A DNA stretch of 64,000 bases, from the NCBI GenBank assembly GCA_900155495.1, contig FTLJ01000455.1, positions 62,001 through 126,000 of the forward strand. The letters are read 5' to 3'. Of the stretch, positions 1 through 64,000 are shown piece by piece (positions within the stretch are counted from its first letter, which is position 1; the number at the start of each line of letters is the position of its first letter). This DNA comes from Porogramme epimiltina. Taxonomy: Eukaryota > Basidiomycota > Agaricomycetes > Polyporales > Polyporaceae. A program made the translations under genes and the position numbers. Below the pieces are notes generated by a model. It saw nothing but the letters and a program-made list of their open reading frames with translations, was not told the origin of the DNA and did no database searches.

Positions 1-422
1 ACCCCGCGCCTCCCGCGCCTCTCCCGCGCCTCTCCGACCGCGCCTCTCCCGCGCATCCCACCGAATCGACTCGTACAATTCGGCTGATCGGCCGCTCTGG
101 GACCGCCCTTCCCTCATACAGGTACTTCGAATCACAGGTCGCGATCGGCGAGGCTGTCCAAGGTTGGGTGTTCTGGACATGGAAGGTGAGCAGCCGAGTC
201 CGCCCGCCGCTTCTCCGCCGCGCGCGCCGCAACCACCTGGACACCGGTCTTGCGACGGTTCTAGGAAGTGCGGTCGTCCGTGGGCGTCCGTGGGCGCGTG
301 CTGATACGTGATGCGCCGTGCAGGCCGAGAACGCGGATGACTGGAGTTACCAGAAGGGCTTGGAGGGCGGCTGGATCCCGCAGGATCCCACGGACAGGCT
401 GTACCCGGACATATGCTCCTAG
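1..422 (+). CDS. GH5 exo-beta-1,3-glucanase, 3' end only (gene runs off the left edge)
   Basis: Secreted or wall-bound glucan 1,3-beta-glucosidase of glycoside hydrolase family 5, which trims beta-1,3-glucan during wall remodelling. Two terminal exons are clear: 122-185, reading YFESQVAIGEAVQGW then VFWTWK, and 324-422, reading AENADDW, WSYQKGLEGGWIPQDP and a TAG stop at 420-422, joined over a 138 nt intron (186-323, GTGAGC...CAG). The WTWK and GWIPQDPTDR patterns are typical of the C-terminus of fungal EXG-type enzymes. Bases 1-121 are C-rich and contain at least one intron whose donor I cannot fix. The catalytic glutamates lie mostly outside the window, so activity cannot be judged. Family call is firm, exact paralogue is not. 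Confidence 0.8.
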
Positions 423-2081
423 AGCTGCGTGTGCGACGTACTGGGTGCGACCGCGTGCACCGTGTGCCTGCCGCGACCGCGGCGGTGGTAGGCGGTGGCG
501 GCGGGCGCTGCGGCGGAGGAGTTTGCACACACGGACACGGATCGGTGTTGTCACAGTGCTTCTAGAGTGTGTGTAGGTTCTCGACCTTCGCGCCGTTTTA
601 ATTAACGGGGATAGCCTGTGTATAGTTGTTAAGTTATCGCTCAGCTTGTATGTGCAGGTCTATGCCCGAATTTGGACCACTCCACCTGCCATCGCGGTGT
701 TTTCGCGCCACGCGATGTCCGAGAAAGCATCTAGCGGACCTGGAAAAACGTCCACGCGGAGATCGCAGCGCCCCCCAGCAGCGGCGACTGCGAGTCAGCA
801 GGCCGAGGAGAGAATGAAAGTTCCGCAGATAGGACACCAAACTGAATTGGTATCTCTGAAATGAACGACGCCACTGAGGATTGCATCCTTGTGTCACGAC
901 GTCGACATCCCCGGTCGGTCATGGGAGCGTGCAGATATCTGCGATCCGCGCGCACCCAAACCGGCTGCCGTGACGACCACACCCACGGACTATCGACCCT
1001 TCTTGAAAACGTGCGCGTGCGGGATGACAGCACCGTCACCGCCTCCCCCAGTCTTTGCTGGCGTCCCTCCACCGCCCCCGGTGCCCCCGCCGCTCCCTCC
1101 GCGTCCCCGATGTGCCCCCGGCTGCCCACGGGGGCCCTGCGGCGCCCCGCGTGTCCCCTCCCCAGACCACATGCGACAGCGGCCGTCGAGCGGGCGTGTC
1201 TGCGCTGATAGGGGCGTGCACCTGTATGGCGGTCTGCACGCCGCCACGGTCATCTGGTCACCTCAAACATGCTCAGGCGCAGAGACGCGCGTGCGCCACT
1301 CTATTTTTCACCGGCGTTTAGATAGATGGCCGTGCCGGCGGAACAGGACGGTGCCTGGGAGCCCGATGAACTGCCACCGCCTCCACGCCGGCGCCCCTCG
1401 TGCCATGAGCTGCCCAAGGTCGCCCCCGCCGCCCCGCCATCCCCCTTCGGGCCCCGCATCGGTTGCGGGGATGTCCTTTGAACAAGGTTTGTCGGCACCA
1501 TAAACTATCAAGCTGGTCACACCACCTGCCTGTTTTAGGTGCATGTTATTCCGGTAAAGACGCCGTGCATAAAACGTCGCCCATCTCGGGCTACCGAGCG
1601 ATCTATCTAACCAAGACAGGACTAGTTGGACTGAGTGGTGAATCACGTTCATCCCAACTGGCTTTTCGATGTGTCAGACACCACCACAACGGCCGGAAGG
1701 TCCGGAGATCCGCTGCGGGGTTAGGCCGTCGACGGGCACCGTGGGGGCACACCTACAGTTCCCGCCCAGCCCGAATACCCAAGTTTGAGCTGCTTGGCGA
1801 ACAGGCGAGCCCATGTGACATCAGACGCTAGCCCAGGCGGAAACCACCCTCGAACTTACCTGCACAGCTTGGGTATTGGTTGGAAGCCTGGAACATCTTA
1901 GTCATTCTGCACACATGTCGCGGAAGCAATCCCGTATGTCATCGGAGGCAGCGAACCAACTCTATAAGCAAGGGAAGCCATCTCCGCCCGATGCATGTAT
2001 TAGTGTAGAATAGGACATCGGGGAGGTGGCGAAAGAGGATGTGGAGTATGTGGTCTCCGGTCGGCATCCGAACTGCATGCG
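423..2081. other. gene-poor stretch between glucanase and mitochondrial gene
   Basis: No supported gene. Open frames here (for example 889-1503) are proline-rich products of a C-rich tract at about 1020-1160 and 1360-1460 and show no domain or splice logic. The C-rich runs make the minus strand G-rich. The right part must hold the 3' UTR of the minus-strand gene ending at 2082. Confidence 0.6.
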
Positions 2082-3850
2082 CTAAGGTGGAGAGCCCGAC
2101 GACGGATGCTCAGCGGACGCTGCTGACCGAGCCTCCGCGGCGGGCTGGAGCAGCCGCTGCTGCAGCTCGTACTCGGACAGCCACGCCGGCTTGAGCTCCG
2201 CCTCCGCCTTCTCCGCCGCGGCGACTTGCTCGCACACCCACTTCAACTTCTCGTCCCTGCCCTCGTCCGCCGCCGGGGCGTCGGCGCGCGCCTCGCTCTT
2301 GGTGGCCTGGCCCTGCGTGATCCGCGAACGTCAGCGACGGCTCAGCGGGGCGCAGGTGGGCAGAGATCGGGACAGACGCACCGGCATCCGCTCCCACGCG
2401 TCACGCATCATCTGCAGCATGAGCAGGTCCTCTCTGGCCTTGAGCCACCGGATGTTCGCGCTGCGCTCGTCGAGCGTGAACGGTCGGATCCGGACGTCGT
2501 CCCATTGGACGTTCGTGCCAGGGGGGAAGTACCGGTTGCGGTACGCCGCGAGGAGCGCGTCGTCCTCCGCCGCGCGGTCAAGGTATCGCGCGATCTGGCG
2601 CCTATGCTGAGGGGTCGCATGGGGCGAGAAAATAGGCCCACTGAGGTTCGTGAAGCGAGCGAGGCGGTCGGTGTCCTCTCCGCGGATGAGGAGGGTGGGG
2701 GCCTTGAAATCAAAATATCGGAGAACGCTCTCTACGCCGTCTACGAGCTCCACCATCACCCGCGGCTGCAAGAATATTAGAGAGCGAAACATATAGACTA
2801 GAATGAGCAAAACTGACGGAGTTTGTGCCAGCTTCCATAAACGCAGTCAACGAGACATCTTTGAAATCGTCATCTTCAAGGGTGACAGTTTTGATGTCAA
2901 ATTGGGCGAGGTATAGCGGAATGAGGACAGGATATGCAGCCGTCTGTGTCTCATAAATTAATTGAATGTTCTACCACCATAGGACGCAATTAGCCTGACC
3001 ATAGTCGATGTCACTGAAGACGGCTCCACACGTAGGATTTCGGAGATTTGGCCGTCCGAGAGCGACATAGAGTGTGCAGCATCGATCAGAGGGAAGGGTG
3101 TGTGGCTAAAAGGCATACACAACACGTCTTCTCCTTGTTGCTTCAGCAAGCTCTCCGACCACGGGACGCTCTCGCTATCGAGAATTTTTGGAGAGGCGTA
3201 ATTAAGTGATGATAGCGGTGAATAAACATTGCCTGGAAATCGCGAGTAAGGCGCAGGATATTTCGGCCAGCGGTGGACATGTAGCTACCTGGGAAGGCAC
3301 TATGTTGAACAATGAGGGCAGCAGTAGTCAGCTCACACCGGATGTTTAATGTGCATATTGTGACGGAAGACTTACGAGTGCCCGAAGTGTATTCGACCCG
3401 AGTCCTACCCATAGTGTTTAACAACTCCACGCCGCCCCGCGAATTGTGAACTTACCTTGATGAACTCCGTATCGCTTTTCTCCTTCCGCAACCATAGAGA
3501 TGCTCCAACTTCTGCGTCGATGATCCAGGTCGGGTAGTAAACGAGCTGCAGACGTTTAGGTTGCAGCCCCGGGCCCATAAGTCCTGGAAAGTGGCCGTTC
3601 AGCCACGTGCTGAAGATCTGGTTGCCCGTGAAGTAAGCTGTGTTCGTGCTAAGTGTTTTGATAGCCTGTTCCTTTGACACCACGAACGGAAAGGCTGACC
3701 GGGGGGTATCTAGTCAGCGCTGCAGGAGTACGCGGACCAGAACCTAGGAGAATGACCTCTGACTTTGCTAGAGTACGGCCGATGACTGAGCAGTCGTTGT
3801 CGCCAGCATCGTTTGAGGGCCGCATAGCTACCATTTTGGCGCGACAGCAT
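2082..3850 (-). CDS. conserved fungal mitochondrial protein, function unknown
   Basis: Starts with a basic presequence (MLSRQNGSYAALKRCWRQ, then RPYSSK), which points to mitochondrial import. After the first intron it reads FPFVVSKEQAIKTLS, later LVYYPTWIIDAEVG, then DSESVPWSESLL, AYPVLIPLYLAQFD, and near the C-terminus LKWVCEQVAAAEKAEAELKP, ending at a TAG at 2082-2084. I built it from about six exons on the minus strand; the joins 3768-3690 and around 3000-2930 are frame-consistent. The VPWSESLL and AYPVLIPLYLAQ blocks match my memory of a widely conserved but unnamed fungal protein; I do not know a function and give none. It is head-to-head with the SCJ1-type gene, 273 bp apart, so the two may share a promoter. 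Confidence 0.7.
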
Positions 3851-4123
3851 GGCTGCCGTCCCGAAGAGTAGACCCAGAGGACCGCGAAGGGGTAGAATGT
3901 AAGGAGGATGCAGTGGCAGTAGCTTCGAGCTCAAACGGCGAACTCGGCCGAAGCCTGACATCCCTGTTGGTAACCCCGTACTAGGGCCACGGCCCGGAGG
4001 CAGATCACGTGATCACGCTACGTGTCCGCGTTCCAAATTGGGAAAACTGACATTATACCGTCGGCTCACGCCGTCCGCAGTCTCCAAACGTGTTCTCGTC
4101 CTCCTCACACTACCCCTCGCTGG

Positions 4124-5578
4124 CATGGGGTCTTCGGTCTTTCTGGTCTTTCTGGTTCTGTCTTTGGCTCTCTTTGCGCATGCTGCCGACCTATATAAAA
4201 CCCTAGAGCGTTAGTTCAAGGCGCGCACCTCGTCGGCCAAGCATGTCTCTGACTGACGTTTCATCTCTAGTCTCGAAGTCGGCTTCGGAGCAGGATATTA
4301 GAAAGGCGTACAAACGGCTTAGGTGCGTGGCTGTGCGCCAGTCAGCACTAGCGCATCCTGACTTAATTCCTCAGTCGGAAATATCATCCAGACAAGAATA
4401 AAGAAGCCGGCGCAGAAGAGAAGTTCGTCGAGATCGCCCACGGTACGTTATTGTGTGCAAGCGTTCGCGGACACCCGCCCTTATACTCTGCTAGCCTACG
4501 AGGTCCTCTCGGACTCTACCAAACGGCAAATCTACGACCGCCATGGCGAGGAAGGGCTCAAGGCACACGAAGGCGGCCGCGCGCACCACGCCAACCCCTT
4601 CGACATGTTCCAGAACTTCTTCGGGGGCGGCGGCGGCCACGCGCAGCAGACCCGCCGCGGGCCGACGTCCATGAGCGAGTTCGAGATCTCGCTCGCGGAC
4701 GCGTACTCGGGCTCGAGCATCGACTTCATGGTCAAGAAGCGCATCCTCTGCGACCACTGCCGCGGTACCGGCGCCGCGTCCTCGGCGGACTTGCATACGT
4801 GCGGCGCGTGCAACGGCCAGGGCGTGCGCATCGTCCGCCAGCAGATCATGCCTGGCATGGTCACGCAGTCACAGATGACGTGCAATGAGTGCGGCGGGCG
4901 CGGGACGGTCATCGGGAAGAAGTGCCCGCACTGCGGGGGGAACAAAGTCATGGACCACACGCAGCATTACACTCTCGAGGTGCCCAAGGGTGTCCCCGAG
5001 GGCCATGAGGTCGTGTACGAGGGCGAGGCGGACGAGTCTCCGGACTATGAGCCCGGTGATGTAGTCATTCGGATCCGGACGAAGAAGGACCGCGGTGGGT
5101 GGCGGAGAAAGGAGACTTCCTTGTACTGGAAGGAATCCATATCGGTTGAGGAGGTGCGTTCGCTTGCTTTCCCGCTAAGTCTTGACAAGCCAACCATCCC
5201 TCCAGGCGTTGCTGGGCTTCGAGCGCAACATTACACATCTGGACGGACACATAGTAGAGATCCAACGCACTGCTGTCACTCAACCAGGTGAGCTTCTACT
5301 CGGGTCGTCTCTTGTCGCATTGGCTGATGCTTTCAAAAGGGTATGTACAGACGATAACAGGTGAGGGAATGCCCATATTTGAGAGGCCGTCAGAACACGG
5401 TGACTTGTATGTGGAGTACAATGTCGTGCTCCCAACTGAGCTCTCCCCGGAGATGAAGAAACGTATGTGCAGTCCTGATGCCTTGCCGTGCCTACGAGAC
5501 CTATCTAACCCACCGGCGATATCAGGTCTTTTCACCGCATTCCATCCTGATGGTCAAGGAAAGCGCGATGAACTCTAG
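4124..5578 (+). CDS. SCJ1: ER-lumenal DnaJ (Hsp40) co-chaperone, SCJ1 type
   Basis: Partner of the ER Hsp70 (Kar2/BiP) in folding and ER-associated degradation. Exon 1 encodes a signal peptide (MGSSVFLVFLVLSLALFAHA) running straight into the J-domain (DLYKTLELSKSASEQDIRKA, HPDKN). A Gly-rich linker follows, then four zinc-finger repeats CDHCRGTG, CGACNGQG, CNECGGRG and CPHCGGNK, the DnaJ C-terminal beta domains (KKDRGGWRRKETSLYWKE, LLGFERNITHLDGH), and a C-terminal RDEL tetrapeptide that fits ER retrieval. Introns at 4210-4270, 4323-4374, 4443-4494, about 5155-5206, 5288-5339 and one near 5462-5525 all restore frame. I chose ATG 4124 because only it supplies the signal peptide and the start of the J-domain; the ATG at 4243 lies inside the first intron. 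Confidence 0.93.
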
Positions 5579-5774
5579 ACTATTTAGGATGTAGAGTATA
5601 TTAGCCGACATACGTCGCTGCACTAATCTTATTCGCTCTCGTTGGGGCCTGGAAATGCACGTTTGCCTCGCTTATTTATATCGTCAAATGGACCAAGCAA
5701 TGATGAAAGGGCGTGAGGATTACAATGATGATACAGACAGACAAATATGATGATGATACATGCACAAGTAGTGC

Positions 5775-8700
5775 TCATGCCTGTGAACCGTCCGGTTAAT
5801 AAAGTGCAGCCGTAGAAGAATCGCCGGGTACGCTCACCAGGTAATTGTACGACTTGCGATCCTCACAACGCTCCAAGTATTCGCGCTATACCGTTTACGG
5901 TCAGTGGACGTAGTATGGCCACAAGTCAGGCCACCCTACCTCGATAAGGCCTTCTATCCGCCTCTTGATGGCCATCGGGTTAGGCTGGAACCGGCTGGCG
6001 AGCTGACGTGTGACCTCGTTCACTAGGTCATTGTGTGACATATGCTTCCTGTCCTTCATAACGCGCACGATGCACGCCTGCAGACGATTCGGCCCCCCGG
6101 TCAGCCATTGATCTATCGCCGCCAGGGACGAGATAAAGAAAGACGCGCCTCAGTCTGGTGTTTGCGCTCCTCGTCGACTCGGTCCTTCGTCTCCTTGCGT
6201 TCCTCGGTGTTCTCTACACGCGATGCGATAGTGTTGATCTTAATCTTCTGCAGAGGCGCAGAGAAATCTGCGTTGAACGAGAAGCTGTCGCCCGCGTTGA
6301 CGTCACGCCCGGGTGGGTGCTTCTTGAGAACCTTGAACTTGGCGCATGCGAGCGACTGCAACTGCCGCTTGAGCTCGGCCTCAGGTATCGAAGTCGCAGA
6401 CTCGATTTCCTGCATCGCGAAGACGTAGATTCAAAGACGTTAGCTAGGGGTAAGGAGGTAATGAAAAGCGGATAGTGAGGATACGTACCTCATAAGTGAG
6501 GACCTGGTCGTCCCGGATGTCCTCGAACAGCAGCAGTATGACGAGCGCAAACGTGGAAACATTGAGGTCGTGTTTCCGCGCCTTGAACGTCACGCGTACT
6601 TCCGCATTGCCCATCGACGGTTGCCAAGTGAGCCTTCTGCCACTATGTCGAGCGAGGTAAAAACGCTCAAAGGACTGGGAGGCCTTAATAAGCTCTTCGG
6701 GGAACGTGCACGTTGCTGGGGTGAGGGACACCGGCCAGGACGTGCAGGTCATCACGATGACGGAGAGATCGATGTCTCGAGGCTGACACGCACTCTGTTG
6801 AGCAAGCGATATTGACTGAACGTTGCCCGAAGAGGAACTCACCGTATCGCTGTTGGATAGATGGGTGCGGTAGGCGTCCATGACGTCTGAAGAGAGCTTC
6901 ATGTCCTTGAACATGTTTTCGAGCTTCTGTGTGAACTGTTGTCCACATTCCATCTTGAGCTTTGTTAGCATGCCGCGTTCCGCATCGTCAGATACCGAGC
7001 GACTGTGTAGTAGACGTTTGGCAAGGTGGCCCTTGTAATACCGCTCGAAGACGTCTTTGTCGGCGATGAAACGGAACACCGTAATGGTCTTGTCGAGCAC
7101 AATGTCGACTTCTGTTTCTGTTTTCTGGGAGGCTGTAAGCTACAAATCGCTACTGTGCAGTCGTATTCTTACCCCTTTGAGACCCTTCTTCAGGTTTTCA
7201 TCAATGAACAAGGAGATGAACTCAGGGGCCTTCTCGTTCTTGTTGATGAAGGTCTCGAATGCCTAGCAGTGATTGCATTAGCCATGAAGCATAAGCTCAA
7301 AAGAGACTACCTCACCTCATTTGTACCGCTCTCGAGGTCGCGATCGCTCTGGAAAGATTTCGACCAGATTGTGTCGAACGTGTCCTTCAGGTCCAACACA
7401 TCCTGTACCCATTTCAATGCGAGTTGAAGTGTTTGAGCGGCACCGTTGAGAGGACGTGCTTTCGCCTTCCCTTTCGCCTTGGAAGAGGACTCTCCGGCGT
7501 CCTCTTCCTGGCCAGAGTCTACACCATCGCCACTCAGCCCTGTGTCGACTTCGTTGATTTTACCTCCTCTCTGAATGACGCTCTCTTTCAGCGACCTTTT
7601 TAAACAGGGCAGGCCGGCGGGGACCTTGGTAAACAGTCGGTACATGCGGGCGAGGTCGTCAAGGCGGGCATTGTTGATCATCGCATCCAGGCCGGAGTTG
7701 GGCATATCGACGACGGTCTTTAGATGCGCTGACACGAGATGCTCCTCGAGGATACTCCGAAGGAGAGGCGTTGTGAGTGTCGAGAGGATGTGGTGTGTTC
7801 GCGACTCTTCCTCTTGGAAACGCGCTTCTACCTGCGGGCGGTTGAGCCCATGGAATCAGAAGGCGCATGTTGCACTCACTCGTTTCAAGTATTCAGGAGC
7901 ATCGCACGTCTCTAGCAGCCGCTCGCCCTCTTTCTTATAGAACGCTTCACTCTCCCTCTTGACGGCGGGCTCAATGTCGCGCTTGTATATCGACTGGCTG
8001 TCACGGCCTTCTGGGACGTACAACTGCAAGAACACATCGACGCAACCCTTGACAGACGACCTGTTGATAGTATACCCGTCACGCTCGGTTTGGATGAGAG
8101 TGAGGACAGCAGCAATGACGTGGTCTTGAATTGGGGCATGGACGATATGTCTGATGAACGCGTTCAGGCCTGCGTCCCAGATCTCTGGCACGTTCGCGTT
8201 CTTGGTGTAGACGCGGTCCTGCAGGTGCAAGGTGCTCGGCGCTCGTTCGAGACAGGAGATCGCGAAGGCCACGCACCATATACCGCAGCACATCCCGCAG
8301 CTTGGACAAGCTGGAGGTATGGTCGTCCCAGACCTTCTTCACGGACTTCAGGAGCATCTCTCCCTCCTGGCTCTTCTGTACCGGGTCATTGGACACGTTG
8401 GTAGGAAATGCGGGGATTATGAACTGGTTCGCGAGCTTGTCAAGGTTGTCGGCTATAAGCTGCGTTGTGCCCTTGTAGAGGCGCTCCCCATTCTTGTGGA
8501 GTACCATGTTGTATGCATATCGATGGTTCTCCTCAAACGAAAGGTTCGCGGCGTTGTGGTTCTGAATCTCGACGATGTTCTTGCGAAGCTTGCCCCACGT
8601 CTCGTCCATAGAGACGTCCGGGCCATGCTATAACAACATGACCGATGTACATGCAGATGCGTGCCCAGAGGTCAGAGAGCGTGCCGGCGACATGTAATAG

Positions 8701-8888
8701 GGGGGAGATCGCACCTTGCGCGCGGGTTTCTGTTACAGAGGGTCAGACACGATCACCTTAATGTCGACATTGGGGATCGCCTCACGATTCGACCTCTGCC
8801 GCCTCGCATTCGGGGTGGGACTTGGAAAGAAGGGCGTTGAAGACGTGGATGGGCGAAAGAGAACCTAGTTGCACATACCAGCGCTCAT
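5775..8888 (-). CDS. CUL3: cullin-3, scaffold of BTB-type E3 ubiquitin ligases
   Basis: Scaffold that binds BTB substrate adaptors at the N-terminus and RBX1 at the C-terminus. The N-terminus is spliced from small exons: [31 protein letters not shown], then [20 protein letters not shown], a close match to the cullin-3 signature; the body carries cullin repeats and the cullin-homology domain ([25 protein letters not shown]). The C-terminal neddylation winged helix reads [25 protein letters not shown] and ends RKSYNYLA. The canonical YLA end requires a last intron at 5781-5837, leaving six coding bases after it; reading through would append about a dozen unrelated residues. A further intron (6078-6148) appears to use a GC donor. 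Length, about 780 residues, is normal for the family. Confidence 0.93.
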
Positions 8889-9495
8889 TCTGGGAGGAAG
8901 TAGTGATTGCAGAGCAAGGTGAGAATTGAAGCAAGGGCGCTGTGGCTGGCCTAGGAGCAGCCCTGCGGCATAGGGCGACTCAGGACCTGCAGCACCCCAG
9001 CACGCGTCCCATGCCGGCACCGAAGGTAGACGCCGAGAAGCCCTAGACACAATGATATCATAGACTTACAGTAATCATGCTGCAACGGCCATCTCCAGAA
9101 CATGTCTCATGTTGAAGTCGAAGCTCGACTTCCGGGCATAGTATATCACAGATCTCCGTCTTCTAGCGAGAACTATCACTAGCGATTACACTACGAGAAG
9201 ATCGAGGTCTCATAAGTACAGGTGCTTCTTGTGGTTGTGGTGTTGGATACAATGATGATGGTGTATACTGAGGGCAGGCCAGAGGAGTAAAGAAATAGCA
9301 AAGGAATGCAGTGGACGTCGCAATGATAGTAAGTGTGAACGACAACAGAGAAGGGGCTAATGTACTAGTAGACAGCAGGTAAGCAGTGGGATGCGTAGCA
9401 TGGACGGGACGGGGTCGTTCAGGTCAGGTCAATAAGATACTAGTGACGTCGGAAAGTGTACGATCGCGGTCTCGAGGGAGGGTGTGGGGAACATC
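8889..9495. other. intergenic, CUL3 upstream region and exportin-T 3' flank
   Basis: About 600 bp between two minus-strand genes. It must contain the CUL3 promoter and 5' UTR on the right side of 8888 and the 3' UTR of the exportin gene. No TATA box or further coding exon is evident. Confidence 0.5.
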
Positions 9496-12400
9496 TCATG
9501 AGCCTGCGCGAGAGGCACGCACGAAGTCCGTGAAGTATTTTCGGAAGGCCTTCCCGTCCAGGTCCCGCATCTTCGTCGCGAACTCCAAGGCGGTGTGCTG
9601 GGGCCAGTTCTGGGACGGGAGGAAGCTGTTGACGAAGAAATCGAAGGCCTCTGGGCCACGAGTCTTCGACACAATTTGAAGAAAGTTCGCAATCTCTTGC
9701 AGGACCTGCAGCGGCTATCAGTATCATTGCCGTAGATATGACACAAGAACGTACCACGACAATTTGGCCGTCCTTGATGTTGAACTGCGGCAACGACAGG
9801 ACAGCGAACGCGGTTGGCACCATGCGCTCATACGCGAATCTTTCGAAGCCCGGGAGTACCTGCTGGGCGCCAGGTGTCTTAGGAGCCTCTGCCCAAACGG
9901 ACACGCAACGTCCCAAGAATGAGAACGCTGCCTTCTCGCTGGACGGATCTGAGGGGTCCTCCGCAAGGCGTAGCATGCTCTCCAATAGACTCTCGAGCTG
10001 ACCCTTGTTCCCTGTAGCGCACGAGGTGAGGACACAGATCGTGACACAATGCCCGGAAAACGTACGGTCTGAGATAAATATGGTGTGTAGCTTGGAAGAT
10101 ATTACACTGATCAGCAGTGCGAGGTACGCCCGCTTCGTGTCGACCTGCACAACTTGGTCGTCCGTGCCCGTCACGGGCTGGGAGAGGATGCCATTGATGT
10201 GCGTGCTCAATGGACCGATGAGCTGATCGAGCACGTCCAACATGTCTTCCTGCAGCTTGTGGATCGAGAGGCCTATGAAGTTCATGAAATCGATCAGTTC
10301 CGAGGGGTCGAAGTGGGCGAGCAGGTTCTGCATCAGCGCCGGAATCAGTTGTGCGACGTTGGAACCGGTTGTCGCAAGAATTCGAGCGAAAGCGAAGCGA
10401 GTCTACAAACGGAGACGCAGAGTTAGTGCAAGCTCTGGCCACTCACAAGATGAGACGTACAGCATCTCGGACGATCCTGAAGATGTTCATAGCCTCCAGA
10501 CAGACCAGGATAGCCTGGCCGACTTCCCTGAACACGTCCAACGGTGGCGCAATGTACCCCTCCGGAACTGGGTTGGGGTACTCCGGGAACCCTTTCGCCA
10601 CGTTCCCAAGTGCCATGATGATGTGGTGCACCTTGAGAATGGGGAGCACGTCCTCTGGACCCTTCACCGCCTGCAGGCTCGCCGACAACTCGTCCAGCAA
10701 TGGCCGAACGACAGAGAGTAGCATCGCTGCAGCCTGTTCTGGGTTCTTGTGCAAGAGCGAAACGAGCGTCCCGGTCGCCTCGAAGATGTACAGCTGAGCT
10801 TCGAAGATGGTCGCCGCGGCGACTGCCTCCGAGAGGATGTCCTGGGATTCGGGATTCTCAAGCTCGGGGAGCTCGACTTGGATAGTAAGGAGGTCGCGGA
10901 TCCCTTCTAGGAGTGACACAGAAAGTTCCGGCGAGATCTCGTTCCTGTCTTCCCTGATGAAGCGATAGAATAGGTAATACACGCGTGAACGTGTGCTAGA
11001 TTCAGAGCTATGTAGTCCTCTGTGCGCGTTCTGTTAGTCATGGTTGAGCAGGATATTTGAGAAATACCAACTTGGGACCAAGCATGGCTTGAAGGGTCGG
11101 CATGATGCAGTCTTTGCGGACCTTGAAGAAATCACCGTAACGTGCGACCGTCTCGAAGAACTGCATACACACAGTTTTGTGTGGGTACGAGGAGATTCCG
11201 GATTGAACGAGCGCATAAAGCATCTCGCCGTGACTCGTTAGTGGATACTCGGAGTAGTCCGTCTCTTTTCGCTTGTCTTTGGCCACTGTAGGAGGGGCTT
11301 GACAGAATGCTGCTCGCCCTTTGCCTCCAGCTACGTATACAATCAGCACCAGGTTTAAGCGCGGTGAAGCCTGGACGGACTTACATTTGTTGATCTCTCC
11401 GAAAACATAGACGAGGTATACAGCGAGTTCCGCATCGTTCCATTTGAGCGAAACTCCGGTTTGGTATGCCGTTAACGTCGTGAGAGCCAGCGACCTCACC
11501 GATTCAGTGACCAGCCCAGGGTCAATCATCAACGTCGAGTCCATGAATGTCCGGAGTTCCTGCACAACACATGAGATAAGTTGTAAGACATTACAGACCA
11601 AGTCACATACCTTCCGGATCTCCTCGAAGTCAGCTTTATCGTCCTCGTCCATGTCTTCTGGGTCCGACTCCTCGGTCCATTTTAGTTTCTCTAGAATGAC
11701 GCCGAGCAAGGACGACAGGAAAGAGCGTTTTGCGGGTTCTAGGGGCTCTGTGGATGATTTTCGTTGTCGCTTGTACTACGCAACGATTCAATAATCTGTC
11801 ATAGGCGGCTGACGTGCAGGCACACTCACGCTGAGGAGGACGGTGGAGAGTAACGGAAAGATAGTCGCACAGGTGTCGTCGTACTCGTCCGCCATGAAGT
11901 GCAACATCACAGGCAGGATTTGGTTGAGCAGTTGCGTCGCCTCCGCCCTCACGGCCTCGTCGGGGCATTCCTGCAAGTACAAGGCATAGCACAGTGAGCA
12001 AAGGGAGTGTGTTCACAACAAAGGCGAGGGGCGCGGCAAAAGAACTCACGTCGGTCAACTTGCAGATTTCCAGACCTAGCACGTTGAGGAGCTTACCAAG
12101 GAACTCCCGGTAACTTTCCTCGGCCTCGTCCGTGTCCTCCCCACGCTCAGCGCGGGTGCGTGCTTCAAGCGCCTCCAGTACCTGCCCCAAGCTCAGCACT
12201 TTGATCAGCTGCAGCTTGTCGCTCGGCTCCTTGAGCCCCTTCGAGACGATGCGCGTCAGGGCGAGACACGTAGCGAGGCGGATTGCGAGAGACACGTCCG
12301 AGAGGAGCGTGAAGAGGAGCGGGACGGTGTCTCGCGTGACAGTGAGGTTGATATCAATCCAGCTGACGTACGACGCAAAGGTGCGTACGCCCCAGTCGAC

Positions 12401-13258
12401 GACCTCGACGGCAGAGTCGAGCTCGCGCTCTGCCGCAGCACCCGCACCGTCCTTCCGTAGCCGACCCATGCGCTCGACACCGTCTGCGACGATCGTCAGC
12501 ACGGCCTCATTGAGCCGCGCGGCATCGCGCTCGCGCACGGCGTCGCGGACACGAGTGTCGCGGGCGTGCCGCGTTGGGTTGAATGGACGTGCGGCCTTGA
12601 TGACCTGGTCCGCAACCTCTCCGGAGATCTCGATGAGGAGGTGAAAGAGGAGGAGAGAGACGTGAGGGTTGAAGGTAGTGGACGAAGTTGATTCGGGTGG
12701 GTGGATGAGAGCGAAGAAATCGGTGAAGAACGTCGGCCACTGGTCGGCGTATGTGCAGAGGAAGAAGAGGGTGAGGGTGTGTGCAAACTTGTTACGCAAG
12801 ACTGCAAGGCAAATGAGGTTCAAGCGAGGGGGTTACGAGGGAGGGCAGTACTCACACGAGGCCGCTGACTCGGCAGTACCAAAGATATATTCCGACTGAA
12901 TGTAGTTCAGAAGCGTCTGTCGTAATGTTTGGAACGATTCTTCTTCTAGTGGCTCGAAACTTGGACGGGTAGCACCACAGATTAGCCTTCCATCCTAGGA
13001 CGCCCACGCAGCAATGTACCCTCACCGGTTGTCGAAAAAGTCCTCGAGCACTCGCAATGCGAAGAACCGCACTTGCGGCGGATGCTTCCTCCCACCACTC
13101 GGATCCGGTTCTACAAAAACTTGGAGCGCAAGCCTCCATGTATTCGGGTTCTGCTGGATGGTGACGAGGTATTCGAGGGCTTGCTGGTGTAGTGGGTTTT
13201 GCCCTGGATCGGATGCAATCAGGATGGCCTGTACGAACTGCTCCATCTCCATCTCCAT
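9496..13258 (-). CDS. LOS1: exportin-T, tRNA nuclear export receptor
   Basis: Importin-beta-family receptor that carries mature tRNA out of the nucleus with Ran-GTP. The N-terminal exon reads MEMEMEQFVQAILIASDPG, QQALEYLVTIQQNPNTWRLA and VRFFALRVLEDFFDNR, the Xpo1/exportin-T pattern; the next exons give YIQSEYIFGTAESAASFLRN, KFAHTLTLFFLCTYADQWPT and FFTDFFALI. HEAT-like helices continue to the end, where the last exon reads LPSQNWPQHTALEFATKMRD and VRASRAGS before a TGA at 9496-9498. About a dozen short introns; product near 1,000 residues, as expected. Start taken at the first of three in-frame ATGs (13258); the true start could be any of them. It and CUL3 run in the same direction but are separate genes. 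Confidence 0.9.
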
Positions 13259-13716
13259 ATCCGCGACGAGAGAAAGAAGAGAAGTGTGTGTCGCCGGACA
13301 CGAGGAGGGAGAGGGATTGTGCGGCCTGGGGAGCTGGCTTGACCGGCTTCTTGTACGGGCTGCAGAACTTTCAAAAGCTGCGCCACGACCGGGACGATTA
13401 TCTTAATCTTTCACGGCCACGTGCTCCTAGATCGACAACGGCCACGATCCCGATCCGCTCGTGCTTGTGCGACCACTGTGTGGCGGAAGGGTGAGGGTAC
13501 GCGCAGGAGAAGAAAGAGGGCTAGATGGAAGCGCGTTCTGGGTTTGCTCGTGCTTTCAATACGCCGATACCTGCCTTGAGTCAAATGCGGTCATAGCACA
13601 ACACGCGTTGTTGCGCGCACGTGAGCCGCGCGTCATTGACACGCCTCTGGTTCGCGGCAGACAGCAGGTGCGTTTCCGGGAATCCATCCGACCATAGATT
13701 AAAAGAGATATGCGAA
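13259..13716. other. intergenic, exportin-T promoter side
   Basis: About 460 bp between the exportin-T start and the F-box gene stop, both on the minus strand. No coding signal; no TATA-like element recognised. Confidence 0.5.
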
Positions 13717-15418
13717 TCATACAAAATCAAGCACGTATACAGGACCGTTATACATTCCAACGCACAGCCTACATGTAGCCTCGTCGAAGGCCAGCGAGTG
13801 GCACTTGTCCGGCGAGAACGGCAGCGAATCTCGCATTTGACAGAGGAGCACTCCTACATTCGCCACACCGGTTCGGGGATCGTAAGAAAGCTTCATAACT
13901 CTGTTTTGTTGGCTCTCCCAGCTGTGCTCGAGCCATACCGCCCGCGTGCCTAGGGACCCCACCTGAGCCAGCTGTGCGGACGACTCGTCCCCCATCGGGA
14001 ATTCCTTGCAGGACGTTTCGGACAACGAGACCGCTTCCTGGGATACATCGAAACTGAATCGAAGTAGTTTTGCGCTGTGTGGATGAACGGAGTGGTAGAA
14101 CATAACCGCTGAGAGGCTGGACGGCGAATTAGAGGGCGAGATTTGAGCGATGTGGTGACCTGGAAAGGTCATGTGCTTGGGACCCGTGTACTGGGAGACC
14201 ATGGGCCCGAGATCGGTGTATGCGTAGTGATCTTCTTCCTCGTCGCTTGTCGACGGAGACTCCGGAGAAGGGGGAGGTGTTCTTCTTGGAGAAGCCGAAG
14301 CCGAAGCGAAGGGTTGGGGCAAACGATACACCCGCACAGCGAAGTTGCTCTCGACCTCGCCCACAAGGAAAAGGAAGTCTCCCCAAACTCGCACCCAGAG
14401 GAAGGAGAACGGCTAATAAGGAAATTTAGTGCTGCTACACACCGGATGTCGACCATAGCTTACTTGGGCAAACTGGGGGTCGGCCCACTTTGTGGCTCCG
14501 GTTTTAGGATTGACGAAGAGGATCTGAAGTGAACCAGCGCCTCCGCCTGTATCGAGTGCGAATACAGTGACGACCAACAGATTGTCCAGGCAGGCGATTT
14601 CGTGGATGATAGGACGAAGGTGAGGAGCGCGGGGGTGCGACACAATGTGGATCTGTTTGGGCTTGCAAGGGGTAGGAATGGAGTAGACAGGATAGATGCC
14701 GTATTGCACGGTCGAGAGCTCCTCCAGTGATACAGTATGGACTTCAATGACCCTATAAACGAGTTAGGACGATGGCTTTGGCCTGAAGGGACGTAAAGAC
14801 GCACTCTCTGTGATCGCATACTCCAACGACGAGGGTAGCGGTGGCCCCATCATCACTCTGAACCATAGCGCAGGCTCTAAAGATGCCAGACATCTCCGTG
14901 GACCAAACCCGGGACGGGGGATCGACCTCCTCCACGGACCAAACGCTCATTCGTGTGTGCCATGACTCACGCTTGAGTGTTCGCTCGGCAGTCCAAAGCC
15001 ATTTGCCTCCGGGAAGGAACTGCATCCTGTCCACGAAGTCATTGCTTTCATGCTTTATGACGGGACGCAGGGTGCGCACGCGGGGTGCCGGCCGCCCCCA
15101 ATTGGTGTTAAGGCGAATGGCCTTGATCGCAAGCCGCTGTAGTTCATCTCCAGGAAGTGCGCAGGGAACGGTGTTGAACGGGAGGTCGATAGGGAGCGGG
15201 AACTCGGAGATAAGACGATGCCACACGTAGTCATTTCCGCCGAATGAGTGCAGAGCGCGACACGTCTAGAGGGGCCAACAGGGTTCAGCAATCACGCGAT
15301 ACGACGTAGCGGTGGCGGAGTGGAGCGCTGAGCTCACCTTGCGAAGGGTTAGAACGTCATGAACACCGAGGTAGTAGATGATATCGAGTATGATATCTTC
15401 GGGGAGGGCTATGAGCAT
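13717..15418 (-). CDS. F-box domain protein
   Basis: Probable substrate-recognition subunit of an SCF (CUL1-type) ubiquitin ligase. Exon 1 (from ATG 15416-15418) reads LPEDIILDIIYYLGVHDVLT, LRK, spliced to TCRALHSFGGNDYVWHRL: a standard F-box at residues 1-45, with the conserved LP and the trailing W. The rest (WSVEEVDPPSRVW, LPGGKWLWTAERT, LLVVTVFALDTGGG, LFVNPKTGATKWADPQFAQ, VRVWGDFLFLVGEVESNF) has the spacing of a degenerate beta-propeller-like C-terminal region seen in many basidiomycete F-box proteins, though I cannot assign WD or kelch repeats. A Ser/Pro/acidic linker (residues PPPSPESPSTSDEEEDH) breaks the last exon. Ends at TGA 13717-13719. Substrate unknown. Confidence 0.85.
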
Positions 15419-16605
15419 CCTCTGGAGAGCGCGGATGGTGGTAGAGTGGAAGGAATCGACTCACAGAAGTCTGGGCTTGTCTTTAGGCCAGTGTTGCGAA
15501 TGCGCCGGGGGCATGTGCTCAGTCGCCTGGCAGTGGGAAGTACCGCCCAAGTGGCACTGATCCGGTATGACTGGCATGGTGCATTATCTGATAAGATTTA
15601 CGTCTACGCCGCACGTGACGCATCTCTTCGGTATGCCGCGTCTATGTCAAGGCTGCCGCATTCAACTTCCAACCCCCACCGTCCGCTCACTTGTGCAAAA
15701 GCGTGAGGAAAGCAAGAATCTCGACATGTTGGAGCCCTCTAGAACTCATACAGGTTACTGAATGGTACTACTTCAACATTTTCCGGCACCAACTTCGTCT
15801 CCCGGTCCCGCCGTGTTGAACATTTTCAAGCTAGCAACTGAACCTGCACCTCGTGTGTTTATATCTCGCTTTCAGGGCACAGCTATACGAACGCTGTCAT
15901 CCAGGGACCGTTCTAGTGCACCTCCTGACTCTAAGGGATATTGAAACTCTCAAGGTCTAATGATTGGATCACTGCGAAGTGACCACGGAGGCATAGAAAA
16001 TGAGAGAAAGTTCAGGCTTGATGGCGAGGAATCTCAATATTCACGGTGCATGAACACAATCAACTCTCCCAACTTTCCCTCATAAACTCCCCTATAGGTG
16101 CTCCTGACATAGCTCTACTCGTACTTGTTTGCGGGCGTGTTCAACAACATTGTGGACGAGTCTAATTCTGGTTGGGGCACAGAGTTTCCGGCCGCACCTG
16201 GGTGGGATCCCGTCACCGCTCTGCCTGGACACTCGTAAGAACCATAGTCAGCCAACTCGCACCGCCGTATTTTTGACTTGCTCTCATGACGATTCACCCC
16301 GCCATTACTTCTATAGTTGGACCTATGGTCCACAATTAGCACTACTGCATTCGTGGCTACCGCCATCACACCATGTTTATAACGTTCAACGCAGAGATCC
16401 TCTACAATAATTCCGTAAACGTGCAAGTTACAACAAACTTTGAAATGTTGATAGTGATGACGTCACATACATAGCCCATTGCATGACAATACACCATCAA
16501 ACCCCCGGTGAGTACAAATAACGACACTGCAGCCTCAATAAATTAGCGTGTTTGCCAGAAGTAATAAATATCCAGATATGCGCTCCACTGTGGTCAGGCA
16601 TCCTG
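15419..16605. other. intergenic, F-box promoter side and 3' flank of the next gene
   Basis: Nearly 1.2 kb without supported coding sequence. It contains the upstream region of the F-box gene and, near 16440-16605, the AT-richer 3' flank of the Gln-rich gene. Small open frames on both strands have no splice or family support. Confidence 0.5.
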
Positions 16606-17891
16606 TCAGAACATCAGGGGTTGAGGCCATTCTGGGAGGCTCGTCAAAGCGGCGTTGATTGCCTCCCGCACTCGTCTTTTCGAGGCAACATCGCCGGACT
16701 GGCGATATCCGGAGAACACTTCTTGCATCTGGAAGGATGACGCTGCGATGGTATCTGCGCAGTCTCACATGAGCAAAAGGGGCACGGAGGAGTGCAGCTG
16801 GGATGGAAAACTTACCGACATGGAGCCCTGCGTCTTTCACCATCTGTGAGGTGTGCGTCGTAAGCAAAATGATACAAGGTATCCGGATAAAGACGAAGCG
16901 ACTGACACTTTCCATCTGCGCGTACTGCTGCGCGGGGTTGCTGTACATCGCGCCGTAGCCGCCGCCGCCACCACCACCGAACAGGCCAGCGCCCCCTAGC
17001 GCCTTCAGGCGAGCCTCGAGCTCGCTCTTGCGCCCCTCCCACGCCCGCTTTAGTTCATCAAAGCAGTTCTGCACCTGCGCCGGTATTACGGTCAGCCTCC
17101 CCATGCACGCAGCTCCGCGAGAACGGGAGAACCCGCCCCGCACTCACCTGCTTCCACGAGTAAGAGTCCCACGACTCCAGCTCGGCCTTGTGGCCCTGCA
17201 CGTACTCGCGCGGGTGCAGCGACCTGTACCCCGGCGCGCCGCCCGCGCCGGGGCTCTGCACGCCGCCCACGGCGCCCTGGCCCTGCGCCGAGTAAGGGTC
17301 GAAGTCCTGGAGGTACTGCTGCTGCTGCTGCTGGGGCTGCTGCCCCTGGAAGCCCTGCTGCTGGTACCCCTGCCCGTACGCTTGCTGCCCCTGCTGGTAC
17401 CCCCCGTACTGCTGCTGAGCCTGAGCCTGGGGCTGGGGCACGCCGGAGTAGCCGCCGCCGTTGACGTGCGCCTGGAGCTGCTGCCCGAACGCGCTCGACG
17501 GCTGAAACGGCATGCCCGACATCGACATCTGGCGCTGCGGCTGCGGGGCCTGCGAGAACGACGGCGCGGCGCCGTACCCGGTCTGCTGGGGCTGCTGCTG
17601 GACAAAGCCCGAGCCGCCCCACTGCTGCCCGCCGCCGGTGGCTTGGGGGTACGCGCCACCCGCGCTGTAGCCCTGGGGCGACATGGGCCCGGGCGCGCCG
17701 TACATGGAGGACGTGGTGTTCAAGGAGGACGTCGAGGGACCGTTGAGCCATGAGGTGTACTGGGAGGAGGTGGGGCTATCGGAGCCTGTGATGTCTGGGA
17801 ACCGGGCCATGGCATTGGCGGGGTGGTCGATAAAGGGGTTATTCGAGAGCTCTGGGGGCGGAGAGCCATACGAGTGCTGCGAGGAGTACAT
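16606..17891 (-). CDS. Gln/Gly-rich protein with conserved C-terminal helix, unknown function
   Basis: Not recognised as a named protein. The first exon is low complexity: Ser/Pro/Gly at the start (MYSSQHSYGSPPPELSNNPF), then long Gln/Gly/Tyr-rich stretches (QQYGGYQQGQQAYGQGYQQQ) with a run of six Gln and a block of Ala-Gln repeats. It ends in an ordered-looking segment, YRSLHPREYVQGHKAELES, WDSYSWKQ. Following exons give a charged helix (NCFDELKRAWEGRKSELEAR, LKALGGAGLFGG) and a C-terminal helix, MQEVFSGYRQSGDVASKRRV, REAINAALTSLPEWPQPLMF, TGA at 16606. The ordered ends suggest a real conserved fold, the centre a disordered, prion-like region. An in-frame ATG at 18005 exists, but the leader it adds looks like UTR, so I start at 17891. 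Confidence 0.7.
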
Positions 17892-18430
17892 GGCTGCAAG
17901 CTGGCAGAGGTGCAGACACGAAGAGTTTTGCTGAGGGGAGACAGAGGAGTAGAGCAGAGAGAGAGGCCTGAGACACTGAGAGTGAGGAGTGAGAGATCGG
18001 TCCAATCACCGAGACCACTGCTGCGCCCGGGACTGGTCCCGAGGCGGTGAGCACGCGTGACGTAATGAATCACGTGGTGCGTGTCTCATCCAAAGCGCGT
18101 CGCGTCGCGTCTCGACTGCGCACAAATCGCCCACGAAGCGTCGAGACCCTGAGAATCCACACTGCAGCGCTCGTGCTCGACACAAGAATGTTCATAAAAA
18201 GCATATTCATATTGTTACATCTCTTCTCCCCAACGTGGTGCTATCATACATACATACAATGAGTAGCGGTGTGCGCAATGAGACTCCAAGCCGAGACGTA
18301 ATACAGATAACCTGATGCACAAGAAACAAGAGTCCATGATCGACGCCGATCCGGTAAATGAATAGAAGCTGGGGTATGCGTGTTGGGTGCAATAGCCTCC
18401 CTTCTAGCTATGAGACGCTAGAAGCACCCT
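17892..18430. other. intergenic, promoter side of the Gln-rich gene
   Basis: About 540 bp between two minus-strand genes. The right-hand part (18190-18400) is AT-richer and is probably 3' flank of the next gene. Nothing else recognised. Confidence 0.45.
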
Positions 18431-20846
18431 TCAGTGAGCGGGCACAGCAGCACGCCGCGCGTGCCGGGCAGCCCGTTGCTCACGTCTATGCTCACGTCGC
18501 TCCTGCCTGTGCTCCCTGCGTTCCTGATGGTGAGCTCGAACGCCGTCGCGCACCGCCCGGGCGTTCTCCTTCGCTGTCGCGACACGCCCACGTACCGTCG
18601 CTCCGACCGTCTCGAGCAGCCGCCCGCCCACAGCCCGGAGCTCCTTCGCCCGTGAGCGCGCGCGCTCGTGCCGCGTCCGGATGCGCTCTCGTACGCCCTC
18701 CAACGCTGAGCGCGACTGCGTCCACGCAGCGTCCGCCTGCCGCTCCACCGCCCGCGCCAGCTCGTCGAGCGCGTCGTAGAGCTCTTGCATCTCGCCCGCC
18801 GTCTGTGTGAACGCCGTCCGCATGTCGAAATACTCCGTCAGTGCGCCCGCGAGGCGCGTGCTGAGCGCGTACAGCCCGTCGTCCTCGGTTGCCCGTTCCT
18901 TGCCCTTGCCCTTCGTCGACGCAGTCGTAGCACCGATGGAGAGTGCTTCACCCTTGGAGAATGCAGGACCGCTGAGAGAGGGTACAGGCGGTGTCGGACG
19001 GAGCATGAGGTCTGTCGTCGGCCTGAACTTCTCCGGCCAGGTGATCAAGCCGCAGCCACATGAACACTCGGACGGAGCGCTCGACTCCTCGGCGTTCTTC
19101 ACTGGAACTGCAGCTGTGGGGGAGGGGACAGCCTTGGTGGCGACGGACGAGGAGCTCGAGGTGGATGCCAGGGCGTAAGGGCTAATAGCGGCCAAGGCGA
19201 AATCCTTGAGCGAAGATGGAATGAGGGCCATGCCAGTCGGTGAGGTTGCTTGGGTAGAGAACGACGCGTTCGCAACGGGCGCGGGCGCAGGGCGAGCGAG
19301 GTCCACCGTGGGAGATGGGCGACGCGTCCCGGTGAGGGGGAGTGAACCGTTGACCAGGTAACCCAGAACAATCGACAGTATCGCGAACCTGCAGGTTGCT
19401 GAGTGAGCATGTGAAGACACAAAGCGGAGTCAATTCCACGTACAGAGTGAAAGCATGGCGTGATGCAATGTGATAGTTGGCCCATTGTTGGGTCCAGGGA
19501 AGAAGTGGCCTGAAGACACGCGCGACTTTCGCGGGGACAGCACGTTCAATCTCCTCTTCCTCAACTACTACCGAATTGCTGAATGTGAATGCGGGAGAGA
19601 CAAGCTGAGACTTAGGCACGCCCATGGTTTCCCACTGATGTTCGGCATCGAGTAGGCGATCGATAGGGGTGAATGGATCGTCTTCCTCTTTGACGTCTTC
19701 CTGGGTGAGGACTGGCAGGTACAGGGTATGCTCAGGAACCGACACTTGAGGCGACGGCAGGAAAACGATTGCGAGCGAGGGACGTCCAAGGACAATGAAC
19801 GGGCTCGGCTAAACTCCGTTGAAGTCAGCGTCCAAACACGAGTGTCAAGGCCGACCTACCTCCTTGCCCGTCAACGTGGGCTGCGTGCGGTCCACGATGG
19901 AGATGATGCAATGTGTTGCCCGTCCGCCGCTCAGGAGGGCGCGAATGTCCCGGGGGACGTTGATCTGCGGGAGCGACGAGAATCCGCAGTGCGTAGCAGC
20001 CATGAGCTTCTCGAGTAGCCTGTGCACGACGCGGTGCTTGATTGCCGAAGATGCACCGTAGAGGACGATGTAGAAATCTACGACCTCGTTCGAGTGGACT
20101 TCCGTGTGCATGCCTGCCGCTTCCCGCACGACCACAGGCAGGGTGGTCTCGTCCGGGCCGACATCCGCTACAACCGCCTGCGCCGCTGTTGCTACCGCGC
20201 CTGTGGTGGCTTGCGCGTCCGCGTCTGCCGCAAACTCGGGCTCGGCAGGAAGGTCTGCGGTGATGGAAATGTCCTCGTACGAGGGGCTGAGCGAGTGGGC
20301 GTGGGGGCTCGAGCTCGTGAGGGGGTCGGGGAACGAGAGGCGCAGGTCCCGGGAGTGCACGATTGACGTCTGCACGGATGCGTTGAGGGAGTTGGAGCGA
20401 GACGCACTGAGGGTGCTGATCATGCTCTGGTCGAGGCCGTCCTTGACCCGCTGCTCCTCCTCTGGGTCCTCGAGGGCGGTGTGTTGCGCCACTGCCGCCT
20501 CTGACAGGGCGGCCATCCTGAATGACAGGGACTGGTGTGAGAGACGGAGGGCGGCTGAAGCATACCCTGCGTCTGCGGGGGGTGGGGAGGGGGCGACCGG
20601 CGCCTCGTCCGCACTGTCCTCGACGATGCCCTCCCAGCCTTGAATCTCGCCCTCGCGGGAGCTTGTGAAACTTGAGAGAGACTGCCTTGACGGCGAACGG
20701 TATTCTGAAGCTAGATCCTCGCGATCGCTCACGTCGGAGTCAGCGAGGGAATCGCCGTCCTCGGAGGCCCTGCTGCTAATGTCGAGCCAGTCAGAGTCGG
20801 ACAGGCTCTCTGCCTCGGAGAGGGCGTTGAGATCGTGAGGATCCAT
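18431..20846 (-). CDS. membrane-anchored basidiomycete protein with Arg-rich tail, unknown function
   Basis: Three exons. Exon 1 (20846-19857) starts with an acidic Ser-rich leader (MDPHDLNALSEAESLSDSDW) and long disordered region, then an ordered domain: VDFYIVLYGASSAIKHRVVH, RLLEKLMAATHCGFSSLPQI. Exon 2 continues it (PSPFIVLGRPSLAIVFLPSP) and ends in WTQQWANYHIASRHAFTL. A 57 nt intron splits a hydrophobic segment, LFAILSIVLGYLVNGSL, probably one transmembrane helix. Exon 3 is low complexity with CSCGCGLITWPEKFRP, then a predicted coiled coil (residues around TEYFDMRTAFTQTAGEMQEL) and an Arg/Glu/His-rich C-terminus (EHRQERREHRREQRAARHAR). The layout suggests a single-pass membrane protein with a nucleotide- or Rossmann-like cytosolic domain, but I cannot name a family. 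Confidence 0.7.
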
Positions 20847-21866
20847 GATGAGAGTGTAATCGATACGAGCGCAGGACCGGCACTCGAACAGAGGGTGGAA
20901 TGCAGTCGAGAGCGTGCCGCATAGGGACCGCCCGTTGCTTATATACAGCGGCTGTGGCTCGGAACCGCCAGTTTACGAGTGTTTGCCCGAAAGAGACAGG
21001 CGCTATCTTATCGACTCTAGGACGTCATTCAACCCGTCCAATCACCTAGCCCCGTTTGTTCTCTTTCTCCTTCCACCACCATCCTCCCGCACAGGGGAGG
21101 CAGGGGAGGGCAGGGGGCTGCCCGACGCCGCGTCTCTGCACTCGATATGCCGCCCCCCGCACTGGGCCGCACCCCTGTTGCCCCCTCCATCCGGTCGACA
21201 GGGCGGGGGAGTGCGGTGATACACGACTACGGCGCTCCTGATCAGCGTGGCATTACCTTCCGCGGTCTGGCTTCTCGTGAATGCTACCCACGCACTCCCG
21301 GCCTGCGCACTTCGTGGCTTCTATCGATAATACATTTCCAAGACTTTGCTAGAGCCCCCATACGTGGCTGGCCTATTATGGTCATATACCGGTGGTAGAC
21401 ACGTTGAATGCTACCCGTGTAAGTGCATCCTGACTCCACGTTATACTTACGCCTTGCTGCAGCGCAGCATCCACGTCTCATTTATGTGATGGGATCTCTC
21501 CAGCTGTGGTCGGAGGACGCACGAGGACACCTCTTGGGAAACAGGAGATCATCTTCGGATCGGAACGCCGCAGCGGGAATAGGCCGTGCCGGCGGGAATG
21601 ACACACCAAACGCGGCACATGCTAGCCAAATGCACAACATAGTCGCAGATAGTCTCCTTGGATCTTCGTGCACTACTTGAACTCAAAATTGTCAGCTGTG
21701 TTGGGATACAAATGAGCGTGGTTTATGTGTAACCTGGTGAATCTACACTATGAATATGAAAGTCCGACGAGCCAGGCAGTAAGAAATATCCGAACAGAGC
21801 ATTAGCTACATACATATTAAAAACAAAGCAAACAATAGCGCCAAACAGAACAGATCGGTTACGAGT
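20847..21866. other. intergenic, about 1 kb
   Basis: Between two minus-strand genes. Left part is the promoter of the 18431-20846 gene and includes a G-rich plus-strand tract at about 21095-21120. Right part (21690-21866) is AT-rich 3' flank of the sedolisin. No gene supported. Confidence 0.5.
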
Positions 21867-24156
21867 TTAAGGAAGTAGCATGAACCGGGTTAGCATCTTC
21901 TGGAAATCAGGTGTCCCCAGGCCAGTGACGGGGTCCCATCCAGGTGCAGTCGGGAACCCATCAGTGCCGCAACCGGGGTTCGAGCCGACCGTAATGTCGT
22001 TGAACACTCCCGCAAACAGATGCGAATAGAGCTAGGAAGTTGTTAGTCAGCCGTTCTTGACATCACCCCGAAACGAGAACAAGGCTTACAACAGGGTTGA
22101 TGAATCCGACAGGGCCCTTGCCTGCCGCTAGACGTGCGTCGTTCACAGCGGTGATCATTGAAGCGAAAATCGGCGCCGATGCAGACGTGCCGCCCAAGTT
22201 CAGGATCTGGCTGTCAACTACGACGGTGGTGTTCCACCCGTTGGCGGCAACGTCGGGGATCGCACGCCCCGTAGCGTTGAAGAGACCTTTGGCATAGCTG
22301 GGGACGGAGTTACTGAGGTACTTCTTGACCGCCCGGTTCTGCCAACGAGGACGAGCGAAGACGTCCGAGAATCCGCCACCTGAAGCAAACTCCGTTGTCG
22401 CAGATTCAGGGTCGCGAGTCTTGGTTGCACGGTGTTAGCGAGCATCGGGTTGTTTAGTTGCTGATAGCTTACCGTCTTTCCTGGATCAATCTGGGTCGCC
22501 CCAACAGCTGTAACATACGGGCAGGTAGCAGGCCAAGAGGCGATGAATTTGTTTCCAGGACATTTGCCCAGACCTCCAGAGGCGACGCCCGTGTCGCCGG
22601 AAGAGACGAAGAAAGTCATGCCCATAAGACTCAGCTGGGTTAAACTCGGGTCAGACTAAGAGCCTCTAGCGCAACGGAGGACTCGGACCACAGACCTTTC
22701 CAAACTCAGTGCAAGACTGTCGCTGAATTGATACGTCGTCGTTTCCGCCATACGAAATGGACACGACGTATGCAGGGGGCTTGTTGCCACAGTCAAGGTT
22801 CTTGTATTGATTAGAGCCATTGAAGTTGCAATATGAACTGTCCAATCCGGCAAATATGAGGTCATACGGGAGACCCGCCTCCTCACCTATAAAGCCACAA
22901 TGTTCTAGTGAGTAACCTAAAGAGACGAGAATGAGATAGAGGACGTACCCATGCCGACTTGGTAGAGCTTGACCTCCTGCGTCTTTCCAAGGAGACCCAT
23001 GACGAGCTGGAAGTCCATGTTGGATTCTTCCAAGTCTCCAACGGTGGTGTCCGAGAAATTCGTCTTGCCTATGCAATTCCGTTGAGTGCATCATGCAGAG
23101 AGCGTACTGTTTAGGGGGGAAACCATACCTCCGTCGAAGCTCACAAGCGTGGGCCGCTGCCCGACCTGGGCAGGAGAGAAGTTCTGGAAGAAGACATCCA
23201 TATCCTTCGGGTTGAACGTTTGCTTGAGATCCGAGAACTCAACTGTAAGGGGAGCGGTAAGCTACCGGATCGCATGCCGGACGTGGAGTGCACCCACCAA
23301 CGGCAACCGAGTTCTGGTCAGGTACGACGAGGTCGTAGTTGAAGTTGTACAAAGACCGGATACAATCCAACGTCGTCGTGAGGTCACAGTTCGCCGTGCC
23401 TGAGGAAACCGCCTGCGACAAACCTGTCAATATAACGCCCCTAGCAATTACATCCTAGGATATCCGACACACCTGTACGGCCGCCCCCCCTTTACCACCA
23501 CGCACAGGCCTGCGCCCAGCACCCGACATCGTGGAGCCCGCAAGCTCGCGCTTCGCGTACGGCATAGACACCTTCACCGACCCGAACTGGACCGTCGGCG
23601 TGACGAGCTCAACGTGCGCCGCGACGTGCTCGGGGAGGTGGTACCCCGCATGGCACCCGACGCGCCCCTCCCCGCTCTCCGCATGCTCGTACTCAAAGTA
23701 CTGCGCCGCGAAGAGCCGCTCCGCCTCCGCGACGCTCGCGTTCAGGTGCACGTGCGCGCCGCTCGCGCTGAGCCGCGCGCGCGCGTCCCACTCGAAGCCG
23801 TCGGCCGCGAGCCACGCGCGCACGGCGTCGAGCGATGCCTCCGAGGGCCGGAACGTCTCCGCGACGCGCGCGGGCGTCCAGTGCTGGCCGTAGTTTGGGG
23901 ACTCGGGGTCTGCGACGTCGAGGAGGAACGCGTCGAGGTGCTCGAGGTTGGACTGCCGGAGGGAGATCTTGAGGGTGAGGACGGCGTCGGGGTCAGCACG
24001 GCGGCGGAGCGTCCATCCTTCTGGTACGGAGCTGTGGCCTTCGTGGAGGACTCGACGGGAAAGGAGGGGAGCTGGTGTTGAACTGGAAACGACGGCTGCG
24101 ATACCTGCAAGAGCAATAAAAACGCCAAACGACCTTGAAGGAGAGAAGAAAAACAT
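21867..24156 (-). CDS. secreted sedolisin (S53) serine-carboxyl peptidase, tripeptidyl-peptidase type
   Basis: Acid-active secreted protease. Exon 1 has a signal peptide ([20 protein letters not shown]) and the S53 activation pro-domain ([40 protein letters not shown]). Catalytic pieces follow in order: the Glu and Asp in [15 protein letters not shown] (near 23000), the oxyanion Asp in [14 protein letters not shown], and the nucleophile Ser in [14 protein letters not shown]. The calcium-binding end [30 protein letters not shown] is present, stop TAA at 21867. So all catalytic and calcium positions look intact; the usual SGTS is GGTS here. About ten short introns, each frame-consistent where checked. 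Such enzymes are commonly expanded in wood- and litter-degrading basidiomycetes; role in extracellular protein degradation is inferred. Confidence 0.93.
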
Positions 24157-24251
24157 GACGAAGGCGGCAGGTGAAGGTGAAGTATATGGACCGCCCCGTA
24201 CAGACGAAATGGCGGACAGTGCGCCAAGAGAGGGTGTGCTCGCTGGTTATA

Positions 24252-24258
24252 TGGCCCA
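24252..24258 (-). promoter_or_regulatory. TATA-like element upstream of the sedolisin gene
   Basis: On the minus strand the sequence reads CCATATAACC about 100 bp before the sedolisin ATG, at a spacing that allows a short 5' UTR. Sequence match only. Confidence 0.4.
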
Positions 24259-24668
24259 GGTAGGTCGGATCGCAGGGGGAACGCTGTCCAGCGGTTCGTT
24301 CTGCACGGGTTACCCGGCCGGCCGATCTCCATGCGCATGTTCGGGCGGCCTGTATAGCTTGTCGCTACGCCCATTATCGCGCCCTGTGTGGGCAGCGATC
24401 AAACCTCCTGTCAAGGGTAAAGATATGAAATGTGAGCGATGAACGGCACAGCTGCCCGGAAGTGTTAATGTTCCCGGCTCACCGTCATAGGATGCAATAT
24501 CCTATCGCCCACAATTGGTCTGCATGGAAGGACCTAGTAAGGTCATTGAAGGCATTTCTTTCTAGTTCTCGAGTTCCGCGGTATCGTTTTCCGCAAAGCC
24601 ATGGTTAGGTGAAGGCATCGAGTGACCGCCGAACGTTGGAAGTCGAATGGTTTGTGCGGTGGGCGCCG

Positions 24669-24890
24669 CTAGATGGTATCCACCCAGGTGCCGTCGCGCC
24701 CAATTTGATTGACTGAAGGCGCCCCGAACACCATCGGACTGGCAGTGATGGCCTGCGGAGCACGACCCTCGTACTCGCCTGACAAGTTGCCCTGAATGGC
24801 GACATAACCCGATGGTGTTCCTATGGGGGGATGGGGTGGCTGTTACCAGGAGTGGTGGCAGTGGCGGCGCTGATCTGCGCGAGGTCTGAG
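24669..24890 (-). pseudogene. possible coding relic of unknown origin
   Basis: On the minus strand 24820-24669 reads TPSGYVAIQGNLSGEYEGR, then PMVFGAPSVNQIGRDGTWVD and a stop, with coding-like texture. The bases upstream read ADVSDLAQISAATATTPG in a frame that would join over a segment with GT...AG ends of only 26 nt, too short for an intron. No plausible start exon is visible further upstream. It may be a decayed 3' end or chance; I do not recognise the family. Confidence 0.22.
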
Positions 24891-25320
24891 ACGTCAGCCG
24901 TGAGGACTGACGACTAAGCCATGAGTACCATACCCACTGCTATTCTGAACCGCTCCTTATCTCTTGCTCAGCCTTTCAGGATCGCCTTTGGGTTCAGATA
25001 ACGAAGATTCGAAATGTCAGGAGGTCCTCGTGGAAGACGCCAGTGCGGGACAGCAAAGGGAAGTCAACTCCTCATTCAAGAAACCAGCGACGCACCTAGC
25101 ATCCATGGCAACAGCACTTCAGCATGCAATTTCCGGCTGCCGGTTGAGGAAAAGGTATAATATATGATAGCACATAATACACTAATATGTATATAGAACC
25201 GTTTTAAAACTCGTCAAAATCGTACACAGGAGCACCCCCGAGTGGAATCATCGAATGGAAGCATAACTGAAGCACACAGGAAGGTCGAACATGGGACGTA
25301 TGGCCAGCCGGCGGCCATGA

Positions 25321-26998
25321 TCAAGCTTTGCCAGTGAGCTGTGCGACCCTCGCCTCTCGTTCGCGCTAGGGGGCAAGTGTCTAAGTTAGCGCGGACCGGG
25401 TGCGGTACAGGAGTTCAGAAACTCACGTCGTCAGCCGCCTTCTGAGCGCGGAGCCACTCGACCTCCCGGTTTTTGTCCTGGAGCATTTCCGTCGTCTCCT
25501 GCGCGTAGCTGCGCGACGCATCACGAGCGTCCTCGTGCGCCTGCAGGTCCGCCTGCGCGCGCTCGTACTTTGCGCGCATCGCGAAGAACTCGAGCTCGAC
25601 TTTGCGGAACTCCTTGAGCGTCTTGGAGTAAGCCGTGTAGGTCTTACTCTCCTCCTAATAGCGGATGCGGTCGACGTCAGCATACTTGAACGGGCAACCC
25701 CTCGCGTGACGTACCTTCATGGCAGACTTTTGCAGCCGCTGCAGGTCCGCGAGCTCCTTCACGGCCTCGTCCAACGCCTTCTTCTCCGCCTTCCCTTCCG
25801 CGATAATGATCTTCGCGACCTTCTTCCCCTCTTTCACTATACCAGCTGATCAGCCTGTTGCTCTTCAAAATCAGCCAGCCAAAAAACAATACTCACACTC
25901 CGCCTTGCTCAGCTTCCGCAGCTGCTTCTCCGTCATCCCCATCTCCGCGCTCCGGCTCCGCGCGCCAAACGACGCGTCCAGCTCCGGCCGCGCGTGCGGG
26001 CCCACCGTCCCCGCCCCGCTCGCGAAGCTGCCCCCGCTCATGCTCGCCCGCCGCCGCACGCTGCTCGCCGCCGTGATCACGCTCGGCTTCCGCCGCACAG
26101 GCGCCCCGCCCGCCGTGCTCGGCCGCGCCCCGCCGTGCCGCGCGGAGCGGAACGACCGCGACGCGAGCGACGCCGCGCGGCGGAACGGCGGCTCCTTGAG
26201 CGCGGCGACCGCCGCCACGGCGCCGCCTGCTGCCGCCTCGGGCGCCCCGAGCGCCATCGCGTTGCCGTGCCCCAGGGCCTCCGCGACCACCGCACCCGCC
26301 TCCCCGTTCGCCGCGTCTGCTCCCGCGCCCGCGCCCGCGCCGTCCGTCTTTCCGTCACTCTCTTCCGCGGTGCCCTGGCTCGCCCTTTGACTGTCCCCTT
26401 CCCCTTCCCCTTCCCCCTCCGCGCCCTCGCCCTCGGGGGCGAGCACGCGCTGCGCGCGGTTCTGGGGCGACTCCGTCCACACGATCGGGATCGGCTGCAT
26501 CCCCCCGCTCATGCCCCCGCTCGCGCTGCGCTGCGAGATGCGCGACTGCGCGCGCGCGGGCGACCCGCGCTCGTGCTGCAGCAGCGAGCCCGCGTACCCC
26601 GAGTCGCTCACCGCGATCGACGTCACGCGCCGGTGCGACGCCTTGGAGCGCCGCCCGTCGAGCGGCGGCGCGTCCTCGCCCTGGATCGGCGCGAAGTGCG
26701 TCGGGCTCCGCGGCGAGACCGGGGACGCGGGCGCGATGGGGGAGATCGGCACGGGGGGCAGGGGCGACGTCGGGCGCTCGAACTCGGGCTCCTCCTCGAG
26801 GGGCTCGACGGGCGCGCCTGGCCGGTAGTCTTGCTGAGGGGCGGGGGTGAGGACGTCGCTCGTGAGGGCGTGCACGTCCTGGGCGGAGGTGTTGGACGCC
26901 TCGTTGTTCCAGATCATGATGGGCGCGTCGAAGTAGGTGCTCTGTTCGCTACAGGGGGTAGCAGAGTAGTCAATGCAGGTTGCGGTCCTGGCCGTCAT
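25321..26998 (-). CDS. basidiomycete protein with disordered N-terminus and C-terminal coiled coil
   Basis: Not a named family. Exon 1 encodes about 370 residues, mostly Pro/Ser/Ala/Glu-rich disorder with Ser-Pro sites (SPLPPVPISPIAPASPVSP) and basic-Ser clusters (RRKPSVITAASSVRRRASMS) that look like kinase targets. It ends in EKQLRKLSKAE, after which exons give KEGKKVAKIIIAEGKAEKKA, LDEAVKELADLQRLQKSAMK, a heptad-rich stretch around LKEFRKVELEFFAMRAKYER and EMLQDKNREVEWLRAQKAAD, finishing REREARVAQLTGKA with TGA at 25321-25323. The last roughly 150 residues should form a long coiled coil. Start at 26998 keeps one open frame and lies about 110 bp below a TATA-like box. A cytoskeletal or cortex role would be a guess. 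Confidence 0.75.
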
Positions 26999-27566
26999 AG
27001 ACGAGTAGGTGGCTGGGTGGGCGTAATGGGCGTGCAGAATTCAGGGTGGGGAAAGCTGCACGGGGGTCGTCAAGGAGTTCTGGGAAGTCCAACGCGGAGG
27101 CTGGCGGGGACTTATATAGGGATACGGCGAAGGCAGGTATGTCATTGGAGCGGCGTTGTCGATCGCCTGTTGCATCCGGGTCCGTCCCCAGCTCAGGAGG
27201 AGCACCTGCTAAACACGTGCATGACGTAACGCCAGGGGCTTTCACAGAGCTGTCGATAAGTGCTCTCCTTTTGCTTTTCCGCGATTTCCATCCGACTCCG
27301 AGGACTCCTCTGAGTGCCGCAGGCTGTGGGTCGGGGACATCGGACGGAGTACCAGATTTGTTCTCACCGCGACGGAGATCTGCCCTGTTCCGGGAGGCGA
27401 ATTCTGTTCAGACGGGTTGTGAATCAGACTCATCTCCGCCAACAGCACCCTCAGGACATACCGCCAACACGTGCCGTTGAAGGGCGTGGAATTGATAGTG
27501 AAATCCAACCATGCAATAGAGCGAAGACAAGGATCAATAAGTTACCTGTGAAGCCGTCCGAGATCC
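26999..27566. other. intergenic, promoter of the coiled-coil gene
   Basis: Apart from the TATA box at 27111-27118, no feature recognised. The right part should be 3' flank of the phosphoesterase gene. Confidence 0.5.
27111..27118 (-). promoter_or_regulatory. TATA box of the coiled-coil gene
   Basis: Minus strand reads CCCTATATAAGTC, ending about 113 bp before the chosen ATG at 26998. This supports reading the bases downstream as transcript rather than a further upstream exon. Confidence 0.5.
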
Positions 27567-29090
27567 CTAGTACAAGTCTCCCACAATCTCCCGCGAATCA
27601 TCAGCCAGCACCACCTCCCTATCGACGTATAAAGCTGTGACGATTTCCCTTTCTGTCCACCTTTTCTCTCCTCCGGTATGGCCGTCCGACAGGGGCGTGA
27701 GTGTGTACGTGACGGACAATGCCGACAGGGCTCCTCCGTAAGCGTGCGAGATTCCTAAAATAGTTAGAGTTAAGACACGCTAAGATGCCGTCGGTATCCT
27801 TCAGCCCACTCACCTGTGTCAATGATCACGATCTTGCCATCACATCTGGATACGATTTTCTATACGAAACATTATTCGATGAAGCAACTGTGACGCCAAA
27901 GGGAACACACCTGAAAGTCAGGCGTATGGCCCATAACCATGCGCCGAGTCCCTGTCTTTTGGAGCACAGCATCGACCTCCTTACAGACCCTCTCCTCAGG
28001 GTCCAGCGCCCAGCCACGGTACCAGAGGGGTCCGTCCGAACCATACAGGCGGTGCTCGTCCATAGTGGCGTCCGCCGGCAGGCCTGGATAGGGGGATGGG
28101 GGGTGAGGGGGAGGCTGGGTACGGTGCTGGAGCTTCTTCAGCAATGACGCGGAGATTTCGTTGATGCGAGAGGGGAAGGGGCTTAGGTCGGGGTAGGTAG
28201 GGGCCAGGCCCCCGTGGACGAACGAAATGGCTGCATGGGAGATGGGTGAGTCCGGCAGGAGCGGCGCGGCCGGGTCATAATCCGTGTTGGGAGGGCCAAG
28301 AATGGGGTGAAGAGGAAGTCGAGACGCAGTGGTGTAATTTGCTGCCCAAGTGCGCCCAATACGGCCAGTGGAGAGCATCTTCTGGCGGGCGGCCACGGTT
28401 CCGAACGTCTTGAGCTCGGAGGGGTAGACGTATCTATAGTAGGCGTTACACGTGAAGGCATGAAATCATTGAATCTGCCGCATACCTCCAGTCACTGATT
28501 GCGTTCATCCACTCATGGTTGCCTAGATGCGAAAGCACCTGTCCCCCGGCCGCCTGAGCCTGGCCACGCAGTTTGTCCATCCACACATACAACTTGATTG
28601 TGTCGTCTCCTCTGTATGCATGTACACGGGATGAGCGAAATGGGCGCGTATATGCGCGCGCGTTGACTGACCTGTCGATGATATCTCCGGTCTGCACGAA
28701 GAAGTCGACGCCGCCGGACCAGTTGCCCTGCTCGTCTACAACGCCTGCCATCTGCAGCACCTGCTGGGCATTGGGCATGTCCCCGTGAAGATCGCCCACG
28801 GCTACGATGCGCCGGGTGAACGTGCCCTCTACGGGCTCCGAAGGCGGCGGAGGTGGGTGCGCATGGTGGTGGGCGTGGTGGTCGTGGTCGTGATTGATGA
28901 CGTCAATGGGTTGGAAGGGTTGCTGTTGGGTGGACGCGCCGCCAAGGACGTTCGGGTTGGCCTGCTGGTCGGGGTGGACGGCGAGCGGCCAGGTGAGAGG
29001 GAAGCTGAGGGCGGGTATGACGGAACGGTAGGCCCAGAGGACACCGAGAACGGGAAGGAGAAGGGCGAGGAAGGCGAGGAAGCGAGGCAT
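27567..29090 (-). CDS. membrane-anchored calcineurin-like metallophosphoesterase
   Basis: Predicted phosphatase of the metallophos superfamily. An N-terminal hydrophobic segment (MPRFLAFLALLLPVLGVLWA) acts as signal anchor, so the catalytic domain should face the Golgi, ER or vacuole lumen, or the outside. All metal motifs are visible in order: VAVGDLHGD, QTGDIIDR, LGNHEW, FVHGGLAP and VMGHTPD. The two-metal site is therefore complete. A His-rich block (HDHDHHAHHHAH followed by a Pro run) lies between anchor and enzyme. The last exons read GKIVIIDTG and ISHAYGGALSALSVTYTLTP, as in the Shewanella-like phosphatase (SLP) relatives, stop TAG at 27567-27569. Exact substrate unknown. Head-to-head with the aspartic protease, 552 bp apart. 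Confidence 0.88.
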
Positions 29091-29642
29091 GTTATGCTAG
29101 CCGCATGCGGGGGTGTAGGGGAAGTGGCGAGGGTGGTGGGTTCGCACCAAGAGGACGTGCTCTCAGGCGGGGACGCGGTTCGCGACAGCTGGCGGTGACA
29201 GATTCCGACGCCAGAGCTCTGCACACAAGCCAGCGACGGCCACAGCAGGCGCCCAGAGACGCTGATTGGCCTGCCAGAACGGGATGCGGTCTGCCGGCAG
29301 GGCATCAAATAGAACGGCTTACGCGAGCAGGTACGCGGGGGAAATGACCTTATATGGTGCGGGGCCACGGGCAAAGGCTGGGAAGCGCCGGCAGACGGCG
29401 AGGACGAGCCGAGACGCGCGCGGTGGGCGGGGCTGCGCAGGCGCTGGGCCGGCGGTGGGGAGGGCAAGGCTAAGCGGCCCCGCGCGCCCTCACATTCAAA
29501 ACACAACGACCGTCACCGCAGCTCGTCAGCTGCCCGCCCTTCCTTCGCTTTAGTCCCTCCGCATTCTCCCCACGCATGCCCGCCGCCTGAGCTCTCCTTC
29601 CTCCTTCGCCCAGCTCGCGGTCCAGCAGGCCTTTCCAGCGAC
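29091..29642. promoter_or_regulatory. divergent intergenic region, phosphoesterase and aspartic protease
   Basis: About 550 bp holding the start regions of two divergent genes for membrane or secreted proteins. A TTATATGG motif at about 29350 could act as a TATA-like element for the minus-strand gene. Otherwise nothing recognised. Confidence 0.35.
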
Positions 29643-32473
29643 ATGCTGCCCCCCTGCCTCGCCCTCCTTCTCCTCGCATGCCTTTCTCCCGTCCTCGCCT
29701 CCGCCCCCGCCGTCCGCTGGAGGCCTGACCTGCGTAGATCTCACGGCGGCTCTTCCTTGCGCCGCCGCCAACTTCTGGAGGGTCTTGGGCTCGACAAGGA
29801 GCCTCCGGTGAACTCAACCGTCGTCACTGTCACCCTTGCCTCGGACAAGCAGTGAGCTTCACTCCTTCTGCACCTTCGTTCCGACATGAGCCCCGGATCA
29901 TGGAGCCGGATCTAACGCGTCCTGTCTCAGGACGTATTACGCGCTCGCTGGTGTCGGCGATGTCAAGCTCCGCCTCGCCCTCGACACCGCTTCAGCCGAC
30001 CTCTGGACCGTGTCCACGGACTGCACTACCAGTAGTTGTTCGAGCCTCCCAAAGTACCCCTTAGCATTTGAGAGCTCGACCTTCACCGCCGTCAATTCCA
30101 ATAAGACGGCGTTCGGTGTGAGCTATGCGGACGGTACCGGTGCGTTCGCCTTCTATTATTGGCCTTGTACTCTATTGTAGTTCAAACTCACACCCGTCGC
30201 AGGTGCGCAAGGCTTCATCGCCCGGGAGTCGGTCTCTATTGGAAACATGACCGTTGAACAGCAGGCGTTGGGTGAGTGCATTGATTCTTCTATCTTGTTA
30301 CTCGCGCTCTTCGTTCTGTCCGCTGCGTGCTTGGGCCTATTTGCCGCGTTTCCGCCACCCATGCCCCACGACTCTCGCACCCGCCATCCCACGATGTCTC
30401 CCTTCCCAGGCGACCTATCATGCCGGACTGCGGTTGCGGTTCCGCTGCGGGTACGCGCGCTGTTCTCGCGTCGAGCCGAGGACGCCCCGTTTGAAGACCC
30501 CGCACTTCATTTTTGAAAGAGACACGATTCCCTCAAATGCACTGCCCTTCACATACAGCACGCTTTTCTAATCAGACGTGATGTGGACGTCACCCAGTCC
30601 AGTACTAAATGTCCCATACAAGAGTTGGCGCAAAGGGGGGCATATACCATCTTCAGCCCATTCCGTACAGCCCGGAAGCTAAATCACAGATATTGATACG
30701 TTGCTTGTTTGCAGGTTTGGCGTCATCCTCCAACGTCTCATTTACCGACGACATTAGCGGTGTGCTTGGTCTGGGCTTCCCCAGACTCTCAACGATCTCC
30801 AACGCCGTCGTCAACGGTAAGCTGCGACTGCCCGCTCTGGGGAACGTAATGACCGACGATTCATTTTTAGCCACGCCCTTCTTTTCGACGATGGCACAAA
30901 ACGGGCAGCTGGATTACCCGTTGTTCGGGCTCAGCCTGACGCGGGACGACAGCGGTAGTTTAGCCTTCGGTTCGTCTAATTGAGCGATGTGCCCGTTCAT
31001 TGAGCAGCTATTGACTTCGGTACCACAGGTGCCATCGACGGTTCCGTCGTCTTGAACCGCACTGCCATCGAGTGGAACGAGGTGGTTCCATTTGCGCCGT
31101 TCGCCGGCACTTCTGGCAACGCCTCTAGCTACCTCCAATGGGCAGTCGTGCTCGAGGGGATCTCCGTGCGTATTATCTTTCCCCGGAGATGAATCCGACA
31201 CTGCCGACGTATCTAGTTATCGTCGAGGGACCTACAACTCCAAAACTGACTCACCTTCACAAACACAGGTAAACGGGACTAAAATCACACCAGTACCCAC
31301 GTACCCCGCACAGACGATGAACAGTACGATCGCCCTGATCGACGCGTGCGTCTCTCTCTCTCCACTGTACAGCCTTTTCAAAGAGGGTCGCTGATTGACT
31401 CATTCGCCGCTCCTCATCTCGTGTTCGTGCCTGATGCAGTGGAACCGCCGGAGTCTTCGGGCCATACACGGATGTGAGTTGCATTGGCTTTATGGGCGTC
31501 TAAGTATGACGACATGGGGGCGCTGATATGATATGCCAGGTTGCGAGCATGTTTGCCATGATAGACAGTGCTCGCCTCGTGGATGATAGTGAGTTCCGAC
31601 TTTCTCGGGATCTGGACTGGTGACTAATTTCAATGCAGCCACTGGTCAGTGGGTAGTCCCCTGTGACACCCGGGACACGCTGTCGTTCAACTTTGGGTAC
31701 GTGGTTGCATCGGGAGTCAGTTGCTCGTAGGAAAGGCTGACTCGTTACGGACATAGCGGCAACGACTTTGTTATGCAACCCACGGACTACATCATCGGGC
31801 CTGCATCTGGGAACCCAAACCTGTGTCTCTCGTGGCCCCAAGCACGTGGTCCTAGCTCCGACGGCATAGACTGGCAACTTGGGTCCCCGTTCTTGCGGAC
31901 TGTGTACTCAATATACAGGTACAACTATCTTCTTTCCTTCCTGACTTCTGACACTCATAATTCGTTGTACGCAGCCACGGCATCGACACGAAAGAGCCCC
32001 CTATGGTCGGCTTCTACCCCATATCAAACGTCACGACCCTAAACGAGACCGCCGCCGACGTCGCCTCCTTCCTCTCCGTCCACTCCGCCACGCTCGCCAC
32101 GACCCTCCCGAACTTCCTCCTCTCCACACCCACGTTCATCACGCCCGCGTACACGTTCAACACCTCCATCTCCGCGACGCCCGGCGAGGTCGTGACCTCC
32201 GCGCTCGCGACGAGCACGTACTCGGCGCTGCTCAACTCGAAGCACCGCAACGCCTCTGCGATCGCGACGCTCGTGCCCTCGCCGACTGTGCAGACGTTCC
32301 TCATCACCGACGCTGGCGGACACACGCACACGAGCGTGTCCACCGCTTCCAACACTGTCACGCTCGGCGTGCCCCCCGGCTGGACCGCGAGCGCCGCCGC
32401 CCCTGCGCCGCGCGCGGGCGCGGCACTCTGTGCCCTCGCGGGTGTGCTCGCATTCGCGTGGACGCTCCTCTAG
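29643..32473 (+). CDS. GPI-type A1 aspartic protease with altered active-site motifs
   Basis: Pepsin-like protein with secretory signal (MLPPCLALLLLACLSPVLAS) and a hydrophobic C-terminal tail (GAALCALAGVLAFAWTLL) after a Ser/Thr-rich region, the layout of a GPI-anchored yapsin. First active-site loop reads LDTASADLWTV, with DTA instead of DTG (Asp codon at 29983-29985). Flap Tyr region SYADGTGAQGF is present. Second loop, spliced over the 31346-31439 intron, reads ALIDAGTAGVFGPYTD, DAG instead of DTG. Both catalytic Asp are kept. Conserved fold parts ISGVLGLGFPRLS and WQLGSPFLRTVYSIY are intact. About eleven exons; one intron (30272-30714) is 443 nt, far longer than the rest. Whether the altered loops still cleave is open; wall or extracellular protein processing is the likely setting. 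Confidence 0.88.
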
Positions 32474-33147
32474 GGCCAGTCCGGACCCCACCTTCTATTT
32501 ATCATTATAGCTTAGCTTAGCACTCCGTTTGGTCCCGTTCGCCCCCACCCTACCCCTCTTATGTTTCGCTTGTACAAGCCGCTGTGGACTTTCGTCTCTT
32601 TCTTCTCCCGCGTGGACGCTGTTTTCTTAACCCCCGCCGCCATGGCCCATCCCACCCTTCGTCGCTCCTCGCTTCCACATGTCTTTTTAACGACCACCAC
32701 AGAGACTCTTTTCCTCCCGCGCGCCCGTGGCCTGCCTGTGTGACTAGCGTATTCCCCTCGTTTGCATCCTCCCACACCACCCCCACCCATCACTGCCCGC
32801 CCGCATCCCCCCATAGCATATCCCTCTTGCCCGTACCGTACATAGTAGCGATAGTTCACGCCCAGGCGGACAGGCCTGGTTCGCAATGGCGCATAGAAGA
32901 GAAGTGTATGACCATGCACCTGTGTGTGCTCGTAATTTCTTGGCATCCGGTCCCATACAGGATCCTCCCTACAAGAACAAGCTCTCCCCCGACACCCGAC
33001 GCTAAAAGCAAGATGCAGATTGACATTATTTGACTGCTACAGACCCCGGAGAAGATCCTACACCAGAACTAGCTAAATAACTACATACGACGGGGCCCCA
33101 GAGATTCACAGCTTCGCGCGCGTCGCGGGGGGCGCGGGAGGCGGGAG
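32474..33147. other. convergent 3' flanks of aspartic protease and glutathione peroxidase
   Basis: Tail-to-tail region of about 670 bp, pyrimidine-rich on the plus strand. Contains only 3' UTR-like sequence as far as I can see. Confidence 0.5.
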
Positions 33148-34010
33148 TCAGAGGAGCTTCGCGACCTCGGCGTCGATCGCGTCGGGCGAGGTGGTGGAGG
33201 CCCAGCGGTGGACGACCTTGCCCTCCTTGTTGATCAGGAACTTCTCGAAGTTCCACTGTCGCAGAGAGAGGGTGCGTCAGCATCGCCGTCCTGCTTGGGA
33301 GAGAGGGAGGGTGGCGTGCAGGTGGGAACGCGGGGGGGGGGGCGCATAAAGCCGTGGGGGGCTGACAAACTCGCATGTGTTTCCCCAGATGCCACTCGCG
33401 CGCCTGCGGGAGAAACAGAGAAGAGACTGGACGCGAAAGAACGCACCTTGATGCGGGTGAGGCCGAGGATGCCCGCCTTCTGGCTCTTGAGCCACTTGTA
33501 GACCTCGTTCGTGTTGTCGCCGTTGACGTCGGACTTGGTCATGAGCGGGAAGGTCACGCCGTGGTTGACCTCGCAGAACTCGGCGATCTTCTCGTCGTTC
33601 TCGGGCTCTTGGCCGCCGAACTGGTGTCGGTGTGAAACCGGAGAAGGGCAGGAAGGTATAGGGCAGCGGCGGATTCAGTTGAGAGGATCCGATAGGCATA
33701 CAATGATCAGCGGAAGGAGAGTAACACGGTGCATTAGGGACGTACCTGGTTGCACGGGAAACCGAGGATGATGAAGTCACGGTCCTGGTACTTCTTGTAC
33801 AGCGCCTCGAGGCCCTTGTACTGGGGGGTGAATCCACTGGAAACGAAGAGCGGGTCAGGTCAGATACGCAGAATAAGGAGCCCCGCGGGACGCGCACCAC
33901 TTAGAGGCCGTGTTCACGATGAGGACGACCTTGCCCTTGAGCTGCTCAAAGTCGTAGACCTTGTTGCCGGGGCGGGTCGCCTTGAGGCTGTAGAAGGACG
34001 CGTCGGACAT
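33148..34010 (-). CDS. thioredoxin-dependent glutathione peroxidase
   Basis: Removes hydrogen peroxide and lipid hydroperoxides; in fungi the electron donor is normally thioredoxin. Starts [36 protein letters not shown]. The peroxidatic cysteine is rebuilt across the first intron: [16 protein letters not shown], using donor GTGCGC. Then [26 protein letters not shown] (resolving Cys region), [20 protein letters not shown] and the catalytic-site [10 protein letters not shown], ending VAKLL with TGA at 33148-33150. The active residue is Cys, not selenocysteine. The last intron (about 190 nt) holds a run of about eleven G at 33332-33342, a place where sequencing errors are likely. No targeting peptide, so cytosolic is likely. 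Confidence 0.94.
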
Positions 34011-36233
34011 GGCTGCGGCGGGAGAGAAAAGCGTGCGGCGGTGAGGGGGAGGAAGGAGAGGGAGGGTCTTCGGTGCGGAACCGTATATGTGCGGGTGGGA
34101 GAAGAAGGCGCGGTAACTCTGACAGCGTGCGATGGCGACGCGGTCGACGAGGGCTTTATATCTCGGGCGGGAGAAATTTAAAGACTGCACACGGAGGTGG
34201 GATGACGCAGGGCGGAGGAGACGCATCCCGGGCCAGCCAAGGCTAGCCCGATATCACCAGCCCCAGCTGAGCTTGCTCTGTGCACACCGGCGTCCGGCGA
34301 CCCATGGGTCCCTGGCTCGCCACGACTTACTCAGCCGCTGTCTCTTCGACCGCATGCACGTGATGTGTGTGGCTCCCCAGGACCGCCCCGAGAATAAAAA
34401 ATGTAATCCGTCCTGTACCGACACGTACCTATCTCCACCTGGAGGTGATGGAAGCGGCACATCACAGCGTGAAACTCAGGTTAGGGGGGATCGTCGCACG
34501 TTACATCGCTCTGGCATTGAGCATCTCGCTAAGCCGGTCGGTGTACTCTGTAAGCTGTACAGCACCGATCGCTGAATTGGATCTCTCGTGCTCTTAACAT
34601 ATATGCGTGGTCGGGTTCAGCTCCACGTTTTCCGCATACCGTCATGATTGGAGACATGTTCGGCAGAATTCGGGCGCCGTTTGCAAATCGTGGTTGCCCT
34701 GCGCAAGACGTGCTTGGTGGTTTAATGGATGATAAATACTGCGCCGACCTGCGTGACCTGTGGGAACGTCGGATCCGTACAGAATAAGACCTTGCGAGTT
34801 AGTATGAGGTGTTCGAGTGAGGCCCTGGCTTCGGAGACACTCTTACGTGTGGGCCTTGAGAGGAGAAGCCTAGTTAATCAGCGCTGCCGATACCAAAGAC
34901 GACTGTTTGTCTCGACAAGTCAACTGACCACTGACGCGTTTCCCTTGCAGGATTGCACCGGTGGCAACCGCGGGCTATAGAGCCCTCCTAACTCTTATCA
35001 AGGCTTGGTGGCGGCATCATTGCACAACGTCATCCTCGTCCCTCGAATAAATGCTATTACCGCTTCATGTCAACGAGGGCCCCTCTGTCTACCTACGGTT
35101 CGGTGGGACCGGAAACCAAATCCGCGCAGTCGGCGCTCCAAACAAATGAAAGCAACAGCATCTGTGTGAGTGAGCGTAGCTAATACTTTCCTATACGCTG
35201 CCTAGATGTCGCCACTTACGGTTAAAGTCGCATTGAGACCCTTGCCATCCAGGCAACTATCAACAACATGTATATATGCATGACCGACAATACGATGCTA
35301 CATACATATATCTTTGAAAACGTTCCCACCGATACGTTAGTCTCAGTGAGACACCGCATAGTCGTGTCCGGGCTCTCGTTCTATCGTAGAATTTGATTCC
35401 GGGGACTCATGGCAGCCTTGGAGGAACAGGAACATGGATGCGCGCAAGGTAGCTGGGGTAGAAGGCGACGAAAGTATCTTCATAGAGCAACCAACAAGTC
35501 GGATCGATCTGAGGAACGGGGTGGAAGATTAGGGCGCCCAAAGGGAGGGTGTGTTGACCGCAAGCACGCGGACATGGGTCAACGTATCACAGCATTATCT
35601 GCGCGCTGAGATTTTACGGGCCACGACGTACGAATGTGCACCGTGCGCTGCAAGGCATGGCATCTTCGCGAATTCTGGTACGGAGGGGGGCAGTGTTGTG
35701 CCGCAGGACGCGTCGTACCAGGCCGTGGGGCGTGGGCTCGGAATCCCTTCGTCGGGGCACTTTGTCTAGATGCGAATTGACCGCATTGGGACAAACCCGT
35801 ATCCGGTTGTGCTCAGTTTGGCCTACCGCTGTCCTGTAGCCTTCTAGTCGGATTGCTGCATAGGAATATACGGTGTGCCTGAACAAAAGAAGAGAGCATC
35901 AGTGTGTGGTCACAGAAAGAGAGCCCAGACCGCGGCACTCTCCGCGTGAAAGCGGGGAGGACAAAGCGCGCATCAGTAGAAGTTGAAAAGACTGTGGCCC
36001 AAGCCAAGGAGGCGATGCGGTGTCGGCTGCTCGGCATGTCTGAACTGCCTTTTCTGGAGTGGCAATCGCGGTCACGTGTGCGTGTTAAAGGCCATGGCCA
36101 CGCGTGAGTGGTTGTGTGACAGTGGTCACGCCTCACTATTAGGCCGCAACAAAAGGCTGCCGTCTCTCTTGCCCTCTCCACCCTCTTCCAACCCACTCTC
36201 ACGGCGCATCTCCCCCCACCACTTCTCACAACA
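34011..36233. other. longest gene-free stretch, 2.2 kb
   Basis: Holds divergent promoters of the peroxidase and of the 36234 gene. AT-richer in 34980-35400. Small open frames on both strands lack splice or family support. A CACGTG palindrome (E-box type) sits at about 36073, 160 bp upstream of the 36234 start, and the last 100 bp before that ATG are CT-rich, as in many fungal core promoters. No transposon ends, tRNA or repeats seen. Confidence 0.5.
34155..34160 (-). promoter_or_regulatory. TATA box of the glutathione peroxidase gene
   Basis: Minus strand reads GATATAAAGCCC about 145 bp before the ATG at 34010. Sequence match only. Confidence 0.45.
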
Positions 36234-37461
36234 ATGGCCGCCCAGCTCTGCGCTTACATCCTTTCCCAGCCCATGGAGATGTATACCCCGGGCATCACCC
36301 ACAAGTACAGGCACGCGGCGGGGCAAATGGTTTCCACCATCGCGTGCAAACCGCTCGAGTTCGCGGCCCCGCGACCTCAGAAGCCTCGCAAGTACTACGA
36401 GGCGATCTACAACTGGGTCGACGACGTCCCAGTTGTGCAGATCTCGTGCAGGAGCGACGAGGATGAGGTGAGCTGCATTCCCTATTGAGTTCGCCACATT
36501 GTGGCGAGGCACCGAAGCACCCCCCATACCCTTCACATCCACGCGAGACGGACGCTGACGTCCTTCGCAGGTCGTCCCAGTGGCTCCCAGAGGGGCTCGA
36601 GGCTTCCAGGCCATCGCACCGTGGCCCGCCACCAACGCCTTCGCAGGCGCGGACCACGCGCCACAATGGCCACCCTCGGCGCCACTCGTCGCCAACCCCC
36701 CCAGCTGGGGCGCGGCGACTCCCAGACCCCCAACCAGCCCTCCGAACGCGCTCGCGCTGTGGACCGACGCGGACGCACCCACCGAGAGCCCCGCGCCACT
36801 GCCGGTGGCGTCGCCCACCCCCGACCTGCCCCTCATCGCCCTCACCGCGAACAAGCGCCGCGCCCCGCGCGCGGCCCCCGCGCCGGGCTTCTACATCGGC
36901 GCGGACGGGACCGAGTGGCCGCTGCCTCCCCCGGAGTGCATGCCGCCCTCGCTGGTCGCCCCGTGCGCGCCCCTGGCCCTCAACCACCTCCGCGCGCTGT
37001 CGGCGCGCCGCAAGACCCCCGCCTCGTGCTCGCCCCCCCGCCGCGCGGCGCCGCGCGCCACCGCGTGGCCGACGGACGCCTCCCCGTTCTCGTCGTCGGA
37101 CGCGTCGCCCGCGTCGTCCGCGGACCTTGCCACCCCTCCCGGCCTCCCCGCGCCCGTCGGTGGCGTTGCGCGCGCCGGCGCTCTTCCCGTCGGCTATGGG
37201 CGCCCGGTCGCGATCAAGGCGCGCGTCCCGGCGTCGCCGCTCGAGACCGCGCTGGGGCTCGACGTCCCCCTCACGAACCTCTGGAGCGACGTGCCAGAGG
37301 AGGACAGCGACGTTCCCGGGGAGGATAGCGACGAGGAGGAAGAGGAGGAGTCTGGGTACGTCCTTGGGCTCAGCGGGATGCTGTGGCCGCGTCCGCCAAA
37401 GAACCCCCGCGCGTTCGCTGGCGTCTTCCACCGCGGCCGCAACCCTGTACCGAAGTGGTGA
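36234..37461 (+). CDS. orphan two-exon Pro/Ala-rich acidic-tail protein
   Basis: Not recognised. Exon 1 (36234-36466) reads MAAQLCAYILSQPMEMYTPG, then KYYEAIYNWVDDVPVVQISC: it looks folded. An intron 36467-36569 (103 nt) joins to a single exon rich in Pro, Ala, Arg and Ser (WPATNAFAGADHAPQWPPSA, RAPRAAPAPGFYIGADGTEW). The last 60 residues carry an acidic patch (EEDSDVPGEDSDEEEEEESG) and an aromatic end (GMLWPRPPKNPRAFAGVFHR). Very high GC3. The intron and continuous frame support a real gene. The opposite strand is also open over much of exon 2, an effect of the GC content. Confidence 0.65.
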
Positions 37462-38523
37462 GGAGGCGGAGGATGGAGGGATGGAGAAACATTCGCGATG
37501 GACGCCCAACGCGAACTTCGACGCGTCGGGCATGCACAGGGGGGCACTCACCTGGGGCTGCTACAATGGCTCCTCGTCCCTACAATGCACGGCTAGATCT
37601 ACTCGACTGAGCGAACTTCGTCGAGGCTCCTCGCGACGAGAAGGGAAGGGTGGAGGTGGAGGAACAGAAGACTTTGGAGCACCTGGTGAACACAAGTTCA
37701 CATGGACAGGTTGTATACTTGCGCTGTCGGTTGTCACTTCGACACTGGCTCGCTTTCCATTATCTTTCGGTTTTATCTATTGGTGCTTGATGTACGCGTC
37801 AGAAAGGTTATCGTTTGTAGCAACGTACTGTTTCGTGACATAGTACGCGTTTCTGGGACCTTGAGCAATTTGAGGATTTCAGAAGCAATTTTGTTGTGTA
37901 ACGTGATTGCGCGGGGGAGGGTAGAGGTCGCTTGCCAAGTAGCGCCTGAGAAAAGAGCAGACTGTATGCATATAACGCGTCGACCGTAGCGAATTACGAC
38001 GACGTTGACGACGAGCGAAGAGAACACGGATTTGTCGACGAGACTCGTTAGCGCCAGAAGGACCCACGAGCTGCACGTGATCGACGAGCGCCAAGCCGCT
38101 CCCATTCGCGAATCGCAAGTGTGGCCACCTTCCTCGGATGGAGTCCCGGAAGACCATCCGCTTCGGCCTCTTGGCTCTTTGACAGCTCGCCATGTCCTGA
38201 GAGCGCAGCCTTTCCAAAATATTCCACACACTCATGTTCCACCGGTAGGAGCATTTTCGTAGAGATATATCTAGTCTACCACTTGCCGCGACAGCAGAGT
38301 TTAGAGGCGGCTGGCGATCTACCTCGTTGACTAGGATTCATACCGGTTGATATGGACACTATAGCATGCAGCATTTATCGTGGCAAAGTGTACAGTGTGT
38401 TCGAGTCATACATGGTATATTGTCCTATACGCCCGAGGCAGCATTTAGCATAAAACGTAGGTAACAGGGACGAATGAGCAAACTAGACTTACGAGTTATT
38501 ATACTTTTAAACTTGAGCCATCC
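37462..38523. other. intergenic between convergent genes
   Basis: About 1.06 kb between the ends of the orphan (plus) and ACL4 (minus). AT-richer than the surrounding coding DNA, no coding exon recognised. Confidence 0.5.
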
Positions 38524-39913
38524 CTAAGACATTTCTACATCGTCATCGTCGTCGCTGCCCTCTATGTCCTCCCAACCATCTCCCTCGTCGCCGTCATCTT
38601 GCTCGGGTGACGGCTGGATACCCAGCGATTCCAGTTTTGCAATAAGCTCCCGCGTGTGTTCCAACAGCGGGGCGTCGGGGTGTTCCTGATTCACATGCAA
38701 CTGTATCGCGGTCTGTTTAGAACTCAGCCTCAGAACAAGGTACGGGTTACGCACCGTCTGACATGTCTCCAGACAATCCCTCGCGTCTCGCGCGAGCTCT
38801 TCCCATGTTAGCTCATCGAGCTTGCCTCCGTTCTCTTTGGCCTGTTCGGCCATGAGGAAGAAGCACCAGCCTTCGAGATACCACGCTTCGACCTCTTGAT
38901 CGTCTGATGCCATAATCCCCTGCAAAACCAATAATGCGGGTGTATACAGCGCAAGCTCCAGGAAGAGCTTCACGATCGACAGTCTTGAAGGTATTGGTGG
39001 AAGACGGGGGTCGTCTGCGGCCAAGGTCAGTATGCTGCCTCGTGAAACTATGAGGTAGCGGAGGGCATACCGAGGTCAAGATCTTTCCAAGATGTCCACG
39101 CCTGCTCCAAATAGACCTTCGCATCGTCCGGCCGCTCTTGTGACATCCGTACAGACGCGAGGGCTTGCAACGCCTCGTTGTTCCCCGGATCTGTTTGTAG
39201 CGCGAGATTTAGTAGATCCTCACACGTCTTCTCCGCTGCGGGGTCATCACTGAACAAACCTTTCAGACATACCGCGCGAAGGCGGGAAACCGGGTAAAGC
39301 GAACGCACCATAGGCTATATGAAGGGTCCATCCAGATCTCCACCATCCCAATCAACGCACGAACAATACTCCGCCGTGTCTCCGCATCGTCGTCGCTGGT
39401 GTCAGGGGCGTCGACAGCACGCTCCTTTCCCTTCAGCTGTCCGGAGAGGATGTCTACCGCGGCCTGATAGTGCTTCAGTGCGAGGAGGGGATCTTCGTCG
39501 CTCAACTGAGCCAAATAAAGATGTGCAGAAGGGGGTGGTACCGCAGGTGCTTCGGGGTGCGGAGGAATGAGTGATTCGAAGGTCTAATTTCAGGATGTCA
39601 GCGTTTGGTCCAGGGACCCTGCGGAAGGGCGAGGGGTGAAAGTTATAAAGATCGAGCGCACCTGTTTTGCCGCGAGCAACTCCCCGGACTCGAGCTGTGC
39701 CACTCCAAGTGTCTCCTTCGCCTCCACGTTCTGTGGCTCGCGCTCCAATACCCGCCTCGCGAACCGTCCCGCGAGCTCATAGTCGCATTGCACAATCAAC
39801 GTCTGAGCTTTCTCCAACAGCGCCGAAACAGACGGAGGAGGCGCGGGAGCATCTCCTGTGTTCTCTGTCACAACTGACTTGATCTTGCGGTTTTTTGGAC
39901 GAGTGCGGCCCAT
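38524..39913 (-). CDS. ACL4: TPR assembly chaperone of ribosomal protein uL4
   Basis: Dedicated chaperone that holds nascent Rpl4 until it joins pre-60S particles. Exon 1 starts MGRTRPKNRKIKSVV and gives the first TPR units (LIVQCDYELAGRFARRVLER, NVEAKETLGVAQLESGELLA); then YLAQLSDEDPLLALKHYQAA, ALQTDPGNNEALQALASVRM, DDAKVYLEQAW, DDQEVEAWYLEGWCFFLMAE. The C-terminus is strongly acidic (DDGDEGDGWEDIEGSDDDDD, VEMS), as in yeast Acl4, where such an end suits a basic client. About five exons. Call rests on TPR layout plus basic start and acidic tail; another TPR co-chaperone is possible but less likely. Head-to-head with the gene at 40149, 235 bp apart. Confidence 0.82.
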
Positions 39914-40148
39914 AGTAATGCACGAGAAGGGATAGAGAGGAAAGCCGAAGAAGGGCGGAGCAGAAAGATTATTGGGCGCCTAGATCAGATGGAGGCGCGA
40001 ACCGTGCTTGCTTTCGAACTCGATCATCTCCGCCTACCACTACAGTGCTACTACGTGTATTTTCCCCAATAACCCAAGCTTGACTGCCAACGTGTCTAGC
40101 GCATTCATTCTGACGGTCAAAACCTTGCTCAGCACACCTTGCTCACAA

Positions 40149-41450
40149 ATGGAACCACTGAGCCTCAAAGGCAAACAGAGAGCTCCGGACAACGACGACG
40201 ACGGATTTTTCATGGAGCGCCTCGAAATGCTGTACGAACAAGGGCTGGGAGACCTTCGCGCCTTCTCGGAGCGGGAGAATCGCCCTTTCGAGGAGGTACG
40301 CTTCAGCAAGGGCACGTAAGGGGCAGGCAGCCTGAACGTGAGCTGCCTTAGGTCCAACGGCGAATGGCGGAACTACACTGCAAAGCCCTGTTTGACGGGT
40401 CGGGCTTACAGATGTCGGTCGCGGACAGGAAGAAACTTGGTGTGTATCTTACCTTGGCCATGTGTACCCCACTTGAACAGCACGTAACAGTCAACCGTGT
40501 ACTCCAGAATGTCTCCCAGCAGCTCGAGTCCCTTGAGGTTCTTTCCGGCATGCAGTCTTTCTTCCTCGTTGTCAACCCAAACGACCATGATGACAATGGC
40601 TTTCTCGGCGGGACGACTTTTGGTCGGGAGTTCTGGCGTGGGCACAGAGGATGTGGCGCGGCTGGCGCAGAGCTCTTCAAGGGGAAATGCATACGATCCA
40701 CGCAAAGCCTTTGTTCTCCGCATCCCGGTGCAGTGTTGCATCCTACGGTACAGCCCGTACCATTGGTGCCAGGGACAAGTTCTCGTAAGAAAGGGCCTGC
40801 AAGGGAGCTTAAGACAGAGCTGTATGGCGCCGTTCGCGACGCTCTGAGGTGTGTTCCTCGAAAAAGTATGTATCTACTTCGCTGACCGCCACCTATTACC
40901 AGGGCTACATCCGGTATTAGGAATGCAGAGATGAAATGGACAAACCACTCCAAGCTTGACGTTTATGGGGTGAAAGTGGCTGGCTGGCCGGAGGGCGTGC
41001 CTGTGCAAAACCCGTCAACACTGACCGTGGCGCAAAACAAGATTTTGCTCGACCTTCTGGCGGAAGGCAAACTACACTTCGTGCGCATAGACGGTTCCCC
41101 GGTGCCGGATTCTAGCTTTGCAGTAGCCCAAAATGTGGGCCAGAAAGAGGAAGATGCCATTTTTGAGGATTCGATAGACTATTCGTGGGTGGCTGCGGAG
41201 GGAGATAGCAACTTATCTGTGTCATTGGTGCGTATAGTACTCGAACCCCCTTGCTCGATTATGTTGATTGGGGTGTACATTTTAGGACGGAGGTGGTAAT
41301 ATGTATCGAGCCTCGCCATCTTTGTCCCCAGGCCCAGTCGAACTTGAAGCCATTGGCAGAACGCCATGGGATGCCGGTCCAAACACAGTGATATCTCAGA
41401 CGCAACACAGAGCTTCCACACCGAAACGGCGACGTTTAGATGACGAGTAA
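40149..41450 (+). CDS. basidiomycete protein of unknown function, probably nuclear
   Basis: Four exons. Exon 1 from ATG 40149: MEPLSLKGKQRAPDNDDDGF, FMERLEMLYEQGLGDLRAFS. Exon 2 continues VQRRMAELHCKALFDGSGL, QSFFLVVNPNDHDDNGFLGG and TTFGREFWRGHRG, ending VRDALR. Exon 3: ATSGIRNAEMKWTNHSKLDV, YGVKVAGWPEGVPVQNPSTL, TVAQNKILLDLLAEGKLHFV. Exon 4 ends in a basic cluster PKRRRLDDE that may be a nuclear localisation signal, stop TAA at 41448-41450. The block MKWTNHSKL...YGVKVAGWPEGVP.QNPS recurs in basidiomycete proteins I have met without an assigned role. An in-frame ATG at 40008 exists but its leader looks like UTR. Some middle exons (40430-40700) may contain an undetected short intron. Confidence 0.65.
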
Positions 41451-41505
41451 GAGCGGCGAGGGCGTATTATAATTACTATCTACACTACATTTTAATGCAT
41501 TAGGC

Positions 41506-42643
41506 CTACTTGCGGTCTTCCACCTTCGGCGCATGCTCATAGTCTGCAAAGCCTTGCGAAGCTTGAACGACGTCATCTGGCGCGTCGGGCTCGAGGTGTC
41601 CTTGTGCGTTCCTCCGGGCACTGGAGAGGCATTCAATGCTGTCATAAAGGAGCCAAGTGGTTGCAAGACTCACCGGAAGAACGTGTACGACAGGACAACG
41701 TCGTCCAAGTTCCGGCATGCAGGGTCATCCAAGACGTCGCGGTCAATGAAGAACAGCAACGGCATGTCGATCTCTTCTCCAGCGAGCAGCTTCTGCTCCT
41801 CGAAGCAGAAACACTCGACTTTTGAAAAGTAGGGTGCAATCTGTGAACCCGTCGTCAGCGGGCTTCCGTCTCCGCAGATAATGATACGCGAGCACACACC
41901 CTGTCCGGCGTAACGTTGTACGTTGCAATACCGATAATATCCTTGTCGGATTTGTTCTTCGCGCGGTAGAACGCGAGACTCGTCTCCCCGGGCAGGACGC
42001 TCACGAACCTCTGCTGTGGCACGAACGTCCACGGGAGCGCGTCAGACAGGTCCGCATTGAAGTGCACCTTGATGCGCCGCGCGCCCTCTACAGGTACGAG
42101 CCGTTCCGCCTCAAACTTGCCCATGCCGACCTTGGGGGTGCCCGCGAAGCCGGTCGCGGCACAGAACATGCGATAGAGCGGGACTGCCGCGTACGTCACG
42201 CCAATGCCTGCGATGATCTGAGCGGGACGATTTTGAGCGTCCAGGGGAGTATGGGGCGTGGTAGGCAATGGGAGAGAACATACGACGGCAGTGGTGTACA
42301 TGAGGAGTGTGCGGTTCCGCGCGGCATACACCTCTTGGCGTGTCTTGAAGCGGTGATTGGGACCGGGCGGCGGCGCACGAGAAGGAGGTGGTGGGGGTGC
42401 TGAGCTCGTCGAATTACTCCTCCAGGGTCCCCGTCGAGCAAACGGCGAGACATGGGGGGCCGCGCGGGGTGGGGTGCAGGGAGAAAGACCCTGCTGTGAC
42501 GATGCCTCAGCTTCAATAGCGCTCGGAATGTGTATGAGCATAGGACTTACTCGTACGTGGGGCCGAGGGACGCCTGCGCGAGAAAAAGAGAGACATGGCG
42601 AAAGGCCTGCTCGCCGCAAGGAGGCAGCACGGAGAGGGTTCAT
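41506..42643 (-). CDS. COX11: cytochrome c oxidase copper chaperone COX11
   Basis: Inner-membrane protein that delivers copper to the CuB site of cytochrome oxidase subunit 1. N-terminus is a mitochondrial presequence (MNPLRAASLRRAGLSPCLSF ... RRGPWRSNSTSSA). A transmembrane segment comes after NRTLLMYTTAVV and continues IIAGIGVTYAAVPLYRMFCA. The CtaG/Cox11 domain follows: FNADLSDALPWTFVPQQRFV, ETSLAFYRAKNKSDKDIIGI, and the copper-binding CFCF in YFSKVECFCFEEQ, then MPLLFFIDRDVLDD. Ends VEDRK with TAG at 41506-41508. The start at 42643 fits a 63 nt first intron beginning GTACGAG; a shorter start inside exon 1 (MSLFFSRRR) is possible. Shares a 231 bp head-to-head promoter with the J-protein at 42875. 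Confidence 0.93.
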
Positions 42644-42874
42644 GGCGAGAGCACGGCGCTTGCGATGGGCCGCCTCTTCCCGACACACGCTCACCACCGC
42701 CGCCGGTGCCGCGCCTGGCCTCTCACACCTCTGGTCGATCGGCGGTCGCTCCTTGCACCGACGCCGCTTACGTAGCCGCCAACCAAACGAAAGTTTGAGC
42801 GTGCCCACTGGCCTCACCTCTGCGTTCACAACAGGCGTTTCTTGGCCGGTACTCAGCACTCATCATCAGCCACC

Positions 42875-43929
42875 ATGTCTGGCCCTGCGTCTTCGTCAAA
42901 CACGCCTTCGTCCTCCAGGCAGGGCGGCCCCTCAGCAGATGACATAGAGAAGTTGCTCAGCCGGGAAGCTACCGCTTTCCAGCGGGAGATGGAGGTAGAA
43001 CGCATCCTGAAGGCGTTCAAGCTCAAGTACGTTTGTTCCTGCTCCCTCTTGTGCCCCGCGGATGTGCTCACAGCGCAACGCAGCCCGTATGAGATTCTCG
43101 ACATAAGCGATGAGGCGACTGCCGAGGACGTCAAGAAGAAGTACAGGCAACTCTCGCTCTGTGAGCATTCCCCTGCCACGCCCTGGTTATTCCCTCAGGC
43201 GTAGCGTGGTCCTCGAGTATTGCGCCCATTATTGACCACCATCGTACGTTGCCTGATGTCTAGTCATCCATCCTGACAAGACCCCCCACCCTCGTGCTCC
43301 AGATGCGTTCGACTTGTTGAAGAAGGTCTGTCCCTCCGTCGTGGAACCATTTTGGCCGTGGTTGTGCATGCAACTTATACCGTCGGTGGTGTCTGTTTGA
43401 TTGTTGCTTACTCGACGTATGCAGGCTGAGTCGGAGCTCTCGGACAAGACGAAGCGCGAAGAGCTCGACGCCGTCATTACCCAAGCCCGCGTGTCGCTCC
43501 TGAAGAACCTCGGTCTACCAAATACGGCCAAGGATGACGATCCGAAGCTGAGCTCTCTGTCTCCACCGTGGCGGCAGCAAATGCTTGCCAAGTCGAAGGA
43601 GCTGCTCATCGATGAGGAGGTCCGGAGACGAAAGTGAGTATCTTAGGCAATTGTGGTATTGGCACCGATTTACGCGCTCGAGTAGAGCTATCAAGATGAA
43701 TCTTGCGAATGAGGGTTTGGAGGCACGCAAGAAAGAGGAAGAGGTCAATGCGAAAAAGCGGAAGGCGGAGGAAGATGCTCAGTGGGAAGGTACGACGACC
43801 CTACTATCCCTTTGATGCAAGCTGACGCCTTGGCGGGCAGAGAACCGCGAACAACGTGTCGGCAGCTGGAGAAATTTCACTGCTAGCTCCAAGAAAAAGA
43901 AAAAGTCGAAGGTCGCCGTGCTCGGCTGA
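42875..43929 (+). CDS. spliceosome-associated J-domain protein (DNAJC8/Spf31 type)
   Basis: Homologue of human DNAJC8 and fission yeast Spf31, factors found with spliceosomes. Six exons: MSGPASSSNTPSSSRQGGPS, REMEVERILKAFKL; then SPYEILDISDEATAEDVKKK, YRQLSL; FIHPDKTPHPRAPDAFDLLK (the J-domain HPD motif, intact); AESELSDKTKREELDAVITQ; WRQQMLAKSKELLIDEEVRR; a Lys/Glu coiled coil (LEARKKEEEVNAKKRKAEED); and the diagnostic end ENREQRVGSWRNFTASSKKK, KKKSK. Stop TGA 43927-43929. The NREQRVGSWRNF end separates it from other small J-proteins. Divergent partner of COX11. Confidence 0.88.
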
Positions 43930-44146
43930 GTTTAGACCGTCATCGTTTTCACTGCGTGTATCATAGAGGTACCTTGTCTTGCAGCTGTGCGCATATGTAT
44001 CACCCCTCGGACCACCTTGCATCGTTTGAAACTACTCTCTGCTGACATTACACGGGAAGATACATACAACAAACAACATCCTGCAATTACATGCGCATAC
44101 ACTAAACACTCTGACGCCCCGCGTGACAGTCATAACAACTTCTTAC

Positions 44147-45985
44147 TCAGTCTGATAGCTCGATGACGTCCTCGTCCACCGGTCGCACGATGCGCCTGCG
44201 CACATGCCGCGCCTGGACAGGCACGTTCTCCTTGTCGAGACCGTCGTCGTCGTCACTAATTGTGATAATATCGCCTGCGCCACCGTCCCTCGATCCTCCG
44301 GTGGAAGATATCCCTGGTACCGACGTTGCGTGAGAGCCGGGCGCGGACACTTTACGGGGCGCGCTGCTCGTGCTGAAGAGCGTCTTTGTCGTAGCCGTCA
44401 TCAGCTGGCTTGCAGGTTCTGCCTTGACGACTGTCTGCGTAGACGGTGAAGGTACATGGGGTTGGCTCCGCGCGGCCTCCGAGACCGAGTTCGTGTCAAG
44501 GTACTCCTGTTCGACGCGATCGACTTGCTCGAGGAAGCTAGGGGTGACGTCGAAGTTGAAGTGGAAGTCGTCCGAGCTCGCCTCGCCGAACTGGGGTGTC
44601 ACTTCCCGCTCCTTGCCCTTGCCCTTGTTCGTCTCCTCGTCATCGCTGTCCTTGTCGCCCTCCTTGCTGCCTTCCCGCGTGGCACCCGTGCTGGCATCCC
44701 CGCCGTCCTCGGCGGTTGGCAACTGTGCAGGCCGTGCGCGAGGAGGAGACAGCCCGATCCGCTTCGCGAACTCCTTCATCGAGTCGCCCGCGCCGGGGCC
44801 GATGACAACAGGACTCGCGCGTGTGTCCTTGTGCGCAAGCAAGCCTGAGCTGCTCCCACTTGACGCGGTCGGAGGCGACGGATCAGGGAAGTAATGCGAA
44901 CGCCGTGGTGGTGGGTCCGGAGAGGGCGAGCGGCCCGCGCGGCTGGGGCGCTTGCGGCGCCGCGGCTCGCCGAGATCGTCGGCGTGCTCGAGGTTAGACG
45001 AACCTGCGCGAGGCTCTAGTGGCGGGGAGATCGGTCGCAAGGGGGAGCGAGGAGACTGGGAGGAGGCGGCGGATTGGGCGAGGTCGCGGGGAGGCGTTCC
45101 AGGAACGGACTCCTGTGGCGGGTCGGCAGCGGGTGGATCTTCTTCAGGCACGTCCTCGCTACAAGGGGGTTTGTTCAGTGGGGAACGTCTACAAACGTGT
45201 TGGGCGTGCGTACCCCATGCGGAGCTTGAGTGAACGCAAAAAGATTGCGTCGCGCCTCTCGTCCCGATCGGCCGTTCGGTGCCCTTTAAGCTCGACACAT
45301 CGAGGTTGAAGGAAGGCGACACCACGCCGAATGGTGACGTCCTTGATGAGCAACTATGCGAGAAGATACGTTATTGCGGGCGAGTTGCGCTGTATAGACG
45401 GCTGGCTCACCTTGAATCCAAGAGGGGTCTCACCGAGTTCGAATTGAGGAAGGCTTTTGCACTCAATCGCCGGCAACACCACTTGTCCATCACTGAGCTG
45501 GAGCTGGAGCATAGAACGGGGATATTTGGGCATAGGCTTGCGCTCCTCCGTGTCTCCGTTGGCCCTTAGTATCTGGGACTGCTTGCGATATTCAATGCGA
45601 GACTCGTGGACTTGGAGGAGGCTGTATGCGCTGTGGCCGATTTCCATAATGTTGGTAACTTCGACGAGGATAGGTCCCTTGAGGACAAGGTTGTCAGCGC
45701 CGATGGCGTTCGGCGGGATGCCTGTGCCAGCGACCATGCTGTCTGCGAAGTCAGATTCGAGGAGCTGAGTGTTCACGTTTTCGAGGATTGCAGCCATCTC
45801 CCGTTCCGGGCTCAGGTGAAGCTCTTCCTGTATCCAGGTATAACAGCCCTCAAGCCACTCCTTTTGAACGCAAAGAAGTGAACGATAGTCTCATGGGCTA
45901 TCCGGTCATGACTTACGGGATCTACTGCAGGGCGAGGATACGTCCGTTTGAGCCATTGTATGACTTCGATAGGAGGGGGCGCCAT
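44147..45985 (-). CDS. RMI1: RecQ-mediated genome instability protein 1, long-tailed
   Basis: OB-fold partner of Top3 and the RecQ helicase (Sgs1/BLM) in dissolving double Holliday junctions. Exon 1: MAPPPIEVIQWLKRTYPRPA; exon 2: EWLEGCYTWIQEELHLSPER, NVNTQLLESDFADSMVAGTG, then the OB-fold core GPILVEVTNIMEIGHSAYSL, YPRSMLQLQLSDGQVVLPAI, ECKSLPQFELGETPLGFK; exon 3: LLIKDVTIRRGVAFLQPRCV and DAIFLRSLKLRMG. A final exon adds over 300 disordered residues rich in Pro, Ser and acid with repeated Ser-Pro. The tail ends in IITISDDDD and VIELSD, both resembling SUMO-interaction motifs. The yeast protein lacks such a long tail; animal RMI1 is also long, with a second OB fold I cannot see here. Stop TGA 44147-44149. 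Confidence 0.9.
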
Positions 45986-46785
45986 ACTTAAGTGGCTGGA
46001 AAAGAAGGCGTCAGCGCGGGCAGCAAGCGGTTCGGGATAGCGTAGCACGCACGGGGTTGAGAGATTAATGCGGTTGTACTCTCAGGGAGGTTATGGAATA
46101 CTACGCAGGCCAAGATCCGCGATAAATGGAGTCAAAAGCAGGATAAAGAGTGTGTAGTTGCTGGAGGGCTTGGTGGCCAGGATAACAGACTCGTCTGGGG
46201 CGCGCGAGGAGAGCGAGTGGCATCTGAGCAGTGAGCACACGCGTGAAAACGGAGGACGTCCGCGAACTCACGTCTGAGTTCAAACGCAAATGCGGCTCCT
46301 CCGCCAGGGGTATACTGGTATCAGTCGTAGAGCTTCGTTGGGGACGTTCAACGTGAGGATGGCAGAGATAAAGAGAAGAACGGGTGAGGATTGTGCCGAA
46401 TGGTGGACCGGAAGGACGGTGGGGTGGCCGGATGGTGTGGGAGGGGGACACGGGAGCGTGAAAGAAAAGGAGACCGGAGGAGGGGAGGTGATTCGCCGAG
46501 CACCCTTTAGAGGGGCGGAGGCGGGAGGAAGAGTACAAGGCGTGAGTGTGGCAGAGCCAAGGCTTGGGCAGAACGGGATGCAGGCCCGGTCAAAGACGCG
46601 TTCTGCGACGCGTGACGGTTCTGCACGTGATCCGTTCTCGATGTGACCTCATCGGTTTTCGGCGCGACGCTCGACGGAAGGCGGACACTCCGCCGGAGCT
46701 GAGCTGCGTGCTTGTGTCTTCCGACTTGCGCCGGTTTCTCCTCTCGAGCGCAGCCTGCCAACGCGACATATATCGTACGCCGGTG
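45986..46785. promoter_or_regulatory. divergent upstream region of RMI1 and carnitine acetyltransferase
   Basis: 800 bp between two head-to-head genes. A minus-strand open frame at 46101-46538 contains short hydrophobic stretches in a neighbouring frame but no convincing start, so I do not call a gene. No TATA box recognised. Confidence 0.35.
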
Positions 46786-49282
46786 ATGCTCCCAGCCGCA
46801 TCTCGCACTCTTGCTCGACCTCGCCTGCCTATGCAACCTCACCTCGTCGCTGGTCGGCGACGCGCTACCTCGACTACATCAAGCACGGCCCACCCCTCGC
46901 AGTCACTACCTCGCCTACCTGTCCCAGACCTTAACAAGTCTCTTCGGAGCTACCTGCGTTCTCTCGAACCTCTCCTTCTAGAACAAGAGGCACGAGGGGG
47001 ACCAGCCTTCAAGGATGCTTACGAAACTCGCGTGAAACTCGCGGAGGATTTTGAGCATGGCATCGGGAAGTTATGTCAGGAGAGGTTACTCGGTATGTAT
47101 TAACGCTGATATCTCGTCTATCCTATGCTTAGCAGCTCTGTGGGGGCATCAAAGAGCTCGATAAAAACTCCCCACACAACTGGTTAGATGACAACATCTG
47201 GCTTAAGAAAGCCTACCACGAATGGAGAGCACCTCTTATAGTCAACTCCAACTGGTGGCTAGCCTTGGTGGACGACCCCACTGTCCCGCATCATATACGT
47301 CGCCCCTCTGGACACAAATACGGTTATACGTCTTGGCAAGTTCGACGTGCAGCTTGGCTCGTCCATCGAATATTGGATTTCAAGGCCCAGCTCGAACAGT
47401 GAGTTTTGAAGGGTTTAATCAGTCGTCTGCCACTCACATTTCTCAAGAAAGGATCTGCCCCCCCAAGATAATCGCTCTGGTATGCAGTCATTGGCATTAG
47501 CCACGCTCCAGCAGTCTTATATTTTTACTAGGTATCTGGTTCCGCCATGCGGCGCTGCAGTCATTCAATAGCTGTCGTATTCCGCGACAGGACTGTGATA
47601 AATTCTCTACCGCTACAGCACCATCGGATCCCAACTCACGGAAGCTAGTTGTGATGGTCGCGGACTGGCTGTACGCTGTAGAAGTGGCCAACCTGGACGG
47701 CAGACCCCTTCCGCCAGCCACACTCGAGCGACGACTACTTGCGGTTGTGCAGGACGCTAAAAGTCGCCTAGCGGCAGGTGAACACGCCGTACCTGTGAGC
47801 GTGTTGACGACGGACGAACGAGATCAATGGGCGAAGGTGCGTTTCTGCGCAGTATGCGTCAAATAGACTCCTCTCATAAGAAACGAGCAGAATCTAGCTC
47901 ACTTACTTTCTCTATCCCCGGAAAACCACGCTATATTTAACGCCATCACGTCCTCCGTGTTCGCGTTAAGCCTGGACGACTACTCGTACACGCTTTCCGC
48001 GTCGCATCACACACCCGACGCGGACCTCGCCTCCCACCTCCATAATGTCCGCTCTGGCCACGGCGATCGCCCAGGACACAACAGATGGTACGACAAGCCT
48101 TTCACGCTCATCGTCGAGGCGAACACTCGCGCAGGCGTTCTTGGCGAACATTCCCCGGTGGACGCCCTTGTGCCGAGCATCATTGCGGACTACGCGATCG
48201 TTCAAAACATGGTTGAAGACGAGTTCTCCAGTATCGCCCAGGATGACACCTTCATGAGCGGCAGTCCGCCGAACGCAGTCGTTGGCGGTTGGACTCGTCT
48301 CGATTGGGTCACTGACGACACGATCGCGAAGGAGTGCGAGGGTGCGGCGGCGCGCGCGAAGGCGATCGTCGACGACTCGGACGCGGATGAACTTGTGTTC
48401 GACGCGTACGGCACGGAATGGATCAAGAATGAAGGTATGTGTGATGCGCTTCCGTCCGACGTCTCGGCCTGCCGTCTGACATTCCCTTGCTTCGTTCCTC
48501 AGCGCGCCTCTCGCCTGACGGATACGTTCAGATGGCGATGCAGCTTGCGTGGTACCGCACACGCGGCGAGTTCACCGCGACGTACGAAACTGCCCTCACG
48601 CGTCTCTTCAACCACGGTCGTACCGAGACGATTCGCACGCTCTCCACAGACAGCCGCGCGTGGGTCCTCGCAATGGCGGATCCCAGCTGTGACGTGGGTG
48701 TCGTTGTTCATATCGAGTGCGCCGTAACGGAGGCTGATGTATGCTGGACTCCAGGACGCAACGCGGCTGCAGCTTCTCCAGCGCGCAGTGCAGGCGCACA
48801 CTGCGCAAACGCGCCAAGCTGTGACGGGGCGTGGGTTTGACCGCCACCTCCTGGGGCTGCAGTTGATGCTTCAATCTGAAGCGGACAAGTTGCATCCTCT
48901 CTTTGAAGATGATCTCTTTTCAGAAAGTCAGGCCTGGAAGTTGAGCACAAGTGGCCTCAGTGCAGGACACCAATTCCGAGGGACTGGGTATGTGGCTTAT
49001 GCAACCAGTGGGCACTGTCATGCTGACATCATGCATATAGGTTTGGAGCACAATATCTCGATGGCTATGGAGTCAACTGTGAGTGACTTGCACACATTAA
49101 TGCATGCAATGTGTACTTACTGTGCAACCTTAGATATGCCAGCACCTACTAGACTTAGATTTGGCATAGAGTCAAAGTATTCCTCTCCTAGAACCAGCAC
49201 ACAGCTCTTCATGTCTGCTATCACACATGCACTACAGGATATGAGGACACTTTGTAGGCCTACCTTACATTCACATCTGTAG
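46786..49282 (+). CDS. CAT2: mitochondrial/peroxisomal carnitine O-acetyltransferase
   Basis: Moves acetyl units between CoA and carnitine so that acetyl-CoA from peroxisomes or cytosol can enter mitochondria. Exon 1 carries an Arg/Ser-rich presequence (MLPAASRTLARPRLPMQPHL) before LPRLPVPDLNKSLRSYLRSL. Later: HNWLDDNIWLKKAYHEWRAP, TSWQVRRAAWLVHRILDFKA, FNSCRIPRQDCD, NRWYDKPFTLIVEANTRAGV and LGEHSPVDALVPS with the catalytic His, DEFSSIAQDDTF, WYRTRGEFTATYETALTRLF, and the end GAQYLDGYGVNYMPAPTRLR, FGIESKYSSPRTSTQLF. Introns include 47093-47154 and the last one in 49079-49133. Stop TAG 49280-49282. No C-terminal peroxisomal SKL. From about 48890 the coding bases become CpG-poor with altered codon choice, while the protein motif order stays normal. 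Confidence 0.92.
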
Positions 49283-50890
49283 TAGTTAGAATCACACAGC
49301 ATGTTCAACATTGCATATGGCATGTGGTGCATAGTATTTGAGAAAAATTGTACAATTCAATGTTAAGTATCAATGGTGAGGTGATCAGGGTTGATCCATA
49401 CACCTTCACCCCACTGGCTAACCATCCTTCCAACCAATGTGCCTGCAGCTACCCCATACACAAACTCCCACTTGGTAACAATGTACATGCCTCTCTTGCA
49501 GCGAGTGAGCATGACATTTGTGCGCCTTAAGTCTTTGAGAAATCCTAGACCAGAGGTTCTTGTGAGAGAGACAATAATGTAGTCTTTCTCATTTCCTGGT
49601 GAACAGAAGTCAGCCTAATGCATAAACAATCTAAGGGGACACCCTGAGTCTGGGACTTGCCTTGAAAGGAGTCCACATTGAAGCATTTATCTTCCCAGAC
49701 AAGACCTGCTTCCTTCATCTCCCTCTCCAAAAAGTTCCTTTGAGCATCATAAGGGGTGATGACACAGTACTCCTTTCCCTCCAGCTGTAGCTTCTCAGCA
49801 AGTTTAAGGACTGCTGCTCTTTCTCCAGGGTTCTGGAAATGCATGCATAAGCTAGTGAATTCTGCAAGTGGCCATGGAAAGGGCACTCACATGCTGACTT
49901 GTCTCATGTGGTTGTTCCCTAGAGTTGTTGACATGAACAAACCAGCATGAAGGCTGTGCATGAGGAACTGGATGCTGTGGGTTGGACTGCAATTGGCCAT
50001 TGTAGACAACATCAGATACAACTTCTCCAATGAATGGAGGCATTCGATCTGAATTCTAATGATGAGCAATAATAAAGGCTAACCAATGTTGTGCACCTAC
50101 ACTGAATTGCAAGGAACAAAATTGATTCATGTAGATGGTCAACTTCAAAGATGCTCTTGATATTAGAGTCTTCTTCAGAACCATAAGGAGGCACTAAATA
50201 GAATTGAGAACTTCATCAAAGTAGACAGGGCTACTAGAAAGCTCACATTGCATATCATCTCCAATCATGCAGATTTTGTGTATGGAAGGAAATTGCCTAA
50301 GAGGGGCTACATAATCAACATAACAGATTTGACTTGCTTCATCAACAACAAGAGTCTTAATTGGATTTGCTTGGGTGAAGATGTGAAGTTGTGGATGAGA
50401 CAGCATAGACAGGGTGCAAAGGATGACAGGGATCCCTTGAATCTTGGAGCGAGCTCTCTTGAACTGATCTGAGCAGATCACATTCTTGTTGATGTTGGTG
50501 TACAGGTGATCGTGCCTGGAAAATATGAAAGGTCACTAACATGTTATGGTAGGAGGGGGGGGGGCAGTACCATCCATATTGGAACTCCCTAGACACAAGA
50601 AGCCTCCAATCCACAAAGCCAACATCTGCCAATTTCTCAGCAATGTTCTTGACAGCTATGTTGGACTGGGCTACCAGCCAGAGACCAGTCTGACCAGCAG
50701 CAACAGCTGAGGCAACAAAGGCAGCAATGACAGTGGTCTTGCCTGAAAACCAGTGTGAGTAGAGTATGAATAGGAGACAAAGCTATAGAGATCACACCTG
50801 TGCCTGGAGGGCCCTGGATGATGGTCAGCCTAGAGTTATTGTCTGTCTGGAGCATGTGTTCCACAGCTCTTTGCTGTGATTCATTCAAAG
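48890..50890. other. CpG-depleted block across two convergent gene ends
   Basis: By eye I find about seven CpG dinucleotides in 48901-50880, against eight in the 60 bases 48781-48840 alone. TpG and CpA are frequent and third positions shift towards A and T in both genes. The block begins inside the last large exon of the acetyltransferase gene and ends inside the helicase gene near the exon before Walker A, so it does not respect gene borders. No terminal repeats or target duplications were seen at its edges. Confidence 0.75.
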
Positions 50891-52138
50891 GGCGTTGAGT
50901 GATGATCTCGGGGATGCTGTCAGAGACCGGAAAGCCTTCTGGCCAGACGAACTCGGGGGAGGGGTTGAAGATGTACTGGTAGAAAGGATTATCGGATACC
51001 GCCGTACCACCCTGCAGGGACTGAAGGACTGCTTGAGCCCTCTGTTGCTCGGCGTTGGTTGCGCGAGCTGGTCCTAGCGTGCTGATCGCCGTGATCGTCC
51101 GACCCTCAAGGTTGACGTTAGATGTGATCGTCACGTTACGCCCGGCGAGCGAATTGATCTGCCCATCGAGGACCATGTCGAGTCCAGTGGCATGGTCGTG
51201 GACCCGAAGCTGCTGTGGATTCTACACACCACACAAGACTCAGATATGAAAGATGTATATAGCACTTGTCCACTCACCGAGCCCCTCTGGAACCTTGTCT
51301 GAAAGCGGTCGGCGCGAACGTGCGCGGTACGGCCGTGTGCGCCGACGGCGGAGAACTCGTGGGCGACAGTATGAGCTTCAGTGAGTTGGAGGCGATGTAA
51401 GCCACGCTCGCTGTGGATTATTGCGCGCAGCCGCTGACGAGAGATTGAATTAGATGGAAAAACGGATGCAAGCGCGAAGCAGCGACTTACAGCTTCATCA
51501 AAGTCTCTCGTGTTGATGCGCTTGGCGTCGCGCACCCTCTCCTCCATAATTTCGTACTCGGTGACGCGACGTGCACCCCAAGCCTGGAGGGCGAGGTTCG
51601 TTGCTCGCCTTGCACTGGCATCGTAGAATGTTGTCGCGAAGACGGAGTTCACGTTTGCCTGGTGGACAGGTGCGCAGTCCCCCACGGCGAACTGGATCGT
51701 GGTGAGGGGGCTTCTGTCAGCAGCGCGGCAAGCGTCCTGGAGATCGACACCATTGAGGATCCGCATGTTTTGGTCGACGAAAAGGGCAATCGCGATTTTG
51801 TCCAGGTCGAAAGCCACGAGCGTGACGCTGGGATTGCATAGAACCTCGGTGGAGAGGATCTCCCGGCGTTCGTATGCCTTGGCGCCCTTCCCCTTGGCGT
51901 GGAACTGGATGATGAGGATGCGGGTGCTGATAGCGAGAATAAGGTGACTCAGGTTGCCCTTCGAGGTATATCCTGCGGCGAGTCCGACATTACGGGGGGC
52001 AGGGCAGTCTTGGAAGAACTCATCAAACAATTCCTTGGTGATGTTTGACTCCGACACGTCGCCCTGCAGTTGTATAGAAGGATGATCCTCATCAATGAGA
52101 GTTTGTTGCAATAAGCGGGCTTGGTTGTTTCGGGCCAT
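49363..52138 (-). CDS. UPF1-like superfamily 1 helicase with basidiomycete N-terminal domain
   Basis: SF1B-type RNA/DNA helicase. About 400 N-terminal residues (LFDEFFQDCPAPRNVGLAAG, SHLILAISTRILIIQFHAKG, YEIMEERVRDAKRINTRDFD) lack an assigned family. The helicase core shows: ITQRPLNESQQRAVEHMLQT (Q motif), GPPGTGKTTVIAAF (Walker A, spliced), TLVVDEASQICYVDYVAPL (Walker B), MIGDDMQLPPYGSEED, FLAIQYRMPPFIGEVVSDVV, FNVDSFQGNEKDYIIVSLTR, RRTNVMLTRCKRGMYIV. All core motifs are intact. One intron (49596-49660) uses a GC donor. UPF1 cysteine-rich domain is absent, so this is not UPF1 itself; related to NAM7/SEN1-like helicases. The C-terminal two thirds lies in the CpG-poor block. Start ATG 52138; a longer in-frame start at 52297 looks like UTR. 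Confidence 0.87.
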
Positions 52139-53159
52139 GGCTCTACCGTTGGGGTGATCGGATTGAGGTTTAGAGAGATGAAAGAGGAGTCGTCTGGAGT
52201 GTGGCTCGGTGGATGGCGCGGGGGAGTCAGAGGCGTTGCAGAATACGAGCGCGGTCAAGGCGTGTCGGGAACGCGGCGGGGAGCGAAGGAATCCCATCTT
52301 CGGCGATACAAAGGCGGCAACCCGAATGTCTGATTTCGCGCCCGGTACTTATACTGCATCGATAGGCACCGTCCGAGACATTGCACGATGCAGCACATTG
52401 GTTTGCCGCAAGCTACCGCAGCATTCGCGCTGACATATGACCGCAGATAGGCACGCAATCGTCAGAGGTTAGAGTCATTATATAAATGACCGCGGCGCGG
52501 TACAGTGCGTTCGATAATACTAGCATAGAAGTAACGGACCGTCCAGAAAGGTGCATAGTTGCCGACGCTCCAGCTTAGTCCCCCCGGGGAATTCGGTGTC
52601 CGATCCTTGCACCTCTTGTCGAAACGATAGAACAGTCCGGGTGTGATAAGTAAATGCCTGAAGATATAGGAATGTGAAGCACGCACCCCTAAGTCCAGTC
52701 CCCAAGATGTTTTGTCCTTCAAGGGTTGGTAGCGAATACACCAAATCTCCCTTTGATGAAACTCTTTGCGGGGAAACGGGGCAAGAGACTGGCGAACAAT
52801 ATTTGCACGACAGGAGGATATGAAAGGCGGATTGCAGGAATGTTCTTTAGATAGCGGTTCCACTTGCGACCCGAGGTGTCAGTCGAGACTCGATGTCCGG
52901 CGAGCCAGTACCGCAGCGTGACATAGTCCGACAGGGGACGGAGACACGTGCAGTGAAGACAAGAGAGGCCGGCAGAATGTGGGGGCAATATCGAGTTCTC
53001 AGTATTATGAGCGGTGCGCGTGAGTGTCGGAAGAAAGCCGTGAGCGTCTTAGTCCACCGAGCCGAAAGTTCGCGCGTCACTGGCGACCGTCGACAAGTGC
53101 TTGCACTTCAACCATCTTCCTCTCCTCCACCTCATCGCCCAATCCCTTTTCCTCCTCTC
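52139..53159. promoter_or_regulatory. divergent upstream region, helicase and PAM18
   Basis: About 1 kb between two head-to-head starts. No coding exon supported; the last 60 bp before the PAM18 ATG are CT-rich, typical of a fungal transcription start region. Confidence 0.4.
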
Positions 53160-53525
53160 ATGGCCACGCCAATTATTGTCGGTGTCGGTGCTATTGCGGC
53201 TGCCGTTGCCGGTCGCTCGCTCCTTCGCAGGGGCCTACTCGGCGGGAAAGGTGCTGCTGAGGAGTGGGTCAAGGGCGGTTTCAAGGCCAAGATGGACCGT
53301 AAGGAGGCTATCGCCATCCTTGGGCTAAAGTACGTCTTGTGCACATCTTCTCTTCCTTCTGAACTAAACGAGGGACTCAGAGATGGACCGGCACTTAAAA
53401 ACAAGCTGAAGGATGCACATCGACAAATCATGCTCGCCAACCACCCGGATCGTGGAGGTTCTCCCTACTTAGCAAGTAAAATCAACGAGGCCAAAGACCT
53501 GCTCGAGAAGGAGGGGAGGAGGTGA
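53160..53525 (+). CDS. PAM18: PAM18/TIM14, J-protein of the mitochondrial import motor
   Basis: Inner-membrane J-protein that stimulates mtHsp70 at the TIM23 channel. Two exons. MATPIIVGVGAIAAAVAGRS is the single membrane segment, followed by KGGFKAKMDRKEAIAILGLK, then after a 51 nt intron DGPALKNKLKDAHRQIMLAN, HPDRGGSPYLASKINEAKDL, LEKEGRR. HPD motif and the RGGSPYLASKINEAK block are diagnostic. About 105 residues, the usual size of the short fungal form without a long intermembrane-space tail. Stop TGA 53523-53525. Confidence 0.95.
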   Translation: MATPIIVGVGAIAAAVAGRSLLRRGLLGGKGAAEEWVKGGFKAKMDRKEAIAILGLKYVLCTSSLPSELNEGLRDGPALKNKLKDAHRQIMLANHPDRGGSPYLASKINEAKDLLEKEGRR

Positions 53526-53927
53526 TTGTTGGACTCCATCGCATAGTGCGTTTACCATGTCCTCTCTATACCACGTCAACTAATGCTCGTCGCGCGACCT
53601 CACAGTTGCTGCTTGCTTTCCAGGTCTATTTGTATCTATGCTGTAATGATGTACATTCACACCCACATAATTCATCCTCCTTCCTCTCTGTCATCCAAAC
53701 AAATGACTGCAACGACTGTGACTGACGTCTCTGGCTGCCATTCCAGAGGTGAGTGTTTGGTTCAAACGTTCCTGTGGCCTCGGGCACCCTCCAAATCCGG
53801 ACCGTTTCCATATTCTAGTTGTTTGCATGTGGCCGTTCGGCCAACGTTTGGGTTGACGAGGATGCAAAGTGCTTTTACCGTTCATCTCCTTTGCTGACTA
53901 AGCAGTTTCCTCCTACCACTTGCCACC
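53526..53927. other. intergenic, PAM18 3' flank and EFM4 promoter
   Basis: About 400 bp between two plus-strand genes. Pyrimidine-rich and AT-richer, with no coding exon recognised. Confidence 0.5.
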
Positions 53928-54917
53928 ATGTCCGCGCCCGATCTTCAGCCATCCAAGCTTGGGACAAAAGCTCAGTGCGTACATATTCAAAAGATTTAGC
54001 CCATTACGCTTAGTAATCGTGCAGTTGGGATCATGTGTATTCATCCGAGCTAGCAAATTTTGAGGATATCGGAGATGAGGGTGAGATATGGTAAGTTTGG
54101 TTTCTTTTGTGCATCAAGCTCTTTCGCAGCATTATTAATCGGCTGCCTAGGTTTGGGGAGGACAGCGTGGAAAAGATGGTCGATTGGACCCTGGAGAACG
54201 TTCCAACAGATTCAGCACCTGCGATCCTTGAAGTCGGTGCAGGCAACGGGAATTTACTCTTTGCCCTCAACGAAGCAGGATATGCCCCCGGGAGGATCTG
54301 CGGCATAGACTACAGCGCCGACGCAGTAAGACTAGCACAGTCGATTGCGAAAGCCAAGTCTGCGGTGTCGGCCGAGGAGGGTGACGAAGAGGATGAAGTC
54401 GGACCGGCCTTGAAGGACGCCGACAAGATCACCTTCATGGTGTGCGACTTCCTACATGACGACGTCACTCCCCTATCAGCCACGCGCACGGCGGAAGATA
54501 GCACGTCCGCTTCAGTGTGGGATCTCGTCTTGGACAAGGGCACATTTGACGCGATCGCCCTTGCGGAAAAGGATGAGAGTGGGTATGCACCTGCGGAAGG
54601 GTACCCAGCGAGGATAGGGAGGGCTGTGAAGCCAGGGGGCCACTTCCTCATCACATGTAAGTCTCCCAGCAACATGCCTCCAACGCGCTGTGCAATTGGA
54701 TTCCTGTAGCATGCAACTTCACCGAAGATGAACTAAGGACCAGATTTGCTACTGACGATACCGGGCTCCGATACCAGTACGTGGCGGTCCACTGGCTTAT
54801 TGAGACGTGTTTTTTCATGCGTGCTACAGCTCAAGGGTGACTTGGCCGACATTCTCGTTCGGCGGGAAGAGTGGGAACGTGTACTCGACCGTCGCGTTCC
54901 ATAAGCCGTTACAATGA
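53928..54917 (+). CDS. EFM4: EF1-alpha lysine methyltransferase EFM4
   Basis: Class I SAM-dependent methyltransferase; yeast Efm4 dimethylates a lysine of elongation factor 1A. Exons: MSAPDLQPSKLGTKAQ; a short one reading WDHVYSSELANFEDIGDEGE; FGEDSVEKMVDWTLENVP; then the SAM site AILEVGAGNGNLLFALNEAG, CGIDYSADAVRLAQSIA, ITFMVCDFLHDDV, and WDLVLDKGTFDAIALAEKDE; a later exon CNFTEDELRTRFA and the end VTWPTFSFGGKSGNVYSTVA, FHKPLQ. The VLDKGTFDAI motif and the FGGKSGNVYSTVAF end mark this family. An acidic insert (AEEGDEEDEVGPAL) lies between two strands of the fold. Stop TGA 54915-54917. Confidence 0.92.
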
Positions 54918-54968
54918 CCGCTAGAATGTGTAACCGTATCTCCAAGCGCATATAATACGGTGTTTACT

Positions 54969-57900
54969 CTACATAACGTCTACGCTACTTTGCAAAACCT
55001 GCAATGCGATTTGGCTGGCCCAATCCAAGAACCCATCCTCAGCCTTGAACGCCTCCCGCAAGTAGTATGTCAACCCTAATGCAAGGGCATGGAGCTTCGC
55101 GCCCTTCAGGAACACGTCCTCGAGCGCACCCTTGTCCCGCGCCCCCGGGAGGTCCTGTGAAGCCAACCATGGCGTCGCGAGCTGCGTGTTCGCGAACACG
55201 TGAACGAAGAGCTCGCGCATGAATGCACGTGCAGGTTTCTTGAGCGCAGCGAAGTCAACCGGCTTGAGCACGGAGAGTGTGCAGCAATCCTTGGCGATCC
55301 ACCAGCCAAACGCGCGTGCAACGTTGCGGATGCGCGTGTCGGACATGGACTTGACGGTGAACCCCGCGCGGTCGTCGTCGGTGAGATTTTTGAGGATCTC
55401 GGCGCCGCCGACGGTCGTCTCGCCTAGGTCCCGGAGGAAGTCCCACAGGCAAAATTGGAGAGTGAACCTGTGCGAGTGCGAGAGGCGACAGAGTTGTTGG
55501 CCGACAAGTGCGTAGTAGGGATTGTACTGCCTTTCCTGTGATGAAAGTATTGATGAGATACGCGGAATAGATTGGCAGACTACGGGCGTACGTTTCCGCA
55601 ACAGTGCAAGATGACACGAATAATCTCGCGCTGCTGAATCTCCGTGAGCTTGAGTTGCGAAACGCGTTCACAGGCATCGACGTAGTCCTGTCATAACTCA
55701 ATCAACACGCATATTATGAGAGGAGCAAACAATGTACTTACATCACTGCTCATGAGCACGACGAAAATACTTCTTCGGATATCTGTGTTCATCCCCTGTT
55801 TCTTTGCCAGCTTCAACAGCACATTTTCACTGGGTGTGTCCGGTGTGGGGACGCCTTCTGTATGATTCTGTGACGCCTGCTGGTGCTCGACCAACGGATC
55901 ACCACCCCAAGCTGCGCCCACGAGCCACCACCTTCCCTTGGTATCAGCTGAGCGAAGGTCTTCTAGCGATACACGAAGAGCGTCGTGCGACATGACTGGA
56001 GAGCTGGGTAAGCTTCCACAATAATCAGCGAAGTAACAAGAGCAAACTGACCGTGGCGTTTTTTGGCGAGACCGGACAAGAACTTCTTCATGCGCTCTAC
56101 TGCTTCGCCGCCAGCGGTTTGACCAGCTGCTTTCTTGACCTTATTGTTCTTCAGGTTGCCGAGTGTCTCGACCATGAAACGAGCGCGCGAGCTTAGAGAG
56201 CTGGTATCTTGAGGGAGCTTCGAGTGAACAATTTGGATGATACTCTTCAACGCAGTAGGGTCGTCTTGTCTCAACTGTTGTCCTGAATCTACAAAGCAGG
56301 ACGCATGATGAGCAGGCCAACGATTGGTTCGAAAATGGCTCCACTCACTTCTCACAACCTTGAGGAGGAGCTCTACCTTGAATTCGGTGAGGTCCCCATC
56401 GAGCAGCACTCGTATTATATCGTAGATGAGGACACATGATATCATCTGGAAATTGTACAACTCCGATAGGAGGACGACGAGGTTAGAGCATTCTTTGCCA
56501 GCAGGTTCATCCCCAGTGGTTTGCTCAGATAAAGTCACGTCCAAATCCTGAATTGCAGCGAAGTGAGTGTCGTATGATGATACGACGTGCTGAACAAAGA
56601 ACGCAGCTACAGATATTGGTTGAGTGAGCGGCACCAAAGGTCCGAGTAGTTCGATTACCCACCGAATTCGATCCCGACAAGTCGGTGGAGGGCAGACACA
56701 AACGCAGCATGCAATACAACATACTGGTCAAGGAGCATGGAATGGGAGGAGATTCCGTCGACGAGTAGTGTAGTGAGAGTCTCCGTTACGTCTAGAGAGA
56801 ATGGTAGATGAATTCGCTGTAATGGTGGTGTGGATCAGAGCCTTAGACGCACCGTGCCGTCGATTATTCCGGTATAGTTCTTCAACCCCATCCACTATAG
56901 ACGCTATATTCTGTTCGCTCATCCTGGCGATGCAGGTCAACGACAATTTCACCTCCTGCTATGACACGAAACTCACCGATTTAGTAAACCTTTCAGCTGT
57001 CTCGTCAACTTCAATTGTGACTCTGATGGCTGCTCGACTCCTGACTGCGCAAGTTTCCTTAGGTGCGGCGGAACATATTTGGTTCCAGCGACTGGCTGTT
57101 GTTAGAAACTATAGCAGGGCAGACGAGGCGATACCTACCAGATGCCTGAGGTTTGTTTTCAGTGTCGAGACTGTCCATAACCGCCTGTCCACGACCGGCT
57201 TCGTTACGCACGTCCCCGTCATCTTCGTCCAACTTCTCGTCGTCGCCTCCAAACCCAAGCCATTCGCCTTCACCTGAACTGTCCTTCTCAACACTGCTAC
57301 TTTCCTCCGACTGTCCCTCGGCTTCATCCTCGTCCTCGACATCCGACTCCTCTTGCACACCCTCTTCCTCGTAGTCTGACGGGTCTGATGCTTCAAAGTC
57401 CTCGTCCTGCGGCACTTTTGAGTTGGTGGCAGGATAAACGTTGACGGTACTTACTGCGAAAGACGGCATCGATGCCTCGAATGCGTCCAAGCCCTCGAGC
57501 AAATCTACGCGGCCGAGAGATCAAGACGATTTAATGGTAAACGTAAGACCTCAGAGACGTACCTCCTAGACCATCGTCTTCGTCTCCCGCACCGTATTTA
57601 GTGGTACGCTTACCACCTTTTACCCAGCCTAATTTGCGTTCCATGTAAGCGATGTATGCATCTTCCTCTTCCTCTTGAGGGGTGCGCAACATGGCCTTTA
57701 AGGAGGACTTCGCGGGGCTCTTGGAAGAGGCTGGTGCGTTCGAGCGTTCAGCAAGCTTTTCGAGGGCTGTTTTGACGTTCCTAGTTTTTTCGTCATCCTT
57801 CTTCTTGTTCACCTTCTGAGATGCTTTTGGTAGCGCCGTCTTCGTAGACGTAGCGGGTGCGGGCTGACGCGGAGAGACTTCTAGCTTGGCCTTCTTACGC

Positions 57901-58202
57901 TGAGGGGAGTCAGCATGATCGTCTTCCGCGATGCGCTTTCCATGGTGTCGATTTTCTGCAGCAGGTCGAGCGAGGAAGTGCTCCGCTTTGCGCTGTTTCC
58001 TGCTGTCCCGAGCCTGTTTGCGAGCTTCCTTACGAGAAAGCTGCTGCCCTCCTTTGCGTTTGTGCTTGTGCGCGGAGCCTGCGGAAAACAATTACGGGAG
58101 AGTGTGCGTATGCATTCAAAACAATGACGCACCGCTATCCCCGTTGATCTCCTCCAGGAGCGACTGGGGCAAGGAGGGGTGTGTGTGGCTGCGGGGAGGC
58201 AT
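54969..58202 (-). CDS. SGD1: nucleolar MIF4G/MA3 protein SGD1 (NOM1 family)
   Basis: Nucleolar factor for small-subunit ribosome assembly. First exons: MPPRSHTHPSLPQSLLEEIN, then GSAHKHKRKGGQQLSRKEAR, KQARDSRKQRKAEHFLARPA, a basic nuclear/nucleolar region. A Ser/acidic segment follows (EEGVQEESDVEDEDEAEGQS). The MIF4G part contains LSEQNIASIVDGVEELYRNN and VELLLKVVRSEWSHFRTN; the C-terminal MA3 part reads YNPYYALVGQQLCRLSHSHR, FTLQFCLWDFLRDLGE, RIRNVARAFGWWIAKDCCTL, ending QVLQSSVDVM with TAG at 54969-54971. The YNPYY.LV...LC motif is typical. About ten introns. Divergent from SNU66 by 191 bp. Confidence 0.92.
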
Positions 58203-58393
58203 GGAATTAGAATTTCTGAGGCTCGGAGCGCGGCTGTTGTTCCGTCGGCGCTCGTGGGCACAACCGCGGCTCCGAGTGCCACGGTCGACAGTGCGTCTCT
58301 ATTCTAACCCACCACCTCCCCCTTCTCGACACCTACTACTCTTCCGTCACCCTTGAGCCACCGCTCGCCTCTGGGCCTCAAGTGTCTCTCAAC
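58203..58393. promoter_or_regulatory. shared promoter of SGD1 and SNU66
   Basis: 191 bp separates two head-to-head ATGs. It holds both 5' UTRs; CT-rich towards SNU66. No TATA box seen. See finding on the pair. Confidence 0.5.
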
Positions 58394-61283
58394 ATGTCTA
58401 TGGAAGAGAGTATCAGCTTGGAGGAGACCAACAAGATCCGTATTTCTCTTGGTCTCAAGCCGCTTACCGACGACAAGGGTCCCACCGACGATAAAGAGAA
58501 ACAGGCAGAGGACAACTATGCTAAACAGCGCGAGCGTGAAACGAAGGACCGGGAGACGAAGTGCGTACTATTGCTCTATGAATGTTCGCGCATTCTAACT
58601 AATCGTTGTGGATGGGTCTACAGGGCGATCCAGGACCGCATTGCGAAGTGAGTACATTCCTTCCAAGGACACTGCTATGCGTGCTTCTACCCCTTGGCAG
58701 CTTATGCCGCCTGAAGCAGAGCATGATGCTCATTGGGCGCTCTTCGTAGGGTGAGGAACAAGCGAGAGCTCAATGCGAAGCTCAAGGGTACGACCCTTGG
58801 TGATGCGGACGGCGACGTAGATGATACCCTTAAATGGATCAAGAAGAGCAAGAAGAGGGAGAAGGAACTCGCTAAGAAGCGACAAGAGGAGCTGGAGAGT
58901 ATGGACAAAGTCTTTCAGGGTGCAGACTACACAGAAAGTGCGTCCGGAAACCGTCTGTATGTGGTGAATGATGTCTGACGCGATTTCTGCCGCAGAGGAC
59001 CTGGAGGGACTCAAAGTCTCTCATGACTTCGAGGGCATGGAAGATGGTGAGGCCTGTATATTGACCTTGAAGGACAGTCGCATTCTCGACAATGAGGGTG
59101 AGCCAATTGTATCTCTTTTCATCAGGCAACGTCGCTGATCAGCTATCGTCAGAGGATGAACTTCAGAACATTGACATGGCCGAACGGGAGCGAGAGAAGA
59201 AAAACCAGGAGCTGAAGATCAAACGGCGAGACTACACGGGTTATGACGACGACGAGTTTGCTCCTGGTGTTGACCCTATGAAGCGCGCAGTCCTTTCTAA
59301 GTACGATGAATTCTTAGAGGGTCCGAAGGAGACGGTAAGTGCTGCCTCATATTATGCGCTACTTCTCTGACAGGGATATAGGACTTTCGTCTCGGAAGTT
59401 CATCAGCCGTCGCCCGCGCAAAGGGAGGTGACACACCGGCTGCAATTACGGTCAACAAGTCATTATTGTCTATCGACTATGCCAGTACGTCTGCATTGCT
59501 GCTCTACATATCCTGACTGCTGACTCATCCTCTGCAGAGAATTTGGTGTCAGCGGACTACCTGCAACCTGGAGACGTGGAGTTCAAAAAGCCCAAGGTAT
59601 GTCTATACCAGTGGTAATATGTAGTACCTAGAACGCCTCTCATGTTCTTCGCCCCCCAGACGAAGAAAAAACGGTCCTCTCGTCGTGTTAATGCGGAGGA
59701 ATCTGACATTCCACCTGTCAACGGCGAAAACCAGATGCAGGTAGACGAGAAGCACATTGTCCCTCGACCACGTAATTTGGATGCCAATTTTGTAGACGAC
59801 GACGAACTGCAAGCCGCTTTGGCACGCTCGCGACGCGCAAAGCTTCAGAAGCCCAAGAAATTATCCCCGGAGGAGATTGCGAAGCAAAGTAGGCATACTA
59901 TGTTCCCCTCTCCATCACCTGCACTAACAGCTGGTTTCAGTCGCTGAACAACGGGTAAAGTCCGAGGTGAAGGACGTTATCATGGTAGAGGACGACGAAG
60001 AGGCCACAGAAGGCGGTCTGACGATCGACGATACTTCGGAGTTCGTCCGTGCGATCACTTATGACCCCACTGCTGTCAAGAGAGAACCTGCGGAAGTATC
60101 AGTCAAACACGAGCCCTCAAAAGAGCCTTCCAGACCCACTCCTGGCACCGCCGTCAAGCCGGAAGACGATGATCAGGTTATGGAGGAGATCGAAGCCGGC
60201 GAAGTGGTGGTAAAGGAAGAAGAAGACGAGGAGGCCATGCTGAACGCTATTGAGGACGCAATACGGCAGACGGAAGCGATGGAAGCGGAACAAGAGACGG
60301 GCAACGCAGATGTGACCGTTGGCACGTCCCTCGAACAGACGTTCGGGTCCGGCATGGCCGCAACGCTCAACATCCTCCGGCAACAAGGCGTGCTCGCACG
60401 GCCAAAGGCAGACCAGGCCGAGCGAGAGCACGTGCAACTACAGCGTGACCTCTGGCTCGCGGACTACCGGCAGATGCTCGCGCAGCGCGATCTCGAACGC
60501 ACCAAAATGCGAGGCGGGAATAAGGATCAGGCAACGCGCGAGTACGAAAACCGGATGCGCGAGCAGCAGGAGGCGCGCCAGAACCTGGACACCTTCAAGA
60601 ACTACAAGCCGGACGTGAACATTGTGTACTACGACGAATTCGGGCGCGAGCTGACGCCGAAGGAGGCGTGGAAAGCGCTTTCGCACAAGTTCCACGGCAA
60701 AGGTTCAGGCAAGGGCAAGACGGAGAAGCGGCTGAAGAAGATCGCCGAGGAACGCAAGAAGGAGGCGATGGCGAGTGGCGACACTCCGCTGAGCATGAAC
60801 CAGGCGTTCCAGATCCGTCAGGAGAAGGCCGGTCAGGCCCACTTCGTTCTCTCCGTCGGTAACAGGGGGTATGTCTCGGTCTCGTCTACACATCCTACTA
60901 TCCGTAAGCTGACAATTCGTGCCAGTGCTGTGCCACAGGCGGCTGAGTTCTTCGACAGTCAACCGCTGACGAAGGGTAAGACTGAGAAGAAGAACAAGAA
61001 GAAGCAGGCGGGCAAAGACACAACAATGCAGCTCGATTCGACCGGGTTCATGACCCTCCCCGCACCATTGCCCAATGGTGGTAGCCCGATACCCGGCGCA
61101 TCGACGAGCAACTCGCCTGCACCCCGTCCTGGCTTCTCACGTATCTCATCTATCACCGAGGTTGACACTTCGAAGGAGGCGACACCGGTACCCTCTGACA
61201 GGACAAAAGTCGTTATCGGGCTGGGCGCGAAGCGGAAGGCAACTGGTGATGCGCAGGGCACGCCGCCACCCAAGAAGCGGTAG
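58394..61283 (+). CDS. SNU66: U4/U6.U5 tri-snRNP protein SNU66 (SART1 family)
   Basis: Large tri-snRNP protein needed for spliceosome activation. MSMEESISLEETNKIRISLG, LKPL is the conserved SART1 N-terminus; later VRNKRELNAKLKGTTLGDAD, DLEGLKVSHDFEGMEDGEAC, ILTLKDSRIL, KIKRRDYTGYDDDEF, DPMKRAVLSKYDEFLEGPKE, KNLVSADYLQP; then the long final exons with GGLTIDDTSEFVRAI, MAATLNILRQQGVLARPKAD, VNIVYYDEFGRELTPKEAWK and ALSHKFHGKGSGKGKTEKRL. All SART1 blocks appear in order. Rich in Lys/Glu coiled coil between them. The tail after GNRG is less certain: the last intron near 60865-60926 should be spliced before SAVPQAAEFFDSQPLTKGKT, the usual C-terminal block. Stop TAG 61281-61283. Converges with RNase H2 gene. 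Confidence 0.93.
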
Positions 61284-61423
61284 TGTCTACCACCATTACA
61301 TCCCTCCTCACATCGGTCTTAGTTGTTTTCCACACTACGATGCTAATTATACAGAACCTGCACTGTTGTACATGTATATTACACGGACGCTCGCGCTAAT
61401 AGTGGGTATTTTGCACATCCGCC

Positions 61424-62720
61424 CTATAGGGTGCCTGCACTGGATAGACTGAGATCCTTGGTCACCGCACATCGGTCCTTATCACGCCCAGTTGCGCTTA
61501 CGAACGCCTGTTGGAGGGTGGCTTCGCCATCGTCAATCCTGCGGGTTTGGTTTGGTCAGTGTTTGGCAAACAAATAACACGTAAGAATAAGATGGGATGG
61601 ACGCACCATTCTACTTGGTGAGCGTCTTTCTCTAGCACGACCTTGATTGTGGCCCAGGAGAAACGAACGAAAGAAGGATACCCAAACGTGGGTTCAAGTG
61701 AATTCCTGATCCACGCTTGAGTTTTAGGGTCTGAGGTCATGGCACGTTAGCACGGATGACAAGACCAGCTCGGGAATACGTTGCGTTGAACTTACCAGAC
61801 GGGTACCCACTTCCAGTCTCTCCAATCCACTTCGCACCGTCCTTAGCTTTCTGGTTGCGCTCCTCAGGAGTTGAAGGACTCTGGAAATACTTGGATGTTA
61901 CAGTCTCAGGCACCCTCTCTTCATAAATCCAGCCCTCTATCCACGCATCACGGGTGACTTTAGCGGCCACACTCGCCGCACCGACAATCTTGAACTTTTG
62001 GTCTGCCTTAGCTGTCACTGTAAAGGATATGTCGGGGAACAGGGAGGAGAGATAGGCCTGATACGGGCCTGTCTTTCCAAGAGCATCTACGTAGACCTGT
62101 CAAATAGATCGGTGCGTCAGTGTTTGGAAACTGGGTCCTAGGTGCACGGGGATTGGCGAGGCCTCACTTCGCTAAGCTGGATACCGCGAGCCAGAACCTC
62201 TCGGATGAGCAGGACGGTAGCATTCTGTGATTGTTGGTTGAGGTTAGTCGGTGGTCGGCGAAGCATTCCTGCCGAAATGTTCTTGGGACTGTTTGGCAGC
62301 GGTTTGAGAATGAGGGAAACGCATACTCCGGAGGACATACCCACCTCAGGACGCGGACGGACCACCCCAGGTTTGCAGGATCGGAGCACAATGTGTCCAG
62401 AAGAGAAGAGCGCACCTGCGCGGTGAGTGTCTTGGAGTCTGTGGTGGTTGAACGCTACGGTGGGGAAGATACCGCAATATGGTTGGCGTACCGGCAAAAC
62501 CGAGTTCCTCCAGTGATTCCTTATATGCGACAGGACAGTAGGCGACACCGTATACCAAAGGTCCAAGAACCGGTCCTCTTCCTGCTTCATCGACACCCAG
62601 GATGTAGGGACCAGCGGATGTGGGGACGGGTGAGTGATAGGTGTAGGATTCGATGAGGGGAGCAGAGGGGTCAGTGATAGACGGAATGCCTGTTGGCGTG
62701 TCTGACTTGTCGGAGGCCAT
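61424..62720 (-). CDS. RNH201: ribonuclease H2 catalytic subunit
   Basis: Removes ribonucleotides from DNA and RNA primers. Exon 1: [20 protein letters not shown], then [26 protein letters not shown] with the first catalytic Asp and Glu. Then [20 protein letters not shown] with the third acid, [40 protein letters not shown] with the fourth acid, [20 protein letters not shown] and [26 protein letters not shown] and [15 protein letters not shown]. The GSGYPSDPKT motif with its Tyr is rebuilt across an intron. Ends [13 protein letters not shown] and [11 protein letters not shown] at 61424-61426. Complete and apparently active. Confidence 0.95.
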
Positions 62721-63051
62721 TACGAGGATGCGATGTATGATAGAGAAAGCCTCTCTCTGTGTTGGAGACGAAGTGTGGCTCGAGGTCGCTCACACGCGAC
62801 GCGTTGTTTTTGATTGTTTGGTCTGACGCGTCGTGTCACAGCCGTAGGTCACTCAAGCTTGGGGCCGTAGTGGCCTTGGGGGCCCGAGTTCTGCAGACTG
62901 CGCATGCGCCTCGGGCCTATAGCAAGCTCCATGGGTGTGGATGTTCAAAAATGTCTGGCTCTGGCTTTGGAAAAAAGCAAATACATAGGCATACAAAAAT
63001 CCGTTGACAGTCGAAGTCATATGTTACAGACACACAGTTGTGTAGACAAGT
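62721..63051. other. intergenic, RNase H2 promoter side
   Basis: About 330 bp between two minus-strand genes. No coding exon or clear promoter element recognised. Confidence 0.45.
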
Positions 63052-63946
63052 CTAGTGCATACCTCCAAATTCATCCATGCTCATTCCCCGTGTAACGCGT
63101 CGGCGTACCTCTGGTGACAGCGAACCATCTGGTGCCATGCCACCCATACTCATGGCTGGGCTCATTCCCATCCCAGCTCCCATCCCCATCCCAGGATTCA
63201 GCCCCATTCCAGGACCTGGTCCGCGTTGCATCGGCGATGCGGGGACGTCACCTCCACCATAGAATTGCGCCGGGGGTATGCCGGACATGCCACCGTAGGG
63301 ACCGCCCATCGCCTGTGCTCCTCCTGGAAAGCCGTGTCGAGGCGACGCCATGGATTGTGGGTTACCGAACATTTGGGCTTGTGCCATTTGTGGGTTTATT
63401 CCACCCTGCAAAGAGCTGGTCCGGAGCATCCTGGGGGAGTCGACAGCGTCGTGTTGTTGGCGTTGCGAGAGGCCAGAAGATGAGGGCTCGTCGGAGGTGT
63501 TCTGTTGGGCATCTTTCATGTGCTCCCGAAGGTCGCTAGGATCGTAGTACAGGTCCGAGAACTCATCTACAAGAAATCTGTAGCGACGCAACCGTCTGTG
63601 AGGAAGATGAGGCAGTCAGACATAAAATAAAGCATACTGTTGTGTGCCAACGTCCCATTGGGGCCCTCTCTCCGCGCGAGCAGTCATGAGGAGAGAATTC
63701 CACTCGGATGCACTTTCCTAGAGAATGATGAGGCTCATTTTCTTCACTTAAACTTGACGAGGCACATACTATGGCCTGCGCGAGGGCACTAGCGGGCTCA
63801 AGTGCCGTCTGCTTAACGTCCACGCGAATCCGCTTTTCGCGAGCTACGGACTCAACATTTGCGGTGAGAACGGGGCCAATGCGCTGTGAGTTGTGTCTTG
63901 GAACACTGATTTTGAGGTCACGATGGGATTTTGTGGAAGGAGACAT
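63052..63946 (-). CDS. Met/Gly-rich tailed protein, unknown function
   Basis: Three exons. Exon 1 from ATG 63946: MSPSTKSHRDLKISVPRHNS, IGPVLTANVESVAREKRIRV, DVKQTALEPASALAQAI. Exon 2, bounded by introns ending at about 63722 and starting at about 63637, reads ESASEWNSLLMTARAERGPQ, WDVGTQQ. Exon 3: RLRRYRFLVDEFSDLYYDPS, DLREHMKDAQQ, then a low-complexity tail of Met, Gly and Pro (GLNPGMGMGAGMGMSPAMSM) and MSMDEFGGMH, TAG at 63052-63054. The first 130 residues should be helical and folded, the rest disordered. I do not recognise the family. Confidence 0.65.
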
Positions 63947-64000
63947 GGGATGGGATGGCGCAGGAGGGTAGTGTGGCGGAAAGGGATAGCAGAGGAGCCA

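Follow-up and report, generated by a model that had tools for sequence, protein, structure and literature searches.

In animals whose gene bodies are methylated, such as the honey bee, Nasonia and the oyster, the CpG observed/expected ratio (o/e) of the genes falls, while their 5′ ends are spared and the coding sense is kept. Among fungi, Catania and colleagues are said to have found in 2020 that DNMT5 maintains persistent CpG methylation in Cryptococcus, the methylation reportedly lying at centromeric, subtelomeric and transposable element (TE) DNA. According to excerpts of two reviews (PMC7862722, PMC13297926), fungal methylation lies mainly in TEs and repeats and most fungi are without gene-body methylation, which has been largely lost in fungi, perhaps owing to its mutational cost. 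Excerpts of other papers report methylation in alleles of Puccinia striiformis (PMC12129025) and methylated genes in Laccaria and Coprinopsis (PMC8889193), linked in these species to low expression; methylation in genes is also reported for Uncinocarpus reesii and Metarhizium robertsii (excerpt of PMC7862722). CpG and cytosine methylation in genes is thus on record in fungi, and the excerpts mention no comparable footprint of CpG depletion. Polypores do methylate CpG, since 98.7% of methylated cytosines in Ganoderma sinense lie in CpG, and RIP-like mutation of TEs has been described in the Basidiomycota, preferring CpG in Ganoderma transposons (PMC4457147) and TpCpG in Microbotryum (PMC4352252), again as far as the excerpts go.

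Here we describe two CpG deserts over genes of the polypore Porogramme epimiltina. They resemble the gene-body decay of animals in the fall of CpG, the spared 5′ ends and the kept coding sense, but form two isolated domains with CpG o/e of 0.07–0.10 among sampled genes that are otherwise CpG-normal, and the edges of the first can be placed to within 75 bases or less. With the Cryptococcus DNMT5 system they would share maintenance methylation inherited over evolutionary time, although here on working genes. The C-to-T change in CpG context is that of the Ganoderma and Microbotryum TEs, whereas the affected genes here are open and have no close second copy, there is no TpCpG preference, and sampled reverse-transcriptase loci are undepleted. 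Among the open-licence literature matches listed, judged by title and the start of the abstract, none described genic CpG deserts in fungi.

Results

A CpG desert across two convergent gene ends

Coordinates refer to the window, a stretch of 64,000 nt from P. epimiltina (GCA_900155495.1, contig FTLJ01000455.1, 62,001–126,000). A sequence-only reading had claimed a desert of some 2 kb with about seven CpG in 48901–50880, and counting bore this out: seven CpG start in that interval (48977, 49059, 49502, 49523, 50045, 50450 and 50511), and the surroundings hold approximately 80 per kb. A two-break model fitted best at 48846–50890, with eight CpG inside and a log-likelihood gain of 126.7 nats; these are the maximum-likelihood bounds of the desert (48846..50890, no strand), with which the CpG positions and a 500-bp profile agree. 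The 2-unit support of the edges was 48831–48906 on the left and 50870–50905 on the right, and both edges lie inside exons. The four 500-bp bins of 49001–51000 had CpG o/e of 0.04, 0.07, 0.10 and 0.23. As the reading had supposed, the rest of the window differs, its other 124 bins being normal (0.76–1.43). In the four bins GpC o/e was 0.88–1.20 and TpG+CpA o/e 1.40–1.77. Over 48890–50885 the CpG o/e was 0.07 and the GpC o/e 1.06, so that CpG is strongly under-represented and GpC normal. Flanking repeats at the edges amounted to weak short pairs, and no RNA family reached the gathering threshold in 46000–54000.

The left edge falls within the first listed 3′ exon of a choline/carnitine O-acyltransferase gene on the plus strand (48733..49282, from the sequence and the Carn_acyltransf profile, E 6e-35), whose 3′ exons, with splice sites placed by eye, are about 48733–48987, 49041–49078 and 49134–49282, the last with the stop. 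The right edge falls within exon 3 (50798–51221) of an SF1 (UPF1/NAM7-like) helicase gene on the minus strand (49363..52138, nine exons), which has AAA_11 and AAA_12 domains and NAM7/UPF1 as best solved relatives. Inside the desert are exons 4–9, six introns and the bulk of the helicase core; the CpG-normal 5′ part (50891..52138, minus strand) served as an internal control. Neither gene is broken, as had been claimed: the spliced helicase reads through 774 aa without a stop, and the acyltransferase C-terminus extends to profile position 573 of 574. The two stop codons are separated by 80 bp (49283..49362), and on this spacing the 3′ UTRs of the two genes presumably abut or overlap.

A second desert on the DNMT1 gene

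A look-up of DNA methyltransferases turned up a second desert of about 3.7 kb in the same genome, over an intact DNMT1 gene (contig C599, 48546–52295). The frame is open across the 1142 aa read, the N-terminus lying beyond the stretch read, and the domains are of the Masc2/RFD type (RFD PF12047, 9e-6; BAH PF01426, 1.5e-16; C5-methylase PF00145, 1.9e-54). The 5′ parts of both the helicase and the DNMT1 gene are spared from CpG loss. By eye, the gene next downstream of DNMT1 has the same orientation, and no convergent neighbour was readable. Overlapping antisense transcripts, which the sequence-only reading had offered as a cause, are therefore possible in the window but leave the second desert unexplained, and convergent overlap is no general cause.

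What was lost and what replaced it

In both deserts, essentially nothing but CpG has been lost. Two-fold NNY codons (C/T) kept C in 2 of 99 cases before G and in 147 of 230 elsewhere. Before G, C was retained in 799/1176 codons of 39 control ORFs (52,308 bases; long open frames, the longest non-overlapping kept, uncurated and possibly including wrong frames) and in 34/51 codons of the genes' own 5′ flanks. Retention in deserts and control ORFs was 63/88 versus 507/656 before A and 42/63 versus 362/510 before T, and somewhat low before C (42/79 versus 555/846). CAG/CAA choice had shifted as well (32/77 in deserts versus 409/623 in control ORFs; own flanks 17/29). The rise of TpG and CpA was strand-symmetric, the window desert having 190 TpG and 193 CpA and the DNMT1 desert 276 TpG and 278 CpA; the difference between desert and flanks per kb was −77 for CpG, +26 for TpG and +36 for CpA. 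Introns were cleared too (2 CpG in 1243 desert intron bases versus 10 in 219 flank intron bases), likewise the intergenic gap. By preceding base, the residual CpG were ACG 0, CCG 1, GCG 3 and TCG 3, so that all NCG classes were lost and no TpCpG preference was seen in the desert. GC content dropped by 10.4 points, of which about 7.7 are explained by the CpG loss; the pattern argues against a general AT shift.

At four-fold codons before G (Nx|G), the control had C at 0.51 and T at 0.17, and the deserts C at 0 and T at 0.47; lost C thus became mainly T. At four-fold NC|H codons the proportions of A, C, G and T were 0.28, 0.31, 0 and 0.41 in the deserts and 0.22, 0.34, 0.21 and 0.22 in the helicase 5′ part. 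Here T has replaced the lost G more often than A has, whereas simple deamination predicts A, and later codon re-equilibration or another force is therefore needed.

Of the coding CpG that remain in the helicase and DNMT1 deserts, 12/17 lie in arginine CGN codons, versus 37/162 in the flanking parts (Fisher p 1e-4). AGR accounts for 47 of 59 arginine codons in the deserts and for 7 of 32 in the helicase 5′ part; it might be the ancestral state in this family. Compared with 30 relatives, no effect of CpG loss on arginine content was seen, and the content is within their range. Arginine is kept at seven of the eight helicase desert positions where at least half of 30 relatives have it (the eighth is His), and at 19 of the 20 DNMT1 desert positions where at least 70% of 30 relatives have it (the other is Ser). 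Protein identity of the desert part is ordinary, at 0.73 to Dichomitus, the same as between Dichomitus and Cerioporus, and neither the 5′ part nor the desert part of the helicase departs from ordinary identity to relatives. Trees of these two parts, made with 18 of 120 listed relatives and weakly supported as to exact position, placed both among the core polypores with branch lengths like those of their neighbours. The confinement of the loss to CpG, the equal rise of TpG and CpA, the ordinary divergence and the kept arginines together fit gradual decay of 5-methyl-CpG under purifying selection.

Sampling of the rest of the genome

Seventeen other stretches, 166,824 bp in all and seven of them from the window's own contig, contained no such desert. 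They are not a truly random sample, consisting of the opening 10 kb of ten contigs picked arbitrarily and of most of what remains of the own contig. Their poorest kilobase held 28 CpG versus 3 in the desert, their longest CpG-to-CpG gap was 146 bp, and their lowest 400-bp window had an o/e of 0.42. Finding none in 166,824 bp puts the upper 95% bound, by the rule of three, at roughly one desert in 56 kb, so that hundreds may exist in the genome. Twenty reverse-transcriptase loci were also free of deserts (o/e 0.80–1.42, with 0.59 in the lowest 400-bp window and no value for the first 800 bases of locus L032).

Neither was a desert found in 49 short genome snippets. The snippets covered Argonaute/Piwi (5 snippets, 17 matches), MutS (6, 11 matches), Tet_JBP (3, 3 matches), RdRP (9, 28 matches), SRA (2, 4 matches), a DNMT1 paralogue (3) and a DNMT5-like gene (1; 44 SNF2 matches). 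Nine more lay at 15 helicase matches outside the window gene (24 matches in total), and the other 11, also CpG-normal, came from C599 (seven) and from four further places on C123 and C534, the contigs with the helicase relatives. The idea that silencing-pathway genes are a desert-bearing class found no support, all their sampled snippets being desert-free; the lowest counts among these were 2 CpG in 70 (L067) and 2 in 60 (L089), and none had 0 or 1. A scan of viral_contigs for relatives' DNA by DNMT1 alignment found none. Equal depletion in many ordinary genes, which would have refuted the reading, was not seen in these stretches and snippets; the desert is not unique, given the one at DNMT1.

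Discussion

The desert probably records, as a mutational footprint, a CpG-methylated domain with fixed borders that has long been inherited at a genic locus. We infer methylation as the cause, and with it its great age and possible persistence today. The genome encodes an RFD-BAH-methylase DNMT1 on C599 and a distant DNMT1 paralogue on C704, and on C126 methylase and SNF2 matches share a strand at a distance of 3 kb, which is the layout of DNMT5; Tet_JBP matches are present as well. Such maintenance enzymes of the DNMT1/DNMT5 type would keep methyl-CpG, and deamination of 5-methylcytosine on either strand would convert CpG to TpG or CpA. Purifying selection would retain the amino acids, arginine codons passing from CGN to AGR and CGN arginines making up most of the coding CpG that remain; the footprint is found on the DNMT1 gene too. 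Methylation lasting this long inside functioning genes would be out of the ordinary among fungi. The normal CpG at the 20 reverse-transcriptase loci speaks against methylation, since prolonged TE-directed methylation would have left the opposite, although the best-scoring of these copies are probably young. The edges are sharp to tens of bases, which is surprising for a methylated domain and also counts against it. The part of the GC drop that exceeds the CpG loss, the excess of T at NC|H codons, the slightly low C before C, the CAG/CAA shift and the possibly ancestral AGR codons weigh on the same side.

The sequence-only reading had proposed methylation or a RIP-like process; C-to-T decay specific to CpG and sparing the coding sense is supported, a RIP-like process on an old duplication is not. 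Such an account supposes that repeat-induced mutation of the CpG type struck an old duplication, whether local or dispersed, whose other copy has since been lost. Sharp edges recall repeat ends, and a plain CpG target as in the Ganoderma transposons would fit. The targets CpA (Ascomycota) or TpCpG (Microbotryum) would not, NNY before A being nearly unchanged and all NCG classes lost. A genome search with the window block matched itself alone, though masked or very common repeats may escape it; for the DNMT1 desert a second copy was sought at the protein level. Helicase paralogues are distant (36–55% identical in protein over matched pieces) and, like the reverse-transcriptase loci, CpG-normal where sampled. 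Moreover, the helicase and DNMT1 frames are both open and not inactivated, and a burst of CpG mutation, which turns CGN into Cys, Trp, His, Gln or stop, is contradicted by the kept conserved arginines. We regard this origin as improbable.

Sharp edges inside exons would be expected if gene conversion or introgression had replaced the segment with DNA that was poor in CpG and heavily methylated, from a silent copy that had diverged, for example, or from a related nucleus. The earlier judgement that a replaced segment is less likely agrees with the trees and identities of the two helicase parts, which carry no foreign sign, and before A and T the choice of codons matches the rest of this genome. 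A second such event would be required at DNMT1, and we give replacement little credence.

Scarcely probable is another CpG-targeted mutation process that acts without stable methylation, by local TET/JBP oxidation and faulty repair or by a sequence-directed deaminase. Tet_JBP matches occur at three places, one above the curated cut-off; TET itself, however, requires a 5mC substrate, and we know of no such process that acts on single loci within genes and keeps to fixed borders. That CpG was removed by selection or by a codon-usage programme, in the service of expression, splicing or RNA processing, has in its favour the location in exons of functional genes and a change of NCG to NCT as well as NCA that resembles codon choice more than single deaminations, but is very improbable with introns and the intergenic gap also cleared, edges that cut exons, TpG and CpA raised equally, and lost C before G at four-fold codons becoming mainly T.

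Returning to inherited methylation, a stronger form of it seems to us rather unlikely: that a mushroom-forming fungus has held CpG methylation with fixed borders for tens of millions of years in a few working genes including DNMT1, the enzyme marking its own gene in a feedback loop whose age would be legible from the CpG loss. If the methylation reading is true, a genic domain that has paid the full mutational cost while keeping its proteins and borders would be a natural experiment. It would inform on how domains of methylation find their place and are passed on where no DNMT3-type enzyme is at work, and would bear on self-regulation of a methyltransferase gene. If more deserts exist, CpG o/e alone could map ancient fungal methylation without a methylome. 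If the stronger form is right, deserts with the same borders would be expected in the orthologous genes of other Polyporaceae.

Results

The window (C368:62001-126000, in a genome of 41.9 Mb) was profiled in 500-bp bins. The observed/expected (o/e) ratio of CpG was 0.04, 0.07, 0.10 and 0.23 in the four bins covering 49001-51000, and 0.76-1.43 in the remaining 124. Seven CpG starts were counted in 48901-50880, in agreement with the sequence-only reading. A two-break likelihood model placed the left edge of this desert at 48846 (support range 75 bases) and the right edge at 50890 (35 bases); both edges cut exons. GpC was unaffected (1.06), and TpG and CpA rose equally (o/e 1.55 and 1.56); per kb, the desert differed from its flanks by -77 CpG, +26 TpG and +36 CpA.

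The minus-strand gene at the desert (52138 to 49363, nine exons) is stop-free once spliced, and AAA_11 and AAA_12 domains identify its 774 aa product as an SF1 helicase. Its closest solved relatives are NAM7/UPF1. Among the matches listed, the closest sequences were from polypores (Dichomitus squalens 62%, Cerioporus 60%, Trametes 57%) and no identical protein was found. The convergent gene on the plus strand closes with the C-terminus of a carnitine acyltransferase, and 80 bp separate the two stop codons.

A search for DNA methylases returned two overlapping loci on contig C599 that extended into a second nearly CpG-free stretch. In L042, an 8-kb piece (C599:45001-53000), this desert occupies 3546-7295 (C599:48546-52295), with 26 CpG in 3750 bases, and covers most of a gene whose product has RFD, BAH and methylase domains and is thus a DNMT1. 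The gene has 20 exons and 1142 aa when spliced, up to the limit of the stretch read. CpG is at normal levels in its 5′ part and reappears in the last exon. Reading by eye puts the start of the downstream gene near L042 2980, with the same orientation. The DNMT1 desert therefore requires no convergent overlap; such overlap, proposed earlier as a cause, is possible at the closely spaced stops in the window but leaves the second case unaccounted for. Where read (L019; L077-L080), CpG was normal in a DNMT5-like gene on C126 and in a distant paralogue of DNMT1 on C704 (32-40% identity). Of the 27 introns read in the helicase and DNMT1 genes, all but one began with GT; the exception, with a GC donor (GCAAGT), lies at 49596-49660 in the helicase gene, within the desert.

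No desert was found in 17 other stretches of the genome (166,824 bp), where the poorest kilobase held 28 CpG, against 3 in the window desert. Nor was any found at 20 reverse transcriptase loci (CpG o/e 0.80-1.42), or in 49 short snippets, which were sampled from C599, from helicase paralogues or their surroundings, and from Argonaute, MutS, Tet_JBP, DNMT1-paralogue, DNMT5-like, RdRP and SRA matches. Several retrotransposon loci (L022, L028-L030) had CpG o/e of 1.28-1.42, above the window average of 1.04. Several related SF1 helicase matches stand in a row at C123:11359-38033, with an RdRP match on the same contig (C123:42198-43224), and a tandem pair of RdRP genes with nearly equal scores lies at C71:93323-100187.

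To see which bases were lost, the deserts were compared with 39 control open frames. In two-fold C/T-ending codons followed by G, C was kept in 2/99 cases, against 799/1176 in controls. The corresponding values were 63/88 and 507/656 before A, 42/63 and 362/510 before T, and 42/79 and 555/846 before C. Desert introns held 2 CpG in a total of 1243 bases. All four NCG classes were gone from the window desert, so there was no TpCpG preference.

Some changes fit decay less well. GC fell by 10.4 points in the window desert, of which CpG loss accounts for about 7.7. From the helicase 5′ part to both deserts, the G lost from four-fold NC·H codons was made up by T (0.22 to 0.41) more than by A (0.22 to 0.28), whereas single deaminations predict A. 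CAG made up 32/77 of CAG/CAA codons in deserts, against 409/623 in controls and 17/29 in the 5′ parts of the two genes themselves. GAG/GAA was weakly A-ward in both deserts, on small numbers. The CAG/CAA and GAG/GAA shifts, and NCG to NCT beside NCA, go beyond simple CpG deamination, although numbers are small. Long codon re-equilibration could be the source of the GC, NC·H and CAG/CAA misfits.

The helicase desert part is as similar to its relatives as these are to one another, and it has 18 arginines, against 7-19 across 30 relatives, some partial. AGR triplets were 47/59 of arginine codons in both deserts but 7/32 in the helicase 5′ part. Arginine shared by 70% or more of relatives was present at 7/7 positions in the helicase desert (AGR at 6), 19/20 in the DNMT1 desert (AGR at 13) and 14/15 in the helicase 5′ part (AGR at 3); a looser cut gave His at 1/8 helicase-desert positions. 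Of the coding CpG remaining in the two genes, 12/17 were in arginine CGN, against 37/162 in flanking parts (Fisher p 1e-4). By these comparisons, the desert proteins are held by selection. Since CGN to AGR requires a non-deamination change, the process would be long-running, unless the ancestor already had AGR.

Discussion

The deserts are probably best read as bounded domains under long-lasting, heritable CpG methylation, whose CpG would decay while selection acts. The second desert over DNMT1 is the chief support for this reading. A foreign or converted segment is unlikely, as the sequence-only reading had judged: in two trees of 18 relatives each, for the 5′ and desert parts, the helicase sits among core polypores (exact position weakly supported), no second DNA copy of the window block was found in the genome, which also gives no support to the suggested old local duplication, and no strong repeats were found at the window-desert edges. 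A RIP burst is unlikely because it would have destroyed the arginines, which are kept, and the nearly untouched CpA excludes RIP of the ascomycete type.

Methylation in the related Ganoderma sinense is almost exclusively at CpG (PMC4457147), and Basidiomycota use DNMT1-RFD and DNMT5 (PMC13297926, PMC7862722). Ganoderma transposons are described there as having both CpG-type mutation and methylation (PMC4457147), whereas the reverse transcriptase loci sampled here show no such mutation, which weakens a simple transfer of the Ganoderma picture. That the desert falls on DNMT1 itself suggests self-marking, a doubtful possibility drawn from one gene.

The chemistry of methyl-CpG decay is known, and methylation within some fungal genes has been reported (PMC8889193, PMC12129025, PMC7862722). 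By title and abstract start, no report of genic CpG deserts in fungi stood among the open-licence papers listed for the terms used. The novelty lies in where the deserts occur: in this mushroom-forming fungus they are isolated, deep and sharply bounded, and they lie in working genes, DNMT1 included.
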